DNA of 64,000 nucleotides. Source: Bacteroidetes bacterium GWF2_35_48. Lineage in GTDB: Bacteria > Bacteroidota > Bacteroidia > Bacteroidales > GWF2-35-48. Location: the NCBI GenBank assembly GCA_001769125.1, contig MEOG01000096.1, forward strand, positions 1 through 64,000. Direction: 5' to 3'. A program made the translations under genes and the position numbers. A model generated the notes under the pieces. The model saw only the letters and a list, made by a program, of their open reading frames with translations, had not been told where the DNA came from and ran no database searches. This document shows, one piece after another, positions 1 through 64,000 of the stretch. The stretch's first letter is position 1. Each line of letters opens with the position of its first letter.

Positions 1-148
1 GATAATTTATTTAATTAACCAACTGATTATCAAATAGTTATGAACAAAATATTGTTCATTGTTATCATATATTAAAATTCAAAACAGTTTCTTAGTGGGT
101 AATCTTTTTCTAAGGTATAATTAAAAACCCAGATTTGAAATAATATAA

Positions 149-410
149 TTGCCACAGACCTGCCCGTAGCAGCTACCGTGTGGACACATCTTTTTTAATT
201 ATCATTCGTTTATACCCCGAGCTTATTTCGACTTCGCTCAATAACCATTGCTCGGGGTTAAACATTCGACTTTCCGCAAAACAGCCTGTCCCGTTTTCGA
301 GAGGACAGGCTCTCTGGGGTCATTTTTCTCAACTTTTGATTTTACGAAAAAATACATTACTTCACATATTTGTGTCCACACGGTAGCCGTAGCAGGTGGG
401 TCTATGGCAA
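149..410. repeat. MITE-like 262-bp element with about 42-bp imperfect terminal inverted repeats
   Basis: The left end (149-190) and right end (369-410) are imperfect reverse complements of each other, sharing the core CTACCGTGTGGACACA and beginning TTGCCA at both outer ends. The interior holds a TTCGACTTCGCTCA hairpin (222-246) and a second hairpin around CCTGTCC/GGACAGG (about 285-310). No transposase is encoded and the two short open frames inside are not convincing genes. Flanks are A/T-rich, so a target duplication cannot be judged. The rest of 1-580 shows no gene apart from the kinase promoter. Confidence 0.55.
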
Positions 411-492
411 TAAAAAAACAAAATATGAAAGAGCTGGAACCTCTTGTTTGTAAAAATTAAACGCATCCACAGTTTTGATCGAATAACCAATT

Positions 493-522
493 TTTGATTT
501 ATAAAAAAATATCCTATTTTTG
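493..522 (+). promoter_or_regulatory. Putative Bacteroidota promoter of the hybrid kinase
   Basis: TTTG at 493-496, an 18-base spacer and TATTTTTG at 515-522 match the Bacteroidota sigma-factor consensus (-33 TTTG, -7 TAnnTTTG). The kinase ATG follows 58 bases downstream. Confidence 0.5.
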
Positions 523-580
523 TTAAACCATAAATTAAAGAAACCAAGTCTTTAGTTTTTACAAATCAATTAGAATACTT

Positions 581-3067
581 ATGATACAAAATCTCATTCA
601 ACGAGCATCAGAACTGCTTTTATTAAAAGGAAAGGCAGAAGATGCAGACTATGTGAATCAACTGGAATCTATCCTGAATCTTATTATTCAAAGTAATAAA
701 CAGGAATCAAAAGATCATACCCCTGATACTATGTTTCAAAAAGTGTTTGAAGCGAGTCCGCTTGGTGTACACATTTTCCAGATGATGCAAGATGGACAAT
801 TGATTTTTTTCGGATATAATAAATCTGCGGATAAAATATTGGGAGTAAATCATGCCCAATTTATAGGCAAAGAAATATGTGATGCTTTTCCGGATCTTAA
901 AAACACGGAAATACCTTCAACATATAAAAATGTTGCGCAGACAGGAAAAATATGGGAGTCAACAAACATTATTTATAAAGATAATTTTATTTCCGGATGC
1001 TTTGATGTTGTAGCATTTCAACCGACGCCGGGTTACATTGTAGCGCAATTTCAGGATATCACAGAACGCAAACGTACCGAACTTGCGCTGATTGAAAAAG
1101 AGAAAACGTTCCGCACTATCAGCAATAATCTTCAAAAAGCAATGATTTATCAGCTTATAAGAAAACCGGATGGTATGCGAAAGTTTACCTATGTCAGCGA
1201 TATTGTTACCCGCTTTCATGAATGTACACCAGAACAGGTTTATGAAAATCCGATGTTTATATACAACAATGTATTAAAGGGAGACTTAAACCGGGTTATT
1301 GAAGAAGAAGAAGAAGCAAACAAAAACCTTTCTTCCTTCCACATAGAAGTGGAGATTCTGACTCCATCCGGTAAAACACGCTGGTCTTTTTTTTCATCTA
1401 TTCCACGTTACCTTGAAGATGGCTCTACATGCTGGGACGGTATTGAATTTGACATTACAGACAGAAAATATGAAGAACAGCATCTTGCCCAACAAAATGA
1501 TGAATTTGCAGCACTGAATGAAGAATATCTTACCCAAAACGAAGAGCTCAGAAGAGCAAAAAAATTATCGGAAACAAATGAAGAAAAATACAGACGGCTT
1601 GTGGATGTTTCACCGGATGGTATTATCATACATCACAAAGGTATTATTCTTTTTGCAAATACATCGGCTGCGAAAATTATCGGGTTTGACCATTCCGAAA
1701 ATCTTATTGGAAAAAATGCGTTAGCCTTTGTACATCCGGACAGTATTGAAGCTGTGAAGAAAAGAATTTTAGAAAAAAGCGGTTACGATGTAGCTATAGA
1801 AGAAAAATTTATAACAAAAAATGGAGGTACAATTTACGTTGAAGTTATTGCATCTATTATTGAATTTGAGGGTAAAGAATGTTTTCAGACCTATATCAGG
1901 GATATTTCGCATCGTAAGATTGCAGAACAAGAACTTATTGAAACAAGAAATAAAGCAATGGAATCGGATCGGTTGAAATCTGCTTTTCTTGCAAATATGA
2001 GTCATGAGATACGTACACCCATGAACGGAATTCTTGGCTTTGCAAACCTGTTACTTCTTGGTAATATTTCTGACGAAAAGAAAAATCACTATCTGACAAT
2101 AATTTTAAATAATTCAAATCAGTTGCTTTCAATCATCAATGATATTCTCGATATTTCACGCATAGAGGCTGGACTTGTTAATGTTAAATCCGAATTGTTC
2201 AATTTGAATTCTGTTATCAATGAAGTTTATGAAATGTTTCGCCCATCGGCAAACCAAAAGAAACTATTGATAAAAACAGAAATTCCAGACAAAGCACAAA
2301 ACATCTTATCAGATAAAACAAAAATTACACAAATTCTTTCAAATCTAGTCAGCAATGCAATAAAATTTACAAATTTTGGAGAGATTACCATAGGATGCAG
2401 ATCTGATCAAAATACAATTGAAATATATGTTTCAGATACAGGAATAGGCATTCCTGCTGATATGCACCAGTTAATTTTTGAAAGATTCAGACAGGTTGAA
2501 GAAAGCTATACGAAGAAATACGGTGGCACAGGTCTGGGTCTTGCTATTTCTAAAAATCTTGTGGAAATGCTGGGTGGAACTATTTCTGTAAAATCTGAAA
2601 CCGGAAAAGGTTCTGTTTTCAGCGTATTTATTCCTGTTGTTCATTCATTCGAGAAAAAAATCATCGTGTCTTCAGATGTTAAGCAATACAATGCAGAGCA
2701 ACTAAACAACAAAACGATTCTTATTGCAGAAGATGAATTTATTAATTTTTACTATCTGGAAGAATTGCTGCGTTTTTCAAATGCAAAAATAATTCATGCA
2801 ATAAATGGAATCGAAGCGGTTGAAATAGCTCTTGACCCGACATTGAAGCCCGATATGATTCTGATGGACATTAAAATGCCTGAAATGAATGGCATTGAAG
2901 CCACTAAAAAAATCAGAGAAAAAAATCCAAGTATTCCAATCATCGCGCAAACAGCTTACTCTCTTGAAAATGACCGTCAGACTGCTATAGATGCGGGCTG
3001 CAATGATTTCATAGCAAAGCCTGTAAGTTATGAAGTGTTTTTTTCTACAATATTAAAATATTTATGA
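581..3067 (+). CDS. Hybrid sensor histidine kinase with PAS domains and receiver
   Basis: This 828-residue protein is a hybrid two-component kinase. It has no obvious membrane segment or signal peptide, so it probably senses a cytoplasmic signal. In order: a short helical N-terminus, PAS about 50-165 (EASPLGVHIF), PAS about 175-300 of the PAS_3 type, a short coiled coil about 300-340, PAS about 345-455 (VDVSPDGIII), HisKA with phospho-acceptor His475 in NMSHEIRTPMNG, HATPase_c with NAIKFT, DTGIGI and GTGLGLAIS boxes, and a C-terminal receiver from about 710 with phospho-acceptor Asp763 (MDIKMPEMNG) and conserved Lys813. The kinase and receiver residues needed for phosphorelay are present. No separate response regulator is adjacent, so the target is unknown. 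The ligand cannot be predicted. Confidence 0.92.
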   Translation: MIQNLIQRASELLLLKGKAEDADYVNQLESILNLIIQSNKQESKDHTPDTMFQKVFEASPLGVHIFQMMQDGQLIFFGYNKSADKILGVNHAQFIGKEICDAFPDLKNTEIPSTYKNVAQTGKIWESTNIIYKDNFISGCFDVVAFQPTPGYIVAQFQDITERKRTELALIEKEKTFRTISNNLQKAMIYQLIRKPDGMRKFTYVSDIVTRFHECTPEQVYENPMFIYNNVLKGDLNRVIEEEEEANKNLSSFHIEVEILTPSGKTRWSFFSSIPRYLEDGSTCWDGIEFDITDRKYEEQHLAQQNDEFAALNEEYLTQNEELRRAKKLSETNEEKYRRLVDVSPDGIIIHHKGIILFANTSAAKIIGFDHSENLIGKNALAFVHPDSIEAVKKRILEKSGYDVAIEEKFITKNGGTIYVEVIASIIEFEGKECFQTYIRDISHRKIAEQELIETRNKAMESDRLKSAFLANMSHEIRTPMNGILGFANLLLLGNISDEKKNHYLTIILNNSNQLLSIINDILDISRIEAGLVNVKSELFNLNSVINEVYEMFRPSANQKKLLIKTEIPDKAQNILSDKTKITQILSNLVSNAIKFTNFGEITIGCRSDQNTIEIYVSDTGIGIPADMHQLIFERFRQVEESYTKKYGGTGLGLAISKNLVEMLGGTISVKSETGKGSVFSVFIPVVHSFEKKIIVSSDVKQYNAEQLNNKTILIAEDEFINFYYLEELLRFSNAKIIHAINGIEAVEIALDPTLKPDMILMDIKMPEMNGIEATKKIREKNPSIPIIAQTAYSLENDRQTAIDAGCNDFIAKPVSYEVFFSTILKYL

Positions 3068-3071
3068 TTTG

Positions 3072-3153
3072 ATGACTGTAACATCGTTCCATAAGCATCG
3101 TTCCATGGGCATCGTTCAATAAGCATCGTTCCATGGAACGATGCTACAGTCAT
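3072..3153. repeat. Long palindromic hairpin with repeated CATCGTTCCAT units
   Basis: ATGACTGTA...CATCGTTCCAT on the left pairs with ATGGAACGATG.TACAGTCAT on the right. The loop carries further copies of GCATCGTTC(C/A)AT. It lies just after the kinase stop and could act as a terminator, but lacks a clean T-run. A related hairpin is at 53986-54043. Confidence 0.7.
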
Positions 3154-3197
3154 TTTATAATGTTTTACGTCTATCCGATATTCTTCATAAAAATACT

Positions 3198-3228
3198 TTT
3201 GTTTGGTAACAAAAACAAACTATCTTTG
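3198..3228 (+). promoter_or_regulatory. Bacteroidota promoter of the rpsF-rpsR-rplI operon
   Basis: TTTG at 3198-3201, a 19-base spacer and TATCTTTG at 3221-3228 are a full match to the Bacteroidota consensus. The rpsF ATG at 3272 leaves a leader of roughly 35-40 bases. Confidence 0.7.
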
Positions 3229-3271
3229 CAGCCCAATAAAATTTTTTATTAACTTAATTTATTTAAAAAGT

Positions 3272-3619
3272 ATGATTAATAATTATGAGACCGTTTTCAT
3301 TTTAACTCCCGTTTTATCTGAGGCACAGATGAAGGAAGCGGTCGACAAATTCAAAAAAGTTCTTACAGACGGTGGTGGTTCCATTGTTCATGAAGAAAAC
3401 TGGGGGCTTAAAAAGCTTGCCTACCCCATTCAGAAAAAATCTACCGGATTTTATTATCTGATAGAATTTAAAAGCGAAGGCCTACTGATTGACAAATTAG
3501 AAACCGAGTACAGGCGCGATGAACGTATTATCAGGTTTTTGACTTTCAAAATGGACAAATTTGCTGTTCTGTACAGTGAAAAGAAAAGAAGTATTAACAA
3601 AGAAACAAAGGAGGCTTAA
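3272..3619 (+). CDS. rpsF: 30S ribosomal protein S6
   Basis: S6 binds the central domain of 16S rRNA with S18 in the small subunit platform. The 115-residue product has the family N-terminus ([15 protein letters not shown]) and the conserved segment around [12 protein letters not shown] with the following aromatic strand FYYLIEFK. I chose the ATG at 3272 because it gives the normal S6 N-terminus; the open frame continues upstream through the promoter but that would add a non-homologous extension. It is the first gene of an S6-S18-L9 operon, with rpsR starting 3 bases after its stop, the usual order in bacteria. Confidence 0.97.
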
Positions 3620-3622
3620 ACT

Positions 3623-3889
3623 ATGTCAAACGATACTGAAATAAGATATTTAACCCCCGTTGCGGTTGATGTTAAAAAGAAAAAATACTGCCGTTTTAAA
3701 AAGATCGGCATTAAATATGTTGACTACAAAGATCCTGTTTTCTTGAAAAAATTTTTAAATGAGCAGGGGAAAATATTACCCAGAAGACTTACAGGAACTT
3801 CTTTGAAATTTCAGAGAAAAGTTTCTACAGCTGTTAAAAGAGCGCGTCACCTGGCATTACTGCCTTATGTTGCTGACTTATTAAAATAA
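3623..3889 (+). CDS. rpsR: 30S ribosomal protein S18
   Basis: S18 pairs with S6 on the 30S platform. The 88-residue product carries the family core: KKYCRFKK near the N-terminus, then [43 protein letters not shown] in outline, ending in the normal LALLPYVAD. The cysteine count is low, as in zinc-independent S18. A strong Shine-Dalgarno-like AAAGGAGG sits at the end of rpsF, 8-16 bases before the ATG; such clear ribosome sites are uncommon in this phylum, where most genes here have none. Confidence 0.97.
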
Positions 3890-3907
3890 TCAAAGGAGGG
3901 TAAAAAA

Positions 3908-4354
3908 ATGGAAATCATCTTAAAAGAAGACATTGCCAATTTAGGGCATAAAAACGATATCGTTAAAGTTAAAAACGGATACGGAAGAAATTTTTTAATT
4001 CCAAAAGGGTTTGCAACTTTAGCCACAGGACCTGCAAAAAAAATGCATGCAGAAACCATGAAACAGCGGGCTCATAAAGAAGAAAAACTTAAAGAAACGG
4101 CTCTTGAAATGGTAAAGAAAATCGAAAAAATTTCTTTAAAACTTGGCGCAAAAACAAGTACTACAGGAAAAATTTTCGGATCTGTTAATACAATACAAAT
4201 TGCTGAAGCCCTTAAAGAAAAAGGCTTTGAAATTGACAGAAAAAATATTTCAATAAAAGAAGAACACATTAAAGAAGTAGGAACTTATACTGCCAATGTT
4301 AAACTTTACAAAGACATTAAAGTAGAAATTTCCTTTGAAGTTTTTTCCGAATAA
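3908..4354 (+). CDS. rplI: 50S ribosomal protein L9
   Basis: L9 is the elongated two-domain protein at the base of the L1 stalk. The 148 residues show the N-terminal rRNA-binding domain (MEIILKEDIANLGHKND, then the conserved GYGRNFLIPKGFA), a long connecting helix rich in Lys and Glu, and a C-terminal domain with GKIFGSVN. Length matches the family. AAAGGAGGG lies 8 bases before the ATG. It is the last gene of the operon and is followed by a strong hairpin terminator. Confidence 0.97.
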   Translation: MEIILKEDIANLGHKNDIVKVKNGYGRNFLIPKGFATLATGPAKKMHAETMKQRAHKEEKLKETALEMVKKIEKISLKLGAKTSTTGKIFGSVNTIQIAEALKEKGFEIDRKNISIKEEHIKEVGTYTANVKLYKDIKVEISFEVFSE

Positions 4355-4372
4355 TTATTAGAGTTTTCAAAG

Positions 4373-4431
4373 AAACGCACTTAATGGTTGCTTCGACTTC
4401 GCTCAGCAACCACAAAGTGCGTTTTTTTTTA
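4373..4431. terminator. Bidirectional terminator with an inserted small hairpin in its loop
   Basis: AAACGCACTT (4373-4382) pairs with AAGTGCGTTT (4415-4424), followed by a run of T. The loop is itself a second hairpin, GGTTG-CTTCGACTTCGCTCAG-CAACC (4386-4411), a member of the loop-conserved repeat family. It separates the converging rplI and ridA genes. Confidence 0.8.
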
Positions 4432-4432
4432 T

Positions 4433-4810
4433 TTATTTTACAGCGATGGTTTCTATTTCAACCAAAGCTCCAAGCGGCAATCCTGAAACTGCAAACGCAG
4501 CGCGAGCTGGAGCTTCTTCAAAAAATATTTTCCCATACACTTCATTCATTGCCTGATAATCATTAATGTTGCTTAGAAGACAGGTTGTTTTGACAACATC
4601 TTTATAAGTATATCCGGCAGCAATAAGTACCGCTTCAATATTTTTCAAAACCCGCTCTGTTTGCGCTTTAACATCCCCATCAATCATTTTTCCCGATAAG
4701 GGATCAATGGCTATTTGTCCTGAAATGTATAATGTGCCATTAACTTCTATAGCCTGACTGTATGTTGCTACAGCTTTTGGGGCATGTTCTGTTGCAATAA
4801 TTTTTTTCAT
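4433..4810 (-). CDS. ridA: RidA/YjgF-family imine or enamine deaminase
   Basis: RidA proteins are small trimeric enzymes that hydrolyse reactive imine/enamine intermediates released by PLP enzymes such as 2-aminoacrylate. The 125-residue product has the family signature: APKAVATYSQAIEVNGTLYISGQ near the N-terminus, the TERVLKNIEAVLIAAGYTYKDVVKTT helix region, and the C-terminal motif with catalytic-pocket Arg in PARAAFAVSGLPLGALVEIE. It starts 12 bases after the stop of the upstream ornithine cyclodeaminase-like gene and is surely co-transcribed. The pairing is sensible because that enzyme family also makes imine intermediates. Confidence 0.93.
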   Translation of the reverse strand: MKKIIATEHAPKAVATYSQAIEVNGTLYISGQIAIDPLSGKMIDGDVKAQTERVLKNIEAVLIAAGYTYKDVVKTTCLLSNINDYQAMNEVYGKIFFEEAPARAAFAVSGLPLGALVEIETIAVK

Positions 4811-4822
4811 TTTACTCCACGA

Positions 4823-5800
4823 TTAAATTTCTACCTTTATTCCTTTCCCTGCTGCAACTGCTTTCTGATAAACCAACATAGCTGTAGCCACATCTTGAAT
4901 AGCAAGACCATTTGACTTGAATAACGTTATTTCAGAATCATTCTTTCTCGCTGATTTTTTTCCGGTAATAATTTCCCCTAATTCAGCATAAAAATGATTT
5001 TCAGTTATTGCTCCTTCAGCAATAGGAATTAATATATCACCAGCTTCTTTAAAACATGCTTCTTTTGAATCACCAATAAAAACCGAACGCTTTACGATTG
5101 CTGTATCTAATTCTCTTGCATTTGGAGTATGGCTTCCGATTCCGTTAATATGTGTTCCTTCTTTAATTTTATTTCCATCGAAAAGAGGTACGTTGGAAGA
5201 AGTTGCAGCACAAATAATATCTGTTTCTAATAATTCTTCTGAAGATCTCGCTCTCTGAACAATAATATTAAGTTTCTGAGACATTTCTGATGCAAACTTC
5301 TCAGCAGCCTCCTCAGATACATCATAAACGAATGCTTTTGATAATTTTCTTGCTTCAGCAACAGCCCAAAGCTGCATTTTAGCCTGAACGCCTGCTCCAA
5401 ATATTCCTGCAGTCTGACTATCTGCTTTTCTTGCAAGATATTTTGTTGCTACTCCACTTGCAGCACCTGTTCTAACGGCAGTTAAATATCCTCCATCCAT
5501 AATGCAGATTACATCTCCGGTTTCAGGATCTTGCAACAAAACCTTACCAATTGTTGTTGGCATATTATGTTTTAAAGGATTATTTTTATAAACCGTTACA
5601 ACCTTACAAGCAAGTGCTTTCATTTCTTTAAGATATGCCGGCATATATAAAGCAAGTCCCTCTGGAGGGGTTATTCCTATACGCAAAGGCAAAACGGCTG
5701 TTCCATTGGTAAGCTCTGCAAATGCTTTTTCTACAACATCCATGCAGTCTTTCATTTCTAATACTGATATTACATCAGCTCTATTTAAAATTAATGTCAT
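4823..5800 (-). CDS. Ornithine cyclodeaminase / mu-crystallin family NAD(P)-dependent enzyme
   Basis: The 325-residue protein belongs to the OCD/mu-crystallin family, which includes ornithine cyclodeaminase, archaeal alanine dehydrogenase and ketimine reductases. Visible features are the N-terminal dimer and substrate domain with the conserved Lys in ALACKVV, the loop DGGYLTAVRTGAASGVATKYLA, a Rossmann nucleotide site GIFGAGVQA near residue 135, and the downstream INGIGSHTPNARELD and GDS segments. The exact substrate cannot be told from sequence: alanine, ornithine or another amino acid is possible. It is the first gene of a two-gene operon with ridA and has its own promoter at 5844-5875. Confidence 0.88.
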   Translation of the reverse strand: MTLILNRADVISVLEMKDCMDVVEKAFAELTNGTAVLPLRIGITPPEGLALYMPAYLKEMKALACKVVTVYKNNPLKHNMPTTIGKVLLQDPETGDVICIMDGGYLTAVRTGAASGVATKYLARKADSQTAGIFGAGVQAKMQLWAVAEARKLSKAFVYDVSEEAAEKFASEMSQKLNIIVQRARSSEELLETDIICAATSSNVPLFDGNKIKEGTHINGIGSHTPNARELDTAIVKRSVFIGDSKEACFKEAGDILIPIAEGAITENHFYAELGEIITGKKSARKNDSEITLFKSNGLAIQDVATAMLVYQKAVAAGKGIKVEI

Positions 5801-5843
5801 AATTTCCTCTCTTTCTTTAAATGTTAAACTTATTTTTTTGTAA

Positions 5844-5875
5844 CAAACCTACATTAAATTTTAAAAAATCACAAA
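5844..5875 (-). promoter_or_regulatory. Promoter of the OCD-ridA operon
   Basis: On the minus strand TTTG (5875-5872), a 20-base spacer and TAGGTTTG (5851-5844) match the consensus. The gene start lies 44 bases downstream. Confidence 0.6.
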
Positions 5876-5899
5876 TAGCAACGCTGTAAAAAAAATAAT

Positions 5900-5907
5900 T
5901 AACTTTG
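5900..5907 (+). promoter_or_regulatory. Putative -7 element of secA
   Basis: TAACTTTG fits TAnnTTTG, 44 bases before the secA ATG. No clear TTG lies at the expected upstream spacing, so this is only a partial match. Confidence 0.35.
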
Positions 5908-5951
5908 GCGGTTTTAGTAAAAAGTACATAATTATCAAAATTTAATATAAA

Positions 5952-8900
5952 ATGAGCCTATTAAACAAAGTTATCGGGTTGTTTGTCGGGAAAAAATCTG
6001 TAAGAGATATAGCAGAAATTCAACCCTATGTTGATAAAATCAAAGAACAGGAAAAAAATATTTCTGTTCTCACGAACAATGAACTGAGAGCAAAAACAAA
6101 TGAACTTAAAGCGACAATAAAAAATCATATTTCAGAAATTGAAAAAGAAATTGAACAATTAAAAGCTACTATTGACAATACGGAGATTCACGAAAGAGAA
6201 GATTTATGGCTTAAAGTAGATAAACTTGAAAAAGAAAAGGATCAGAAAATTGAAGAAGTTCTTGATGAAATTCTACCAGTAGCATTTGCCATTGTTAAAG
6301 AAACCGCGAAACGATTCTTCGAAAACGAAAAATTAGAAGTAACAGCGCAGGATTTTGACCGCGATCTGGCAGCAAAACATAATCATATAGAAATAGAAGG
6401 AGATAAAGCTTACTGGAACAAAAAATGGTTGGCCGGAGGAAATGAAATATCATGGGATATGGTGCATTACGATGTACAGCTTATCGGTGGCGTTGCCCTG
6501 CATAAAGGAAATATTGCTGAAATGGCTACCGGGGAAGGAAAAACACTTGTTGCCACACTTCCTATTTTTCTGAATGCACTTGCGCAAAAAGGCGTGCATA
6601 TTGTTACGGTAAATGATTATCTTTCAAAACGTGACTCCGAGTGGATGGGACCTCTTTTCCAGTTTCACGGACTCACGATAGACTGCATTGATAAGCACCA
6701 ACCCAATTCTGAAGGAAGAAGAAAAGCTTATGCTGCCGACATTACTTACGGAACCAACAATGAATTCGGGTTTGACTATCTGCGCGACAACATGGCTATC
6801 AGCACGGAAGATCTGGTACAACGCAAACATCATTATGCCATAGTTGACGAAGTTGACTCTGTACTGATTGACGATGCCCGTACGCCTCTTATTATTTCAG
6901 GACCCATTCCAAAAGGCGACATTCAGTTATACGATGAATTCAAACCAAAAATCGAACTCCTTTATAAGGCACAACGAAATCTTGTAACACAATTACTCGC
7001 AGATGCGAAAAGATTAATCCAGCAGGGAACTAATGAAAAAGGAGGATTTCACCTTGTTCAGGCATACAAAGGGCTTCCAAAAAATAATGCTTTTGTTAAG
7101 TTTACAAGTGAACAGGGAATGAAAGCCCTTTTACATAAAACTGAAAACATCTACATGCAAGACAACAACAAACGTATGCATGAAGTTACGGATGACCTGT
7201 ATTTTGTAATTGATGAAAAAAATAATTCTATAGAGCTTACCGACAAAGGGATTGACCTTATCACATCTAAAACCGATGACTCCCGGTTTTTTATTTTACC
7301 GGATATCGGAAGTGAAATTGCAGATATTGAAAAATCAAATCTTCCTGAAAAAGATAAATTAGTACGCAAAGATGAACTGCTGCGTGATTATGCAATAAAA
7401 TCTGAAAGAGTTCATACCGTTAACCAGCTTTTAAAAGCATATTCCCTTTTTGAAATAGATGTTGAATATGTTGTGATGGATAACAAGGTCAAAATCGTTG
7501 ACGAACAAACAGGTCGTATCCTTGATGGAAGAAGGTATTCTGATGGTTTGCATCAGGCTATTGAAGCAAAAGAAAATGTACGGGTTGAAGCAGCAACACA
7601 AACCTTTGCCACGATTACCCTGCAAAATTATTTCAGGATGTATCATAAGCTTGCAGGTATGACAGGGACTGCTGAAACGGAAGCCGGAGAATTCTGGGAT
7701 ATCTACAAATTAGATGTGGTTGTTATTCCAACAAACAGAAACATTGTAAGAAAAGACATACAGGATTTAGTCTATAAAACCAAGCGTGAAAAATACAATG
7801 CCGTTATTGATGAAATCAGCAGTCTGGTTAATGACGGACGCCCTGTGCTTGTAGGAACAACATCCGTGGAAATTTCTGAACTTCTCAGCAGAATGTTGAA
7901 AATCCGGAGCATTCGACACAATGTGCTGAATGCAAAATTACACCAGAAAGAAGCAGATATTGTTGCTGAAGCAGGTCAGTCAAAAACGGTAACTATTGCT
8001 ACAAATATGGCAGGTAGAGGAACGGATATCAAGCTTAGCCAGTCAGTAAAAGAAGCTGGTGGTCTTGCTATTGTTGGTACTGAGCGCCATGAGTCGCGTC
8101 GTGTTGACCGCCAGTTACGAGGCAGAGCAGGTCGTCAGGGAGACCCGGGTTCTTCACAGTTCTTCGTTTCTTTGGAAGACGATCTGATGCGCCTTTTCGG
8201 TTCCGACCGTATTGCACGAATGATGGACAGACTGGGGCATAAAGAAGGCGATATGATTCAGCATTCAATGATTACCAAATCTATTGAACGTGCGCAAAAG
8301 AAAGTTGAAGAAAACAATTTCGGCATCCGTAAAAGACTTCTTGAATACGATGATGTTATGAATTCCCAGCGTGAAGTAATTTATAAAAGAAGGAAACACG
8401 CGCTCTATGGAGAAAGGCTCGGACTTGACATTGCCAATATGTTGAGCGATGTTACAGAAAGCATTATTACAGCGCATCATGGGAATTCAGATTATTCTGA
8501 ATTTAAACTTGACCTCATTCGCGTAATGTCTATTGATACGCCTTTCAGCGAAAAAGATTATTTGGGAATGTCACCAGATGAATTATATGATATTTTATAT
8601 AAGGTCGTTATTGAAACATACAAAAGAAAAATGGATGTGATTGCACAGCAGGCATATCCGGTTATCAAAGATGTATTCGAACACCAGTCGCATGTATATG
8701 AAAATATTATTGTTCCGATTACAGACGGAGTAAAGGTTTACAATATTATTACCAATCTCAAACTGTCTTATGAAACAACAGGCAAAGAGGTTGTATCTGC
8801 TTATCAGAAATCAGCTATTTTATGGACTATTGATGAATACTGGAAAGAGCATCTTCGTGAAATGGACGACCTGAAGCAATCGGTACACAATGCTGTTTAT

Positions 8901-9239
8901 GAACAAAAAGATCCGCTGCTTATTTATAAATTTGAATCGTTTCAATTGTTCAAAACAATGATTAATAATGTAAACAGAGATATTACTTCTATTTTAATGA
9001 AAGGTCATATTCCGATTCAGGACTCAAGTCAGGTTCAGGAAGCTAAAACACCAAGAAAACTCGACCTGAGTAAAATGGAAACCAGCAGAAATGAGACTAT
9101 GGCAACAAACAGCGATGCCCAGAATCAGAGAACACAGCCTGTTAAAGTTGAGAAGAAAGTTGGACGAAATGAGCCTTGTCCCTGTGGTAGTGGTAAGAAA
9201 TATAAGAATTGTCACGGGAAAGAAGAATTTGCTAGTTAG
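5952..9239 (+). CDS. secA: Preprotein translocase ATPase SecA
   Basis: SecA drives Sec-dependent export through SecYEG by ATP hydrolysis. The 1095-residue length and domains are typical of Bacteroidota: Walker A with MATGEGKT (Gly196-Lys197-Thr198), DEVD box at about 299-302, the helicase-like second motor with [12 protein letters not shown] and the [13 protein letters not shown] motif, the helical scaffold and wing domains, and a C-terminal zinc tail [14 protein letters not shown] at about 1076-1089. A charged coiled insertion at about residues 45-100 (rich in Glu and Lys) separates the N-terminus from NBD1, as in related SecA proteins of this phylum. It stands alone between the OCD operon and repeats. 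A MITE-like repeat begins exactly at its stop codon. Confidence 0.98.
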
Positions 9240-9362
9240 TGCCTGCAAGAAAACATCAATTTCATCGTTACGCTTGACCTGAAAAGTAGTCATGTACATT
9301 AGTACACTCCTAATTTTCAGGTCTTCGCAAGCCTTGAACTTGATGTTTTCTTATCAGGCACA
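9237..9362 (-). repeat. MITE-like dispersed element, copy 1
   Basis: Outer ends TAGTGCCTGCAAGAAAACAT and TGATGTTTTCTTATCAGGCA are complementary over about 20 bases with one interruption. An inner pair of GACCTGAAAA/TTTTCAGGTC arms encloses GTACATTAGTACAC. A longer copy in the opposite orientation lies at 62021-62233, and a partial copy at 9399-9440. The left end overlaps the secA stop codon. Confidence 0.75.
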
Positions 9363-9383
9363 TACATTGTGAGCAAAAAACAT

Positions 9384-9440
9384 GAGTTTTCTTGCTGGCA
9401 CTAGTTAGTGTCAGCAAGAAAACGCCAATTTCTGCGTTAT
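9384..9440. repeat. Inverted repeat and partial third copy of the 9237 element
   Basis: TTTTCTTGCTGGCACTA is followed directly by TAGTGTCAGCAAGAAAA, a near-perfect inverted pair (9386-9421). The right arm continues with a segment resembling the first 40 bases of the element at 9237 (AGAAAACnnCAATTTCnnCGTTAnGCTT). It may also end transcription of the minus-strand gene that stops at 9452. Confidence 0.6.
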
Positions 9441-9451
9441 GCTTACAGACA

Positions 9452-9883
9452 TTAGCATTTTAAGCCGTTTCCAAGATGTAACTGTATTTTCTGATTTCTG
9501 AGACTTGCAGGAAAAACAAGCATTTTGAAATAATTCATGAAATTTTTTTCCATTCCCGATTTCATTTTTCTGCCACAAACTTTAGAACTGATTTTTTTGT
9601 AAGAAATCAACCTGCCTGTCGAATCTATACTTGCTACGACCTTTAGGTAAACTGACGTACAATGTGCGCACGACATTTTTATTCCTTCTTTTTTCAGGCA
9701 TATCAGAAAGTCATTCCTTACCCATTTATCTGTAATTGCAGAAATATCGCTGAATTGTTCTCTGGTCATTGTTTCGTAGGTAAGCGCAGTATCTTGCTCC
9801 TGTGAAAAAACAGCGGATGAAAATAATATCATTAAAAAACAGCAGATAAATTTTCCCGATTTTATTTGTAGGAAGAAATGCAT
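9452..9883 (-). CDS. Small secreted protein, possible TonB C-terminal-like fold
   Basis: The 143-residue protein starts with a short charged segment and a hydrophobic signal (CCFLMILFSSAVFSQ), so it should be exported. The mature part has five or so cysteines (two in SCAHC) and ends with a pattern, VVASIDSTGRLISYKKI...FPASLRNQKIQLHLG, that resembles the strand-helix-strand layout of TonB C-terminal domains, but without the Pro-rich linker. That resemblance is an inference from pattern only. It stands alone between two repeat tracts. No specific function can be given. Confidence 0.6.
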   Translation of the reverse strand: MHFFLQIKSGKFICCFLMILFSSAVFSQEQDTALTYETMTREQFSDISAITDKWVRNDFLICLKKEGIKMSCAHCTSVYLKVVASIDSTGRLISYKKISSKVCGRKMKSGMEKNFMNYFKMLVFPASLRNQKIQLHLGNGLKC

Positions 9884-9960
9884 TGTGTTACGAATAAGAA
9901 AGAATAAATAAAGATGTTAAGTAAATTGTGAGAAATAATGTTGAAGACGGATGCTGAAAA

Positions 9961-10105
9961 AAGTCGGCAGTCGGCAGTCGAAATAGTCGGCAGTCAGGCA
10001 GTCATAAAAGTCGGCAGTCGGCAGTCGAAATAGTCAGCAGTCGGCAGTCTGGCAGTCGAAAAGACTGAAGACTGAGGACTGTAGACTGAGGACTGTAGAC
10101 TGAAC
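9961..10105. repeat. Tandem GTCGGCA / AGACTGAGGACTGT tract
   Basis: The heptamer GTCGGCA recurs many times with variants (GTCAGCA, GTCTGGCA), separated by GAAATA and ATAAAA. It then passes into repeats of AGACTG(A/T)AGACTGAGGACTG. The same motif is found at 13737-13920 and at 53949-53960. The spacer 9884-10168 holds nothing else that I can recognise. Confidence 0.75.
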
Positions 10106-10168
10106 AAGAATCTCAGGCTTCCGAATGATTAATAAAAAACCATAACGTCAATAAATAAAAATTGAAAA

Positions 10169-11446
10169 CTATAATTTAGTATAAGTAATATCGAGTTTAA
10201 TTCTTTCGTTATTGACTCCATTTTGAATAACGACGCGGTTTCCATAAACACGGTTCGACTCGGGGAAGAGATAAAATCCTCTGTCGGTCTGTGTTCCGTT
10301 TAACACTCTCTGTAGGTATAATGGAATATTGAATTTATAAGTTTTTGTTGTGCTGTTGTACGTACCCCCGAAGTAACTTGCATTTCTCAGGTAGTCGAAA
10401 ATAAATTCGTATTTATTATTTTCATCAATAGCAACAAGAAATAATTTTGCAGGAGGTGGATAATTTCCTATTGATAAATCTGATTCATCAACTTTTAAAA
10501 TAAGCTCTGCTTTATTGATAGCGACATTGCCAGAATCTTTCCACGATTCAAAGGACGGTATTTTTATTTTTACCCTGGGTCCGGCTAAAGACTGCAAATA
10601 AACCTTATCTGAATTTTGTGTTGTATCATTAAGGGTAGAGCCAAAGAGAGTAGTCGTGTAATCATGATTAAATAATGAAACACGGGCACATTTGCTATCA
10701 AAAACCAGATTGTAAGGTGTGGTTGCGCCATTATAATACAATGATAGTTTTGATCTTGGATTCATCAGATTATGATACAAAATAATATTTCCGGGCATGG
10801 TCGTATCAGGACAAACATACAAACCTTTGAAATACTCAATAAAAACATCAGGGCTTGCAAGTTGCGCCTCGCTTGCATTAAGAATTTTACTGGCAAGAGA
10901 ATTATTTAAAGGTATGCGTAGCACTGTATCATTTTGATTGGGAGTATAAGAATAGTCTGCAATCGGGGATGAAACATCAATATAATTACTAACTCTAAAA
11001 TTAGAATACAATGTATCTGCTAAAGCTATACCCTGAGTAAGTTCAAAAACCTTTACTTTTTGTTGTGTCTGAGTGCTGAGCGTATCGCCATAGCATCCAT
11101 TAACAGAAAGATACAGAATGATAGAGTCAACAGTATTAATAGTTCCAAAGGTTACAGTACTTGAAGCAAGACGTACCTGAGAAACAAATCCTGCAGAAGT
11201 TCTGCCAAAAACAGGGTCAATATAACAACCAAGCAGGTTAAAAGTACGTTCATCTGAAGTTATAGAATCTTCGCTGAATGTCCATGCAGAAACATTTGAT
11301 ATAAATGGAAATGTTTGAGTAATGCGATCGCCCGGAGGTTGAACATTCAAGCCAAGTGTTGATGGATCTTTCTTGCACCCTATATTAAAAATAAGGGTTA
11401 CAAGTAAGATACCAAGGATTGCTTTTGAAAAAATATGAGTAAACAA
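10169..11446 (-). CDS. DUF4270 family lipoprotein
   Basis: This roughly 425-residue protein looks like the DUF4270 family, found almost only in Bacteroidota and of unknown function. A signal peptide (FSKAILGILLVTLIFNIGC) ends in a lipobox Cys followed by KKDPSTLGLNVQPPGD, the family's usual mature start. The body is beta-rich and contains the family-type segments DPVFGRTSAGFVSQVRL and VDSIILYLSVNG. The start is uncertain: the open frame runs back to an ATG at 11575, which would overlap the upstream glycogen synthase by 116 bases and give an odd N-terminus. I chose the TTG at 11446, which leaves 23 residues before the lipid Cys and clears the upstream gene. It is co-directional with, and 13 bases after, the GT5 gene. 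Confidence 0.82.
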   Translation of the reverse strand: MFTHIFSKAILGILLVTLIFNIGCKKDPSTLGLNVQPPGDRITQTFPFISNVSAWTFSEDSITSDERTFNLLGCYIDPVFGRTSAGFVSQVRLASSTVTFGTINTVDSIILYLSVNGCYGDTLSTQTQQKVKVFELTQGIALADTLYSNFRVSNYIDVSSPIADYSYTPNQNDTVLRIPLNNSLASKILNASEAQLASPDVFIEYFKGLYVCPDTTMPGNIILYHNLMNPRSKLSLYYNGATTPYNLVFDSKCARVSLFNHDYTTTLFGSTLNDTTQNSDKVYLQSLAGPRVKIKIPSFESWKDSGNVAINKAELILKVDESDLSIGNYPPPAKLFLVAIDENNKYEFIFDYLRNASYFGGTYNSTTKTYKFNIPLYLQRVLNGTQTDRGFYLFPESNRVYGNRVVIQNGVNNERIKLDITYTKL

Positions 11447-11459
11447 GTGGAGTATGGGA

Positions 11460-12287
11460 CTAATAAGATTCAACCAGACTTTCAGAAAGCACTTTGTCGT
11501 AGAACTCAGAATAAGCCTTAATATATGTTTCTTCACTTTGATAAGTAAGAACAGGTTTATCAAGACTTTCAACATGTTTTTTCAAAGAAGGATGAATCTT
11601 GCTGGTGCCATAAATAACTCCATCGGACATATTAATTGCAAGCTTGCAAATATTCAGATAATCGGGAGTATTAACCACTTCAAGGTCTTTTTTAGTGATA
11701 CCTTCAGCCATAACTTTGTTTTTAAAAGTTTTAGCCAAAGTAAGATCATGCTCTTCATTATAAATAGAGTAAACCACTTTAGAATTATTGAACAGAGGAT
11801 CTTCAGCAAAAGTCCTTTTCAAATAAAGAGGAACGAGGCTGGACATATAACCAAGACAATGTACAACATCAGGTACCCAACGAAGTTTTTTAACAGTTTC
11901 AATTACACCGCGGGCAAAGAAAATCATACGTTCGTCATTATCAGGGAAAGCAACACCATCGTCATCCACCATCTGAAATTTTCTCTGGAAATAATCTTCG
12001 TTATCAATAAAATAAACCTGCATCCTTGCTGATTGAATAGAGGCGACTTTAATAATCAGGGGATGATCCGTATCGTCAATAATAAGATTCATACCGGAAA
12101 GACGAATTACTTCGTGCAACTGATTTCTTCTTTCATTAACACAACCATAACGAGGCATGAATGTTCTGATTTCGCGACCGCCTTCCTGAATTCCCTGTGG
12201 CAGGTATCTTCCAACAACAGACATTTCAGTTTCGGGTAGATAAGGAGTAATTTCCTGCGAGATGAATAGAATTTTTGATTTTTCCAT
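11460..12287 (-). CDS. Short glycogen/starch synthase (GT5 N-terminal domain only)
   Basis: The 275-residue protein matches only the N-terminal GT5 domain of ADP-glucose starch synthases: KILFISQEITPYLPETEMSVVGRYLPQGIQEGG, then MPRYG, and a segment around VPDVVHCLGYMSSLVPLYLK. Full GlgA is about 480 residues; the second half with the C-terminal GT-B domain is absent. Short forms like this are common next to panC in Bacteroidota, so this is not a local truncation. Note that the usual KVGGL motif reads ETEMSVV here, so catalytic activity in the classical sense is doubtful. The ATG at 12287 is preferred over an upstream in-frame ATG (12356) because the protein aligns from there. It is divergent from panC. 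Confidence 0.82.
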   Translation of the reverse strand: MEKSKILFISQEITPYLPETEMSVVGRYLPQGIQEGGREIRTFMPRYGCVNERRNQLHEVIRLSGMNLIIDDTDHPLIIKVASIQSARMQVYFIDNEDYFQRKFQMVDDDGVAFPDNDERMIFFARGVIETVKKLRWVPDVVHCLGYMSSLVPLYLKRTFAEDPLFNNSKVVYSIYNEEHDLTLAKTFKNKVMAEGITKKDLEVVNTPDYLNICKLAINMSDGVIYGTSKIHPSLKKHVESLDKPVLTYQSEETYIKAYSEFYDKVLSESLVESY

Positions 12288-12432
12288 TATGTAGAATTTA
12301 AATATTTTCAAATAACATTTTACAAATTTAACATAAAAAAAATTAATTTTCATCAAAATCGCTATTGGATTTCAAAAAAATTATTATTATATTATGAACG
12401 TAAAAAACAGTTATATATTTTTCGGCTCTTTG

Positions 12433-12464
12433 TTTGAGTTTTACAGAGAAATAAATTACGTTTG
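12433..12464 (+). promoter_or_regulatory. Promoter of panC
   Basis: TTTG (12433-12436), a 20-base spacer and TACGTTTG (12457-12464) match the consensus. The panC ATG follows 18 bases later, giving a very short leader. Confidence 0.65.
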
Positions 12465-12482
12465 CGCCTCATAATTTATTTC

Positions 12483-13319
12483 ATGGATGTTATACAACAT
12501 ATTTTAGAGATTCGCAATAAGATTTCTGATTTGAAAGCAAAAAATTTTCGCATTGGCTTTGTTCCAACTATGGGAGCACTACATGAAGGACACCTTTCAC
12601 TGGTACGAAAAGCAAAAGAAGAATGTAATATTGTTGTTGTTAGCATTTTTGTGAACCCTATCCAGTTCAACAAACCTGAAGACCTTAAAAATTATCCAAG
12701 AACCATTGATAATGATTTACTCATGCTTGAAAAGGAGAATTGCGACCTTGTTTTTACCCCTTCTGAAGCAGAAATGTATCCCAAAACAGAAACACTTTCT
12801 TTTGATTTTGGAGCTTTGGATAAAGTTATGGAAGGAGCATTCCGACCCGGTCATTTTATAGGTGTTGCCATTGTTGTGAAAAAATTATTTGAAATAATTC
12901 AACAGGACAAAGCATATTTCGGAGAAAAAGATTTTCAGCAATTGCAGATTATAAAAGAACTTGTAAGGCAGCTCAATATACCTGTTGAAATAATAGGTTG
13001 CCCTATAATCAGGGAAAAAGACGGACTGGCAATGAGCTCAAGAAATGCATTATTAGACCCCAAGATGCGTATACTTGCTCCGGAAATTTACAAAAGCCTT
13101 CAAAATGCTGCATTAATGGAAAGAAGCTGTACTCCACAAATTCTTAAAGAAATTGTTATTAATGAAATAAATGCAACAGGTCTTCGTGTTGAATATTTTG
13201 AAATTTCTAACCCTCAAACTCTTTTGCCCATATCCGATTGGAAAGCAATAACAGATGCTATTGGTTGCATTGCTGTTCAAGCAGGAAAAGTCAGACTGAT
13301 TGACAATATTAAATTATAG
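12483..13319 (+). CDS. panC: Pantothenate synthetase
   Basis: PanC joins pantoate and beta-alanine with ATP hydrolysis to make pantothenate, a CoA precursor. The 278-residue protein has the family signatures: [16 protein letters not shown] with the HxGH nucleotide-binding motif at His34 and His37, [28 protein letters not shown], the substrate-site segment GEKDFQQLQ, and AMSSRNALL near residue 185. The ATG at 12483 was chosen because it gives the normal N-terminus; an in-frame ATG seven codons upstream lies on the promoter. It is followed 25 bases later by panD, so the window carries both last steps toward pantothenate (beta-alanine supply and condensation). Confidence 0.97.
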
Positions 13320-13344
13320 TGTTATATTTGCACAAATTTTATAT

Positions 13345-13695
13345 ATGTATATTGAACTGTTAAAATCTAAAATTCATCAACTTTCTGTAACAGAAACGAA
13401 TCTGCAATACGTGGGTTCGCTGACTCTGGATGAGGATTTGATGAAAGCTGCCCATATTATTGAAAACGAAAAAGTTCAGGTTGTTAATCTTAATAATGGA
13501 GAACGACTAGAAACTTATGTAATAAAAGGGTTAGCTAGAAGCGGTGTTGTATGTCTGAACGGACCAGCAGCAAGAAAAGCTGTTGTGGGAGATATTGTTA
13601 TTGTTATTTCTTATGCCATGATGGAGCTGGAAGAGGCTAAAAAATTTTCCCCTTACCTTGTTTTTCCAGACACTTCTACAAATAAAATAGTTTAA
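13345..13695 (+). CDS. panD: Aspartate 1-decarboxylase precursor
   Basis: PanD makes beta-alanine from aspartate using a pyruvoyl group formed by self-cleavage. The 116-residue product has the invariant cleavage site Gly24-Ser25 in [17 protein letters not shown], the tyrosine two residues before it (Tyr22), and later the conserved segments [13 protein letters not shown] and [21 protein letters not shown]. The start at 13345 places Gly24-Ser25 exactly at the usual positions. A TATATTTG box at 13323-13330, with TTG 20 bases further up, could give it a second promoter inside the end of panC. Confidence 0.97.
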
Positions 13696-13736
13696 GCGGA
13701 TATTTCTGACACATTTATATATTTTAGAAAAGGTTT

Positions 13737-13920
13737 AGGTCGGCAGTCGGCAGTCGGCAGTCAAAAGTCGGCTGTCTGATAACTGATGACTGATAACTGA
13801 TAACTGATAACTGATGTCTGATGACTGATGTCTGATGTCTGATGACTGATGACTGATGACTGATGACTGATGACTGATGACTGATGACTGATGACTGATG
13901 ACTGATGACTATGAAGACTG
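13737..13920. repeat. GTCGGCA and ACTGATG tandem repeat tract
   Basis: Three GTCGGCA units lead into about twenty near-identical 7-8 base units of the form (A/T)ACTGATG or AACTGAT. The unit length is far below that of a CRISPR repeat and there are no spacers. It fills the gap between panD and rfaE2 and shares its left part with the tract at 9961-10105. Confidence 0.85.
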
Positions 13921-13990
13921 ATAATTTATTAAAAGACGAGCAGGAAAACACTTCAAAATATTGCAAATTCTGATTTCATACTTGAGAGCA

Positions 13991-14482
13991 ATGATACACA
14001 AATTTGAAATTCTTCAAAAAAAGATATTTACAAAAGAAAATCTTAATCCTTTACTTGCTTTTTGGAAGTTCAAATGCAAAAAAATTGTTTTTACAAACGG
14101 ATGCTTTGATATTCTTCACAGGGGACACATTGAATATCTTGCTAAAGCTTCGGATCTTGGGCAGGTTCTGATTATTGGATTAAATTCAGATGCATCCGTT
14201 AAACGGCTAAAAGGAGAAAACCGACCAATTCAAGATGAATATTCCCGCGCATTGCAACTGGCGTCATTGCTCTTTGTTGATGCAGTTGTTATTTTTGAAG
14301 AAGATACCCCATATAAATTAATTCAACAAGTTGAACCTGATATTCTAGTTAAAGGAGGAGATTATAGACCCGAATCTATTGTTGGTTACGACCTTGTAAC
14401 GGCAAAAGGAGGGAAAGTAGAAACAATTAATTTTGTTGACGGATACTCAACATCTTCTATTTTAAAGAAAATAAACTCTTAA
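13991..14482 (+). CDS. rfaE2: D-glycero-beta-D-manno-heptose 1-phosphate adenylyltransferase
   Basis: The 163-residue protein is a stand-alone HldE C-terminal domain, which transfers AMP to heptose-1-phosphate on the route to ADP-heptose for LPS core. It has the cytidylyltransferase-like HxGH motif in FTNGCFDILHRGHIEYL (His43 and His46), GLNSDASVKRLKGENRPI, and the C-terminal VDGYSTSSIL with the family's STSSI signature. Bacteroidota normally keep the kinase half (rfaE1) as a separate gene, not present in this window. I took the ATG at 13991 over an upstream in-frame ATG (13961) that overlaps the repeat edge. Confidence 0.93.
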   Translation: MIHKFEILQKKIFTKENLNPLLAFWKFKCKKIVFTNGCFDILHRGHIEYLAKASDLGQVLIIGLNSDASVKRLKGENRPIQDEYSRALQLASLLFVDAVVIFEEDTPYKLIQQVEPDILVKGGDYRPESIVGYDLVTAKGGKVETINFVDGYSTSSILKKINS

Positions 14483-14502
14483 TAAATTTTATAAGCTAAA
14501 AA

Positions 14503-14532
14503 TTGGCAGTTTATTTTTTTTCTTTATATTTG
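14503..14532 (+). promoter_or_regulatory. Promoter of the lipoprotein-radA-ansA group
   Basis: TTG (14503-14505), a 19-base spacer and TATATTTG (14525-14532) match the consensus exactly. The downstream GTG start is 19 bases away. Confidence 0.7.
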
Positions 14533-14551
14533 AACCCTTAAATCTTGATAA

Positions 14552-14977
14552 GTGCATTTCAATACAATAAAATATATAGCTTTATTACTTGTTCTCATTT
14601 TTTTTATTTCGCTGACAGGTTGTAAAAAATCCATACAACAAAAAATAATCGGCAAATGGGAAATGGTATCCTATGATGGCAGTGAGCCAAGTTTTACCTA
14701 CGAATTTATGGACGGAGATCAGCTCAACCGCTATTGGAAATATAAATTACCAAATGGTGATGACACAACCATCCTTGATACTGCTTTCTACTATATTGAA
14801 GTAAAAAATTTCCGCAAAAATATCCGTATTACCAAAGCCGAAGCCTTTTTAAGTGTTGATATAAACGGCTTATGGTGGATAGACAATCTTGAGTCAAGCC
14901 TAATGGAGCTTCAACGTATAGAAACACCCGATCTTGAAGGAGGCGCTTATCTAAGATACGAATTCATCAAGAAATAA
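14552..14977 (+). CDS. Lipocalin-like lipoprotein
   Basis: The 141-residue protein begins with GTG (no in-frame ATG is available) and has a signal peptide (YIALLLVLIFFISLTGC) ending in a lipobox Cys followed by KKS. The mature domain opens with IIGKWEMVSYDGSEPSFTYEFMDGD, the strand and Trp pattern of lipocalin-like domains seen in many small Bacteroidota lipoproteins, and closes with a strand LRYEFIKK. The ligand is unknown. It is 11 bases upstream of radA in the same direction and shares the promoter at 14503-14532. Confidence 0.75.
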   Translation: MHFNTIKYIALLLVLIFFISLTGCKKSIQQKIIGKWEMVSYDGSEPSFTYEFMDGDQLNRYWKYKLPNGDDTTILDTAFYYIEVKNFRKNIRITKAEAFLSVDINGLWWIDNLESSLMELQRIETPDLEGGAYLRYEFIKK

Positions 14978-14988
14978 ATTTCCCACTG

Positions 14989-16350
14989 GTGTCAAAAATA
15001 AAAACTGCATTTTTTTGTCAAAATTGCGGCACACAATCTCCTAAATGGATTGGAAAATGTCCCTCTTGCAACGAATGGAATACTTTTGTTGAAGAAATCG
15101 TTGAAAAAGAAAAAAAACAAACAGGAAAACTACCCTCTATTCCACAAAGCAAACCTCAGCTTATTTCAGAAATAACAATTTCAGATGAAATAAGAATTGA
15201 TACAAAAAATAATGAACTTAACCGTGTTCTGGGCGGAGGACTTGTCCCCGGAAGTCTTGTCTTAATTGGAGGAGAGCCTGGCATTGGGAAATCTACATTG
15301 CTACTCCAAATTGTTATACATCTTCAAAAACTTAAATCCTTATATATTTCAGGAGAAGAAAGTGTACAACAAATTAAACTGAGGGCAGAAAGGCTGGGAT
15401 TAAAAAACGCCAATTGCTATATTCTTTGCGAAACATCGCTCGAAAAAATATTTTCTCAGGTTGGAGAACTTGTACCAGAGCTGATAATAATAGATTCAAT
15501 CCAAACACTTGCCACAGAGCGCATTGAGTCTTCTCCGGGGAGTGTTTCTCAAATCAGGGAATGCACTTCTCAAATCCAGCAATATGCAAAACAATACGGT
15601 ATTCCTGTGTTCCTTATAGGACATATCACAAAAGACGGACATATTGCCGGACCAAAAGTACTGGAGCATATTGTAGATTGCGTTTTACAATTTGAAGGCG
15701 ATCCAAATTATATTTTCAGAATTTTACGCGCAACAAAAAACAGGTTTGGCTCTATTGCTGAACTTGGCATTTATGAGATGCACGGCGCAGGATTAAGAGA
15801 AGTTGCAAATCCATCGGAACTGCTCCTTTCCCACCACGATGAAAAATTAAGTGGGACAGCCATCGCAGCTACAATTGAAGGAATCCGCCCTTTTCTTATT
15901 GAAGTGCAGGCATTGGTCAGTTCTGCTGTGTACGGCACTCCTCAACGCTCTTCAACTGGGTTCGATCTGCGAAGACTCAGTATGCTTTTGGCTGTATTAG
16001 AAAAAAGAGCAGGGTTCAGATTAGGAGCAAAAGATGTTTTTCTGAATATAGCAGGAGGCTTAAAAGTTAGTGACCCCGCTATAGACTTGGCTGTTATAAG
16101 TGCAATTCTATCCTCCGGTCAGGATATACATATAGATAAAGATATTTGTTTTGCAGCAGAAGTAGGACTGACAGGTGAAATTCGTCCGGTAAACAGAATT
16201 GAGCAACGGATTTCTGAAGCAGAAAAATTAGGATTCGGACAGATTTATATATCAAAATACAATAAAAAAGGGCTTGATTTATCAAAATTCCAGATAAAAA
16301 TTCATCCGGTAGCAAAAATTGAAGATTTATTCAGACATTTATTCGGTTGA
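14989..16350 (+). CDS. radA: DNA repair protein RadA
   Basis: RadA (Sms) is a RecA-like helicase that extends branch migration during recombination. The 453-residue protein has the N-terminal zinc finger (Cys10, Cys13, Cys24, Cys27), Walker A GGEPGIGKST at about 94-103, the RadA-specific KNRFG motif at about residue 250, and a C-terminal Lon-like domain (from about 285) with the LNIAGGLKVSDPAIDLAV segment. The start codon is GTG; the zinc finger begins nine residues in, so no more upstream sequence is needed. ansA starts 23 bases after the stop. Confidence 0.97.
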   Translation: MSKIKTAFFCQNCGTQSPKWIGKCPSCNEWNTFVEEIVEKEKKQTGKLPSIPQSKPQLISEITISDEIRIDTKNNELNRVLGGGLVPGSLVLIGGEPGIGKSTLLLQIVIHLQKLKSLYISGEESVQQIKLRAERLGLKNANCYILCETSLEKIFSQVGELVPELIIIDSIQTLATERIESSPGSVSQIRECTSQIQQYAKQYGIPVFLIGHITKDGHIAGPKVLEHIVDCVLQFEGDPNYIFRILRATKNRFGSIAELGIYEMHGAGLREVANPSELLLSHHDEKLSGTAIAATIEGIRPFLIEVQALVSSAVYGTPQRSSTGFDLRRLSMLLAVLEKRAGFRLGAKDVFLNIAGGLKVSDPAIDLAVISAILSSGQDIHIDKDICFAAEVGLTGEIRPVNRIEQRISEAEKLGFGQIYISKYNKKGLDLSKFQIKIHPVAKIEDLFRHLFG

Positions 16351-16373
16351 ACGATTACAACATTAGCAGAATT

Positions 16374-17405
16374 ATGGCATCAAAAGCATCAATATTGATT
16401 ATATACACAGGTGGTACTATTGGCATGATAAAATCAGAAGAGACTGGATCTTTAGTCCCTTTTAATTTTGAAAATCTATTAAAATATATCCCGCTGCTTA
16501 AAAATTATGATGCAGAAATCAGCTCCTTATCATTTGAGCCTCCTGTAGATTCATCAAATATAAATCCTGAAGCATGGATTCAGCTTACAGCAATAATTGA
16601 AGAAAATTACGATAAATATGATGGTTTTGTAATTCTCCACGGATCAGACACAATGGCTTACACAGCATCTGCCTTAAGCTTTATGCTTGAAAACCTTTCT
16701 AAACCTGTTATTCTGACTGGCTCACAACTTCCAATAGGTTTACTTCGTACAGATGGCAGGGAAAATTTGATTGTAGCATTAGAAATAGCCTGCGCAAAAA
16801 AAGACGGCAAACCCATTGTTCCCGAGGTTTGTATTTATTTTGAAAATATGCTTTTCAGAGGAAACCGGACCCATAAGTTCAATGCAGAAAATTTCAAAGC
16901 ATTTATTTCCTCAAATTATCCACCATTGGCAGAAGTGGGTGTTCATATTAAATACAACCATCAACTAATACGGCAACCGCAAATAAATTTTCTCATTCCA
17001 CATACAAAATTAAACAATAACATAGCGCTGCTTAAACTTTATCCGGGAATGAATAAAAAAGTAGTTGATGCTATTTTAAATACAGAAGGATTAAAAGCCA
17101 TTGTTCTTGAAACATTCGGTTCAGGAAATGCGCCAACGGATAAATGGTTTATAGACTGTCTTAAAAATGCAATTCAAAATGATATTGTTATATTAAATGT
17201 AACCCAATGCAAAGGAGGCTCTGTAGAATTAGGAAAATATGAAACCAGCGAACTTCTCAAAGAAATTGGAGTTCTCGGTGGCGGAGATATAACAACAGAG
17301 GCAGCAATAACCAAACTTATGTATCTTTTGGGGCACGAATTAAAAAAGAAAGAGATTGAAAAATTACTTCCCATATCTTTACGTGGCGAATTATCAGAAG
17401 AATGA
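16374..17405 (+). CDS. ansA: Type I L-asparaginase
   Basis: This enzyme hydrolyses L-asparagine to aspartate and ammonia. The 343-residue protein shows the two catalytic threonine motifs: YTGGTIGM with Thr15 and HGSDTMAYTASALSF at about 89-103 with the Thr-Asp pair. The cytoplasmic type I form is favoured by the absence of a signal peptide and the C-terminal domain with LETFGSGNAP. I chose the ATG at 16374 over a TTG upstream that overlaps the radA stop. A second, one-domain asparaginase-like gene is at 62519. Confidence 0.94.
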   Translation: MASKASILIIYTGGTIGMIKSEETGSLVPFNFENLLKYIPLLKNYDAEISSLSFEPPVDSSNINPEAWIQLTAIIEENYDKYDGFVILHGSDTMAYTASALSFMLENLSKPVILTGSQLPIGLLRTDGRENLIVALEIACAKKDGKPIVPEVCIYFENMLFRGNRTHKFNAENFKAFISSNYPPLAEVGVHIKYNHQLIRQPQINFLIPHTKLNNNIALLKLYPGMNKKVVDAILNTEGLKAIVLETFGSGNAPTDKWFIDCLKNAIQNDIVILNVTQCKGGSVELGKYETSELLKEIGVLGGGDITTEAAITKLMYLLGHELKKKEIEKLLPISLRGELSEE

Positions 17406-17453
17406 TTTTGCAGATGTAAATTTTAATCCTATTTTTACAAACTCTTAAGCAAA

Positions 17454-17541
17454 GGAAAGATGTCCGAGTGGCTTAAGGAGCACGCTTGGAAAGCGTGTGT
17501 ACTTCAAAAGGGTACCGTGGGTTCGAATCCCACTCTTTCCG
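17454..17541 (+). tRNA. tRNA-Ser(GGA)
   Basis: An 88-base class II tRNA. Acceptor arms GGAAAGA and TCTTTCC pair, the D-arm is TCCGAGTGG, the anticodon stem CACGC/GCGTG holds the loop TTGGAAA with anticodon GGA (reads UCC and UCU), there is a long variable arm as expected for serine, and the T-arm has GGTTCGAATCC. The discriminator is G, as is usual in bacterial tRNA-Ser. The 3' CCA is not encoded. Confidence 0.95.
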
Positions 17542-17564
17542 CAGAGTAGAATACCTATCAAATG

Positions 17565-17605
17565 AAATCCACTGCATAAGAAGACTTTAGCAGTGGATTT
17601 TGTTT
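17565..17605 (+). terminator. Hairpin downstream of tRNA-Ser
   Basis: AAATCCACTGC (17565-17575) pairs perfectly with GCAGTGGATTT (17590-17600), loop of 14, followed by TGTTTCT. It is placed to end the tRNA transcript. Confidence 0.65.
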
Positions 17606-18279
17606 CTGCTCATAACTCTATGGTAAAATACCGAAGCATTTTACTCTAAGATATTAACAAATTATAGAGTACCCATTTAAAAAAAGAGCATCGACCTTAA
17701 ATTTTGCTCATAACTTCAAGTAAAAATATTTTGATACAATTGATACAATTATGAATTTTGCAGAGGAAAATAAATTCATTTTCATTGAACGATATATTTC
17801 ATATAGATCCGAACGAATTAAATGATGTAGCTTCACTACGTGCAGCATTGATACAATCATAAATTTTAAACAGCACACTTTATTACATCAACAAAAATGT
17901 TTTTTAGCTGGTAAATTAATTTTAATTCTTTTTTATGGCAATCTATCAACGGGACAAGCTTATTATAATAACGGGCATAATGTATCCAGCAAAGCATTCG
18001 ATATAATGACAATAATATATTCTTTTGCATCATCACTGACTAATACATTTGGTGCTGGATATTCTGTTTGTTCAAAATAATATCCAAAAGCCAATGATTC
18101 AACTGGAGACGAGCGCGAACCGGGGGTGCAAATATTTTTAAATTTTGAAGCTTGTCTGAAAGTCAAAAAAAATATTTACAGAAGAAAAATGATTATAAAT
18201 TACTAACAAAATAACAAGCGCACTTTTACTCTTCCTGCAAGAAATTGCTTAGAGACGGGTGCGAATGGGAGGATTTTTT
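17606..18279. other. Gene-free spacer with degenerate direct repeats
   Basis: No convincing gene on either strand. Degenerate direct repeats are visible: GCTCATAACT at 17608 and 17706, and TGATACAAT followed by a similar ATAAATTTT or ATGAATTTT at about 17739 and 17849. A GC-richer stretch near 18105-18130 contains GAGACGAGCGCGAACCGGG, like the repeat edges near 59519. The pattern could be a decayed insertion next to a tRNA gene, but no integrase or clear attachment site remains. Confidence 0.4.
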
Positions 18280-18522
18280 ATGTTGACAAATAACGATATC
18301 ATTAAGAAAATTCGCATAGCCCTGCAACTCAGGAATACGGATATTTTGGAAATACTAAAATTGGTTGATTTCAAAATATCGGAAAGCGAATTAAATGCTG
18401 TATTTCGCAATCCCGATAGCCCGAATTTTAAAGAATGTGGCGATCAATTGCTGCGAAATTTCCTGAATGGATTAATCATTTTCAAAAGAGGTCCCATGGA
18501 TGAAAAAAAATCAAACGAATAA
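18280..18522 (+). CDS. Half-size DUF1456 (YehS-type) protein
   Basis: E. coli YehS has two copies of a DUF1456 repeat in about 156 residues. This 80-residue protein has one, and it resembles the second repeat: TNNDIIKKIRIALQLRNTDI, then SPNFKECGDQLLRNFLNGL, where the FxECGDQxLRxFLxGL block is diagnostic. The ATG at 18280 gives a family-like start; an in-frame ATG 7 codons upstream is less likely. The function of the family is unknown. It heads a tight group with YwbE (26 bases later) and the next gene. Confidence 0.8.
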   Translation: MLTNNDIIKKIRIALQLRNTDILEILKLVDFKISESELNAVFRNPDSPNFKECGDQLLRNFLNGLIIFKRGPMDEKKSNE

Positions 18523-18548
18523 ATTTTCTCACGCACACAATTATCAAT

Positions 18549-18752
18549 ATGGGCGGACAAAACAGAAATGATATAAAAACAGGATACCAAGTTGGAATTG
18601 TTTTAAAGGAAGACCAGCGTTCCGGTGAAATTACAGAAGGTGTTGTACAGAATATTTTAACAAAAAGTTCTTTCCATCCTCATGGGATTAAAGTTCGATT
18701 AACAACCGGTGAAGTTGGCAGAGTCAAAATCATAAAATCCAAAGAGGAATAG
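18549..18752 (+). CDS. ywbE: YwbE family protein (DUF2196)
   Basis: The 67-residue product matches the YwbE family end to end: GQNRNDIKTGYQVGIVLKED, then RSGEITEGVVQNILT, HPHGIKVRLTTGEVGRVK. It is a small predicted beta-barrel protein with KOW/OB-like character, of unproven function. It sits between the DUF1456 gene and the next gene with a 3-base gap to the latter, so all three are probably one transcript. Confidence 0.88.
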   Translation: MGGQNRNDIKTGYQVGIVLKEDQRSGEITEGVVQNILTKSSFHPHGIKVRLTTGEVGRVKIIKSKEE

Positions 18753-18755
18753 TTT

Positions 18756-19229
18756 ATGAAAGCAGCCTCACTCAAAGAACTCAAGGAGGAACTTAAAACG
18801 CTGCATCCTTCAAAAATGCTGGATCTTTGCATGCATCTGGTAAAATACAAAAAGGAAAATAAGGAATTGTTATCATACCTCTTATTTGAAGTCGGCGATG
18901 AGCAATCGTACATTAAAGAAATAAAAATTCAGATTGAAGAGGAATTTGAAAATGTAAACAAATCAAATTTATATCTTGCAAAAAAAACGATTCGTAAAAT
19001 TCTTAGAATTACCAATAAATACATAAAATATTCAGGAGTAAAACAAACTGAAGTTGTTTTGCTCATTCACTTTTGTAAAAAAATAAAAGAAAGTAATTTA
19101 TCTTTAAAAGCGAACTCAGTACTGGGAAATCTTTACCAAAGACAAGTAATAAGAATTGAAAAAGCACTGGCTACTTTGCACGAAGATTTGCAGTACGATT
19201 ATGCAGAGGAAATAATGTTGCTGAAATAA
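18756..19229 (+). CDS. Conserved hypothetical helical protein
   Basis: A 157-residue, strongly helical, charged protein without signal peptide or membrane segment. It begins ASLKELKEELKTLHPSKMLDLC and has a repeated-helix look, with SYLLFEVGDEQSYIKEIK and a Lys/Arg-rich middle (KKTIRKILRITNKYIKYSG). I do not recognise a named family with confidence, though the pattern seems typical of a Bacteroidota-wide unknown. It starts 3 bases after ywbE. Confidence 0.65.
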   Translation: MKAASLKELKEELKTLHPSKMLDLCMHLVKYKKENKELLSYLLFEVGDEQSYIKEIKIQIEEEFENVNKSNLYLAKKTIRKILRITNKYIKYSGVKQTEVVLLIHFCKKIKESNLSLKANSVLGNLYQRQVIRIEKALATLHEDLQYDYAEEIMLLK

Positions 19230-19530
19230 AATTTAAATAATTAGTGTTTGATTCGCTCTCGTCTATGAGCAAGCAAGCAGACGGGTGTGGATATTGGATT
19301 TACGTAGAAACGTGCGTGAACGGGGAGATTTGCACCGATGGATACAGAATTTTGGAGTTGAGAAAAAATAATTTATGACATCCTGTCGCATCATAAAGTT
19401 AATCGTTCATAAAACAAATAAGGCATAAAATTTGATGGGCTACGGTGTTAAATTTTTCTTAAAATTATATTAATCACAAAATAGAAACAGAAAAAATTCG
19501 TTTGAATTAATGTTTTTAAAATAAAAATCT
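19230..19530. other. Gene-free spacer with a GCAAGCAGACG repeat remnant
   Basis: The only feature is CTCGTCTATGAGCAAGCAAGC AGACGGGTGTG (about 19257-19289), a relative of the GCAGGCAGACGAG hairpins at 59519-59755 and 62281-62340. The rest is A/T-rich leader for the DUF1573 gene. Confidence 0.4.
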
Positions 19531-19953
19531 ATGAAAAAAATTTATGTATTTCTGGCAGTGTTGTTAACCGGATTAGTATTAAATGTAAATGCTCAGCAAA
19601 AAAAAGGGCAGCTTGAAGGCGATAGTCCTGATCCTCAAATAAAATTTGAATTTCTTGAATACGATTTTGGCACTGTAAAAAAAGGCACTGACATGAAAAT
19701 TGATTTTAAATTTACGAATACAGGAAAATCTCCTCTTATTTTAAATAATGTGAAATCTTCCTGCGGTTGTACTACTCCCTCCTGGCCCAAAGAACCTATT
19801 GCTCCGGGTAAAGGAAACAGTATAAAAGTAGAATACGATTCAAAAAGAGTCGGTCCATTTACAAAATCAATCACAATTTCTACGAATGCAAAAACCCCCA
19901 GCATTGACATTATAATTAAAGGTACTGTTGAGGACGTGCATACAAAAAAATAA
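19531..19953 (+). CDS. Secreted DUF1573 protein
   Basis: The 140-residue protein has an N-terminal signal peptide ending NVNAQ and one DUF1573 domain: FEFLEYDFGTVKKGT, FKFTNTGKSPLILNNVKSSCGCTTPSWP, IAPGKGNSIKVEYDSK. This is an Ig-like (ASPM/SPD-2/Hydin-type) fold found in large numbers in Bacteroidota periplasmic proteins; no enzymatic function is known. It ends in a bidirectional terminator facing the converging SDR gene. Confidence 0.88.
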   Translation: MKKIYVFLAVLLTGLVLNVNAQQKKGQLEGDSPDPQIKFEFLEYDFGTVKKGTDMKIDFKFTNTGKSPLILNNVKSSCGCTTPSWPKEPIAPGKGNSIKVEYDSKRVGPFTKSITISTNAKTPSIDIIIKGTVEDVHTKK

Positions 19954-19955
19954 CA

Positions 19956-19985
19956 AAAAAAGAATCCATTGGATTCTTTTTTTTT
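19956..19985. terminator. Bidirectional terminator between converging genes
   Basis: AGAATCC (19961-19967) and GGATTCT (19971-19977) pair around a 3-base loop, flanked by A-run and T-run, suited to stop both strands. The T-run overlaps the last codons of the minus-strand SDR gene. Confidence 0.8.
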
Positions 19986-20796
19986 ACCTGAACATTTTAT
20001 TGATAATAAATCTGAAAAGGCAATGAGGCAATATTTTTCCTGAAAAAATAGTAAATCTTTCAAAACAGCCAACAGGATACCGAAGCTTGTTTGATTTAGA
20101 AATTGTGGCTTTAAAAATTATTTTTACAACAGAATCGGGATTTTTCCCTTTGTTCCCCATTGCATTCATTTTAGCAGTTACTTTGTTTATGTAATTGTCG
20201 TAGACTGTTGTTTCTTTGCTTGAAATAATATCCATCGAACGGGAATAGAAATCTGTTTTAATAGGACCCGGTTCAACAACTTTCACTTTTATATTAAAAG
20301 CGTTTAACTCATATTGCAATGATTCTGAAAAACCCTCTACTGCAAATTTTGTGGCATTGTAAAGACTCATGCCCGGAAAACCGCAATGTCCGGCAACAGA
20401 AGCAAGGTTAATTATGGTTCCGGATTTTTGAGCTCTGAAATAAGGAAGCACTGCTTGTGTCATATTCATTAACCCGAAAACATTCACATCAAATTGCTTT
20501 TTTATCTGCTCTGGTGTAGCAAGCTCAAATGCTCCACTGGCTGCATATCCCGCATTATTTACCAAAACATCAATTGTACCGAAAACTCTTATTGTTTCTT
20601 GCAAAGCTTCAGAAATTTGCATTTGATTTAGTACATCCAAAGGAAGCAATAATACATTTGAAAACTGCGTCAATTCTTTTTCCTTATCAGGATTACGCAT
20701 TGTTGCTGCTACATTCCAGCCTTTTCGTGCAAAATAAAGTGCAGTAGCTTTTCCAATTCCTGATGATGATCCGGTAATAAAAATTGTTTTTGCCAT
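19984..20796 (-). CDS. Short-chain dehydrogenase/reductase
   Basis: A 270-residue classical SDR. It has the nucleotide motif TGSSSGIG (8-15), the NNAG motif in VLVNNAGYAASGAFE, and the catalytic Ser plus Tyr-x3-Lys in NLASVAGHCGFPGMSLYNATKF near residue 150, followed by VEPGPIKTDFYSRS. These suit NADP-dependent reduction of an unknown carbonyl. The start at 20796 (MAKTIFITG) is chosen over the longer frame to 20934, which runs through a terminator hairpin. The C-terminal extension (about 230-270) is basic and hydrophobic, as in lipid-type SDRs. Confidence 0.88.
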   Translation of the reverse strand: MAKTIFITGSSSGIGKATALYFARKGWNVAATMRNPDKEKELTQFSNVLLLPLDVLNQMQISEALQETIRVFGTIDVLVNNAGYAASGAFELATPEQIKKQFDVNVFGLMNMTQAVLPYFRAQKSGTIINLASVAGHCGFPGMSLYNATKFAVEGFSESLQYELNAFNIKVKVVEPGPIKTDFYSRSMDIISSKETTVYDNYINKVTAKMNAMGNKGKNPDSVVKIIFKATISKSNKLRYPVGCFERFTIFSGKILPHCLFRFIINKMFR

Positions 20797-20800
20797 AAAA

Positions 20801-20830
20801 AAAGAAAAGGGAAACACAAGGCTTCCCTTT
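20801..20830 (-). terminator. Terminator after lemA
   Basis: On the minus strand AAAGGGAA pairs with TTCCCTTT around an 9-base loop and is followed by CTTTTTTT. It lies between the lemA stop (20852) and the SDR start (20796), so the two genes are probably separate units. Confidence 0.65.
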
Positions 20831-20851
20831 ATTAAATTACGTTTTGTTCCA

Positions 20852-21523
20852 TTAAAATTTAACTTTTGGGGCTTTATCCGCACCTTCTTCAGCCTTGAAA
20901 TACCCTTTGGCTTCAAAACCAAATAATCCGGCAAAAATATTTTTTGGAAATTTACGGATATACGTATTATAATCCTGCGCTACTTTATTAAAATTTCCAC
21001 GTTCAACAGCAATTTGGTTTTCTGTTGTTTCAAGCTGTTGCTGCAGATTCATGAACTGCGCATCTGCTTTCAGGTTCGGATATGCTTCCATAGAAACCAA
21101 TAATCGCGACAAAGAACTGTTCAGATTCCCCTGCGCTCCCTGAAATTGCTCAAATGATTTTTCATTCAGGTTATCAGCGCTAATATTAACCTGCGTAGCT
21201 TTTGCGCGGGCTTCAATTACTTCAACCAATGTTTTATTTTCGTGTCCGGCATAACCTTTTACTGTTTCAACAATATTTCCAATAAGATCATTCCTGCGCT
21301 GGAATAAATTTTCAACCTGCGCCCATTGCGTTTTTACTGCCTCTTCTTTTGTTACCATTGAATTGTAACTGGTATAAGCCATGATACCAAGAATGATAAA
21401 TAATACTACTAAAATTCCTATTATCATTCCTGCTCCCAGACAACCTGAACCTTTAACTTTTGCCCTGCCATCTAATTGCTGATAATTAGATGAACGACCA
21501 TCTATCTGATTATTCATATTCAT
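20852..21523 (-). CDS. lemA: LemA family protein
   Basis: The 223-residue protein has one N-terminal transmembrane helix (GAGMIIGILVVLFIILGIMAY) after a short Ser/Gly-rich tail and then the LemA domain: EEAVKTQWAQVENLFQRRNDLI, ETVKGYAGHEN, and LKADAQFMNLQQQLETTENQI, IAVERGNFNKVAQDYNTYIR. LemA proteins have a membrane anchor and a long helical periplasmic or cytoplasmic domain; their role is unclear. A TACATTTG box on the minus strand (21549-21542) could be its -7 element. Confidence 0.93.
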   Translation of the reverse strand: MNMNNQIDGRSSNYQQLDGRAKVKGSGCLGAGMIIGILVVLFIILGIMAYTSYNSMVTKEEAVKTQWAQVENLFQRRNDLIGNIVETVKGYAGHENKTLVEVIEARAKATQVNISADNLNEKSFEQFQGAQGNLNSSLSRLLVSMEAYPNLKADAQFMNLQQQLETTENQIAVERGNFNKVAQDYNTYIRKFPKNIFAGLFGFEAKGYFKAEEGADKAPKVKF

Positions 21524-21624
21524 TTTTTTAAATTAATGCAACAAATGTAATACAAATTATACAAAAATAAAATGTTTCTAAAATGATAATTCCTATTTCG
21601 TAACCTGACAGCCGAAAGCATGCA

Positions 21625-21692
21625 GGCTGGTTCGTAATTCCTAATTCGTAATTCCTAATTCCCAATTCCTAATTCCCAATTCCTAATTCCCC
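21625..21692. repeat. AATTCCTAATTC / AATTCCCAATTCC tandem tract
   Basis: Twelve- to fourteen-base units of AATTCCTAATTC(G/C) alternate with AATTCCCAATTC. The tract straddles the 3' end of pyrD, so its reverse complement encodes the last residues of PyrD (RNWELGIGN). Confidence 0.75.
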
Positions 21693-22704
21693 TACATATC
21701 CCCCGAGCCAATCCCGGTCCCTCATATATAAAACCGCTATAAATCTGAACTAAAGACGCTCCTGCTTTTAATTTCTCTTTTGCATCTTGAGGCTTAATAA
21801 TTCCTCCCACACCAATAATGGGAAATTCCGGTTCAAGTTTTTTTCTAAGAAAGCGAATAACTTCATTAGAGCGCTCCTGTAAAGGCTTTCCGCTAAGACC
21901 GCCATTGCCAATCTTAACGATTTCATCATCCGACAGAGAAAGTCCGCTTCTTGTTGTGGTAGTATTTGTAGCAACAATTCCGTCAATTTTAGTTGTTTGA
22001 ACAATTTCAATAATTTCATCAAGTTGGTCAGAATTCAGATCAGGAGCTATTTTTAACAAAATGGGTTTTGATTGTTTTTTGGTAGCATTAATAGATTGTA
22101 ATTTTTCAAGAATAGCAATAAGCGCATCTTTATCCTGTAATTTATGAAGGTCTTTAATATTCGGACAACTTACGTTCACAACAAAATAATCAACATATTC
22201 ATGCAAAGCATTAAAGCAAAAAACATAATCATGAATCGCGTCTTCATTTGAAGTTAAAGTGTTCTTGCCAATATTTCCGCCAATAATCAAATTGTCTTTT
22301 CTGTTTTTTAGTCTTTCAACAGCTTGCTCAACTCCCAGGTTGTTAAACCCCATTCTGTTTATCAAAGCTTGATCTTTCACGAGCCGAAACAATCGGGGCT
22401 TCGGATTTCCTGTTTGTGGTTTTGGAGTTACGGTACCAATTTCAATGAAGCCAAATCCAAATACAGAAAGCTCACGAAATGCTTTCGCATCTTTATCTAG
22501 CCCTGCTGCAAGACCAACAGGATTCGGAAATTTTATGCCGAAAAATTCTCTTTCCAAAGAAGATGATTTCACTCGGTACAAGGCTTTCAAAACAAACAGC
22601 AATCCCGGTATAAAAGAAATAAAACGAAGCATTGAAAAAATAAGGTAATGGGCAGCCTCGGGATTTAAACAAAATAAAACAGGGCGGATGAATATTTTAT
22701 ACAT
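21655..22704 (-). CDS. pyrD: Quinone-dependent dihydroorotate dehydrogenase (class 2)
   Basis: PyrD oxidises dihydroorotate to orotate with FMN and passes electrons to quinone in the membrane. The 349-residue protein shows the class 2 N-terminal membrane-associated helices ([20 protein letters not shown]), [40 protein letters not shown], the catalytic-base Ser in [12 protein letters not shown], and LLKIAPDLN with [10 protein letters not shown]. The last ten residues are encoded by the AATTCCC repeat tract, so the C-terminus is extended beyond the usual ending. A class 2 enzyme suggests a quinone pool and respiration. Confidence 0.95.
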
Positions 22705-22989
22705 TATATTTTTATTGACTTTATGAACTAATAGCTATGATTATTTTATGCAAAACTAAACCAAAAAATCAAAATCACATATATCCGGGATATTTTAGTC
22801 TGTATAATTCATGAACTTTAATAATGGTGTTGCATTTACAGGTTGCAAGTAAAATATTGAAAGATCAAATATCATTGAATACAACATGAAACCTGCAACT
22901 TGAAACAAAGGGTAGAAGTTTACGAATTAAATAAGTTTGATTTACTTCTAAAAAAAATATTACTATTTTCGCAGGCTAATAATAAATAG

Positions 22990-23883
22990 ATGATGTTTCG
23001 TTTTACAATAATAATATGTATTTTTCTTTTTTCTTCTTCTTTAAATTTTAATGCAACCCCTCCACAAAAAGGGAAGAAGCAAACCCAGAAAAAAAAAGCA
23101 GGAAAAAAAACTACAAAATCTACAATTAAATGGAAAAGTCTTTCCGAAGGTTTGGATTATGCTGAAATCAAAGCGCCAGTCTATTCCCGCGTAAACGATA
23201 ACCTTATTACAGCCCTGAAAATTAATCCGAAATTTTACAAATTTGAACTTGCAAGCTCCTCTGAAAACGATTCAGTAGAATACACTGTTCAGGATTGGTG
23301 CGCATTAAAAGGTCTTACCGCCGGAATTAATGCCTGTATGTACAAATTAAAGCAAGACCAAACCAGCATGGGATTCATGAAAAATTATAATCATTACAAC
23401 AATCCCGAATTCCGCCATGTTTACCGTGCAATGCTTGCTTTCAACCGAATTGACAATTCAGTACCCGAATTTATGATTATTGATCTCGACCACGACGATT
23501 GGAAGCATTTAGCACCCAAGTACAACACATTTGTTCAAAATATAAAAATGGTAGACGCTAACGGCAAACGTTCTTCATGGAAAAAAAAGAAAGGACTCAG
23601 AAGCAGCATGGTTGTTATGGCTACAGATGCAGACAACAATGTACTTTTTCTTTTTACCCGCTCTCCTTACTCAATTGATGTTTTCTCTTCAATGCTGTTA
23701 TCGCTTCCCTTAGACATTAAACGCGCTGCTTACCTCGAAGGTGGTCCCGAATCTTCTTTTTATGTTAATACAAAAGATACACTTGTTGAAAAAGTAGGCA
23801 GCTATGTTTACCCGGGATGGACAACCGACCTGAACAAAGAATTCCGGAAACTGCCGAATATTATTGGGGTGAAGAAAAAGTGA
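22990..23883 (+). CDS. Secreted phosphodiester glycosidase (NAGPA-like) family protein
   Basis: The 297-residue protein has a signal peptide (ICIFLFSSSLNFNATP) followed by a Lys-rich linker with QKGKKQTQKKKAGKK. The main domain contains TVQDWCALKGLTAGINACMYK, LRSSMVVMATDADNNVLFLFTR and the late glycine-rich YLEGGPESSFYV. That last block corresponds to the conserved LDGGGSSSLYV region of NAGPA/DUF2233 proteins, although here Glu and Pro replace family residues. Activity on a phosphodiester-linked sugar is inferred and not certain. Either of two adjacent ATGs could be the start. The gene stands alone. Confidence 0.75.
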   Translation: MMFRFTIIICIFLFSSSLNFNATPPQKGKKQTQKKKAGKKTTKSTIKWKSLSEGLDYAEIKAPVYSRVNDNLITALKINPKFYKFELASSSENDSVEYTVQDWCALKGLTAGINACMYKLKQDQTSMGFMKNYNHYNNPEFRHVYRAMLAFNRIDNSVPEFMIIDLDHDDWKHLAPKYNTFVQNIKMVDANGKRSSWKKKKGLRSSMVVMATDADNNVLFLFTRSPYSIDVFSSMLLSLPLDIKRAAYLEGGPESSFYVNTKDTLVEKVGSYVYPGWTTDLNKEFRKLPNIIGVKKK

Positions 23884-24028
23884 AATGGATGTAATGTAAA
23901 ATGTTTTTTTTATTAATTTTAAAAAACCTTTGACTTATATCATTTTCTCACATGACATAAATTTTACAAAACATAAGCCTTATTATTTTTGTTTTGAGTA
24001 TTTTTGCTCAATGAATTTTACTAAAAAT

Positions 24029-24059
24029 TTTGCAAAATAATAATTTTATATTATATTTG
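24029..24059 (+). promoter_or_regulatory. Promoter of the chaperone-like gene
   Basis: TTTG (24029-24032), a 19-base spacer and TATATTTG (24052-24059) are a full consensus match, 21 bases before the ATG at 24081. Confidence 0.7.
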
Positions 24060-24080
24060 CCTTAAAGATTCACGTGCGCT

Positions 24081-24911
24081 ATGAAAAGGATTTTGTTGAT
24101 AATAAGTTTTTTAGGATGGAATTTTTTAGGGTTTTCACAGATTGCAAATCCAGATATTTCAGATGACGGAATGGGCATAGCAGTTTCTCCTTCTTCTATG
24201 CATTTAAGTATTAAACCGGGAAAAACTGAAATCAAGGAGGTTTCTATTACAAATGACACAAAAAAAATAATAAAATTCAATGTCGGCTTTAGCGATTTTA
24301 TAATGGGGACAAATGGCAAACCAAGTAGCTGCGAAAGTTCCAATAAATATGCACTTTCTAAGTATATCACAGTAACACCTACTTATTTTGAACTTAAAGC
24401 TGGAGAAAAAAGAAAAATTAAAGTGATGGTTTCTATACCTGACACAGCTTTTTTTGCAGCATGGACTATTCTTACAATTGACCAAAGCTATGACAGACCA
24501 AAATTAGATGTTCAGGGAAATGATAAAACAATTGCTATGGGTGTTGTTAACACAATGGGATTTGGCGTGTATATTTATCAAAACCCCCCGAATGTTACAG
24601 TTAATAATGTTGAAATTGAGAAATTTACTTTCGAAACGGTTGATAGTTTAAAATTATTAATTTTGAATGTAAAAAATATTGGTGATGGAATTGGATATTC
24701 TTCTACTTACGTAGATTTAACTAATTTATCAACCGGAAAAATCACTAAACTTTATGCGAAAAAATTTACTATTTTACCACAGTATACAAGGTTTTTGAAA
24801 TTTGTAATCCCCGCTGACATTGAAAAAGGGAAATATTCTGCGGTCGGTGTTTTAGATTTTGGAAGTAAAGAAGAAATAAAAGCAGCAGAAATTGAATTTG
24901 AAATTCCGTAA
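24081..24911 (+). CDS. PapD-like periplasmic chaperone
   Basis: A 276-residue exported protein with signal peptide (ILLIISFLGWNFLGFSQ) and two Ig-like domains. The first has the PapD-type framework: GIAVSPSSMHLSIKPG, EVSITNDTKK, YFELKAGEKRKIKVMVSIPDT, then a long strand MGVVNTMGFGVYIYQNPPNVTV. The second has LLILNVKNIGDGIGYSSTYVDL and LKFVIPADIEKGKYSAVGVLDFG. Classical FGS/FGL chaperones are about 230 residues; this is longer. Its neighbours are two secreted subunit-like proteins and a large barrel protein, which fits a pilus-chaperone role. The last 51 bases are duplicated at 25586-25636. Alternative: a general surface-protein carrier of the DUF916 type. Confidence 0.65.
   Translation: MKRILLIISFLGWNFLGFSQIANPDISDDGMGIAVSPSSMHLSIKPGKTEIKEVSITNDTKKIIKFNVGFSDFIMGTNGKPSSCESSNKYALSKYITVTPTYFELKAGEKRKIKVMVSIPDTAFFAAWTILTIDQSYDRPKLDVQGNDKTIAMGVVNTMGFGVYIYQNPPNVTVNNVEIEKFTFETVDSLKLLILNVKNIGDGIGYSSTYVDLTNLSTGKITKLYAKKFTILPQYTRFLKFVIPADIEKGKYSAVGVLDFGSKEEIKAAEIEFEIP
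24855..24905. repeat. 51-bp perfect direct repeat, copy 1
   Basis: Identical to 25586-25636. This copy is the 3' end of the chaperone gene (encoding DFGSKEEIKAAEIEFEI). The pair flanks the toxin-antitoxin module, with 680 bases between the copies. Confidence 0.95.
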
Positions 24912-24924
24912 TATAAAAATTATT

Positions 24925-25146
24925 ATGACAGCATATAGCAATATAATAAAAATCAATCCAAATAAAAGATTTGGGAAACCTTGTATTCGTGAGACACGAA
25001 TTACTGTTTATGACGTTCTCAAATATTTGGCATCAGGAATGCAAATTGAACAAATAATTGATGATTTCCCTGAATTAACAAAGGAGGATATTTCCGCATG
25101 TTTGGCATTTGCAGCCGACCGGGAACATAAACTGCAATACGCATGA
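24925..25146 (+). CDS. DUF433 antitoxin-like protein
   Basis: The 73-residue protein has the full DUF433 pattern: NPNKRFGKPCIRETRITVYDVLKYLASGM, then IEQIIDDFPELTKEDISACLAFAAD. DUF433 proteins are DNA-binding antitoxin-like partners of DUF5615 genes. It begins 13 bases after the chaperone stop and its stop overlaps the next start by 4 bases (ATGA), so translation is coupled to the toxin. The ATG at 24925 is preferred over an upstream in-frame start inside the chaperone gene. Confidence 0.85.
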   Translation: MTAYSNIIKINPNKRFGKPCIRETRITVYDVLKYLASGMQIEQIIDDFPELTKEDISACLAFAADREHKLQYA

Positions 25147-25484
25147 AAATTTTATTTGACCAGAATATTTCGTACAAAATTGCCAATAAACTCAAAAAAT
25201 TATACCCAGAGGCAAGACATGTCCGGCACGTAGGATTGGAAGACAAAGAAGATTATGAAATATGGGAATACGCTAAATCGAATGGGTTTGCAATTGCTAC
25301 GTTCGACTCTGATTATTATGATATAGCATTGGTCAAGGGAAGTCCTCCGAAAATAATTTGGCTAAGAACCGGCAATCTTAGTACAGATGAGATATCTGCT
25401 TTATTTCAAAAAGATTACGAGCTGCTAAAAGCGTTTCTAACTAATAAAGATTTTTTCGAAGTAAGTTGTATTATAATGACCTGA
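25143..25484 (+). CDS. DUF5615 PIN-like toxin candidate
   Basis: The 113-residue protein starts KILFDQNISYKIANKLKKLYP, where the Asp6 of FDQN is the first acidic residue of the PIN/Mut7-C fold, followed by ARHVRHVGLEDKEDYEIWEYAKSNGFAIATFDSDYYDIAL (acidic pair in TFDSD) and IIWLRTGN. These fit DUF5615. With the DUF433 gene it forms a typical type II toxin-antitoxin-like pair. Nuclease activity is predicted by family only. Confidence 0.85.
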   Translation: MKILFDQNISYKIANKLKKLYPEARHVRHVGLEDKEDYEIWEYAKSNGFAIATFDSDYYDIALVKGSPPKIIWLRTGNLSTDEISALFQKDYELLKAFLTNKDFFEVSCIIMT

Positions 25485-25585
25485 TAATAAAAATTAATAT
25501 ATCAGAACACACTTTAAAACGTGCAAAAGAACATGGAACGAAATAAAATTTAAAGAGTTTACGGTTAATATTAAAGCAACAGTTT

Positions 25586-25636
25586 GATTTTGGAAGTAAA
25601 GAAGAAATAAAAGCAGCAGAAATTGAATTTGAAATT
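25586..25636. repeat. 51-bp perfect direct repeat, copy 2
   Basis: Identical to 24855-24905, a fragment of the chaperone 3' end. Read in frame it would end EIEFEIL followed by TGA. The interval 25485-25585 is gene-free; one frame reads through NEIKFKEFTVNIKATV to a stop, which may be residue of an older gene. Confidence 0.95.
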
Positions 25637-25713
25637 TTATGAAACATTTTGAAATAAAAAAAGTATAAATTAATGAAACCATAAATTTAATAACGGGGGA
25701 TATTGTTTGTTTT

Positions 25714-25744
25714 TTTGTACGAAAGTTGTGAAGCACAATTTTTG
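25714..25744 (+). promoter_or_regulatory. Near-consensus promoter of the main subunit-like gene
   Basis: TTTG (25714-25717), 19 bases, then AATTTTTG (25737-25744), one base off TAnnTTTG. A 65-base leader follows to the ATG at 25810. Confidence 0.4.
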
Positions 25745-25809
25745 CACATGCACTCCTTGGCAAAACAAAGGATTTAAATTGTTTATTTATTAACTAAATT
25801 TTATAAGCT

Positions 25810-26616
25810 ATGAAAAAATTATTATTATTTTTAACAATTGTTGGTTTTATCTCCTCTGCAAATGCGCAGTTGATAGATGAAAAAAATGTAACTGTAACTA
25901 TGGAATTACAACCCATTTTGCAATTGAACATGACTACTCCAGATCACGTTGAATTTGTATTTGATGACATTCGTGAATACTACAGTGGTATTATTAAATA
26001 TGGAGCTACTATTTTAAAAGTTTCTTCTACTGTTAACTGGGACTTATATGCTGTTGGTACTTCTACTACAGGTACTGTTGCCGGTCAGGTTGTTTGGGAT
26101 AATCAAATATCTTACTCAACAGCTGCTGCTGTTAACTCCGTAAATGAAATCCCAATCAGCGCATTAGAATTACATCAATATGAACCCAATAACTGTGTAA
26201 CTGGTACTGGTACATGGGATGATTATTCTACTGCTTTTCCGATAGCTACCGGTTTTGTTGCTGGTCAAAATAGTATTTTTGAAAGTACAACACCTTATAC
26301 TGCTCCCGGAGCAGGTGAAAAATACATTCAGGGTATGTTTGGTGTCCGCGATGTTGTTCTTGGTGATGAACAAGGCGCATTAGCAGGTAGTTATCTGACT
26401 GCAGGTTCAACTCTTCCTACAGACTATTATTATGTAATTGACTATCGTATTCTACCCGGTCTTCCAGCTGTATTTCCTGCTGCAGGATTAAATGACGGAA
26501 CTGCGCATTCATTAGATATTTTCCCTGCTGCTGCTGTTCTTACAAATCCAAGCCGCTATGCAGAACCTGGTGTTTATACAATGAACGTAAAGTATGTTCT
26601 GTTAGAAGACCAATGA
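25810..26616 (+). CDS. Secreted subunit-like protein A (possible pilin-type surface protein)
   Basis: The 268-residue protein has a clean signal peptide (LLLFLTIVGFISSANAQ). The mature part is beta-rich and low in charge. It shares two blocks with the next gene: a VEFVFDDIREYYSG strand-turn early on, and a VIDYRILPGLP...EPGVYTMNVKYVLLEDQ end with alternating hydrophobic residues. The mature N-terminus VTVTMELQPILQLNM also alternates, as donor strands do. I recognise no named family; a shared Ig-like subunit fold is an inference. It has its own near-consensus promoter and a strong terminator, so it may be made in larger amounts than its neighbours. Confidence 0.6.
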   Translation: MKKLLLFLTIVGFISSANAQLIDEKNVTVTMELQPILQLNMTTPDHVEFVFDDIREYYSGIIKYGATILKVSSTVNWDLYAVGTSTTGTVAGQVVWDNQISYSTAAAVNSVNEIPISALELHQYEPNNCVTGTGTWDDYSTAFPIATGFVAGQNSIFESTTPYTAPGAGEKYIQGMFGVRDVVLGDEQGALAGSYLTAGSTLPTDYYYVIDYRILPGLPAVFPAAGLNDGTAHSLDIFPAAAVLTNPSRYAEPGVYTMNVKYVLLEDQ

Positions 26617-26635
26617 TTCTATTTTAATTCAGGTC

Positions 26636-26673
26636 AAAAAAGCTTATCCTAAATGGATAGGCTTTTTTTCTTT
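26636..26673 (+). terminator. Strong terminator after subunit-like gene A
   Basis: AAAAAAGC-TTATCC and GGATA-GGCTTTTTTT form a stem around TAAAT, followed by T-run. It insulates gene A from the downstream gene, although both may be co-regulated. Confidence 0.75.
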
Positions 26674-26831
26674 TATTTTCCTGCCTAAGATGAAAAATCT
26701 GATTAGCTTTAAGAAAAAATTGTTTGTGTTTGTTTAAGCGAAATTTTAATTGGGTATAAATTTCCAATATAAAACTTTATATAATATATAATTTTATTAT
26801 TTTAGCAGGTTAATATTTTATTTTTGTTCAT

Positions 26832-27491
26832 GTGAAAAATACAAAAGCAGAAAATATTTTTTTTATCAAAATCTTTTTTCTTGTTATATTAATGAATATT
26901 ACGAATTCTTCTTTCTCTCAAGAGTGTGCTACCTTAAATCTTTCTGCCTCTGAAATTCCTGTCAGCATTGATTTTACTTTTGATAATATTTCTGACTATG
27001 TTTCAGGCAAAACTATTGCTGGCAGAGTTCAATTAAAAATTAGCGCAACAGATATAGATGCAATACTACCACCATGTAAATGGGGATTAAAAATGAGGGT
27101 TGAAAATTATACTTTGAATTTGCCGGCTCCCCTTGCAACAGATTGGGAAGATGCTGTTTATTATGGAGCAAATGGGACACCTCCACCCATTGATTTATTA
27201 TGGATTCGTGTATATAATTCCTGTAAAACCCCTATAAATGATGGGTTTGTTCAATTTGGACCTCTTCCCGGAGAAACTTTAGATGAAATTATTATTATTA
27301 ATGATATTCTTGCAAATGTTGCTGTTACTCCATGTATCTCTGATGTTCAGGTTAATACGGCAGGTAGCTATTTGACTTTTTATGATCAGTTTGTTTTTAA
27401 TGTTGATTTTAGAATAAAACCAAATTTAAATTTAAACAATAAACCTGGAAAATATGAAATAAAAGTATTTTTCAGGCTTTTTGAACAGTAA
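26832..27491 (+). CDS. Secreted subunit-like protein B (paralogue of A)
   Basis: The 219-residue protein begins with GTG; an ATG two bases upstream is out of frame and hits an immediate stop. A signal peptide runs to NSSFSQ and the mature chain has several cysteines (ECATLN, PPCKW, NSCKTP, TPCIS) that could pair. It aligns with protein A in IDFTFDNISDYVSG and the final VDFRIKPNLNLNNKPGKYEIKVFFRLFEQ, with the PG.Y...V...L ending. It is shorter, divergent and Cys-rich compared with A, as a minor or tip subunit often is. It is immediately upstream of the barrel gene. Confidence 0.6.
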   Translation: MKNTKAENIFFIKIFFLVILMNITNSSFSQECATLNLSASEIPVSIDFTFDNISDYVSGKTIAGRVQLKISATDIDAILPPCKWGLKMRVENYTLNLPAPLATDWEDAVYYGANGTPPPIDLLWIRVYNSCKTPINDGFVQFGPLPGETLDEIIIINDILANVAVTPCISDVQVNTAGSYLTFYDQFVFNVDFRIKPNLNLNNKPGKYEIKVFFRLFEQ

Positions 27492-27562
27492 AAATTTCTT
27501 TAGTAAAAAGAATAATATTTATCGGACGAAAATATAATCATATAATTTTTTTACTGATATTT

Positions 27563-30500
27563 TTGTTTTTAATTCAAATATCAGTATTTGCTCAAATTAA
27601 AGTCGCTTCAAGAAATGATTCATATCAGGAAATTTCTTGTAAATTTACTTTAGATACACTTCTTTTTAATAAAGGAGAATTAATATCCAATACTCTTTTT
27701 GTTAAAAATAATTCCAAAGATTCTATCCAGTTTTATATTGATTTAGCTTATCCAAATGAGTGGAGGTCTTTGCTGAATTCAAACAGACTTTTTTCAATTA
27801 CCCCCGGAGACTCTATTTTTATTCCGATAAGACTTTTGCCACATCATTCAATCAAGGGCAGTACGCGATATTTTTTAAGTGCTTTTTTATTAACTAAACA
27901 AGGAAAAAACATTGCATACTCTTATTTTTTCGCTCACACGATAAAGGCTGTAAAATGGACTCTGGAAATTAACCCTGCAAATAAGTTGTACTTTTTAAAC
28001 GATGAAAATATTCTGTCTTTTAATACAACAGTAATTAATACTGGGAATGAAAAACAGGATATTGCAATGCAACTGAAAGACTTTTCTTATAACACTTTAT
28101 TGCTTGATACAAACGAGAAACTAATTAAAAAACCCTTTTTTTCTTTTAATCTTGTTCCTTCAAAAGATACTACTCTTTTTTTTAAATTCAAGTACGAAAA
28201 AAAACCTGAAAATTTTCGTAGAATTGATTTAGACTATTATAATCCTTACTCTATTGAAGAAGGAAGAAAATACTCATTATTTATTCAAACAAAAGACCCT
28301 TTAACCAGTCCCCTTTCTAAAGGTTATTCCATGGGAAAAAAAATTGAATTTGTCAGACTTTCTGATAAAGTTAAAGTGAATGAATGGGATAATAGCGCGT
28401 TACCATTAGCTATGGAATTAAATGCATACAACCTTTTGAATGATATGCCCATGATGAGTTTGGATTTAAGAGGAAACACAGCACTAAAAAATGCAAGGTT
28501 GGGTTATAGTGCTTTATTGTTATATACGAAAAACTTCTATACGAATGATGCAATTTTAGATGCTCCCTTTAATATTGCTTATTACAGGGAAAATATGAGC
28601 GCAAGCTTTGGTCGTTATGGAAATGGGCTTGGATTAACCGGTACATATAATTTTTCAAAATATAATATGATTAATGGGTTCTATGCATTAGGACCCCATC
28701 TGAATAATATAAATTATCATACAACTGCAGTAAATCATAAGTTTAAATTTCCGATTAAAAATAATATAATAAAATCATTTGGAGTCAACTCAGGGCTTTT
28801 TGCTTCCTCATATCGTCCCGACAAAATTAACTTTCAACGCGCATATATTACTCCATATATTAATATTTATAAATTCATGTTTGGATTAACAGCAGGAGGT
28901 CAAAGAACATTTTTTAATCAAAACGACAGTACAGACTATCTAACCTCTTTTGGTGTTCAAGCGGGTTATTCTGATTTTTTTCTTAAAGAAAAATTAAAAA
29001 TAAATGTAAATGGTCAATATTTTACAAAATCTCAAGCTATTTCAAATAGTTTTTACATTGGTTATTCTAGTTTTTATCAATCACAATATAATAATTTACC
29101 CAGTTATAGGGCTTTTTCTAATGTTGAATATGAATTTTCAAAAAACAGAAGAATTATTTTGTCTAGCAATATTGATGCGAGCCCAGTATATTTTAATTCT
29201 ACAAATTCAACCTATTACAAAAGCTTCCAGAATACATTAAATCATAGTTTTATGATTAACAAAGTAAATTTTACTACGGGATTATTTTATCATATGTATG
29301 ATATTGCAAATTTTGTGTCACATTCAAGAGGATTTGTCATTAATTCAAGTAGGTTTGATTTTTCTTCTTTTACAAGAGCTTATATTTCATTAAATTTTGG
29401 ATACAATTGGGCTCCATCCCTCAGTAATAAAAATTATTTTTTCTTAAGCCAGTCCTTGATGGTTCAATACAAAACATTTTATTTTCAAATGTATTATAAT
29501 TTAGGAGAGGTTCGACTTATGCCTCATAGTTATTTTTCTTATGGCAAATATCCTCAAACAATCAACCTTTCTCTTCGCTATCAATATGTTTTCCCTTTTC
29601 CTAACTTTGTAATGGAGTTGCGAAATAGTTATTCTTATTCTAATATTACTGGGCATTCTTATTCTCTTGTTCCTGAACTTTATTACTTCACAAGAAATGG
29701 CTGGCGTTTTAAAATTGGACCAGAATATTATACCTCCTTTAAGTCTAAATTAAATACTGCTCAGTCGTATTATATGCCAATTCAAACAGAAGTGCAAGAG
29801 GTAAAAGCAAAATTCAATCATTCTTTTAATTTAAATATAGGTATTCGAAAAGAATTCGGTATACCTATTCCATTTGTGAAAGTTCTTAATTGCAGTCCTG
29901 AATTTTTAGCATACATGGATATTAATGGAAACATGATTTATGATCAGGGAGAACTGGTTTTAGAAAATGTTGTGCTTAAGATTGGCGACTATGAATTGAT
30001 AACAAATAGCAAAGGTATAGCAACACTTGAAAATATTGAGGTTGGCAAGCATCAATTTATTGCTTTTTCATTAGTTGATCTGGATGGATGGTTTATGAAC
30101 GTTGGTTCTGATTCTATCTTGCTTGCAAACAATCAAACGCAATATATTCCATTTAGTAAAGGAATAAAAATTTATGGAGGTGTGCTAGTTGAAAGAGAAA
30201 AATATGGAGCTACGGTAGATGCGCCACTCGACCTGTCACGTATTAAAATTAGCGCAAACAATGGTAAGGTATTTACCTCACTCACTGACAAAAATGGTAA
30301 TTATGAAATGTATCTTCCTTATGGAATATATACATTAACATTTGACGAAAGCATTCTTGGAGACCGCTTCAAACTTGTTGAAAACAACTACGAACTAACA
30401 ATAGATAAAACCGTAGATAACCTGTATATCCCCTTCTACATAGTTGAAAAGAAACGTAAAATTTCCGTGAAAAAATTCACAAACGGAGACAGTGATTCTC

Positions 30501-31501
30501 CTGATATGCTGAAGAAAAAAGCGGAAGAAGAAGCCAAAAATAAAGCCGAAGAAGAAAAAAAGAAACAGGAAGAATTAAATAAGAAAAAATTAACTCCTGC
30601 TGAAAAGAAAAAACAGGAAGAATTAGAAAAGAAAAAGAAAGCTGAAGAAGAAGCGAAACGAAAGGCTGAAGCCGATGCAAAAGCTAAAGCAGATGCAGAT
30701 GCCGATGCAAAAGCTAAAGCAGCGGCGGAAGAAAAAGTAAGAAAAGAGGCAGAGGATAAAAAATTGAACGATAACCAGCCACTCAAGAGAACGCAGGATG
30801 GCACTGTTGACCTTACAGACAAAGGCACGGTTACTGAAAGCGATATTGATGATATTAAAAACGCCATGCTCAATAAAATGGGCAACAAAAAAGATGGTAA
30901 GGCTAAAGATAATGCTCCTGCTACGAAAGATAAAAAAGACGCAAAAGATAAAAAAGATGCAAAAGATAAAAAGGGCATAGAAGACAAGAAAAAAGATACT
31001 AAAGATGATGCTCAGAAAAATGTTGAAGTAAAAGATATTTCTGACCTGAAAAAATTAGACCGACCCATAACAAAAGATGATTTTGGAGACATTGTTATTG
31101 ACGGGCTTACGTATAGAATTCAAGTAGCTGCATCAAACGCTGAAGTGCCCAATTCCTGGCTGAAAAATCAATTCAATATTAAACAGGAAGTGTATATGTT
31201 CAAAAATGAAGATGGCATGTATAACTACGTATTAGGCGATTTCACAACAAAAAATGAAGCCGTGGGATTTAATGAAAAACTTGCTTTCCAGAAAAAAGTA
31301 AATTCTTTTATTACCTACTATTACAATAACCGCCGCATTCCTTATCAGGTTCTTGAATCTATTTACAAGAGCATCATTGAACAGCTTAATGAAGAAAAAC
31401 AGCAGGCTATTGATTCAAATAAATTAGAGCAACAGCAAAAAGATTCGCTTCAAAGGCTGCAAAACGATACGATGAAGCTCATTAAAGATACGTTAAAATA
31501 A
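27563..31501 (+). CDS. Large outer-membrane barrel protein with Ig-like, EF-loop and SPOR-like domains (usher-like)
   Basis: At 1312 residues or more, this is the largest protein of the locus. After a signal-type segment (FLIQISVFAQ) come two Ig-like beta domains to about 265 (NTLFVKNNSKDS..., TTVINTGNEKQD), then a Tyr/Phe/Asn-rich region about 280-770 like a beta-barrel. A calcium-type loop DINGNMIYDQGE follows at 786-797, in a carboxypeptidase-regulatory or SdrD-B-like domain, then another such domain to about 950. A Lys/Glu/Ala-rich linker about 960-1150 leads to a SPOR-like domain about 1180-1240 (YRIQVAAS..., GDFTTKNEA) and a helical tail. The start is uncertain: the TTG at 27563 leaves a short signal, and upstream in-frame sequence continues to 27485 with no ATG, GTG or TTG. 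The order chaperone, subunits, barrel suggests an usher role, but no usher signature is seen, so this is inferred from context. Confidence 0.65.
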   Translation: MFLIQISVFAQIKVASRNDSYQEISCKFTLDTLLFNKGELISNTLFVKNNSKDSIQFYIDLAYPNEWRSLLNSNRLFSITPGDSIFIPIRLLPHHSIKGSTRYFLSAFLLTKQGKNIAYSYFFAHTIKAVKWTLEINPANKLYFLNDENILSFNTTVINTGNEKQDIAMQLKDFSYNTLLLDTNEKLIKKPFFSFNLVPSKDTTLFFKFKYEKKPENFRRIDLDYYNPYSIEEGRKYSLFIQTKDPLTSPLSKGYSMGKKIEFVRLSDKVKVNEWDNSALPLAMELNAYNLLNDMPMMSLDLRGNTALKNARLGYSALLLYTKNFYTNDAILDAPFNIAYYRENMSASFGRYGNGLGLTGTYNFSKYNMINGFYALGPHLNNINYHTTAVNHKFKFPIKNNIIKSFGVNSGLFASSYRPDKINFQRAYITPYINIYKFMFGLTAGGQRTFFNQNDSTDYLTSFGVQAGYSDFFLKEKLKINVNGQYFTKSQAISNSFYIGYSSFYQSQYNNLPSYRAFSNVEYEFSKNRRIILSSNIDASPVYFNSTNSTYYKSFQNTLNHSFMINKVNFTTGLFYHMYDIANFVSHSRGFVINSSRFDFSSFTRAYISLNFGYNWAPSLSNKNYFFLSQSLMVQYKTFYFQMYYNLGEVRLMPHSYFSYGKYPQTINLSLRYQYVFPFPNFVMELRNSYSYSNITGHSYSLVPELYYFTRNGWRFKIGPEYYTSFKSKLNTAQSYYMPIQTEVQEVKAKFNHSFNLNIGIRKEFGIPIPFVKVLNCSPEFLAYMDINGNMIYDQGELVLENVVLKIGDYELITNSKGIATLENIEVGKHQFIAFSLVDLDGWFMNVGSDSILLANNQTQYIPFSKGIKIYGGVLVEREKYGATVDAPLDLSRIKISANNGKVFTSLTDKNGNYEMYLPYGIYTLTFDESILGDRFKLVENNYELTIDKTVDNLYIPFYIVEKKRKISVKKFTNGDSDSPDMLKKKAEEEAKNKAEEEKKKQEELNKKKLTPAEKKKQEELEKKKKAEEEAKRKAEADAKAKADADADAKAKAAAEEKVRKEAEDKKLNDNQPLKRTQDGTVDLTDKGTVTESDIDDIKNAMLNKMGNKKDGKAKDNAPATKDKKDAKDKKDAKDKKGIEDKKKDTKDDAQKNVEVKDISDLKKLDRPITKDDFGDIVIDGLTYRIQVAASNAEVPNSWLKNQFNIKQEVYMFKNEDGMYNYVLGDFTTKNEAVGFNEKLAFQKKVNSFITYYYNNRRIPYQVLESIYKSIIEQLNEEKQQAIDSNKLEQQQKDSLQRLQNDTMKLIKDTLK

Positions 31502-31577
31502 TCTGATAATACTTTCCTGAAATAATTTTGCAGAGAAGATCATTTTTTTCCGCTTTTTTTGATTTATATAAGATTAT

Positions 31578-32240
31578 TTGTATTTTTACAAGGACAATCT
31601 GAATTTTCTAATACTATCAATAATAGATACTTGCCAGAATGAATCTGATTTAAACACGTATCAGAAAACGATAAATCTTGGAATAGCACAAGGAGTACCA
31701 GCAACAACCATGGTTTTAATTATTGATGGTTTTGAAGATGAAAGTGCTGATTTTGTACCGGAGCAACATTATATATTCAGAGGTTCAACACCTGATGACA
31801 TGTTTCTTTATGATTCAGTTGTTACCGGTACAACTTTATATAATGACGAGGATATAACAGATTTATATTATTACAAAATAGGAATAGTAAAAGAATCTGG
31901 TTGCGAAACAGGAAGCAAAGCATTGTATGGAAGTTCTGTTTCAAATATTATCAATAATAATGGCTTGGTAGGAGTGAAGGAAATTAATATAGATTCAGGA
32001 ATTGAAATTTATCCGAACCCGTTAAAGGAATCAACGATGATAAAAATACCGGTGACTGAGGCTCTCGAAGTCACCGATGTGAGAGTGACAGACTTAACAG
32101 GTAAGATAGTTTTCGAAGATAAATTTTCGGGTAGCACGTATTTGTTGAATCGTGGCACGCTCGAGAGTGGGGTTTATTTCTTAGAAATTTCTGCCAAAGG
32201 TGAAGAGAAATTATTCAGAGGGAAACTGGTAGTGAAGTAA
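31578..32240 (+). pseudogene. Truncated duplicate of a T9SS surface protein C-terminus
   Basis: The 220-residue frame lacks a signal peptide and begins at a poor TTG start. From about residue 17 (DTCQNESDLNTYQKTI) it aligns with the C-terminal part of the next protein (DTCGNISEQSPYHKTL) and then shares its whole end: the YKI segment, IYPNPLKES, and the T9SS sorting domain with TYLLNRGTLESGVYFLEI. It is best read as the 3' remnant of a duplicated gene that lost its N-terminal half. Without a signal it cannot be a T9SS client. If translated it would stay inside the cell. Confidence 0.7.
32051..32075. repeat. Small hairpin inside a T9SS sorting domain, arms GGTGACT/AGTCACC
   Basis: GGTGACT (32051-32057) and AGTCACC (32069-32075) pair around GAGGCTCTCGA. 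The core is the reverse complement of that in the homologous site at 35267-35313. It is in frame, encoding VTEALEVTD. Confidence 0.7.
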
Positions 32241-32251
32241 AATATGACAAC

Positions 32252-35200
32252 ATGAAAAAATTTTATTTTTTACTTTTTAATCTTATTGCTTGTTTGAATT
32301 ATGCACAAAATAATTTTCAAACAGTTGTAATTGGCGACACAATTGTCTTAAATGTTATAGGTGCGAATGGTACTGTTCAGTGGCAAAATAGTGTTGATTC
32401 CATTATTTGGACAGATATTCCTAATTTGACCAATTCTACTGATACGATTATAGCAGTAGCATCTGCAACAAATTTTATGTATTACAGGGCAAAGGTTATT
32501 AATCCTTTAATTTGTGCCAATTCAGAATGGTACAGCGATATAATAAAACATCGTGTAATAACAGATTTTGATCAATTGCTTTTAGGCGACAGGTTTGGGG
32601 GAGGTATTGTTTTTTATCAGGAAACAGAGGGAAATGGATTGATCTCTTCTTTATTTGATCAAAATAATAATTTAGAATGGGGTTGTATGGGGACTAATAT
32701 TGAAAACGCCACAAGCACATTATACGGGGACTCGAATACAACCGCGATTATACAGCAATGTTTAACCCGTCCGATTGCTGCCAGTGTCTGTGATGATCTA
32801 GATTTAAATGGACAAACAGACTGGTTTCTTCCAGCTCAAAATCAGGTGATAGAAATGTATAACCAAAGGACAATTATTGATGGTCTTAACAATTATAATG
32901 GGTATTGGACAAGTACTGAATTTTCTGCAGATAAAGCCCTGAGAGTTAGTTTTATTGACGGTTTATCTTATGCAACCTATAAAAATTTTAGTTATAGAAC
33001 GCGCTGCATAAGAAAATACAACCCTACGAATTATATTAAAAAAATTTCCAGCACTACATCTGTCACAAATGAACCTGTTTCTGTTGGAATAGAAATGCAG
33101 CCTTCTTCTATAATAAAGTGTACTGGTAGCATGGCAGCATTTTATGTTTCTGCATCTGGCGATTTACCTTATTCTTTTCAATGGAAAAAAGATGGTATTG
33201 ATATTATTGGAGAAAATGACAGTATTTTGATAATTAATAATATTTCATCTTTAGATGAGGGTATTTATACATGCGATGTAGGCAACTTTTGCAACACGAT
33301 AGAATCGCAAGGGGCAACTTTGTCTGTGAGTTCGATTTCAATTTTATCGAGTCACGATATGGTTTTATTACACGATACAGTTGTTTTAAATGCTACAACT
33401 TATACAGGAGAAATACAGTGGCAATCTTCTGCAGACAGTATAAACTGGACAGATATTACAGGAGCAACTCAAAACAATTATCCGGTTTGTATTGAAAATA
33501 TTTCAGATATTCAGATATATTTCAGAGCAAAAATAACTGATACTTTATGTCCAAATTCATCTGTTTTTTATAGCAGTTTAATCAGGCTTGTAATTTATCC
33601 TGATAAATCATATATTAATGTAGGAGATCCTATTTATGGAGGAATTGTGTTTCAAATTAATACAATAGGAGAAGGTTTGGTTTCAAAAATTTCAGATGAG
33701 ATTCCTGTTACATCTAAGTGGGGCTGTTATAATGTTTCGATAACTGGATCTGAAAGTTTCAGTGATGGACAAAATAATACTTCTGCTATTCTGGCTGCAT
33801 GCAGCGAGTCAACTATCGCGGCAGAATTGTGCAATAACGAAGTATTTAACGGGTATGAAGACTGGTTTCTTCCCGCTGTTGACCAATTAACAAATCTATA
33901 TGAGACAAGAGACATTGTTGGAGGGTTTTCTTCAAACGATTATTGGAGTTCAACACAGTCTTCAGCCACAAGCGCTTATTTTAAAGACTTTGGAGATGGT
34001 TTGCTTTATAGTACCGGGAAAAATTCAAATAAACTGGTTAGATGCACTAGAGCCTTTTCATCAGATAATAATAATGTAATCCTAACGGCTGAAGCAGATA
34101 TCATGAATCAACCCGAACCAGTAGTGCAATTATCTGATATTGAAAAATATATTATTTGTGAGGGAAATGATACTTTAATAAATTATGCTTATACTGGAAC
34201 ACAACCTTTTATTTACACATGGAAAAAAGATAATATTGAAATTCCCGGAGCCACAGACAGTACACTTCAAATAAATAATTTATCTCTTTCAGATCAGGGT
34301 GTGTACACCTGTATTGTAGAAAATATCTGCAACAGTGTAGCGTCAATTGGAACAGAGCTTAAAGTTATTAAACTAATAACAAATGCAGGTGAGGATGTTT
34401 TAAAATGCCCTGATGATAGCAGAATTCTAACAGCCACCGCTCTCTCAAACCATCCTGAGGAATCAATTAATTATAATTTTTTATGGACTCCATCTACAGG
34501 CTTATCTGAAACTTATAATGATAGTGTTACTGCAAGCCCGGTTAATACTATGAATTATTCAGTTATTATTACAGATAATAATAATTGTACAGCAACAGAC
34601 ATGATACAAGTGTGGGTGCAAAATGTTTTTCAAAACGAAGAAATTTGTCTTGTTACAGTTGATGGTACAAGCGGAAAAAATAAAATAACATGGAATAAAA
34701 CACCAGATGCAGGAACAGGGCAATACACGATTTATAAGCAACAGGGATCTGGCAATTACGAAATACTTGGAATGAAATTATTTTCTGATCCTGCTGAAAT
34801 TATTGATAACAATTCAAACCCATCCAGTCAGGTTGATCATTACAAAATTGCTCTTTCAGATACTTGTGGGAATATATCTGAACAAAGTCCGTATCATAAA
34901 ACACTGCTTCTTTCCATTAACCAGGGAGCCCAGACAACCGATGTGAACCTGATTTGGACACCTTACGAAATAGAAGGCAGCAATTATGTTCCGTATTACT
35001 ATTACATCTACAGGGGAGACGACATCATGAATTTAATGTTATTCGATTCAGTTGCAGGAACAGACAATATGAAAGTTTACTCTGATGTGACGGATTTGTA
35101 TTATTATAAAATTTCTTTTGAAAAAAATTGTGATAACACAAATTTATATTCTTCAAATGTTGTAGATAATGGAGATTTCGTGGGTATTCAGAAGTTTTCT

Positions 35201-35473
35201 GAGATATCAGGTAATTTGAAAATTTATCCCAACCCGTTTAAAGAATCAACAGTGATAAAAATACCAGTGACTTCGAGAGCACTTCGATTTACTCAGTGTA
35301 ACACCTCAGTCACCGGTGTGAGAGTGACAGATGTAACAGGAAAGACTGTTTTTGAAGATAAATTTTCTGGTAACACGTATTTATTGAATCGTGGCACGCT
35401 TGAGAGTGGGGTTTATTTTGTGGAAATTCAAAATTCAAAATCAATTGTAAAAAGTAAATTGATTATCCGATAA
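32252..35473 (+). CDS. Large T9SS-exported surface protein with duplicated Fib_succ_major/DUF1566-like and Ig-like domains
   Basis: A 1073-residue exported protein with signal peptide (FYFLLFNLIACLNYAQ). It has a duplicated module: a beta domain (about 20-105 and 370-450) followed by a DUF1566-like domain with GGGIVFYQ or GGIVFQ, WGC, and DWFLPA...YWTST or YWSST. Ig-like domains follow each (WKKDGIDIIGENDSI... and WKKDNIEIPGATDSTLQINNLSLSDQGVYTC). Next come a PKD-like segment with NAGEDVLKCPDDS and NCTATDM, a fibronectin-like domain, and a type A T9SS sorting domain (IYPNPFKES, GVYFVEIQ). The protein is probably displayed on the surface for adhesion or binding. Its end is nearly identical in DNA to the next gene's, and the preceding fragment derives from it. 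Confidence 0.85.
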   Translation: MKKFYFLLFNLIACLNYAQNNFQTVVIGDTIVLNVIGANGTVQWQNSVDSIIWTDIPNLTNSTDTIIAVASATNFMYYRAKVINPLICANSEWYSDIIKHRVITDFDQLLLGDRFGGGIVFYQETEGNGLISSLFDQNNNLEWGCMGTNIENATSTLYGDSNTTAIIQQCLTRPIAASVCDDLDLNGQTDWFLPAQNQVIEMYNQRTIIDGLNNYNGYWTSTEFSADKALRVSFIDGLSYATYKNFSYRTRCIRKYNPTNYIKKISSTTSVTNEPVSVGIEMQPSSIIKCTGSMAAFYVSASGDLPYSFQWKKDGIDIIGENDSILIINNISSLDEGIYTCDVGNFCNTIESQGATLSVSSISILSSHDMVLLHDTVVLNATTYTGEIQWQSSADSINWTDITGATQNNYPVCIENISDIQIYFRAKITDTLCPNSSVFYSSLIRLVIYPDKSYINVGDPIYGGIVFQINTIGEGLVSKISDEIPVTSKWGCYNVSITGSESFSDGQNNTSAILAACSESTIAAELCNNEVFNGYEDWFLPAVDQLTNLYETRDIVGGFSSNDYWSSTQSSATSAYFKDFGDGLLYSTGKNSNKLVRCTRAFSSDNNNVILTAEADIMNQPEPVVQLSDIEKYIICEGNDTLINYAYTGTQPFIYTWKKDNIEIPGATDSTLQINNLSLSDQGVYTCIVENICNSVASIGTELKVIKLITNAGEDVLKCPDDSRILTATALSNHPEESINYNFLWTPSTGLSETYNDSVTASPVNTMNYSVIITDNNNCTATDMIQVWVQNVFQNEEICLVTVDGTSGKNKITWNKTPDAGTGQYTIYKQQGSGNYEILGMKLFSDPAEIIDNNSNPSSQVDHYKIALSDTCGNISEQSPYHKTLLLSINQGAQTTDVNLIWTPYEIEGSNYVPYYYYIYRGDDIMNLMLFDSVAGTDNMKVYSDVTDLYYYKISFEKNCDNTNLYSSNVVDNGDFVGIQKFSEISGNLKIYPNPFKESTVIKIPVTSRALRFTQCNTSVTGVRVTDVTGKTVFEDKFSGNTYLLNRGTLESGVYFVEIQNSKSIVKSKLIIR
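35267..35313. repeat. Hairpin-element insertion inside a T9SS sorting domain
   Basis: GTGACT (35267-35272) and AGTCAC (35308-35313) flank TTCGAGAGC, then an extra ACTTCGATTTACTCAGTG-like copy, then CTC. It is a nested pair of the loop-conserved hairpin family, in frame (TSRALRFTQCNTSVT). Confidence 0.65.
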
Positions 35474-35478
35474 TACGC

Positions 35479-37020
35479 ATGAAAAATTTATTTCTTTTAG
35501 TGCTTATTACTATTTTATTTAAAATAGGATTATCACAAAATACACTTTGGTATCTGACTCGTGGCTTAACATCTGATGAAGTTGCGTGGGCTGTAGATAC
35601 AGATGAGGAGGGGAACATCTATTGGGCAATTGAACAGAAAGATCAATGGCCATATTGGTACTACAATATCGCAGCATTTAAAATCAGCTCAGAAGGAGAG
35701 CAGGTATGGCAAAGCGCATCATGGGACAATGGAACAGGATTTAATGATATTGCATTTGTTGCAAAAATAAAAAATGATAATTTATATCTGGCTGGAAGGA
35801 CAGACTCATCAGGTTTTCCAACATCCGGCGATGCTTTGCTCATGTGTTACAATAAAAATAACGGAGAATTGAACTGGGCAAAAAATCTGACTCAAAATCC
35901 CGATTTCGGCTATCAGGAAATTGATGGAATCAATATTGAATCCGATGGAATTTATCTTACAGGATGGACAAACGGAGCAACAACAGATATGGATTTTTTT
36001 ATTTTGAAAACAGATTTTTCAGGCAATACTGTATGGATAAATTCATGGGACTATAATTCGTTAGGTCGGTTTGACGGAGCCAATGGACACATGGTTATGG
36101 ATAATAATTTCATTTATACTGTAGGAAGTATTAACAGAAGCAACATCAGTTCACTTGATGGCGATGGCACTCTGGTATGTTTTAGCAGGGCAAATGGAGC
36201 ATATCAATGGCATGTAGAATGGGACGGAGGATTATACGACGATGCGCTTGGAATGACGATGAGTGCTGACTCAATGCTTTACACAATTGGTTATCTTGGT
36301 ACAATGAATTCTGGTTCACAAATAATGATTCGAAAGTACAATCGCTCCGGTCAATTGCAATGGTTTAAAGAATGGGGAAATACCGGAACCGAAGATACAA
36401 GAGCCATTGTTGCAGATGGAGACAGTATTATTTATGCTGTAGGAACAACATCTTCTTATGGACAAGGCGCAAAAGATATTTTTGTTTTAAAATTAGATGC
36501 ACATGGAAATATTATTGATTCACTTTTCTGGGGAGGCGCATTTGATGAAACAGCTCAGGATGTAGCAATTCATGATGGCATCTTATATATTTCAGGAGAA
36601 ACCAGGAGCTTTGGAAACGGACAAACTAACGGAACATACAGTGTAGATGCTCTTTTGCTTAACATAAATGGCAGAGCCATGCAAGCACCCGATACTTTGA
36701 TGACAGATATTAATTCAGACATTGTTTTTCAAAATGAACAAATCAGTATTTTTCCCAACCCCTTTGATGCAACAACAACTATTTCTATATCGGAGGCTTC
36801 GAGAGCCTCAGCCCCCGATAAAAAACAATTAAAAATCTTTGACATTACAGGAAAACTTGTATTTGAAGACATATATGAGAGTAACACGTATTTGTTGAAT
36901 CGTGGCACGCTGGAGAGTGGGGTTTATTTTGTGGAGGTGGCTGTTGATTTATCGGGCACTTCGACAAGCTCAATGTCCGATAGAGTGAAAATTTACAGAG
37001 GGAAATTAATCGTTAAGTAA
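35479..37020 (+). CDS. T9SS-exported beta-propeller (SBBP-like) surface protein
   Basis: A 513-residue protein with signal peptide (LFLLVLITILFKIGLSQ). Its main body consists of repeated strands of the form DIFVLKLDAHGNIIDSLFWGG, DFFILKTDFSGNTVWIN and MIRKYNRSGQLQWFKEWG, separated by VAxxGxxIYxxG-type turns. These are SBBP/beta-propeller repeats of about 45-60 residues. The C-terminus is a type A T9SS sorting domain with ISIFPNPFDATTTISI and LKIFDITGKLVFED, ending in KLIVK. Two hairpin elements (36788 and 36951) lie in frame in the sorting domain. It starts 5 bases after the previous gene and is likely co-transcribed. Confidence 0.82.
   Translation: MKNLFLLVLITILFKIGLSQNTLWYLTRGLTSDEVAWAVDTDEEGNIYWAIEQKDQWPYWYYNIAAFKISSEGEQVWQSASWDNGTGFNDIAFVAKIKNDNLYLAGRTDSSGFPTSGDALLMCYNKNNGELNWAKNLTQNPDFGYQEIDGINIESDGIYLTGWTNGATTDMDFFILKTDFSGNTVWINSWDYNSLGRFDGANGHMVMDNNFIYTVGSINRSNISSLDGDGTLVCFSRANGAYQWHVEWDGGLYDDALGMTMSADSMLYTIGYLGTMNSGSQIMIRKYNRSGQLQWFKEWGNTGTEDTRAIVADGDSIIYAVGTTSSYGQGAKDIFVLKLDAHGNIIDSLFWGGAFDETAQDVAIHDGILYISGETRSFGNGQTNGTYSVDALLLNINGRAMQAPDTLMTDINSDIVFQNEQISIFPNPFDATTTISISEASRASAPDKKQLKIFDITGKLVFEDIYESNTYLLNRGTLESGVYFVEVAVDLSGTSTSSMSDRVKIYRGKLIVK
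36788..36820. repeat. Hairpin element in coding sequence, arms TATCGG/CCGATA
   Basis: TATCGG (36788-36793) and CCGATA (36815-36820) enclose AGGCTTCGAGAGCCTCAGCCC. It translates as SEASRASAPD in the sorting domain. Confidence 0.7.
36951..36981. repeat. Hairpin element in coding sequence, arms ATCGG/CCGAT
   Basis: ATCGG (36951-36955) and CCGAT (36977-36981) enclose GCACTTCGACAAGCTCAATGT, giving LSGTSTSSMSDR in the protein, a loop absent from the homologous domains. Confidence 0.7.
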
Positions 37021-37051
37021 AAATATTGTCCATCATAAAAATACAAATTTG

Positions 37052-37082
37052 TTTGTTAGTAATGGACAAATTTGTATCTTTG
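37052..37082 (+). promoter_or_regulatory. Promoter of the AAA/DUF4143 gene
   Basis: TTTG (37052-37055), 19 bases, TATCTTTG (37075-37082): a full match to the consensus. The ATG follows 21 bases later. Confidence 0.7.
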
Positions 37083-37103
37083 TAATGAACAAAATATAAT
37101 TTT

Positions 37104-38318
37104 ATGATTTTAAAATCAGTTTTATTGCAAATTATAGAATCTCAAAAATCGATTTTGATTAAAAAAGATTCAGGATTTACAAGAGAAACACTGAAGTCTC
37201 AAATTATTCATGTGTCACATGCATTGATTGTTTCAGGAATCAGAAGATGTGGGAAAAGTACCTTGTTAAATCAAATTCTGAAATTAAAATATGCAGATGC
37301 TTTTTATTTAAATTTTGACGATGCCCGCTTATTTGATTTTGATAAAAACGACTGGAGCAGATTAGATGAGATAATTGCCGATTCAGGCAGTCGTGTATTA
37401 TTTTTCGATGAAATTCAAGTTGTAAAAGAGTGGGAGCGATATATCCGGCAAAAGCTCGATGAACAATTTCGTGTTTTTATTACAGGCTCAAATTCATCCT
37501 TACTAAGTGGAGAGCTTGGAACCAAACTTACGGGCCGACATATCAGCAAGGAGCTTTTTCCATTTTCGTATTCCGAATTTATTGCATTTAAAAAGATGAA
37601 AGCCTCGCCGGTTAGTGTTAGTGATTATATGCAAACGGGCGGTTTTCCTGAATTTGTAAAAACCAAAGACAAGGAAATTTTAAATCATTTTTTTCAGGAT
37701 ATTTTAATTCGTGATATCGCTATGCGTTACTCACTGAAAGATTTAAAAACCCTTCAGAGAGTTGCATTATTTCTTATTTCAAATGTAGGACATCTGATTA
37801 CTGCAACCAAATTAAAAAATCAATTCTCTGTTGGATCTACTTCCACTATAATGGAGTATTTGTCGTATTTTGAAACAGCCTATTTAATGTTTTTTGTTCC
37901 TAAATTCAGTTATTCCATAAAAGCACAAAATATTAACCCAAGAAAAGTATATGCAATTGACACAGGTCTTGTAAATGTAAATTCCGCTTCTTTTTCTGAT
38001 GATTATGGTGCATTATTCGAAAATCTTATTCTTTTACATTTACGCAGAAAGTATAACGAAATATATTATTTTTCAGAAAAAAATGAATGCGATTTTATTG
38101 CTTGTAAAAATGGTAAAGCTGTAGAACTAATTCAGGCTTGTTATGATTTGAATAACGACAATATGGAAAGAGAAACTCAAGGTTTGATGGAGGCTATGCT
38201 GTTTTTCAAAATTAAAAAAGCAAGCATAGTAACACTCAAACAAAGTGATGTGATTAAAATAAATAGTAAAATTATCAATGTGGTTCCTGCAGATGAATTC
38301 TTTATGAAAAATTTATAA
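37104..38318 (+). CDS. AAA_14/DUF4143 ATPase
   Basis: A 404-residue P-loop protein of the family with an N-terminal AAA_14 ATPase and a C-terminal DUF4143 (nuclease-like) domain. Walker A is in SGIRRCGKSTLL, Walker B in RVLFFDEIQVVKEW, and sensor Asn/Ser in ITGSNSSLL; the C-terminal part shows the YFETAYLMFFVPKFSYS and YAIDTGLVN segments, followed by ENLILLHLRRKYNEIYYFSEKNECDFI, where Glu and Asp fit the usual PD-(D/E)xK-like core. The family occurs in large paralogous sets and its role is unproven. It is probably a mobile or accessory gene; the T9SS cargo gene upstream has a different direction of function. Confidence 0.88.
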   Translation: MILKSVLLQIIESQKSILIKKDSGFTRETLKSQIIHVSHALIVSGIRRCGKSTLLNQILKLKYADAFYLNFDDARLFDFDKNDWSRLDEIIADSGSRVLFFDEIQVVKEWERYIRQKLDEQFRVFITGSNSSLLSGELGTKLTGRHISKELFPFSYSEFIAFKKMKASPVSVSDYMQTGGFPEFVKTKDKEILNHFFQDILIRDIAMRYSLKDLKTLQRVALFLISNVGHLITATKLKNQFSVGSTSTIMEYLSYFETAYLMFFVPKFSYSIKAQNINPRKVYAIDTGLVNVNSASFSDDYGALFENLILLHLRRKYNEIYYFSEKNECDFIACKNGKAVELIQACYDLNNDNMERETQGLMEAMLFFKIKKASIVTLKQSDVIKINSKIINVVPADEFFMKNL

Positions 38319-38455
38319 AAGAAATTTCTTTGCTTTAGGGTATTGTCTGTTTTATCCTTCCCTCTTTTCTCCCAGGATAACTCAGCCGAATTCGGTCTTT
38401 TCAGCCTGATCAACCGGAACCAGTATTTTAACTACGAAAGAAAGATCAGGTTTTA
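38319..38455 (+). pseudogene. Possible remnant of a secreted protein gene
   Basis: The frame opened by the stop before 38319 reads KKFLCFRVLSVLSFPLFSQ and then DNSAEFGLFSLINRNQYFNYERKIRF to a stop at about 38455. That looks like a signal peptide with its mature start, but it has no ATG (only a TTG at 38343) and ends after 45 codons. A perfect 11-bp inverted repeat (TACGAAAGAAA, 38433-38443; TTTCTTTCGTA, 38466-38476) overlaps its end. It may be a decayed gene or chance. Confidence 0.25.
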
Positions 38456-38527
38456 GGTTTTAAAATTTCTTTCGTATTGTGGAAAAAAGAAAAAAATTTG
38501 TATTTTAGCAGAGTAAAATTATTTATA

Positions 38528-38830
38528 ATGCATTCTCAAATAATCAAAACTATTGAAAGCAACATCCATCATTTTGGATTTTCAAATCTTGTGGATTTTG
38601 CTGCCAATCAGGCCAAAATGTTTACCCTGTCTAAAATTGAAGAATACAGGAATATTACCAGATATTTTGAAGACAAATACAAAATGTCCTATCGGAAATT
38701 TGAGGCTATAATTAACAAATCTAAAAAAAATGAAAACTTTGATAAAGAGGACGACCTGATGGAATGGAGATTTGCTGAAGAATCTGTAATGCTTTATAAA
38801 AAAGAACTTAAATCCCTTCAAAAGTGCTGA
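38528..38830 (+). CDS. Putative antitoxin partner of the TumE-like protein
   Basis: A 100-residue charged, helical protein with no recognised family. It reads HSQIIKTIESNIHHFGFSNLVDF then LSKIEEYRNITRYFEDKYKMSY and an acidic tail EDDLMEWRFAEESVMLYKKELK. The stop overlaps the GTG start of the next gene by 7 bases, so the two are translationally coupled. Its position and helical nature suit the antitoxin of a pair, by context only. The ATG at 38528 is chosen over an upstream in-frame ATG. Confidence 0.6.
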   Translation: MHSQIIKTIESNIHHFGFSNLVDFAANQAKMFTLSKIEEYRNITRYFEDKYKMSYRKFEAIINKSKKNENFDKEDDLMEWRFAEESVMLYKKELKSLQKC

Positions 38831-39177
38831 ACCTTGTTGAAAAGTACAAGGAAATTATTTCCGATTTTATTGTAAACAAATATATTCAGGAAGGGTCGCT
38901 TTTTTCCTGTCGAATTTTTATTTCATTTATAAATGGCAGTATTCTCGAAATTAAAGATTACCGATTTGCAAATGGCGAACGGAAATATTCATACCATTGG
39001 ATGAATAATAAAAAGAAGTTATTGCTACGATGGGATAATGCACCCCACTGGGAAAATATTTCAACCTTTCCGCATCACAAACACAAAGGAAAGATTGTTT
39101 ATCCTTCGATAGAAACGACTATTGAACAGGTTTTGGAGTATATTTATGCAAATATAAAACAAAAAAACATTAACTAA
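38824..39177 (+). CDS. DUF6516/TumE-like toxin candidate
   Basis: The 117-residue protein begins with GTG. It has the family blocks KYSYHWMNNKKKLLLRWDNAPHWENISTFPHHKH, matching the HW-x(n)-RWDNAPH and FPHHKH pattern of DUF6516, named TumE in toxin-antitoxin annotation. The histidines and Asp in these blocks are probably catalytic. The upstream partner overlaps by 7 bases, as is usual in such pairs. Toxicity is predicted, not shown. Confidence 0.75.
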   Translation: MLNLVEKYKEIISDFIVNKYIQEGSLFSCRIFISFINGSILEIKDYRFANGERKYSYHWMNNKKKLLLRWDNAPHWENISTFPHHKHKGKIVYPSIETTIEQVLEYIYANIKQKNIN

Positions 39178-39188
39178 AATACAGGATT

Positions 39189-40964
39189 ATGAAAAAGTTA
39201 TACATTCTCTTCATTATTACGACCTGCACCCTTTTTGCCACAGCACAAGTTGACTGGATTCTCAACAACACGAATACTTCTAACAACCTGAATGATGCCT
39301 GGTTCATCAATGCCCAGCAGGGCTGGGTGGTGGGTGACAACGGTATCATTCTCCACACTCCGGATGCAGGGTTTCACTGGACCGAACAGACCTCTGGAAT
39401 TAACACGAACCTGAACAGTGTATGTTTTGTTAATTCATTACAGGGATGCGCTGTAGGGATAAATGGTAAAATTCTTACCACTGTAGACGGAGGCGCAACA
39501 TGGACACAGCAGACATCGAATACGACCTATGAATTGAAAGCTGTATTTTTTATTAGTCCGCTTAAAGGTTGGGCTGTTGGGAGTAGTGGTACTATTCTTC
39601 ATACATCAGACGGAGGAGCAACTTGGATTATCCAGACATATAGCTCCCCTCAAAATCTAAAAAATGTTAAGTTTATTAATGATACAATTGGTTATGCAGT
39701 TGGTGCTTTCGGACAGGTTCTGTTCACTCAAAATGCAGGAACAAACTGGGCTATACAAACTACAAATACAGTAATTTCAATTTATGATATTTTTTTAACA
39801 GATACATTGCACGGATGGCTTTGCAGACAAGATGGTAAAACAATGGTAACAAACAATGGAGGAACAACATGGACACAACAGAATACAAACAACACGAAAT
39901 TTCTTACCAGCATATTTTTTCTTGATACTCTTTGTGGATGGACTACAGGACAAGATGGAACCACACTTTATACATCTAACGGAGGAAGTAACTGGCAAAA
40001 TATAACAACTTCAACAGGCAATATAAATACTATCCAAAGCATTTTCTTTGCAAATTCCGGAGCAGGTTGGATGGTAGGAAGTGCAGGTACAGCCTTAAAA
40101 GCTTATGAAATTCAAAATATTTGTTTTGTAACTTTTGATCCTGCTCTAAATAGAAATAAAATAGTATGGGAACCCTTACAAGAAATGGGCATTTCATTTT
40201 ATAAAATTCTCAAATATCAGGCTGGCGGCTTTGTTCCTTTTGATACTGTTTATCATAATGAATTAAGTTTAGCTGTTGATTATGTTTCAGACCCACATAC
40301 GCACGATTTCTACTATTCAATTTCTTCTGTTGATTCATTTGGGAATGAAAATCCAAGGTGCCCGCATCATAGAACCATGTTCCTTCAAGTCTCGCAAGGC
40401 TCACCTGTTACCACAATCAATTTAAACTGGAATGCTTATAAAGATTCATCATACAGTATTATTCCCTCTTACTATATTATCTTTAAAGGGACTTCTCCTG
40501 ATTTAATGGATTCGATAGACTATGTCCCTGCAATGACAGGTCAGGAATATTATGCATGGAGCGATTATGATATAACAACACCCTATTATTATCAGGTGGG
40601 AATACGTATGCCTTTTTCCTGCACTGCAACCGGGGATGCAAAAGACATGTCAGGTCCATTCAGTCAATCACTTTCTAATATCGAAGATAATGGCATTATT
40701 GATAACAATAAAACATTAATTGCTACTGATAATTCCAACTTATTACATATTTACCCGATACCCTCCCATGAAAAGATTCGTGTTTCCATAAATACAAAGA
40801 TGGAATCTGAATATATCATATACAACTCTATCGGGAAAGTTGTTTCGATGGGATTAATTGATCAAAAAATCAATATTGATATATCAAAATATCCGCAGGG
40901 ATTATATCTTATGAAAGTCCTTTCCGGAAAAAATTCGACTGTCAAAAGTTTTATCAAATACTAA
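39189..40964 (+). CDS. T9SS-exported YCF48/BNR beta-propeller protein
   Basis: A 591-residue exported protein with signal peptide (LYILFIITTCTLFATAQ). Six or so repeats of the YCF48/PSII-BNR type follow, each with a GWVVGDNGIILHTPDAGFHW-like core (GWAVGSSGTILHTSDGGATW, GYAVGAFGQVLFTQNAGTNW, GWTTGQDGTTLYTSNGGSNW, GWMVGSAGTAL). A fibronectin-like region (about 315-500) leads to a type A T9SS sorting domain (LHIYPIPSHEKIRVSI, IYNSIGKVVSMG, LYLMKVLSG) and a final KSFIKY. It starts 11 bases after the TumE-like gene but is unlikely to share its role. Surface display is expected. Its sorting domain lacks the TYLLNRGTLESG segment of the neighbours. Confidence 0.87.
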   Translation: MKKLYILFIITTCTLFATAQVDWILNNTNTSNNLNDAWFINAQQGWVVGDNGIILHTPDAGFHWTEQTSGINTNLNSVCFVNSLQGCAVGINGKILTTVDGGATWTQQTSNTTYELKAVFFISPLKGWAVGSSGTILHTSDGGATWIIQTYSSPQNLKNVKFINDTIGYAVGAFGQVLFTQNAGTNWAIQTTNTVISIYDIFLTDTLHGWLCRQDGKTMVTNNGGTTWTQQNTNNTKFLTSIFFLDTLCGWTTGQDGTTLYTSNGGSNWQNITTSTGNINTIQSIFFANSGAGWMVGSAGTALKAYEIQNICFVTFDPALNRNKIVWEPLQEMGISFYKILKYQAGGFVPFDTVYHNELSLAVDYVSDPHTHDFYYSISSVDSFGNENPRCPHHRTMFLQVSQGSPVTTINLNWNAYKDSSYSIIPSYYIIFKGTSPDLMDSIDYVPAMTGQEYYAWSDYDITTPYYYQVGIRMPFSCTATGDAKDMSGPFSQSLSNIEDNGIIDNNKTLIATDNSNLLHIYPIPSHEKIRVSINTKMESEYIIYNSIGKVVSMGLIDQKINIDISKYPQGLYLMKVLSGKNSTVKSFIKY

Positions 40965-41079
40965 AAATTCGAGTGTTTTCTATTGATTAAATCTTTCCTG
41001 CAACAATCATATCAAATAAAATATAATAAGCTTTTAATCTGACAATTTTCACTGCCTGTAGATTTGTTTTTTTTCACTA

Positions 41080-41110
41080 TTGTGTTCCGTTGCTTTATTA
41101 TATATATTTG
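41080..41110 (+). promoter_or_regulatory. Promoter of the S9 peptidase operon
   Basis: TTG (41080-41082), 20 bases, TATATTTG (41103-41110). The peptidase ATG lies 83 bases downstream. The spacer 40965-41079 has no gene. Confidence 0.6.
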
Positions 41111-41193
41111 CCTCTTTACATTTAAAATAATAATTATAGGCAGTGTCGTTTACACGTTTGTGTATGGGAATAACCTTTTTTAAATTCAATTTT

Positions 41194-43299
41194 ATGAAAC
41201 ATTATTATTTATTCATTTCAGTGCTTATGCTGATTATTGTGGCTTCCTGCTGCAGAAACAACGACAACACAAAACCGGCAGAAACAACCCCTGCTCCTGT
41301 GTTCAACAATGATCTCACACCCGAAGAAATTTCTGTCGGTGTTTTAACTCCTGAAATCATGTGGAAGTTTGGAAGGCTCAGTGAAGCCCAGATTTCGCCG
41401 GATGGAAAATTTGTTGTGTATGGAGTTAGGAGATACGATGTTCCTACAAACAGAAGTAAAAACGATCTTTTTATCGTCCCTGCGGAAGGTGGAGAACCTG
41501 TAAAACTAACAGATTCTATTGGTCAGAATATGAATCCGCGTTGGACTTCAGATGGAAAAAGAATTGCTTATCTTTCAGATAAAAGCAGCAGCATGCAAAT
41601 TTGGGAAATGAATCCGGATGGAAAGAATAAAAAACAGGTTTCTGATATTGCAGAGGGTATAAACAGCTTTGAGTATTCTCTTGCCGGAAACAAAGTTTTT
41701 TACACGAAAGATGTAAAGCTTGATAAAACTGCAACAGAAGTTTACGCTGATCTTCCCAACACAAATGTTCGCATCATTGATGATATGATGTACCGTCACT
41801 GGGACAACTGGCACGATTATGCCTACAGCCATATTTTTGTTGCTGATTATTCAAGTGGCAAAATAAATAACGGTGGAGATATTATGAACAATGAAAAATT
41901 TGATGCTCCCCTCTCTCCTTATTTCGATAATGCAGAAATGACCTGGAGTCCCGATGGCAAAATGATTGCTTACACCTGCAAAAAAATGAATGGAAAAGAA
42001 TATGCTGTTTCAACAAATTCTGATATTTATATTTATTATTTAGAAAATGGCAATACCGTTAATATCACAGAAGGCATGCCCGGTTACGACAAGTACCCTG
42101 TTTTTTCAAATAACTCAAAAATGATTGCATGGCAAAGCATGAAAACCCCCGGCTATGAATCGGATAAAGACCGTTTATTTGTTTACGATTTTGAAACCAA
42201 AGAGAAAAAAGATTTAACAAAAGATTTCGATCAGTCGGCCAGCTCTGTTGTTTGGGATAAAGATAATCAAAAATTATTTTTTATTTCCGGAATAAAAGCA
42301 ACATTCCAAATCTACACTTGTGAAATAGCTACAAATAAAATCACACAACTCACAAAAGGTGTTCACGATTATCATGTAATCAAAAAAATAGGTTCAACGC
42401 TTATAGGAGAGAAAACTTCAATGGTAATGGCTAATGAAATTTTCAAAATTGATGAAAATTTAGGCGCTGAAAAACAAATTACGTTTACGAATAAAAATAT
42501 TTACGATAAAATTGAAATGGGTAAAATTGAAGAACGATGGGTGAAAACAAGCGACAATAAAGATATGCTTGTATGGCTGATTTATCCGCCCAAATTCGAC
42601 CCTTCAAAAAAATATCCGTCAGTTATGTTTTGCAACGGAGGGCCACAGAGCGCAGTAAGTCAATTCTTCTCTTTCCGCTGGAATTTCCAGATGATGGCTG
42701 CAAATGGCTATGTTGTGATTGCTCCCAACAGAAGAGGACTTCCAACTTTCGGATCTGAATGGAACGACCAGATTGCCGGCGACTATGGAGGTCAAAACAT
42801 GAAAGATTATTTATCAGCTGTGGATGCAATGAAAAAAGAAAAGTTCATTGACCCGGAAAAAGTAGGATGTGTTGGACCAAGCTATGGAGGTTACTCTGTT
42901 TATTATCTTGCCGGACGTCATCAGAAAAGATTTAAGGCTTTTATAGCGCATTGCGGGATGTTTAATTTAGAAAGCCAATACGGATCAACCGAAGAATATT
43001 TCTTCGTGAATCACGATCTGGAAGGACCTTACTGGAACGACCCAAAACCAAAAAGCTACAGTTTCTCTCCACACCTGTATGTTCAGAATTGGGATACTCC
43101 GATTTTAATTATTTCTGGTGGCAAAGATTTCAGAATACCTTACACACAATCCATGGAAGCATTTAATGCAGCGCAATTGCGTGGTATTCCCAGCAGATTT
43201 TTATTTTTCCCGGAAGAAACACATTTTGTGGTTAAGCCTCAAAATGCAATACTTTGGCAGCGTGAATTCAGAGGTTGGTTGGACAAATATGTAAAATAA
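41194..43299 (+). CDS. S9 family prolyl oligopeptidase-type lipoprotein
   Basis: A 701-residue peptidase with a lipoprotein signal (HYYLFISVLMLIIVASC) and a WD40-like beta-propeller (SPDGKFVVYGVRRYD, WTSDGKRIAYLSDKSS, WSPDGKMIAYTCKK) in front of an alpha/beta-hydrolase domain. The triad is complete: nucleophile Ser563 in GPSYGGYSVYY, Asp645 in SGGKDFRIPYTQS, His677 in EETHFV. This fits dipeptidyl-peptidase IV-like or acylaminoacyl-peptidase relatives, probably for peptide use outside the cytoplasm. The ATG at 41194 gives a clean lipoprotein signal; a GTG at 41143 would be in frame but adds unneeded residues. The MFS gene follows 11 bases later. Confidence 0.92.
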   Translation: MKHYYLFISVLMLIIVASCCRNNDNTKPAETTPAPVFNNDLTPEEISVGVLTPEIMWKFGRLSEAQISPDGKFVVYGVRRYDVPTNRSKNDLFIVPAEGGEPVKLTDSIGQNMNPRWTSDGKRIAYLSDKSSSMQIWEMNPDGKNKKQVSDIAEGINSFEYSLAGNKVFYTKDVKLDKTATEVYADLPNTNVRIIDDMMYRHWDNWHDYAYSHIFVADYSSGKINNGGDIMNNEKFDAPLSPYFDNAEMTWSPDGKMIAYTCKKMNGKEYAVSTNSDIYIYYLENGNTVNITEGMPGYDKYPVFSNNSKMIAWQSMKTPGYESDKDRLFVYDFETKEKKDLTKDFDQSASSVVWDKDNQKLFFISGIKATFQIYTCEIATNKITQLTKGVHDYHVIKKIGSTLIGEKTSMVMANEIFKIDENLGAEKQITFTNKNIYDKIEMGKIEERWVKTSDNKDMLVWLIYPPKFDPSKKYPSVMFCNGGPQSAVSQFFSFRWNFQMMAANGYVVIAPNRRGLPTFGSEWNDQIAGDYGGQNMKDYLSAVDAMKKEKFIDPEKVGCVGPSYGGYSVYYLAGRHQKRFKAFIAHCGMFNLESQYGSTEEYFFVNHDLEGPYWNDPKPKSYSFSPHLYVQNWDTPILIISGGKDFRIPYTQSMEAFNAAQLRGIPSRFLFFPEETHFVVKPQNAILWQREFRGWLDKYVK

Positions 43300-43310
43300 A
43301 AAAGTTCCAA

Positions 43311-44801
43311 ATGAAACAAAAACCTTCGCTATCTTTCTGGCAAATCTGGAACATGAGTTTCGGATTTCTCGGTATTCAGTTTGGATTTGCATTGCAGAAT
43401 GCCAATGTAAGCAGAATATTTGAAACGCTCGGAGCCAAAGTAGAAGACATTCCTATTCTTTGGGTTGCTGCTCCTGTTACGGGTTTGCTAATACAGCCTA
43501 TAATCGGATATTACAGCGATAAAACCTGGTGCCGATGGGGAAGACGCAGACCTTATTTCTTCGCAGGTGCTATGCTGGCTTCTATAGCTCTTTTTGTGAT
43601 GCCAAATTCTCCCGCACTTTGGATTGCAGCCGGAATGCTCTGGATAATGGATGCTTCAATTAATGTTTCTATGGAACCTTTTCGCGCATTTGTCGGAGAC
43701 ATGCTACCAGAAAAACAACGTACCATTGGCTTCGCAACACAAAGTTTTTTCATCGGACTTGGTGCTGTCGTAGCATCTGCGCTTCCCTACATCATGACGA
43801 ACTGGCTTGGCATTTCTAATACTGCGGCTCCTGGCTCTATTCCTGATTCTGTAAAATTTTCATTTTATATCGGTGGTTTTGCTTTTTTCGGTGCTGTTTT
43901 GTGGACGGTTCTCAGAACAAAAGAATACCCGCCCGATGAACTACTTTCTTTTGAAAAAGAAACCCCGGATGCAAATGTGGAAGCCGACTTAGATATTTCA
44001 AAAAATAAAAATAAAAAAATGCTGTGGGCGTCCTTATTTGCAATTATCGGTTTGATATTTTCATTTATCATATACAATCAGGAGCTTCATAAAGATTTAT
44101 ATATTTTCTCATTTGGAATTTTTGCGTTGGGCATTTTTTATTTTGTTGCAGGAATGCTCGAAAATTCTGGAAAATCGAAAAGCGGACTTGTCCAAATTCT
44201 TAATGATATGGCTGCCATGCCGAAAACAATGAAGCATCTGGCTGTAGTGCAATTTTTCTCATGGTTTGCCTTATTTGCCATGTGGATTTACACAACGAGT
44301 GCTGTAACAAAACATATATACGGAACCTCAGACCCTGCATCTGAACTATACAATACCGGCGCAAACTGGATAGGAATATGCTTTGCTGCATATAATGGCT
44401 TTGCTGCGCTTGTGGCATTCCTGCTACCCGTAATTGCAAAATACACAAGCAAAAAAACTACACACGCTATTGCGTTAACTGCGGGAGGAATGGGCTTGAT
44501 AAGTATTTACTTCATTCAAAATCCAAATCTGCTTCTTGTTTCAATGGTCGGTGTTGGTCTTGCATGGGCAAGCATTTTATCTATGCCTTATGCAATATTA
44601 ACGGGTTCGCTGCCTGTTAAAAAGCTCGGTCTTTACATGGGAATTTTTAATTTCTTTATTGTCATTCCGCAAATTCTCGCTGCCAGCTTGCTCGGCTTTT
44701 TTACAAAATATCTATTTGACGGAAATGCAATTTATACTCTTGTTCTCGGAGGTTTCGCTATGATTATAGGTGCAGTCGTAGTATTGTTTATAAAAGAATA
44801 A
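43311..44801 (+). CDS. MFS transporter of the GPH/SLC45 sugar type
   Basis: The 496-residue membrane protein has 12 predicted hydrophobic segments. The N-terminal half shows LSFWQIWNMSFGFLGIQFGFALQNANVSRIFETLGA, then PIIGYYSDKTWCRWGRRRPYFFAGA, the DxxWxRWGRRRPY loop typical of SLC45/GPH sucrose or maltose-type transporters. Substrates are probably sugars, although glycosides cannot be excluded. The start at 43311 (MKQKPSLSFW) is preferred over the frame to 43275 because that overlaps the peptidase. It is likely co-transcribed with the peptidase, an odd partner for a sugar carrier. Confidence 0.87.
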   Translation: MKQKPSLSFWQIWNMSFGFLGIQFGFALQNANVSRIFETLGAKVEDIPILWVAAPVTGLLIQPIIGYYSDKTWCRWGRRRPYFFAGAMLASIALFVMPNSPALWIAAGMLWIMDASINVSMEPFRAFVGDMLPEKQRTIGFATQSFFIGLGAVVASALPYIMTNWLGISNTAAPGSIPDSVKFSFYIGGFAFFGAVLWTVLRTKEYPPDELLSFEKETPDANVEADLDISKNKNKKMLWASLFAIIGLIFSFIIYNQELHKDLYIFSFGIFALGIFYFVAGMLENSGKSKSGLVQILNDMAAMPKTMKHLAVVQFFSWFALFAMWIYTTSAVTKHIYGTSDPASELYNTGANWIGICFAAYNGFAALVAFLLPVIAKYTSKKTTHAIALTAGGMGLISIYFIQNPNLLLVSMVGVGLAWASILSMPYAILTGSLPVKKLGLYMGIFNFFIVIPQILAASLLGFFTKYLFDGNAIYTLVLGGFAMIIGAVVVLFIKE

Positions 44802-44814
44802 TTTTCTATTTTTA

Positions 44815-44822
44815 TACCTTTG
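44815..44822 (+). promoter_or_regulatory. Putative -7 element of the dacB gene
   Basis: TACCTTTG fits TAnnTTTG and lies 14 bases before the GTG start. No TTG is at the expected spacing. Confidence 0.35.
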
Positions 44823-44836
44823 TAAAAAATCTGCAA

Positions 44837-46384
44837 GTGAAAACCTATTTATTATTTAATCTGATTCTTCTTCTTAACCTGTCTGTTAATGCGCAATTCA
44901 TTGACCCAAAAAAGATATTGCAAGAGAGTATCAAAAAAAACAAAGTTGAAAAACAAACAAAAAAAGATACAGTAGAAAAATTTTCAACGTTAAAAAAACA
45001 AATTAAAGAGATTACAGGGGATTCAACATTAAAAAATGCATCCATTTCGTTTTATGCTTATGATTTAAAATCTAAGGAAGTCATTGCCGAACACAATGCA
45101 GATGTAAGTCTTATTCCGGCTTCCTCTCAGAAAATAATTGTTACTGCCGCAGCATTAGAATATTTTGGTGCGAACTACAGATTTAAAACCACTATTGAAC
45201 ATGACGGTTCTATTGATGCCTCGGGTACACTGAACGGAAATATTTATATAAAAGGCGGAGGAGATCCTGCATTGGGAAGCCCAATTTTTAAAAATCATTA
45301 CAAAGAAAATGCATTTCTCAAAACATGGGCAGACAGCATTGCAAAAAAAGGAATAAAAAAAATAAATGGTCGCATAATCGGTGATGCAGAAATTTTCGAT
45401 GATCAAACTCCTGTCAACTGGATTTGGGGAGATATGGGAAACTATTACGGAGCAACAGCTTATGGCATTTCAATTTTTGACAACCAGTTCAAAGTTATTT
45501 TTGATACAGGAAAAGAAAAAGATTCCGTGAAAATTAAAGAGCATATTCCCAACATACCCTATCTGAAGCTAAGCAATCAAGTTAAAACATATTCCGGAAC
45601 AGAAGATTTATGTTACTTTACAGGTGGTCCGTTTGAAAACGAAAGAACCGTGCTGGGATACCTTCCGAAAGATAAAAAAAACTTTTCTGTAAGAGCATCT
45701 ATTCCTGATCCTCCCTTATTTCTGGCATATCTTTTAAAAGCACAGTTAGACAGTATTAATATTCAATGTACAGAATTGCCATGCACCATAAGGCAGCTAA
45801 AATCAACCGATAAATATAAAGAAAGCATAAAAATTCAAATTTGTGAAACCCTCTCCCCCAGCTTATCTGAAATTGTTTTTGCAACCAACAAATACAGTCA
45901 TAATTTATTTGCTGAAACCTTGCTAAAACACATCGGACTCAGATCTTATAAAAATACAGAAACAGCAACAGCAGCCAATGCCCTCAAAGATTTTTGCAAA
46001 CAAAGAAAGATTGATACACAGGGCATGTTTTTAAGCGATGGAAGCGGTCTGTCACGCTATAATTCTCTTACTGCAAAACAACTTGTCGGTGTATTGCTAT
46101 ATATGAAACGCTCTAAATCTTATTATGCTTTTTATAATTCGTTGCCTGCCGCAGGACTTTCCGGAACAATTCGAAGTATGTTTAAAAATACAACTGCTGA
46201 AAAAAATTTACGTGCTAAAAGCGGCTATATGTCTCGCGTTAGAAGTTATGCAGGATATGTAACAACAAAATCAAACCGAGATGTAGCCTTTGCAATTATT
46301 GTAAATAACTATACTGTAAGCGATGCAAGGATGAAAGAAATGATTGAAATGGTGCTTGTAAAACTGGCAGATATGCAAGAATGA
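44837..46384 (+). CDS. dacB: D-alanyl-D-alanine carboxypeptidase/endopeptidase (PBP4 family)
   Basis: Peptidase family S13 enzymes trim cell-wall peptides. The 515-residue protein starts with GTG, has a signal peptide (YLLFNLILLLNLSVNAQ), and shows the three penicillin-binding motifs: SxxK at Ser96-Lys99 (PASSQK), SxN at Ser354-Asn356 (YSHN), and KSG at Lys461-Gly463 (AKSGYMSRVRSYAGYV). The domain-2 insertion typical of the family is present between the first two motifs (about 150-320). The following DUF2721 gene begins 24 bases later. This is the periplasmic PBP4 class. Confidence 0.95.
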   Translation: MKTYLLFNLILLLNLSVNAQFIDPKKILQESIKKNKVEKQTKKDTVEKFSTLKKQIKEITGDSTLKNASISFYAYDLKSKEVIAEHNADVSLIPASSQKIIVTAAALEYFGANYRFKTTIEHDGSIDASGTLNGNIYIKGGGDPALGSPIFKNHYKENAFLKTWADSIAKKGIKKINGRIIGDAEIFDDQTPVNWIWGDMGNYYGATAYGISIFDNQFKVIFDTGKEKDSVKIKEHIPNIPYLKLSNQVKTYSGTEDLCYFTGGPFENERTVLGYLPKDKKNFSVRASIPDPPLFLAYLLKAQLDSINIQCTELPCTIRQLKSTDKYKESIKIQICETLSPSLSEIVFATNKYSHNLFAETLLKHIGLRSYKNTETATAANALKDFCKQRKIDTQGMFLSDGSGLSRYNSLTAKQLVGVLLYMKRSKSYYAFYNSLPAAGLSGTIRSMFKNTTAEKNLRAKSGYMSRVRSYAGYVTTKSNRDVAFAIIVNNYTVSDARMKEMIEMVLVKLADMQE

Positions 46385-46408
46385 ATCCGGTCTAAAAAAT
46401 AAAAAAAC

Positions 46409-46876
46409 ATGGAACTAACTATAGTACACATTATACAGGCAATGCTCGCTCCGGGCATTATGATTTCTGCATGCGCACTTTTAATGCTGGGAATGAATAA
46501 CAAATACTCCCTTATTGTAAGCCGCATCCGCACATTAGATGAAGAAGAAAGAAAACTGAAATCCGAGAAAAAAAAATCAGGATTAAATGAAGATCAGGAA
46601 AAAAGATTAAACAGCATTTTAATGCAAATAGGAAAATTAGCATACAGATTAAAACTGGTTCGCAATGCTGTAATTTTTTATTCCATAGCCATTGCTTTTT
46701 TTATTATATCCTCATTGTTTATAGGTATGCATTACATAACAGAAACAAAAGCCATAACAATTTTTGCTGCCGGATTTTTTCTTACAGGCATGGCGTCTGT
46801 TCTTGTTGGCGTACTGCATGTTTCAAAAGAAGTGCGCAAAGGCTATGAAATTGTTTTGATTGAAATCAAACAATAG
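46409..46876 (+). CDS. DUF2721 membrane protein
   Basis: The 155-residue protein has an N-terminal hydrophobic segment (IVHIIQAMLAPGIMISACALLMLGM), a charged cytoplasmic part with SLIVSRIRTLDEEERKL, and two more membrane helices (AVIFYSIAIAFFIISSLFIGM and TIFAAGFFLTGMASVLVGVLHVS). The PGIMISACALLMLGMNNRY-like start and RIR region are typical of DUF2721. Function unknown. Confidence 0.87.
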   Translation: MELTIVHIIQAMLAPGIMISACALLMLGMNNKYSLIVSRIRTLDEEERKLKSEKKKSGLNEDQEKRLNSILMQIGKLAYRLKLVRNAVIFYSIAIAFFIISSLFIGMHYITETKAITIFAAGFFLTGMASVLVGVLHVSKEVRKGYEIVLIEIKQ

Positions 46877-46900
46877 CTGCTTACCTTCCGACCCTCTTCA

Positions 46901-49900
46901 CTACGACTGAATCTCTTGCTCCACACAGGTAATGGGCAAAACACCCGATTCCGCGGCAACAGTTAAGTTCGACAACTTTTGTTCTGCATGTTCTTTTGCA
47001 TTTCTCACAAGGAAGTATAAGCGGTTGTGAATATTTACCTCGCTGGTTCCTGAATCAAAATCAAGAAATAACAAATTCATATCGGGAAAAGAAAGTTTAA
47101 TTTTCTTCTCAACTCCTTTTGAAATAACATGATTTGCAATGCATCCAAAAGGCTGCAGGCTTACAACATGGTTCACTCCGTTTTTCGCAAAAGTAGAGAT
47201 TTCAGCAGGTATCAGCCAACCTTCTCCGAATTGATTTGCAAGATCAATAATTTTTTCTGCATGTTCCGCTTCGTGATAAATAGAGCTGTAGGGAATATAA
47301 TATTTGAAATCAGACATTATTTTTTCAATTTTATTGATAGTCCGGTTTGCAATAAATTCAAGTATTTTCGTGTAAATTGATGACCCAGTTCTGTCAAGAT
47401 TTGCTTTTTTATTTACCCTAACATTTACAAATCCCTGTATCATAAAATCGAGCAGTGGAGGAACAACCACTTCCACATTTTGCTCCTGCAGCCATTTCAC
47501 AATTTGAGAATTTCCGAAAGGATTATATTTAACATAAATCTCTCCAACAATACCCACTTTAGGGACACTCTTTGAATGTGTTTCAACATTATTAAATTCT
47601 GCAACTGCCTGTTTTAGCAGATTTGTAACACCATCAATGTTTCTATTCAGAATAAGGGGTTGAACCAAATGAAGATACTTGTCCCTGAGCCTTGCTGCTG
47701 TTCCTTTTTGTATTTCTCTGGGTATCGTAGCATAATACATTTTCGAAAGATTATCTGAAAAAAGCAGCGTGTAAAACAACGGCTTCACTACTTTTTTCCA
47801 GTCGAGTTTAAATCCAGGCTGATTATTAATCGTCCCATCAGCAGTAGCAATTGAAACAACAGGAACATTTTCAAAGCCTGCTGCAACCATTGCTTTTTTA
47901 ATTAAAGAAATATAATTTGTAGCCCTGCATTGCCCGCCGGTTTGTGTTATTCCTACAACAGTATTTTCAAGATCATATTTACCTGATTTAAGCGCATTAA
48001 TAATATCTCCAACTATAAGAGTGGCAGGATAACAGATTTCATTATTAGCATATTTTAATCCCTCTGTAATAGAATCCGGAGTTCCAATAGGAATGTTTTC
48101 ATATTTATAACCTAAAATTCCAAAAAGACTTGGAATGAAAGGAGAATAAAATTCCGAAAACCAAGGTCCGATAATGGTTTTTGTTCTGTCTTTCTCAGTA
48201 AAAGCGGGTGTAGTTTTTCTTGGAGTTTCTATTATTTGAGCATTTTTGTCTTTTAGTTTCAGAGATTCAATCAGAGAGCGAAGTCTTAAACGGACAGAGC
48301 CTGTGCTTGAAATATCGTCAATTTTAATTAATGTGTGATTTTTGCCTTTGCTTCTGAGAATTTCCATGGATTCATCAATGAGATAGGCATCGGGACCACA
48401 GCCGAAAGAGTTTAATTGCACAAAGTGTAAGTTCATATTTTTTTGCGCGGCAACCCATTGCGCAGCTTTTAAGACTCTGTTCGGATACGACCACTGCGTT
48501 ACCGTTAAAAGTTCATCAAAAACAGAACCTGCTTCTTCATAAACAATAGCCTCGTTGATAACATCCACACCAAGATCTGTAAGAATTTGTGCGGTTTTCT
48601 GATGAACCAGCGGATCTGTATGATACGGTCTGCCTGCAAGCAATACGACATGACGATTTTTTAAATGCGCTTTCTCAAGTATTTCGTAAGTTTTGTTTTT
48701 TAAGTCTGATAAAAATTTATTTTTTTCTGCGCTCGCTTTAATAAACGCTTCATTAAATACAGATTTAGAGACTCCGAATTTTTTAAGATACAAAAAGCTG
48801 GCTTTTTTCAGAAGATATTCGTCATTGAATGTAACCGTGGGCGAGTCTAAAGGAATACCATATTTTCCTTCAGGGTCAATAGAACTTTTTAAAACCTCGG
48901 AATAACTTGATACAATAGGACAATTGAAGCTATTAACAGAATTTTTTTGTTCCTTGTGTTCATAGATTACCATTGGAAAGAAAATCCGATCAACTTTTTT
49001 CTCAATAAGATCAATAATATGACCGTGTGCGAGTTTTGCAGGAAAACAAATATTGTCTGACATCACAGAGCCCAGACCTTTTTCATACATGTCAAGCGTA
49101 GAAACATCTGAAAGCTGAACATTGAAGCCGCATTCCGTAAGCAAGGTATTCCAAAACGGAAAATTTTCATACATATTTAAAATACGTGGAATTCCTATTG
49201 TTTGCTTTGCTATGGCATTTGTTTTTGTATTTCTGTTAAACAGAAGCTGATTTTTATAATCGTAAATATTAAATCCTTTTTCTTTCGCGCTTCCTTTATT
49301 AACAAAAACCGACTCGCATTTGTTTCCCGAAAAATAGGAGTTGCCGTTACTGAAAATAAATTTAGTTATAGCGCAAAGATTTTCGCAGCCCTTGCATCTT
49401 ATAATTTTTGTTTCGTAATTATTTACGGCATCCAGAAATTGAAATCCGATAAAAGTGGAGGCTTGTTCGTTTTTCCTGTGCTTTTCAATAGCGTAAAGAG
49501 CTGCGCCGAATGCGCCCATCAGTTCAGGAATATCAGAGCAGGTTACTTCTTTTCCGGTAAGCACTTCAAGTGCCCTGTGAACAGAAGGATTTTTAAATGT
49601 CCCGCCTTGTACAACGATGTGGTCTCCCAGCACCGACATATCTTTTATTTTAAGAACTTTGAAAAGACAGTTTTTTATTACCGAATAAGAAAGACCTGCT
49701 GAAATATCTTCTACCTGCGCTCCTTCTCTGAGCGATTGCTTTACTTTTGAATTCATGAAAACCGTACAACGCGTACCAAGCTCACAAGGTTCTGTAGCAT
49801 TGCAGGCTGCACTGGCAAAATCAGCAACTTTGAACCCAAGATTATTTGCAAAGCCTTCAATAAAAGAACCACAGCCCGAAGAGCAGGCTTCATTAATCTC

Positions 49901-51238
49901 AATATTATTTATACTTCCATTATTGATAAACATTGCTTTCATATCCTGCCCGCCAATGTCAAGAACAAAACTAACCTGTTTATCAAATTTTCTGGCAGCC
50001 ATAAAATGCGCTATGGTTTCCACGATTCCGTAATCCATTCCAAATGCAGCTTTGATAATGTCTTCGCCATATCCGGTAACTGTGCATTTCAGAATTTTCG
50101 CAGTTTTTCCTTCTTTAACACATGCCTCTTCAAAGCCTTTTATCCCTTTTATAACTGCATCAAGAGGATTTCCTTTATTGTTATCATAATGACTGTAAAG
50201 TATTCTTTCTTTTTCATCAATAACAACAATTTTTGTAGTTGTTGAACCGGAATCAACACCCATGAAGCACTGAACATCTTTAAAATCTACAATATTTACT
50301 CTCTCAACTTTATGAAGAGATTTTTTTATACGCCATTCTTCTAATTCTTCAATATTTTTAAACAGGGGTTTCAGCCTGTTTGAATACACAGGAACAACTT
50401 TACTTTTGTCAATTAGTAGATCTTGTAATTCAAGAATGGAAATATTTATCCGGTCAGTGTTTTCTGCCAGCGCAGCTCCAATCGCAGGTATCAGTTCAGG
50501 CTTTTCAGGCATTATAACATCATCATTTGTAAGTTTCAGGACTTTCATAAAAGTCATACGCAGACTTTCGATAAAGCTGAATGGACCTCCAGAAAACATG
50601 ACTTTGGGAACTACATCATATCCGCGCGCAAGCGTATTCATAACCTGAATAGCTGTAGCATGAAAAACAGAAGATGCAATATCTGCCTTGCTTATTTTTC
50701 TTGATATAAGATTTTGCACATCGGTTTTTGCAAAAACGCCGCATCGGGATGCAATAGGGTAATTTTGTTCTGAAAGCCGCGCCTCTTTATCAAGATCCTC
50801 AACCTTTATATTCAGCAAACTTGCCATCTGGTCAATAAATGCGCCGGTACCACCTGCACAGTTACCATTCATGCGGATGTCGGGTTGTTTGCCTTTTTGA
50901 AAAAATATCATTTTTGCATCTTCACCGCCAAGGTCAATCAACGTATGAACCTGCGGATATTTATGGCGCACAACTTCTGCTGATGAAACTACTTCCTGAA
51001 TAAAAGGAATGCCTGTTTTTTCAGAAACGCCCATACCCGCAGAGCCTGTATTAATAAGGCTTATCGTAATATTGCCCAGTTTTTCATGTGCTTCGCCAAA
51101 AATTGCAGAAATAGTTTTCACAATTTCCGTGTTGTGGCGTCTGTATGCTGAAAATATAATGTTACCTTTTTCATCGAGAATAACTGCTTTTGCAGTGGTA
51201 GAGCCAACGTCAACACCTGCCCTGTAAGTAATAGTCAT
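46901..51238 (-). CDS. Fused 2-hydroxyacyl-CoA dehydratase activase (BadF/BadG ATPase x2, DUF2229)
   Basis: The 1445-residue protein fuses two acetate/sugar-kinase-like ATPase domains of the BadF/BadG/HgdC type, at about 1-270 (GVDVGSTTAKAV, NGNCAGGTGAFIDQ) and 325-590 (GVDSGSTTTKIVVID, ACSSGCGSFIEGFA). DUF2229 follows at about 640-870 (IGIPRILNMYENFPFWNTLLTECGF, CFPAKLAHGHIIDLI) and then a HgdB-like part to about 1350 with VVLLAGRPYHTDPLVHQ and NEICYPATLIVGDIINAL. Such proteins are thought to activate radical 2-hydroxyacyl-CoA dehydratases by ATP-driven electron transfer from a 4Fe-4S cluster between the ATPase domains. No dehydratase subunit is next to it. It follows its TetR gene by 9 bases. 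Confidence 0.9.
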   Translation of the reverse strand: MTITYRAGVDVGSTTAKAVILDEKGNIIFSAYRRHNTEIVKTISAIFGEAHEKLGNITISLINTGSAGMGVSEKTGIPFIQEVVSSAEVVRHKYPQVHTLIDLGGEDAKMIFFQKGKQPDIRMNGNCAGGTGAFIDQMASLLNIKVEDLDKEARLSEQNYPIASRCGVFAKTDVQNLISRKISKADIASSVFHATAIQVMNTLARGYDVVPKVMFSGGPFSFIESLRMTFMKVLKLTNDDVIMPEKPELIPAIGAALAENTDRINISILELQDLLIDKSKVVPVYSNRLKPLFKNIEELEEWRIKKSLHKVERVNIVDFKDVQCFMGVDSGSTTTKIVVIDEKERILYSHYDNNKGNPLDAVIKGIKGFEEACVKEGKTAKILKCTVTGYGEDIIKAAFGMDYGIVETIAHFMAARKFDKQVSFVLDIGGQDMKAMFINNGSINNIEINEACSSGCGSFIEGFANNLGFKVADFASAACNATEPCELGTRCTVFMNSKVKQSLREGAQVEDISAGLSYSVIKNCLFKVLKIKDMSVLGDHIVVQGGTFKNPSVHRALEVLTGKEVTCSDIPELMGAFGAALYAIEKHRKNEQASTFIGFQFLDAVNNYETKIIRCKGCENLCAITKFIFSNGNSYFSGNKCESVFVNKGSAKEKGFNIYDYKNQLLFNRNTKTNAIAKQTIGIPRILNMYENFPFWNTLLTECGFNVQLSDVSTLDMYEKGLGSVMSDNICFPAKLAHGHIIDLIEKKVDRIFFPMVIYEHKEQKNSVNSFNCPIVSSYSEVLKSSIDPEGKYGIPLDSPTVTFNDEYLLKKASFLYLKKFGVSKSVFNEAFIKASAEKNKFLSDLKNKTYEILEKAHLKNRHVVLLAGRPYHTDPLVHQKTAQILTDLGVDVINEAIVYEEAGSVFDELLTVTQWSYPNRVLKAAQWVAAQKNMNLHFVQLNSFGCGPDAYLIDESMEILRSKGKNHTLIKIDDISSTGSVRLRLRSLIESLKLKDKNAQIIETPRKTTPAFTEKDRTKTIIGPWFSEFYSPFIPSLFGILGYKYENIPIGTPDSITEGLKYANNEICYPATLIVGDIINALKSGKYDLENTVVGITQTGGQCRATNYISLIKKAMVAAGFENVPVVSIATADGTINNQPGFKLDWKKVVKPLFYTLLFSDNLSKMYYATIPREIQKGTAARLRDKYLHLVQPLILNRNIDGVTNLLKQAVAEFNNVETHSKSVPKVGIVGEIYVKYNPFGNSQIVKWLQEQNVEVVVPPLLDFMIQGFVNVRVNKKANLDRTGSSIYTKILEFIANRTINKIEKIMSDFKYYIPYSSIYHEAEHAEKIIDLANQFGEGWLIPAEISTFAKNGVNHVVSLQPFGCIANHVISKGVEKKIKLSFPDMNLLFLDFDSGTSEVNIHNRLYFLVRNAKEHAEQKLSNLTVAAESGVLPITCVEQEIQS

Positions 51239-51247
51239 AAATAAAAT

Positions 51248-51865
51248 TTATTTTTTAATGAAAAGAATGATGGACTCACTGATAACTTTTTTCCGTTCTT
51301 CAATAAATTGTTGAAATTTATTTTCGTCGTTGTCGAACAGATACTCTTCCAGCAAAGGTTTTGCAAGGAAAGGAAAGACACAAAGGCTGAAAATGTTTAC
51401 CACAAAGTGTTCGATAGGAAAATTACGCAGCACGCCGCCCATTTTTTCAAGCTCCATTTGCACGAGTAATTTATCCAATTTAATACCTTTTTTGTTTATA
51501 ATATTGAATACGGTATGCGGGTCGCGGCTCATTTCATGTACAATCAGTCCCGGCAGCATAGGATTTTCGGTAAGTACATTCAAATAATTTTCTACGAAAA
51601 GTTCAATTTTTTCAAAAAGAGGAATTGGCATCTCAATAATTTTATTGAAGCGCGGAGTTATTCTATCAAGCGATTCGGCAAATATTATTTCAAAAAGTTT
51701 TTCTTTATTTCTGAAGTAATAATGCAAAGAAGTACGGCTTATCTGAGCTTCATCTGCTATCTCCTGCATGGTGGCTCCGTCCATACCTTTTCTGGTAAAA
51801 ACAGTTTTTGCAGCTTCTAAAATTTTAGTTTCAGAATCCTGATCTTTTAAACTTTCTACAATCAT
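51248..51865 (-). CDS. TetR/AcrR family transcriptional regulator
   Basis: The 205-residue protein has an N-terminal HTH in ATMQEIADEAQISRTSLHYYFRNKEKLFEII (residues about 28-58) typical of TetR. The C-terminal helical domain is for an unknown ligand. It lies directly upstream of the activase gene on the same strand and probably regulates that operon, with palindromic candidate sites at 51892-51956. The divergent CorA gene could be co-controlled. Confidence 0.9.
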   Translation of the reverse strand: MIVESLKDQDSETKILEAAKTVFTRKGMDGATMQEIADEAQISRTSLHYYFRNKEKLFEIIFAESLDRITPRFNKIIEMPIPLFEKIELFVENYLNVLTENPMLPGLIVHEMSRDPHTVFNIINKKGIKLDKLLVQMELEKMGGVLRNFPIEHFVVNIFSLCVFPFLAKPLLEEYLFDNDENKFQQFIEERKKVISESIILFIKK

Positions 51866-51891
51866 AATTTTTTATAACATTTTAACAAATA

Positions 51892-51956
51892 GACACTTGA
51901 ATTTGTTTATGGTGTCAAACAATCATGTTAGACACTCTTGTCTGACAAAGGTGTCA
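51892..51956. promoter_or_regulatory. Operator candidate for the TetR regulator
   Basis: GTTAGACA-CTCT-TGTCTGAC (51927-51946) is a near-perfect 20-base palindrome. A second pair, GACAC (51892-51896) and GTGTC (51912-51916), surrounds it, and GGTGTCAAA recurs at 51911 and 51950. The site lies between the divergent TetR and CorA genes, as TetR operators usually do. Confidence 0.5.
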
Positions 51957-52026
51957 AAAATAGAAAAAAGATTTTATTTTGCAAAAAGCAATACGTATTT
52001 TTATATGTTTGTTAAAAATTTCAATT

Positions 52027-53091
52027 ATGGTAAAAAGAAAACAACGGTTTACAAGAAAAGTAGGATTTCCTCCAGAAAGTCTCATCTATACAGGTGATAA
52101 AAAAATAGATCCCAGTATAATAAACCTTGTTGTTTATAATGGATTCTGCTGCCAATCCATGGTTAGTGAAAATTTTCAGCAGATAATATCAGAAATCAAA
52201 CCCGATTGTGTTAATTGGATAAACCTTAACAGTCTTAATAAAATTGATCTGATAGAAAAAATCGGAGCTCATTTTGAAATACACAACCTTGTTCTTGAGG
52301 ATATCCTTAACAGCGAACAGCTTCCAAAATTTGAAGAAACAAAAAATCATCTTTTCATTACACTTAAATATTTGAGATATAAAGAAACAGAGCCGGCGAT
52401 AGAGGCATCACATATAAGTTTCATTCTGGGAAAAAATTACCTGATAACATTTTCTGAAGAGGAATGTGATCTTTTCAGATTAATCAGGGAAAATATTCTT
52501 GCAGGAAAAGGTAAATTCAGGCAAAGAAATACTGATTATTTATTTTATGTTCTTCTTGATGCAATTGTTGATAATTATTATCTGGTATATGAATCCATGC
52601 AAGATAAAATTGAAACTCTGGAGGATAAAATTATTGAAAACAAATTCGGAAATCTGATTCAGGAAATTCACAAACTTAAAAAAGTTTTATCTTCAACCCG
52701 AAAATCAATTTACCCGCTTACGGAGGCCTTCAATAAATTAATTCTTGACAAATCTGAATTTATTAGTCCTCTTATGATGCCCTATATAAACGATGTACAT
52801 GATCACATTATTCAGTTGACAGATTTATATGAACATAGCTATGAAATGCTAGCTAGTCATATAGATTTGAATATGTCGAATATGAATAATAACATGAATA
52901 ATGTAATAAAAACACTTACAATTGTTTCAACGATATTTATTCCACTCACTTTTATCGTGGGTGTTTATGGAATGAATTTTAAATACATGCCTGAGATTTC
53001 CTGGCCTTATAGTTATCCGGTTTTAATTGCTTTAATGTTTTTAATTAGTGGTACAATGCTAATAATAATGAAGAAAAAAAAGTGGTTTTAA
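52027..53091 (+). CDS. corA: CorA family Mg2+/Co2+ transporter
   Basis: The 354-residue protein has the CorA layout: an N-terminal cytoplasmic alpha/beta domain (NLVVYNGFCCQSMVSE... , HNLVLEDILNSEQLPKFEE), a long helical stalk, and two C-terminal membrane helices. The signature GMN (Gly315-Met316-Asn317) follows TM1 in FIPLTFIVGVYGMNFKYMPE, then TM2. It transports Mg2+ or other divalent cations. I used the ATG at 52027 because upstream codons add a non-family leader. Confidence 0.96.
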   Translation: MVKRKQRFTRKVGFPPESLIYTGDKKIDPSIINLVVYNGFCCQSMVSENFQQIISEIKPDCVNWINLNSLNKIDLIEKIGAHFEIHNLVLEDILNSEQLPKFEETKNHLFITLKYLRYKETEPAIEASHISFILGKNYLITFSEEECDLFRLIRENILAGKGKFRQRNTDYLFYVLLDAIVDNYYLVYESMQDKIETLEDKIIENKFGNLIQEIHKLKKVLSSTRKSIYPLTEAFNKLILDKSEFISPLMMPYINDVHDHIIQLTDLYEHSYEMLASHIDLNMSNMNNNMNNVIKTLTIVSTIFIPLTFIVGVYGMNFKYMPEISWPYSYPVLIALMFLISGTMLIIMKKKKWF

Positions 53092-53148
53092 TGGCTGATG
53101 TAACTCAAATTATATTACTCAATAAAAAATAAATGTAAAAAACATTAT

Positions 53149-53265
53149 ATGAGTTATTCAACAATTGATTGCAATAAAAAAATTTCCGGGTTCACATCTA
53201 TATTATATGTTGATCGGGTAAATGCAAGCGAACAGACTGTAGTAAAGAGATTTGTTAAAGAATAG
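53149..53265 (+). CDS. Possible small protein
   Basis: A 38-codon frame, MSYSTIDCNKKISGFTSI then LYVDRVNASEQTVVKRFVKE. No family is recognised. It ends one base before a long hairpin that could act as its terminator. There is no clear promoter or ribosome site. Coding is plausible but unproven. Confidence 0.3.
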   Translation: MSYSTIDCNKKISGFTSILYVDRVNASEQTVVKRFVKE

Positions 53266-53345
53266 TTTTTTCCGGTTATTTCGAGAGCAATTCGATAAAT
53301 TTAGCGTGCCACTTCAATTACCGGAAAAATTTTACTATATCAAAT
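53266..53345. terminator. Long hairpin with TTCGA core, possible terminator
   Basis: TTTTTCCGGTTA pairs with TAACCGGAAAAA-like sequence (AATTACCGGAAAAAT) across a loop that includes TTTCGAGAGCAATTCGATAA, a member of the loop-conserved family. The remainder of 53346-53402 is A/T-rich leader with no gene. Confidence 0.55.
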
Positions 53346-53402
53346 ATTTACTCTACAACAACGAATAATTTTTATAGAAAAGAGCAGTAATAATTTTGGA
53401 AT

Positions 53403-53777
53403 TTATTCCGGAATTTCAACAAAGATCATCGTAAGATTCAACATTGAGCCTAAATCTTTTCCAACTTCTTCAATATCTTCATCCGAATAATTCCATGTGA
53501 TGGTAAGTTTGGTTGTATCCGTATTCAATTTAGATAATTCTTTGAAGATAGAATATAACCATTTGGAAGAGCTGGTGTTGACATATTCAAGTTCAATGGT
53601 CATAACAGTTTCCGGCTGCGGAGCATTAATATATTGAATAATCCATTCTGTAAGAGGCTGATAAAAACTATAAGTGTTTTCAGGTGTAGACTTTCCCCTG
53701 ATATCTATGATTCCGGTTTCGGCATCACAAGTAACAGCAGGTGTTCTGTAGGTAGCTTCTTTAATAAATTTTTCCAT
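53403..53777 (-). CDS. SiaC-like DUF1987 phosphoprotein
   Basis: The 124-residue protein matches DUF1987/SiaC: YRTPAVTCDAETGIIDIRGKSTPENTYSFYQPLTEWIIQY, the conserved core LEYVNTSSSKWLYSIFKELSKL with the phosphorylatable Thr/Ser region, and TWNYSDEDIEEVGKDL. In Pseudomonas the SiaC protein is phosphorylated by SiaB and controls a diguanylate cyclase. Neither SiaB-like nor SpoIIE-like partner is next to it here. It may interact with a distant partner. The gene stands alone. Confidence 0.85.
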   Translation of the reverse strand: MEKFIKEATYRTPAVTCDAETGIIDIRGKSTPENTYSFYQPLTEWIIQYINAPQPETVMTIELEYVNTSSSKWLYSIFKELSKLNTDTTKLTITWNYSDEDIEEVGKDLGSMLNLTMIFVEIPE

Positions 53778-53985
53778 CCTTATGCACTAATTGCGATTAG
53801 TGTTTTCGCATTACAATTTACAAAAATATGTTTTTTTTTTGAAATCCCATTAAAATAATTGAAAAACATAAAAAGGATGTTTTCTGAACTGATTTATTCA
53901 GGAAAAAAAGTGAAGATGTTCAACACCTTTCTTTATATAGCAGTAAAAAAGTCGGCAGTCAGTGATTGGTAAGCGGTATGGTAGG

Positions 53986-54043
53986 ACTGTAGTATCGTTC
54001 CATACTTCGACTTCGCTCAGCACAGGTGGAACGATTGTACAGT
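53986..54043. repeat. Hairpin related to 3072-3153, with TTCGA-loop insert
   Basis: ACTGTAGTATCGTTCCA (53986-54002) pairs with TGGAACGATTGTACAGT (54027-54043). The loop is TACTTCGACTTCGCTCAGCACAGG, the loop-conserved core. A GTCGGCAGTCAG tract precedes it at 53949-53962. The stretch 53778-54201 holds no convincing gene. Confidence 0.75.
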
Positions 54044-54201
54044 ACGGATCGAAGGATAAAGCGGTAAACGGTAATTATGAAGACAGGCTTCCTTCTTCAA
54101 AAAAAAAATTACGTACCTTAAGTCAAGAAGTAGAACATCTTTTCGGGTTTTTAGCTATTTTTTAATAATTTTGCGACTGTTTTATTTAAATTTTTTTTTT
54201 T

Positions 54202-56637
54202 ATGAAAATCTCTTATAATTGGCTGAAAGAATATATTAATATAAATATTGCTCCTGAAGAACTTGCTGAAATTTTAACAAGCATTGGCTTAGAGGTGGGT
54301 GCTGTGGATACCTTTGAAACAGTTAAAGGAGGCTTGCAGGGTATTGTTATTGGCGAGGTTGTTACAAAAGACAAACACCCGAATGCAGACAAGCTGAGTG
54401 TAACAACAGTAAATATAGGGAGTCTTGATTTATTAAAAATTGTTTGCGGCGCACCTAATGTTGAAGCAGGACAAAAAGTTCCTGTTGCTACAATTGGTAC
54501 TACAATATATAAAGGAGAGGAAAGTTTTATTATTAAAGAATCCAAAATCAGGGGAGAGCTTTCTCAGGGAATGATTTGCGCAGAAGATGAAATTGGACTC
54601 GGTACTTCGCATGATGGCATTATGGTTTTACCTGCCGATGCAGTTATTGGTACATCTGCCCGTGATTATTTCAATGTTACAACGGATACTGTTTTCGAAG
54701 TAGATATAACGCCGAACCGCATTGAAGCTGCTTCGCATATTGGCGTTGCACGTGATCTTGCAGCATTTCTTAAACAAAATTATGTTAAACCGGATGTCAG
54801 CGCTTTTAAATCTGATAATAATTCAAATTATATTGCTGTTGAAGTAGAGAATTTAGAAGCGTGTCCAAGGTACAGCGGTATTACTATTTCGGGAGTTGCA
54901 ATCTGTGAATCGCCCGACTGGCTTAAAAACAGGCTTCTTTCCATTGGTCAGCATCCAATTAACAATGTAGTAGATATTACAAATTTTATTTTGCACGAAT
55001 TCGGACAACCGCTGCACGCTTTTGATGCTGATAAAATAAAGGGAGGAAAAGTTGTTGTAAAGACACTGCCGGTAAATACACCTTTTGTTACTCTTGATAA
55101 TATAGAAAGAAAGTTACATGGGCAGGATTTGATGATTTGCAATGCCGAAGAGGGAATGTGTATCGGTGGTGTTTATGGCGGAGTTCATTCAGGGGTATCA
55201 AACGATACAAAAAATATTTTTCTCGAAAGTGCTTATTTTAATCCTGTTTATATAAGAAAAACTGCTAAAAGACAAGGTCTTTCAACAGATGCATCGTTTT
55301 TATTTGAAAGAGGTGTAGACCCGAATGAAACAGTTTTTATACTGAAACGCGCAGCAATGCTCATTAAAGAAATTGCGGGAGGGCAAATAATCTCCGATCT
55401 TATTGATGTCTATCCTGCACCTGTTGAAAAGAAAAAAGTACTATTACCTTTTGAAAAGGTTGATAAGCTTATCGGTAAACAAATAGGAAATGATACGATT
55501 AAAGATATTTTAAAACGTTTAGAAATTAACATTGTTAAAGAAACCGAGAAAGAGCTCGAATTGGAAATTCCAACTTTTAAAGTTGATGTTTACAGAGAAG
55601 CAGATGTTATTGAAGAAATTCTACGTATTTATGGATATAACAATGTTGAAGTCCCTAGTGTTCTGAATGCATCTTTATCCTACCAGCAGCAGCCGGATTT
55701 CGAGAAAATTACCAATATGATTGCAGACTACCTCTCTGCAAATGGATTCAATGAAATAATGTGCAACTCTCTTTCCAAATTTGAGTACTATGATAACAAT
55801 GCTTTATTCTCTCAGGAAAAGCTTGTCCAAATTCTGAATCCTCTCAGTAATGAACTGAATGTTATGCGTCAAAGCCTCTTGTATGGTGCGTTAGAATCGG
55901 TTGTCTATAATTTAAACAGAAAAAATCAGAACCTTCGCTTATATGAATTCGGAAATTGTTATCAGATAAAAAATAAAGATGGCAAATCAGTTCCCGAAAA
56001 ATATTTTGAAGATTTTCATTTATCGCTTGTGTTTACAGGTCTTCAAAGTGAACCCAACTGGGTAAGCCCTGCAAAACCTGTCAGTTTTTTCATCATGAAA
56101 TCCTATGTTGAAAATATTTTAACACGACTTGGAGTGTATACTGAAAAGCTTGAAAAGTCTATATCTGCATTAGATATTTTCAGCGACGGGCTTGTGTATA
56201 AAACATCCGGAAAAGAGCTTCTTTACATGGGTTCGGTTCACAGAAAAACATTAAAAAAATTCGATATTCAGCAAGAAGTATTTTATGCAGATATCAACTG
56301 GACTGTTTTATTCGGCATGTTAAAAAATAATAAAGTAAAATATGCTGAAATTCCTAAATACCCTGAAGTAAAAAGAGATCTCGCCCTTTTACTTGACAAA
56401 CAAATATCTTTTGAACAAATAAAAACACTTGCGCAAAAAACAGAAAAGCATTTATTAAAAGAAGTAAATCTGTTCGATGTTTATGAAGGTAAAAATCTCG
56501 GTGAAAATAAAAAATCCTATGCCGTAAGTTTTATTTTGCAGGATGAAAGAAAAACATTAACAGATAAGCAAATTGACACTGTGATACAATCTTTGGTAAA
56601 GGCTTTTGAAAAAGAATTCGGAGCGAAATTACGTTAA
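54202..56637 (+). CDS. pheT: Phenylalanyl-tRNA synthetase beta subunit
   Basis: The 811-residue beta subunit of the alpha2-beta2 enzyme that charges tRNA-Phe. Domains in order: the N-terminal KISYNWLKEYI start, a tRNA-binding OB fold at about 40-150 (GIVIGEVVTKDKHPNADKLSVTTV), B3/4 editing domain (about 215-385; IGQHPINNVVDITNFILHEFGQPLHAFD), B5 (about 400-475; VEKKKVLLPFEKVDKLIG), catalytic-like core (480-700), and the C-terminal FDX-ACB anticodon-binding fold (YPEVKRDLALLLD). The partner pheS is not in the window, so the two are separated. A TAATTTTG box at 54166-54173 could be its -7 element. A helical gene follows 21 bases later. Confidence 0.97.
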   Translation: MKISYNWLKEYININIAPEELAEILTSIGLEVGAVDTFETVKGGLQGIVIGEVVTKDKHPNADKLSVTTVNIGSLDLLKIVCGAPNVEAGQKVPVATIGTTIYKGEESFIIKESKIRGELSQGMICAEDEIGLGTSHDGIMVLPADAVIGTSARDYFNVTTDTVFEVDITPNRIEAASHIGVARDLAAFLKQNYVKPDVSAFKSDNNSNYIAVEVENLEACPRYSGITISGVAICESPDWLKNRLLSIGQHPINNVVDITNFILHEFGQPLHAFDADKIKGGKVVVKTLPVNTPFVTLDNIERKLHGQDLMICNAEEGMCIGGVYGGVHSGVSNDTKNIFLESAYFNPVYIRKTAKRQGLSTDASFLFERGVDPNETVFILKRAAMLIKEIAGGQIISDLIDVYPAPVEKKKVLLPFEKVDKLIGKQIGNDTIKDILKRLEINIVKETEKELELEIPTFKVDVYREADVIEEILRIYGYNNVEVPSVLNASLSYQQQPDFEKITNMIADYLSANGFNEIMCNSLSKFEYYDNNALFSQEKLVQILNPLSNELNVMRQSLLYGALESVVYNLNRKNQNLRLYEFGNCYQIKNKDGKSVPEKYFEDFHLSLVFTGLQSEPNWVSPAKPVSFFIMKSYVENILTRLGVYTEKLEKSISALDIFSDGLVYKTSGKELLYMGSVHRKTLKKFDIQQEVFYADINWTVLFGMLKNNKVKYAEIPKYPEVKRDLALLLDKQISFEQIKTLAQKTEKHLLKEVNLFDVYEGKNLGENKKSYAVSFILQDERKTLTDKQIDTVIQSLVKAFEKEFGAKLR

Positions 56638-56658
56638 CGTTCTATTTCATTTTTGTAG

Positions 56659-57171
56659 ATGAAAAACATCAGAGAATATCTTAAAGACAGCTCTAAAATA
56701 AACGCGGTTATTACATCAGAAGTTATACTGAAAAATAAAAAAATACTGCATTCTTTTTTTGATATGGCATTTTCGGAAGAAGAAAAATATTCAATAAGGG
56801 CATCCTATGTTATTTGTCATTTAAGTAAAGTTAATCCGCATTTTATAAATCCTTATGCGAATAGTATAATTTCGAAATTTTCTGAAATAAATAATTCAGG
56901 TGTTAAAAAGAATTTTTTGAAAATTTTCGAAAGCTATATTCATATTAAAGATGAAGAAATGCTAGGTAAGCTAATTGATGTCTGCTACTCATTTCTTATC
57001 AGACCATCTGAGTCTCTTGCAACAAGAATTTACAGCATGCAGATTATATTTAACGCTGCAAAAGAAATACCCGAACTAAAAACAGAGCTGAAACTTGTAC
57101 TCGAAGAAATACTAATTGAAGAAATGCCTTCCCTGACGCAGAGAGCCAAAAGACTTTTGAAAAGGTTATAG
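56659..57171 (+). CDS. Conserved hypothetical HEAT-like helical protein
   Basis: A 170-residue all-helical protein with repeated helix pairs: NKKILHSFFDMAFSEEEKYSIRASYVICHLSKVNP, YANSIISKFSEINNSGVKKNFLKIFESYIHI, and EEMLGKLIDVCYSFLIRPSESLATRIYSMQIIFNAAKE. The pattern resembles HEAT repeats. It is probably co-transcribed with pheT, but no known family name is evident. Function is not predictable from sequence. Confidence 0.65.
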   Translation: MKNIREYLKDSSKINAVITSEVILKNKKILHSFFDMAFSEEEKYSIRASYVICHLSKVNPHFINPYANSIISKFSEINNSGVKKNFLKIFESYIHIKDEEMLGKLIDVCYSFLIRPSESLATRIYSMQIIFNAAKEIPELKTELKLVLEEILIEEMPSLTQRAKRLLKRL

Positions 57172-57377
57172 ACCGCCCTCAACGTATTCAGACTTTTCAT
57201 TATTATATGAAACTGCTATTTTATTTTTACTTTATTTGAATTATTTTTTACTTTTCAAATACTTTCCGGTTTTCGCGCTGCGTTATACAGAAAAATCAAT
57301 ATTCAGCCGGCTTTCATTGATTTTCATGTCGCGATTCTGTGAAAAAATTCCTATTGTTTAATTTAAATTTTTGAGTT

Positions 57378-58178
57378 ATGAAGTCGTTAGAAAATAATTT
57401 GGATATTGATGAGATTACATTTGAAAAGCGTAACAAAGAATACGGTGCTTATGATCTCAGAAAAAATTACAAAAAACGTATGATTCTGTCTGTTTTTGTA
57501 GCTGTGGGTTTCCTGATGCTTTCAGTGGGAACACCTTTTATTCTTGCCAACATAAATCAGGGAGCAGGATTTGAGTTTATCAACAACCAAACAGTTACTG
57601 TAGACCTTATTGATAATCCGAATGACGAACCCTCTCCACCTCCCGAGCCACCGCCTCCTCCTCCCCCGGATAAATCACTAGAAAAAGCTGTGAAATTCGA
57701 AGCACCCAAAGTTGTTGATGATAGTGAAGCAGACGACGAAATTATGTCAATGGATGATATTTCTGAGAATTTGAAAAACGAAAACATTGAACCCGATTAT
57801 GATGATCAATTAGATATAAAACCGGAAAACAATGCGTTGATTGATGATTCAGAAATGGCTCCGCCTCTTACTTATGCAGAAGAAATGCCCGCATTCCCCG
57901 GAAGCGATGACGCGTTAATGCAATTTATCGGCAATAATATTATTTATCCGCAGGAAGCAAAAGAAATGAATATTCAGGGTAAGGTTTATATTTATTTTGT
58001 GGTCAACAAAAAAGGCAAAGTTGAAGATGTCAGATTAGAAAGAGGAGTAGACCCCTTGCTCGATAATGAGGCATTAAGAGTAATAAAATTATTGCCAGAT
58101 TTTGCTCCCGGAAAAATGGGAGGACACCCTGTTAAAATATCTTTGATTGTTCCTATTAAATTTACACTTGCTCCCTAA
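57378..58178 (+). CDS. tonB: TonB family energy transducer
   Basis: The 266-residue protein has the TonB layout: a short cytoplasmic N-terminus, a single membrane helix (MILSVFVAVGFLMLSVGTPFILANI, about residues 35-59), a Pro-rich linker (EPSPPPEPPPPPPPDK), an acidic middle, and a C-terminal TonB_C domain with IIYPQEAKEMNIQGKVYIYFVVNKKGKVEDVRLERGVDPLLDNEALRVIKLLPDFAPGKMGG. It couples the proton motive force to outer-membrane receptors. No exbB/exbD is nearby, as is common for extra TonB copies. The gene has its own terminator. Confidence 0.93.
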   Translation: MKSLENNLDIDEITFEKRNKEYGAYDLRKNYKKRMILSVFVAVGFLMLSVGTPFILANINQGAGFEFINNQTVTVDLIDNPNDEPSPPPEPPPPPPPDKSLEKAVKFEAPKVVDDSEADDEIMSMDDISENLKNENIEPDYDDQLDIKPENNALIDDSEMAPPLTYAEEMPAFPGSDDALMQFIGNNIIYPQEAKEMNIQGKVYIYFVVNKKGKVEDVRLERGVDPLLDNEALRVIKLLPDFAPGKMGGHPVKISLIVPIKFTLAP

Positions 58179-58194
58179 AAATAAATATCTTTTT

Positions 58195-58221
58195 TCAGGC
58201 CGGGTAAATCCGGCTTTTTTT
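58195..58221 (+). terminator. Terminator after tonB
   Basis: GCCGG (58199-58203) pairs with CCGGC (58210-58214) around a 6-base loop, followed by seven T. Confidence 0.85.
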
Positions 58222-58300
58222 GTTGATAAAATTTTAATATTCGACTATATTATTCAAAAAGTTTATTATTTTTGTATCATTAATCCTAAATAATTATTCT

Positions 58301-59452
58301 ATGAAGAAATTATTCAATTTATTAGCCGCTCTGATTCTTGCATCAGGAAGCCTGTTTGCGCAAATCAATCCAACTTCTTCCCCCTATTATACAGATGGGA
58401 TTTACTCCATTACTGCAGATTCATCAATTGTTGGGAACAAAAAAATTGTAATGTACAAACCCAGTATTCCTCCGATTGTGAAGTATCCTGTTTTATTATT
58501 TCAACCGGGCGCAAATGGGTTGTTCGGTGGAACCATCAATGTTCATACCTATGATTTGTATTTAAAACATCTTGCATCTTATGGTTTTGTTACAATGGTT
58601 ATTGATGAAACATCTGCGGGATTTCCTTCCGGCACAACCATGTCGGCCTGCTTAACATGGGTTAAAGAGCAAGCAAGAAGCAGCAGCGGTCACTGGCTGG
58701 CAAATTATGCCGATACAAATAAAATTGTTGTGGGTGGTCATTCTAATGGAGGTGTGAATGCTTGCGAAACATTGGCAGATAACCCTTTAGACGTAGCAGG
58801 AATTGTATTTTTCGCATCGTACCCGAGCACTTTTCCAACTCCTAATATCAGCGGGTACACGGGGAAAGTTCTCAACCTAGCAGGTGAGGATGATGAATCA
58901 AGCACACCCTCTGCATGCTATACTGGTTATGGAAAATTTACATCCTCTGATTGCAAAACATGGGTGCTGATTACAGGAATGGGACATGGAGGTTTTGGAG
59001 ATTACGTGAATACAAGCCAGCCCGTTGGCTTCATCGGTCGTGATAATGCAACTGCTACTGTAAGACATTACCTTGTAAGTTTTATGTTAAGCCAGTTTAA
59101 AAATAACACAACTGCTGCAAATAATCTTTTTACATCTACCTTAAGACCTAACACAACCAGTGAGTTTGAAACAAGCTGTAGTACTACAACAAAAAACGAT
59201 TTAACATTAATGAATGAAGATATTTTTGTATATCCAAACCCCGCTATTGATAAAATATTTATTTCAATGGCAAATGAAATGCATGATAAAGCTTCTGTAA
59301 AATTGTATAATGCTACAGGGCAAATTTGTGCAGCTTCAACAGTGAATAATTCTTATGCTGAAATATCACTTGAAAACCTTCCGGTAGGAATGTATCTGAT
59401 TCGGGTTGAATCTGCAAATAGCATACAAATGCGCTACATTATAAAGCAATAA
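58301..59452 (+). CDS. T9SS-exported alpha/beta hydrolase (chlorophyllase/PETase-like)
   Basis: A 383-residue protein with signal peptide (FNLLAALILASGSLFAQ), an alpha/beta-hydrolase domain and a T9SS sorting domain (IFVYPNPAIDKIFISM, ending in MRYIIKQ). The triad is visible: nucleophile Ser148 in GGHSNGG, acid at Asp197 or Asp198 (AGEDDESS), His229 in GMGHGGFGD. Residues YPVLLFQPGANGLFGGTINVH and LKHLASYGFVTMVIDET match the chlorophyllase/dienelactone-hydrolase/PETase type of lipase-like domain. Substrates could be esters, including polyesters, but that cannot be shown from sequence. It stands alone. Confidence 0.85.
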   Translation: MKKLFNLLAALILASGSLFAQINPTSSPYYTDGIYSITADSSIVGNKKIVMYKPSIPPIVKYPVLLFQPGANGLFGGTINVHTYDLYLKHLASYGFVTMVIDETSAGFPSGTTMSACLTWVKEQARSSSGHWLANYADTNKIVVGGHSNGGVNACETLADNPLDVAGIVFFASYPSTFPTPNISGYTGKVLNLAGEDDESSTPSACYTGYGKFTSSDCKTWVLITGMGHGGFGDYVNTSQPVGFIGRDNATATVRHYLVSFMLSQFKNNTTAANNLFTSTLRPNTTSEFETSCSTTTKNDLTLMNEDIFVYPNPAIDKIFISMANEMHDKASVKLYNATGQICAASTVNNSYAEISLENLPVGMYLIRVESANSIQMRYIIKQ

Positions 59453-59471
59453 ATTTTTCTCAAACATTTTT

Positions 59472-59503
59472 GAAAAAGGACTGTGGTAACAGCCCTTTTT
59501 TTT
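59472..59503 (+). terminator. Terminator after the hydrolase gene
   Basis: AAAAAGGACTGT (59473-59484) pairs with ACAGCCCTTTTT, one mismatch, 4-base loop, and a T-run of eight. Confidence 0.75.
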
Positions 59504-59518
59504 CCCACCGTTCACGCT

Positions 59519-59755
59519 CGTCGCTGCGGCGACTCCGTGCCCAAAATTAGCCTCGTCTCAACGCAGGCAAAAAAGCACGCAGACGAGTGCAGGAATAGAG
59601 CATTTGCAAATGAATGAATTTTTGTTAAAATCACATTAACCTTAAAATTGGTAATCGGTGGCTGAGCCTTTCCACCGGCAGCGAAGCTGCACCCCAAGAA
59701 TCGCGTTCGTCTCAGCGCAGGCAGGCAGACGAGTGTGAGAGTAGGAGTCGAACGC
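59519..59755. repeat. GC-rich GCAGGCAG/AGACGAG hairpin repeats, two tandem copies
   Basis: CTCGTCT (59552-59558) pairs with AGACGAG (59581-59587) around AACGCAGGCAAAAAAGCACGC. A second copy has TCGTCT (59707-59712) and AGACGA (59727-59732) around CAGCGCAGGCAGGC. Related copies are at 62281-62340 and, degenerate, at 19257-19289. The gap 59453-59894 holds no gene; a possible -7 box TAATTTTG is at 59868-59875. Confidence 0.7.
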
Positions 59756-59894
59756 AAACATCGATTCCTTTAAAATACCTGTCCTGAAATTCTCCTTAAA
59801 ACATTAACATTCGTAGGGAAAATTGAATGGGTTGTCGATTATTTTTTCAATTTATACATCTGTGCATTAATTTTGATATTAAATTATATACAAA

Positions 59895-61133
59895 ATGAAA
59901 ATGGCACAGAGAAATAAAAAAAATATTTTAGTTGCAGCTTTAATAGCAATCGTGTTAATAAGTCAGGATGCAAACTCACAAGGGATTTTAGAATGGCGTG
60001 GAACGGATAGGAAAGGCGTTTTCAACGAAATAAACTTATTGGAAAAATGGCCGGAAAATGGACCTGCGCTTATATGGGAATTTGCAGGTTTAGGAAGCGG
60101 ATACGGCTCTCCCGTTATAACAAATAAAAACATTTTTATAAATGGGGAAATTGACACGATAAGCTATTTATTCGCTTTAGATTTAAATGGGAAATTTCAA
60201 TGGAAAACAGCCATAGGAACAGAGTGGGTGCAAAATTATCCCGGATCAAGAACTACTCCTACCGTCGTTGATAATCTTATATATGTTACTACCGGCATGG
60301 GGACACTTGCATGTATTGATGCAAATTCCCGAAAAAAAATTTGGTCTGTAGATTATACCAAAGATTTTCATGGTCCATTACCCCGCTTTGGATTCTCTGA
60401 GTCGGTTGCTTTTGAGGGTGATTTAGTTTTCTGTAATCCTGGATCAAAAGATACGAATGTTGTTGCATTAGACCGATTCACAGGGAACATAAAATGGATT
60501 TGCAAAGGGGCGGGTGAAATGACCTCTTATTGCTCTCCCCTTATTTTAAAAATAGGAGGGAAAAATATTTTAATAAATTTTTCGAAGAGCACTCTTATGG
60601 CGATTGACACAAAGGATGGAAAATTACTTTGGGAGCACAAACAACAGGGAGACGGCGATTGTCAGGTTAATACTCCCTGGTATGAGGATGGCTTTATTTA
60701 TTATATTGCAGGAAATGGAAACGGTTCTGTAAAACTTAAACTTTCTGACGATGGAACCAGCATCACCGAAGTCTGGAAAAATCTGGCATGTGATGGACTT
60801 ACAGGTGGGTTTATAAAATGGAAAGATTATATTTACTCAGCAGGGTACGAAAGAAGATTTTGGTACTCATTAAATGCAAATACTGGAAAAGTAATTGATT
60901 CACTTAAGTTCGATCGAGGAACAACTCATTTTGCTGATGGGAAATTATACCTTTACAATGAAAGAGGACAAATGGCACTTGCAAATCCAAATGGGTCTAA
61001 AATAGAAATCATAAGTTCATTTAAAATAACCAAAGGCACAAAGGCGCACTTTGCTCATCCTGTTATTTATAATGGAATTTTATATATCAGACATGGTAAA
61101 TCTTTATTGGCCTATAACATTAAAAAACAATAA
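59895..61133 (+). CDS. Secreted PQQ-like beta-propeller protein
   Basis: A 412-residue protein with signal peptide (ILVAALIAIVLISQDANSQ). The body consists of PQQ-like propeller blades: LFALDLNGKFQWKTAIG, LACIDANSRKKIWSVDY, VVALDRFTGNIKWICKG, LMAIDTKDGKLLWEHK, and others of the form ALxxxxGxxxW. The opening LEWRGTDRKGVFNEINLLEKWPENGPALIWEF is typical of PQQ-propeller proteins found widely in Bacteroidota and Planctomycetes. Whether a cofactor is bound is unknown. Its neighbour, the LolA-like gene, starts 2 bases after the stop, so they form an operon. Confidence 0.83.
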   Translation: MKMAQRNKKNILVAALIAIVLISQDANSQGILEWRGTDRKGVFNEINLLEKWPENGPALIWEFAGLGSGYGSPVITNKNIFINGEIDTISYLFALDLNGKFQWKTAIGTEWVQNYPGSRTTPTVVDNLIYVTTGMGTLACIDANSRKKIWSVDYTKDFHGPLPRFGFSESVAFEGDLVFCNPGSKDTNVVALDRFTGNIKWICKGAGEMTSYCSPLILKIGGKNILINFSKSTLMAIDTKDGKLLWEHKQQGDGDCQVNTPWYEDGFIYYIAGNGNGSVKLKLSDDGTSITEVWKNLACDGLTGGFIKWKDYIYSAGYERRFWYSLNANTGKVIDSLKFDRGTTHFADGKLYLYNERGQMALANPNGSKIEIISSFKITKGTKAHFAHPVIYNGILYIRHGKSLLAYNIKKQ

Positions 61134-61135
61134 AA

Positions 61136-61861
61136 ATGAAAACAATGAATGCAAAAATATTTTTTTTCGCAATCGTAATAATATTTTCTATTTCGGGATA
61201 TGCGCAAGAACTTAATCTGGATCAAATTCTGGATAAATACTATAAAGCTATGGCATTGGATAAATTTCAAAAAATAAACACGGTTCTTATGAGCGGAACC
61301 ACTATTCAAAATGACGCCATGCCATTAAAAGTATATAAAATGAGACCAGACTTTTTTTTAATGGAATTCGATGTTCAGGATATTACCGCTTATCAGGCCT
61401 ATGATGGTAAAACAGGATGGATGACTGCTCCCTGGACTGGTAACAACGCCCCGCAAATCATGAACGAAGATAGATTGAAAGATGTAAAAAACAGAGCCGA
61501 TTTTGATGGTCTGCTATACAATTTCAAGCAAAAAGGACATAGTTTATACCTAAATGGAACAGAGAAAATTGAAAACAAAGAAGCTTATAAAATAAAAATA
61601 ATACGCAAAGACGGGGGGAGTGAATTTCTGTATATTGACAAGGAAAATTTCTATATAATAAAAAGATTATCGTATAGAAATATAAGGGGACAGGAAATAA
61701 CTGTTGAAACCTATTATTCAGAATATAAAATTATTGAAGGAATTCCTTTTGCATTTTCTACAACAACATATTTTGGAGGACAATTATACTCAAGCTCCCA
61801 ATATGATTCCATTCAACTTAATGCTGAAATTGACACTCATATTTTTCAAATGAAAAAATAA
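61136..61861 (+). CDS. LolA-like outer-membrane lipoprotein-sorting protein
   Basis: A 241-residue protein with signal peptide (IFFFAIVIIFSISGYAQ) and a LolA/LolB-like half-barrel: LDQILDKYYKAMALDKFQKINTVLMSGTTIQNDAMPLKVYKMRPD, YDGKTGWMTAPWTG, and VETYYSEYKIIEGIPFAFSTTTYFGG. The DKYYKAxG-like start and the YDGxxGWxxxP motif are seen in the Bacteroidota outer-membrane lipoprotein-sorting family. It is co-transcribed with the propeller gene. Its role in lipoprotein traffic is inferred from the fold only. Confidence 0.8.
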   Translation: MKTMNAKIFFFAIVIIFSISGYAQELNLDQILDKYYKAMALDKFQKINTVLMSGTTIQNDAMPLKVYKMRPDFFLMEFDVQDITAYQAYDGKTGWMTAPWTGNNAPQIMNEDRLKDVKNRADFDGLLYNFKQKGHSLYLNGTEKIENKEAYKIKIIRKDGGSEFLYIDKENFYIIKRLSYRNIRGQEITVETYYSEYKIIEGIPFAFSTTTYFGGQLYSSSQYDSIQLNAEIDTHIFQMKK

Positions 61862-62020
61862 TAAGCTTGGTACTCCGAGTACCTCTTTTATCCTTTTGCT
61901 CACAATAAATTATTTGCTGTTCTTCGTCGCAATAAGCGAATTATAAACATTGTAACAATATTTGTATTTTTCGATAAATAGTGTTAGCAAGAAAACCTTT
62001 GTTTTTTGCTTGACAGTGTC

Positions 62021-62233
62021 AGTGCTTGATAAGAAAACGTCAAGTTCAAGGTGATACATTGAGCTTGACGAAATGCTTTCGAAGACCTGAAAATCAAGAG
62101 TGTACTAATGCACATGCGATGCGTTGAGCTAAGCTGAAACGACTGTTTTTCAGGTCGAGAGTAACAGGGCAAACACCCTGTGAGTGTTTGAGCCAGCTAG
62201 TGCGGATGATTGACGTTTTCTTGCAAGGACTAA
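62021..62233 (+). repeat. MITE-like dispersed element, copy 2
   Basis: Inverse orientation to copy 1 at 9237-9362. It begins AGTGCTTGATAAGAAAACGT and ends with the matching ACGTTTTCTTGCAAGGACTA (the arms differ slightly). Shared internal blocks are CAAGTTCAAGG, GAAGACCTGAAAAT, AGTGTACTAATG and TTTTCAGGTC. This copy carries extra sequence in the loops and is 212 bases long. A further fragment AGTGTTAGCAAGAAAAC lies just before it at 61980-61996. The spacer 61862-62518 has no gene. Confidence 0.7.
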
Positions 62234-62280
62234 ATATAAAATACAGAAAAAGCTGATAATTTCCTATATTAGCGTACATT

Positions 62281-62340
62281 GTTCCGCCGCGGGATAGGCG
62301 ACTCAGCGCAGGCAAACAGGCAAGCAGACGATTTCCTGCT
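62281..62340. repeat. GC-rich GCAGGCAAACAGGCAAGCAGACG repeat
   Basis: CGACTCAGCGCAGGCAAACA followed by GGCAAGCAGACG is a third member of the GCAGGCAG family (59519-59755). The surrounding DNA is ordinary A/T-rich spacer. Confidence 0.6.
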
Positions 62341-62518
62341 CTTCTTCCATGTGGCATAATGCAAAGTTCCTGTTCGGCAAGAAGTGATGGCAGAAAAGTT
62401 ACTCTTTAATCCAATATTCACAAAAAATAATTTTCATAAAATATTTTAATATCAGATAATATTTTATTGTATATCTTTAAGACGTAAAAATTTTAGAAAC
62501 ACTTAAAATACTTCGACT

Positions 62519-63004
62519 ATGAAAATTTTACTTATTCAAACCGGTGGCAGTATTGATAAAGATTATCCGCAAACAAAACTCGGGTATGCTTTCGTAATAA
62601 CAGATTCGGCAGCTCTCAGAGTTTTTGAGAAAATAAATCCCTCTTTTGAATATGAGTTTCTGCCTTTATTTAAAAAAGATAGTCTTTTAATTACAAATGA
62701 AGACAGGATGGAGTTGTATCAGGTATGTAAAAATGCTATGGCAGAAAAAATAATTATTACGCATGGAACAGACACAATGATTGAAACTGCAGAATTATTA
62801 TCTGATATTAAAAACAAAGCAATAATTATTACCGGCGCATTCAGACCTGAACAATTTAAAAATTCTGATGCAGATTTTAACATTGGTGTTGCAATAGGTG
62901 CGTTAAATCTACTAAAGGAAGGAGTATATATTGCTATGAACGGATGCGTTTTTTCTTATGATGAAGTGAGTCGTGATGAAAATGGAAAATTTATTGAAAA
63001 ATGA
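62519..63004 (+). CDS. One-domain asparaginase-like protein
   Basis: The 161-residue protein corresponds to the N-terminal asparaginase domain only: MKILLIQTGGSIDKDY with the catalytic Thr in QTGGS, and IIITHGTDTMIETAEL with the Thr-Asp pair. Normal asparaginases are about 330-350 residues with a C-terminal domain, which is absent here. Several bacteria carry such short forms, so it is probably not a broken gene. Its stop overlaps the HD gene start by 4 bases (ATGA), so the two are coupled. The substrate is unknown. Confidence 0.82.
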   Translation: MKILLIQTGGSIDKDYPQTKLGYAFVITDSAALRVFEKINPSFEYEFLPLFKKDSLLITNEDRMELYQVCKNAMAEKIIITHGTDTMIETAELLSDIKNKAIIITGAFRPEQFKNSDADFNIGVAIGALNLLKEGVYIAMNGCVFSYDEVSRDENGKFIEK

Positions 63005-63669
63005 AAAAAGAAGAAATCCTGCTTAAAACAGAAGAATTTGTGAAACAATGTATGGAAGGAGATTCCTCTGGTCATGACTGGTGGCACATTCACAGAGTTA
63101 GAAATATTGCTGTTAAGATTGCAAAAGTAGAGAATGCAGACCTTTTTATTGTTGAATTGGCAGCTTTACTTCACGATATTTCAGACTGGAAATTTTCTGA
63201 TGAAAAAGAAAATCAAGAACAATCAAAAGTCAGAATATGGCTTGAACAGATGAAGGTTGAGGACAACTTTATATCACATATTTGCGAAATCATCAAAGAT
63301 CTTTCTTTTAAAGGAGCAGGTGTTTCAACTAATATGAAAACTTTAGAAGGAATAATTGTTCAGGATGCAGACAGATTAGATGCTATCGGAGCCATTGGTA
63401 TTGCAAGGACTTTTGCTTATGGAGGATCGAAAGGAAGAGAAATTTACAATCCGAAAATTTTGCCTGTTTTACATCAATCGTTCGAAGAGTATAAAAATAC
63501 CAAAGCCCCTACTTTAAATCATTTTTATGAAAAACTTTTACTTTTGAAAGATCGCATGAATACTGATTCAGCAAAAAATATCGCTGTGGAAAGACACTCT
63601 TTTATGGTAACATTTCTTGAACATTTTTTCATGGAAACTTGGTTGAATAAAGAAAGCTACTCGGAATAA
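63001..63669 (+). CDS. HD domain phosphohydrolase
   Basis: The 222-residue protein has the HD-domain pattern: GHDWWHIHRVRNIAVKIAK (His25, His29 and His31), LAALLHDISDWK with the HD pair at about 58-59, and the later acidic motif QDADRLDAIGAIGIARTFAYGG. It resembles the YedJ/YpgQ-type metal-dependent phosphohydrolases, acting on nucleotides or related phosphate esters. The overlap with the short asparaginase gene suggests a shared pathway, not yet known. Confidence 0.88.
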   Translation: MKKEEILLKTEEFVKQCMEGDSSGHDWWHIHRVRNIAVKIAKVENADLFIVELAALLHDISDWKFSDEKENQEQSKVRIWLEQMKVEDNFISHICEIIKDLSFKGAGVSTNMKTLEGIIVQDADRLDAIGAIGIARTFAYGGSKGREIYNPKILPVLHQSFEEYKNTKAPTLNHFYEKLLLLKDRMNTDSAKNIAVERHSFMVTFLEHFFMETWLNKESYSE

Positions 63670-64000
63670 TCAATCCTTCATCAACCTGTTATAAATCTCA
63701 TGACACACCCATGCATCCGTTGCGGCATAACGAACCTGACCATCGCTGAGTTCATCTGCTTCCCAGTCTGACAAGCGTTGGGATTTTGATATTCTGATAT
63801 TTAAAATTATTGCAGCTAATTTTTTCAAACTGAAATTCTCAATATCAAATTTCTTCACCATATCTTGCAGTTCTATGAAATTTTCTGCTTTAAAAGGAGT
63901 GATTTTTTGAAGAATCCGGATATCTTCCCGAACTGCTGCCCCGACTTTAATAATTGCAGGATCAGCCAAAATATCAACAATACTTTGCGGAAGACCCATT
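63670..64000 (-). CDS. 3'-5' exonuclease (RNase D / DnaQ-like), cut by the window edge
   Basis: The last about 110 residues of a longer protein; its start lies beyond the window. ADPAIIKVGAAVREDIRIL, ENFIELQDMVKKF, FSLKKLAAIILNIRISKSQRLSDWEADELSDGQVRYAATDAWVCHEIYNRL correspond to the exonuclease domain with the third motif Tyr-Ala-Ala-Thr-Asp. The Exo I motif is not in the window. It converges on the HD gene, with no space between stops. Confidence 0.85.
   Translation of the reverse strand, partial: MGLPQSIVDILADPAIIKVGAAVREDIRILQKITPFKAENFIELQDMVKKFDIENFSLKKLAAIILNIRISKSQRLSDWEADELSDGQVRYAATDAWVCHEIYNRLMKD

Follow-up and report, generated by a model that had tools for sequence, protein, structure and literature searches.

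A putative T9SS-exported ester hydrolase with a PETase-like predicted fold and a variant active site in a Bacteroidota genome

The locus and its product

The gene lies in a 64,000-nucleotide stretch of contig MEOG01000096.1 from Bacteroidetes bacterium GWF2_35_48 (the whole stretch analysed, hereafter the window), where a complete open reading frame with an ATG start encodes a protein of 383 residues (Table 1). A sequence-only reading had described the product as a hydrolase with a Ser-Asp-His triad, a GHSNGG nucleophile elbow, a signal peptide and a T9SS sorting domain. The elbow is present around Ser148, both Ser148 and His229 are confirmed, and the acid, to which no number had been given, is Asp198 by alignment.

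Table 1. Features of the hydrolase gene and its upstream flank (positions in the window)
Feature	Position	Strand	Basis
Alpha/beta hydrolase with T9SS tail, whole gene	58301..59452	+	ORF, Pfam, NCBIfam
Probable signal peptide, residues 1-20, cut before Gln21	58301..58360	+	By eye; Gln21 in 9/9 members
Catalytic domain, about residues 21-293	58361..59179	+	Model of residues 22-300; PETase-like fold
Ala71 (QPGANG), at the place of the IsPETase Tyr87 aromatic clamp/oxyanion residue	58511..58513	+	Profile and multiple alignment
Ser148 nucleophile and Asn149 (place of the PETase Met)	58742..58747	+	Sequence, alignment
Tyr174 (SYP), subsite I aromatic; place of IsPETase Trp185 / HaloPETase1 Tyr180	58820..58822	+	Alignments, excerpts of papers
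Asp198, putative catalytic acid	58892..58894	+	Alignment, strand order
Cys218, invariant; putative disulfide with Cys293	58952..58954	+	9/9 members; pairing predicted only
His229, catalytic base	58985..58987	+	Invariant in 9 aligned members
Cys293, invariant; putative disulfide with Cys218	59177..59179	+	9/9 members; pairing predicted only
T9SS type A C-terminal sorting domain, residues 310-383	59228..59449	+	TIGR04183 51.1 bits, PF18962 50.0 bits
Terminator-like hairpin between TonB-like gene and hydrolase gene	58197..58216	+	1 found, shuffles mean 1.1

The N-terminus, MKKLFNLLAALILASGSLFA followed by Gln21, resembles a Sec signal peptide when judged by eye, and the Gln is invariant in all nine aligned family members; we grade the signal peptide as probable. 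The sorting domain scores well above both relevant cut-offs, as the earlier reading would have it: the protein covers TIGR04183 from position 1 to 72 of 72 (cut-off 23) and matches Pfam Por_Secre_tail (PF18962, cut-off 27). TIGR04183 is matched at E<=0.01 by seven of the nine members; the L021 and L025 sequences entered lacked their C-termini. SprA was the T9SS component for which the genome was searched, and a single frame of 2525 residues contains two SprA_N stretches (597 and 124 bits), with no match in any of 14 control genomes. The whole protein matches 59 places in its genome; besides its own gene and a locus on contig C93 (query residues 81-370), nearly all of these cover the C-terminal third only, which fits a genome with many T9SS cargoes. 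We suggest that the hydrolase is exported, the signal peptide taking it across the inner membrane and T9SS across the outer membrane, and that the sorting domain is probably cleaved afterwards.

Two relatives have unusual C-termini. The sorting domain of L021 (559-2316, minus strand) stops early and the open frame continues into TetR_N, a frameshift or an assembly fault; L025 (1-2346, minus strand) has no short tail and extends into a long protein of several domains that includes a CARDB-like stretch (782 residues inside the locus, open frame of 1165 residues).

Upstream of the hydrolase lies a TonB C-terminal protein (Pfam; window 57378-58178), and downstream (window 59895-61861) are a PQQ/BamB-like beta-propeller and a protein that is weakly LolA-like, below the cut-off; we saw no link between any of these and the hydrolase. 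The neighbours differ among the window gene, L010 and L021-L025, save that L022 and L024 are both followed by the same kind of protein, which by eye carries a T9SS-like tail, and at none of these loci do they hint at a substrate. MHETase/tannase (PF07519) has no match in the genome, but the controls gave none either, which makes the search uninformative. The hairpin in front of the gene would point to its being transcribed on its own, but such hairpins are no more frequent here than expected by chance. TAnnTTTG, a Bacteroidota-like promoter pattern, is likewise at chance level (106 occurrences against 97 expected). The intergenic DNA also holds a 33-nt, G+C-rich looking repeat in three copies (window 59554-59586, 59708-59740 and 62299-62331), the other two sharing 61% and 85% identity with the first. 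The string GCAGACGAGTG occurs twice in the window against 0.01 expected.

Family assignment and predicted fold

The window protein scores above the Pfam cut-offs of two families, Por_Secre_tail and the general Abhydrolase_5 (PF12695; 51.7 bits against 27, E 1.1e-13), so that the latter is the only catalytic family assigned. Abhydrolase_5 matches all nine members at E<=0.01 and, together with the motifs that all nine have in common, the E-value indicates a match beyond chance. The PETase family PF12740 gives 23.2 bits, under its gathering cut-off of 28; L023 exceeds this value (30.2), L010 (17.3), L021 (13.6) and L022 (23.3) do not, and L025 has no match at E<=0.1, so that the cut-off misses five of the six members scored. 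The NCBIfam BHET hydrolase model is matched by six of the nine members at E<=0.01, the window protein being outside these with 14.2 bits against a cut-off of 520.

The sequence-only reading had placed the protein in a PETase/chlorophyllase type. What stands is membership of the alpha/beta serine hydrolases, a T9SS tail and a predicted fold like that of PET hydrolases and cutinases; neither named Pfam family passes. The Chlorophyllase family PF07224 matches all nine members at E<=0.01 (best E 1.1e-11), and L010 (34.7 bits), L025 (30.7) and L021 (27.6) exceed its gathering cut-off of 26, L022 (24.2) and L023 (25.3) falling below. The window protein, however, reaches 19.6 bits, and the sole chlorophyllase among the best 60 of 71 PDB matches is 8fjd at E 0.051. 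We have rejected a plant-type chlorophyllase for the window protein on its PF07224 score, and consider such an enzyme highly improbable.

Comparison of the family profile with a PETase-like group (seven sequences, E 1.7e-15), an Abhydrolase_5 group (two sequences, E 1.6e-14) and a chlorophyllase-like group (two sequences, E 6.2e-13) gives three strong and nearly equal similarities, and sequence alone therefore does not assign the protein. This near-equality, with Abhydrolase_5 as the only catalytic family above its cut-off, favours a second interpretation, in which the exported esterase acts on a natural ester, low-molecular or bound to polysaccharide (acetyl, feruloyl or lipid esters, for example), and has no activity on polyesters. 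It would agree with our preferred reading, a PETase-like exported esterase, on catalysis and export, and would differ on the substrate. Against it, PETases and cutinases lead the structure comparisons among the best 50 matches, and the four neighbouring proteins scanned with Pfam contain no carbohydrate-active family. We regard an esterase restricted to such natural esters as a genuine though minority possibility.

PET hydrolases also lead the PDB search with a six-member family profile (9xv6, E 7.1e-12), in which dsPETase05 and HaloPETase1 follow at E 6.1e-11 each, their printed segments being identical. The full-protein model, built with nine sequences, has a mean pLDDT of 77, and the model of the catalytic domain (residues 22-300, 17 sequences) has a pLDDT of 88 and a pTM of 0.90. 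With the latter, VIA-align places GlacPETase (8x6v) first (Z 32.4, rmsd 2.1, 249 aligned residues), followed by PETases at Z 28-29; the full-length model again gives GlacPETase first. For both models, PET hydrolases and cutinases akin to them make up the best 50 matches in Foldseek and in VIA-align. Ranked by Foldseek E-value, HaloPETase1 comes third for either model, and dsPETase05 is also in the Foldseek lists; neither is among the best 50 of VIA-align with either model, which we count neither for nor against them. A PETase-like predicted fold does not by itself show function.

The GHSNGG family and its active site

GHSNGG, Q(P/L)GAN, SYP and the catalytic His are common to all nine aligned members. 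His229 sits in GMGHGG, and the residue after the catalytic His is Gly or Ala throughout (Gly230 in the window protein). The acid lies at a GEDD/GSED step after a predicted strand (residues 189-195), where the alignments point to the second Asp as Asp198; L028 requires a shift of one residue to bring its Asp into this column. Subsite I of the window protein consists of Ala71, Asn149 and Tyr174. Profile alignment to PDB chains and the multiple alignment place Ala71 at the aromatic oxyanion/clamp position and Asn149 at that of the Met, and in the multiple alignment Tyr174 occupies the position of IsPETase Trp185. After GAN, all nine members carry an enlargement of five or six residues (the window protein reads GLFGGTI there) that is absent from every other alignment row covering the region; loop 1 of PE-H, an enzyme outside our alignment, is likewise longer according to excerpts of PMC12442448. 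Six of the nine members have GLGA or GFGA after SYP, close in the profile alignment to a GLGH stretch of dsPETase05. The window protein is outside these six, and its post-Tyr loop, longer than that of IsPETase, is yet the shortest of the nine. That the N of GHSNGG differs from the GHSMGG of the main PETases had been noted before; this is true, but it is no private oddity, as all nine members have it. The string GHSNGG occurs in none of the papers whose running text was searched, and none of these texts combines GHSQGG with the terms PETase and oxyanion hole.

If the enzyme acts as its homologues do, Ser148 would attack the ester carbonyl with the help of His229 and Asp198, the oxyanion would be held by the main-chain NH of Ala71 and that of Asn149, and water would release the acyl-enzyme.

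The family is real yet patchy in its occurrence. When its own genome was searched with the catalytic domain, no second copy came to light, and a contig scan for the closest relatives, which reaches near relatives only, found one locus, L010, 51% identical and from an uncultured Flavobacteriales MAG. A single-sequence search of the relatives set gave matches at E<=0.001 in 10 of 99 genomes, its own included and the other nine weak (E 4.6e-8 to 9.5e-4); G001, the one other genome of the genus, had none at this threshold. Profile searches at E<=1e-10 found matches in 2 of 395 genomes of the phylum (its own and one with a distant GHSMGG-type protein), 6 of 393 of the order (its own and five with family members) and 4 of 395 of the class (its own, that of member L028 and two distant). 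At the same threshold, one family-level group had matches in seven of ten genomes, five with members (an interrupted one, L024, counted) and two with GHSMGG-type proteins, and another group in one of three. L024 (G559 contig C37, 233-1006) is broken by a single in-frame TGA, from a pseudogene or a sequencing error. It is omitted from the nine-member alignment, as is L026, which ends at a contig edge, and L027, L031, L032, L034 and L037 were dropped as duplicates of genes already included. T9SS and the Flavobacteriales origin of L010 point to a Bacteroidota genome, and the subfamily, a small one, is probably of Bacteroidota as well.

A maximum-likelihood tree was built with partial sequences of four PETases as references; L018 and L019 were omitted from it (other hydrolase types by eye), and L017 was trimmed to its first hydrolase domain. 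In this tree the GHSNGG family forms a separate clade with support 100. The clade lies outside the four references, among which supports are weak (44-86), and it is weakly placed with respect to the chlorophyllase-like and Abhydrolase_5 groups (supports 44-56). On such a tree, a substrate in common with the PETases cannot be read from ancestry. The PETases compared are about 20-28% identical to the window protein.

Relation to known PET hydrolases and likely function

Bacteroidota PETases with C-terminal sorting domains, to which the sequence-only reading had alluded, are indeed on record: in the excerpted text of PMC8767016, PET27, PET30 and their relatives are secreted alpha/beta hydrolases with a PorC-type sorting domain. 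Table 3 of that paper gives Bacteroidota and reference PETases an aromatic-Met-(Trp/Tyr/Ala) binding site. The window protein shares the Ser148-Asp198-His229 triad (Asp by alignment) with type I/II enzymes and with PET27/PET30, whereas both the aromatic residue at the Tyr87 place and the Met after the nucleophile are missing, Ala71 and Asn149 standing instead; its site is thus Ala-Asn-Tyr, and it falls below the PF12740 cut-off. According to excerpts of the same paper, PET28 and PET29 have a full Phe-Met-Trp site and no measurable PET activity, so even the full motif does not predict this activity.

A stronger PETase match than the window protein is encoded in the same genome. L005 (contig C93, 61895-62800) is a paralogue, a T9SS-tailed exported hydrolase with GHGF and GHSMGG that scores 50.6 bits against PF12740, above the cut-off of 28. 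Its best PDB matches are 6ky5, a 'PET hydrolase' that we take to be an IsPETase mutant (E 2.4e-13), and several further entries of IsPETase. At the third subsite position the alignment gives Ala for L005, as is found for PET38 in Table 3 of PMC8767016. L005 is about 20% identical to the window protein and resembles it in being a serine hydrolase with a T9SS tail and in the Cys of the CKT strand; a CK cysteine aligning with Cys218 is present in seven of the eight proteins of a comparison set made up of L005 and seven GHSMGG relatives.

The nearest parallel to the window active site is that of type III PETases (HaloPETase1, dsPETase05, PmC, R75estA). According to excerpts of PMC12442448, these degrade PET without the clamp or the Met and have a GHSQG lipase box, and reintroducing aromatic residues or the Met cuts product release, a result that is also cited for dsPETase05 in the excerpted text of PMC13396203. 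GlacPETase and HaloPETase1 are described, in the part of PMC13234336 seen, as having no M5 motif. The N of GHSNGG does not exclude PET activity, because type III enzymes have GHSQG and no clamp; it is neither an argument against polyester activity nor evidence for it. Type III enzymes and the window protein have in common the alpha/beta hydrolase fold, a GHS-[amide]-GG lipase box and the lack of an aromatic clamp residue facing the Tyr of subsite I, which would leave the pocket of the window protein with a single aromatic wall, Tyr174. Subsite I is Thr-Gln-Tyr in type III, and Ala-Asn-Tyr here. An extended loop 3 and activity at high salt also characterise type III; the corresponding stretch of the window protein, after Tyr174, exceeds that of IsPETase in length but is the shortest in its family alignment. 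The window protein also differs in its longer oxyanion loop (GANGLFGGTI), its T9SS tail, the position of its cysteines, and Gly230 in place of the Phe that follows the catalytic His in type III (subsite II). The HaloPETase1 disulfides C64-C126 and C273-C276 have no counterpart: Cys117 lines up with C126, no Cys lines up with C64, and the C-terminal pair cannot form because Cys293 is the only Cys of the catalytic domain after His229. GlacPETase, the closest predicted fold among the best 50, is 20% identical to the window protein and has a lipase box printed as GFSMGG.

The protein could be viewed as a genuine polyesterase that acts measurably on PET, the Bacteroidota equivalent of type III enzymes, in which the Tyr174 wall and the extended loop replace the clamp. 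This proposal draws on the comparison of Thr-Gln-Tyr in HaloPETase1 with Ala-Asn-Tyr here, on HaloPETase1 and dsPETase05 being among the top sequence matches of the catalytic domain, on the Foldseek rank of HaloPETase1, and on the GLGA/GFGA stretch near the dsPETase05 GLGH. It is countered by the absence of the type III GHSQG (GHSNG in all nine members), of the Phe after the catalytic His and of the disulfide positions; moreover, the window protein lacks GLGA/GFGA, and the tree does not group it with dsPETase05. We consider measurable PET activity unlikely. It would be a sharper form of the ester-hydrolase reading, with which its odds overlap.

In the end, we favour a hydrolase of carboxylic esters that works outside the cell and belongs to the PETase/cutinase-like branch of the alpha/beta hydrolases, in a subfamily with its own binding site (probability about 0.7). 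In nature it probably cleaves a hydrophobic ester or polyester found outside the cell; activity on aliphatic polyesters is plausible, and activity on PET is possible but not indicated. The earlier interpretation holds in part: the PETase-like predicted fold and T9SS tail agree with it, the PF12740 and PF07224 scores below cut-off do not support its family call, and the clamp aromatic and the Met are replaced. The best description is a PETase-like exported esterase with a novel active-site variant, a reasonable candidate for polyester assays and not a recognised plastic-degrading enzyme; at present it adds one more exported esterase of putative function.

A bolder proposal, to which we attach low odds, is that a further clamp-less kind of polyesterase exists beside types I-III, a T9SS-exported Bacteroidota lineage acting on aliphatic and aromatic polyesters with an Ala-Asn-Tyr subsite and the enlarged oxyanion loop. 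If true, it would escape the GxSMG motif and, for five of the six members scored, the Pfam PETase cut-off. Searches for PETases rely on profiles and motifs, and type III enzymes have shown that active PETases exist outside GxSMG (PMC12442448, in excerpt). The GHSNGG family adds a further conserved outlier, with a T9SS tail and a predicted fold like that of PETases, whose pocket departs at two of the three subsite I positions in all nine aligned members. Were it active on polyesters, neither the clamp nor Met/Gln would be needed; were it inactive, the family would provide a natural negative control for fold-based prediction.
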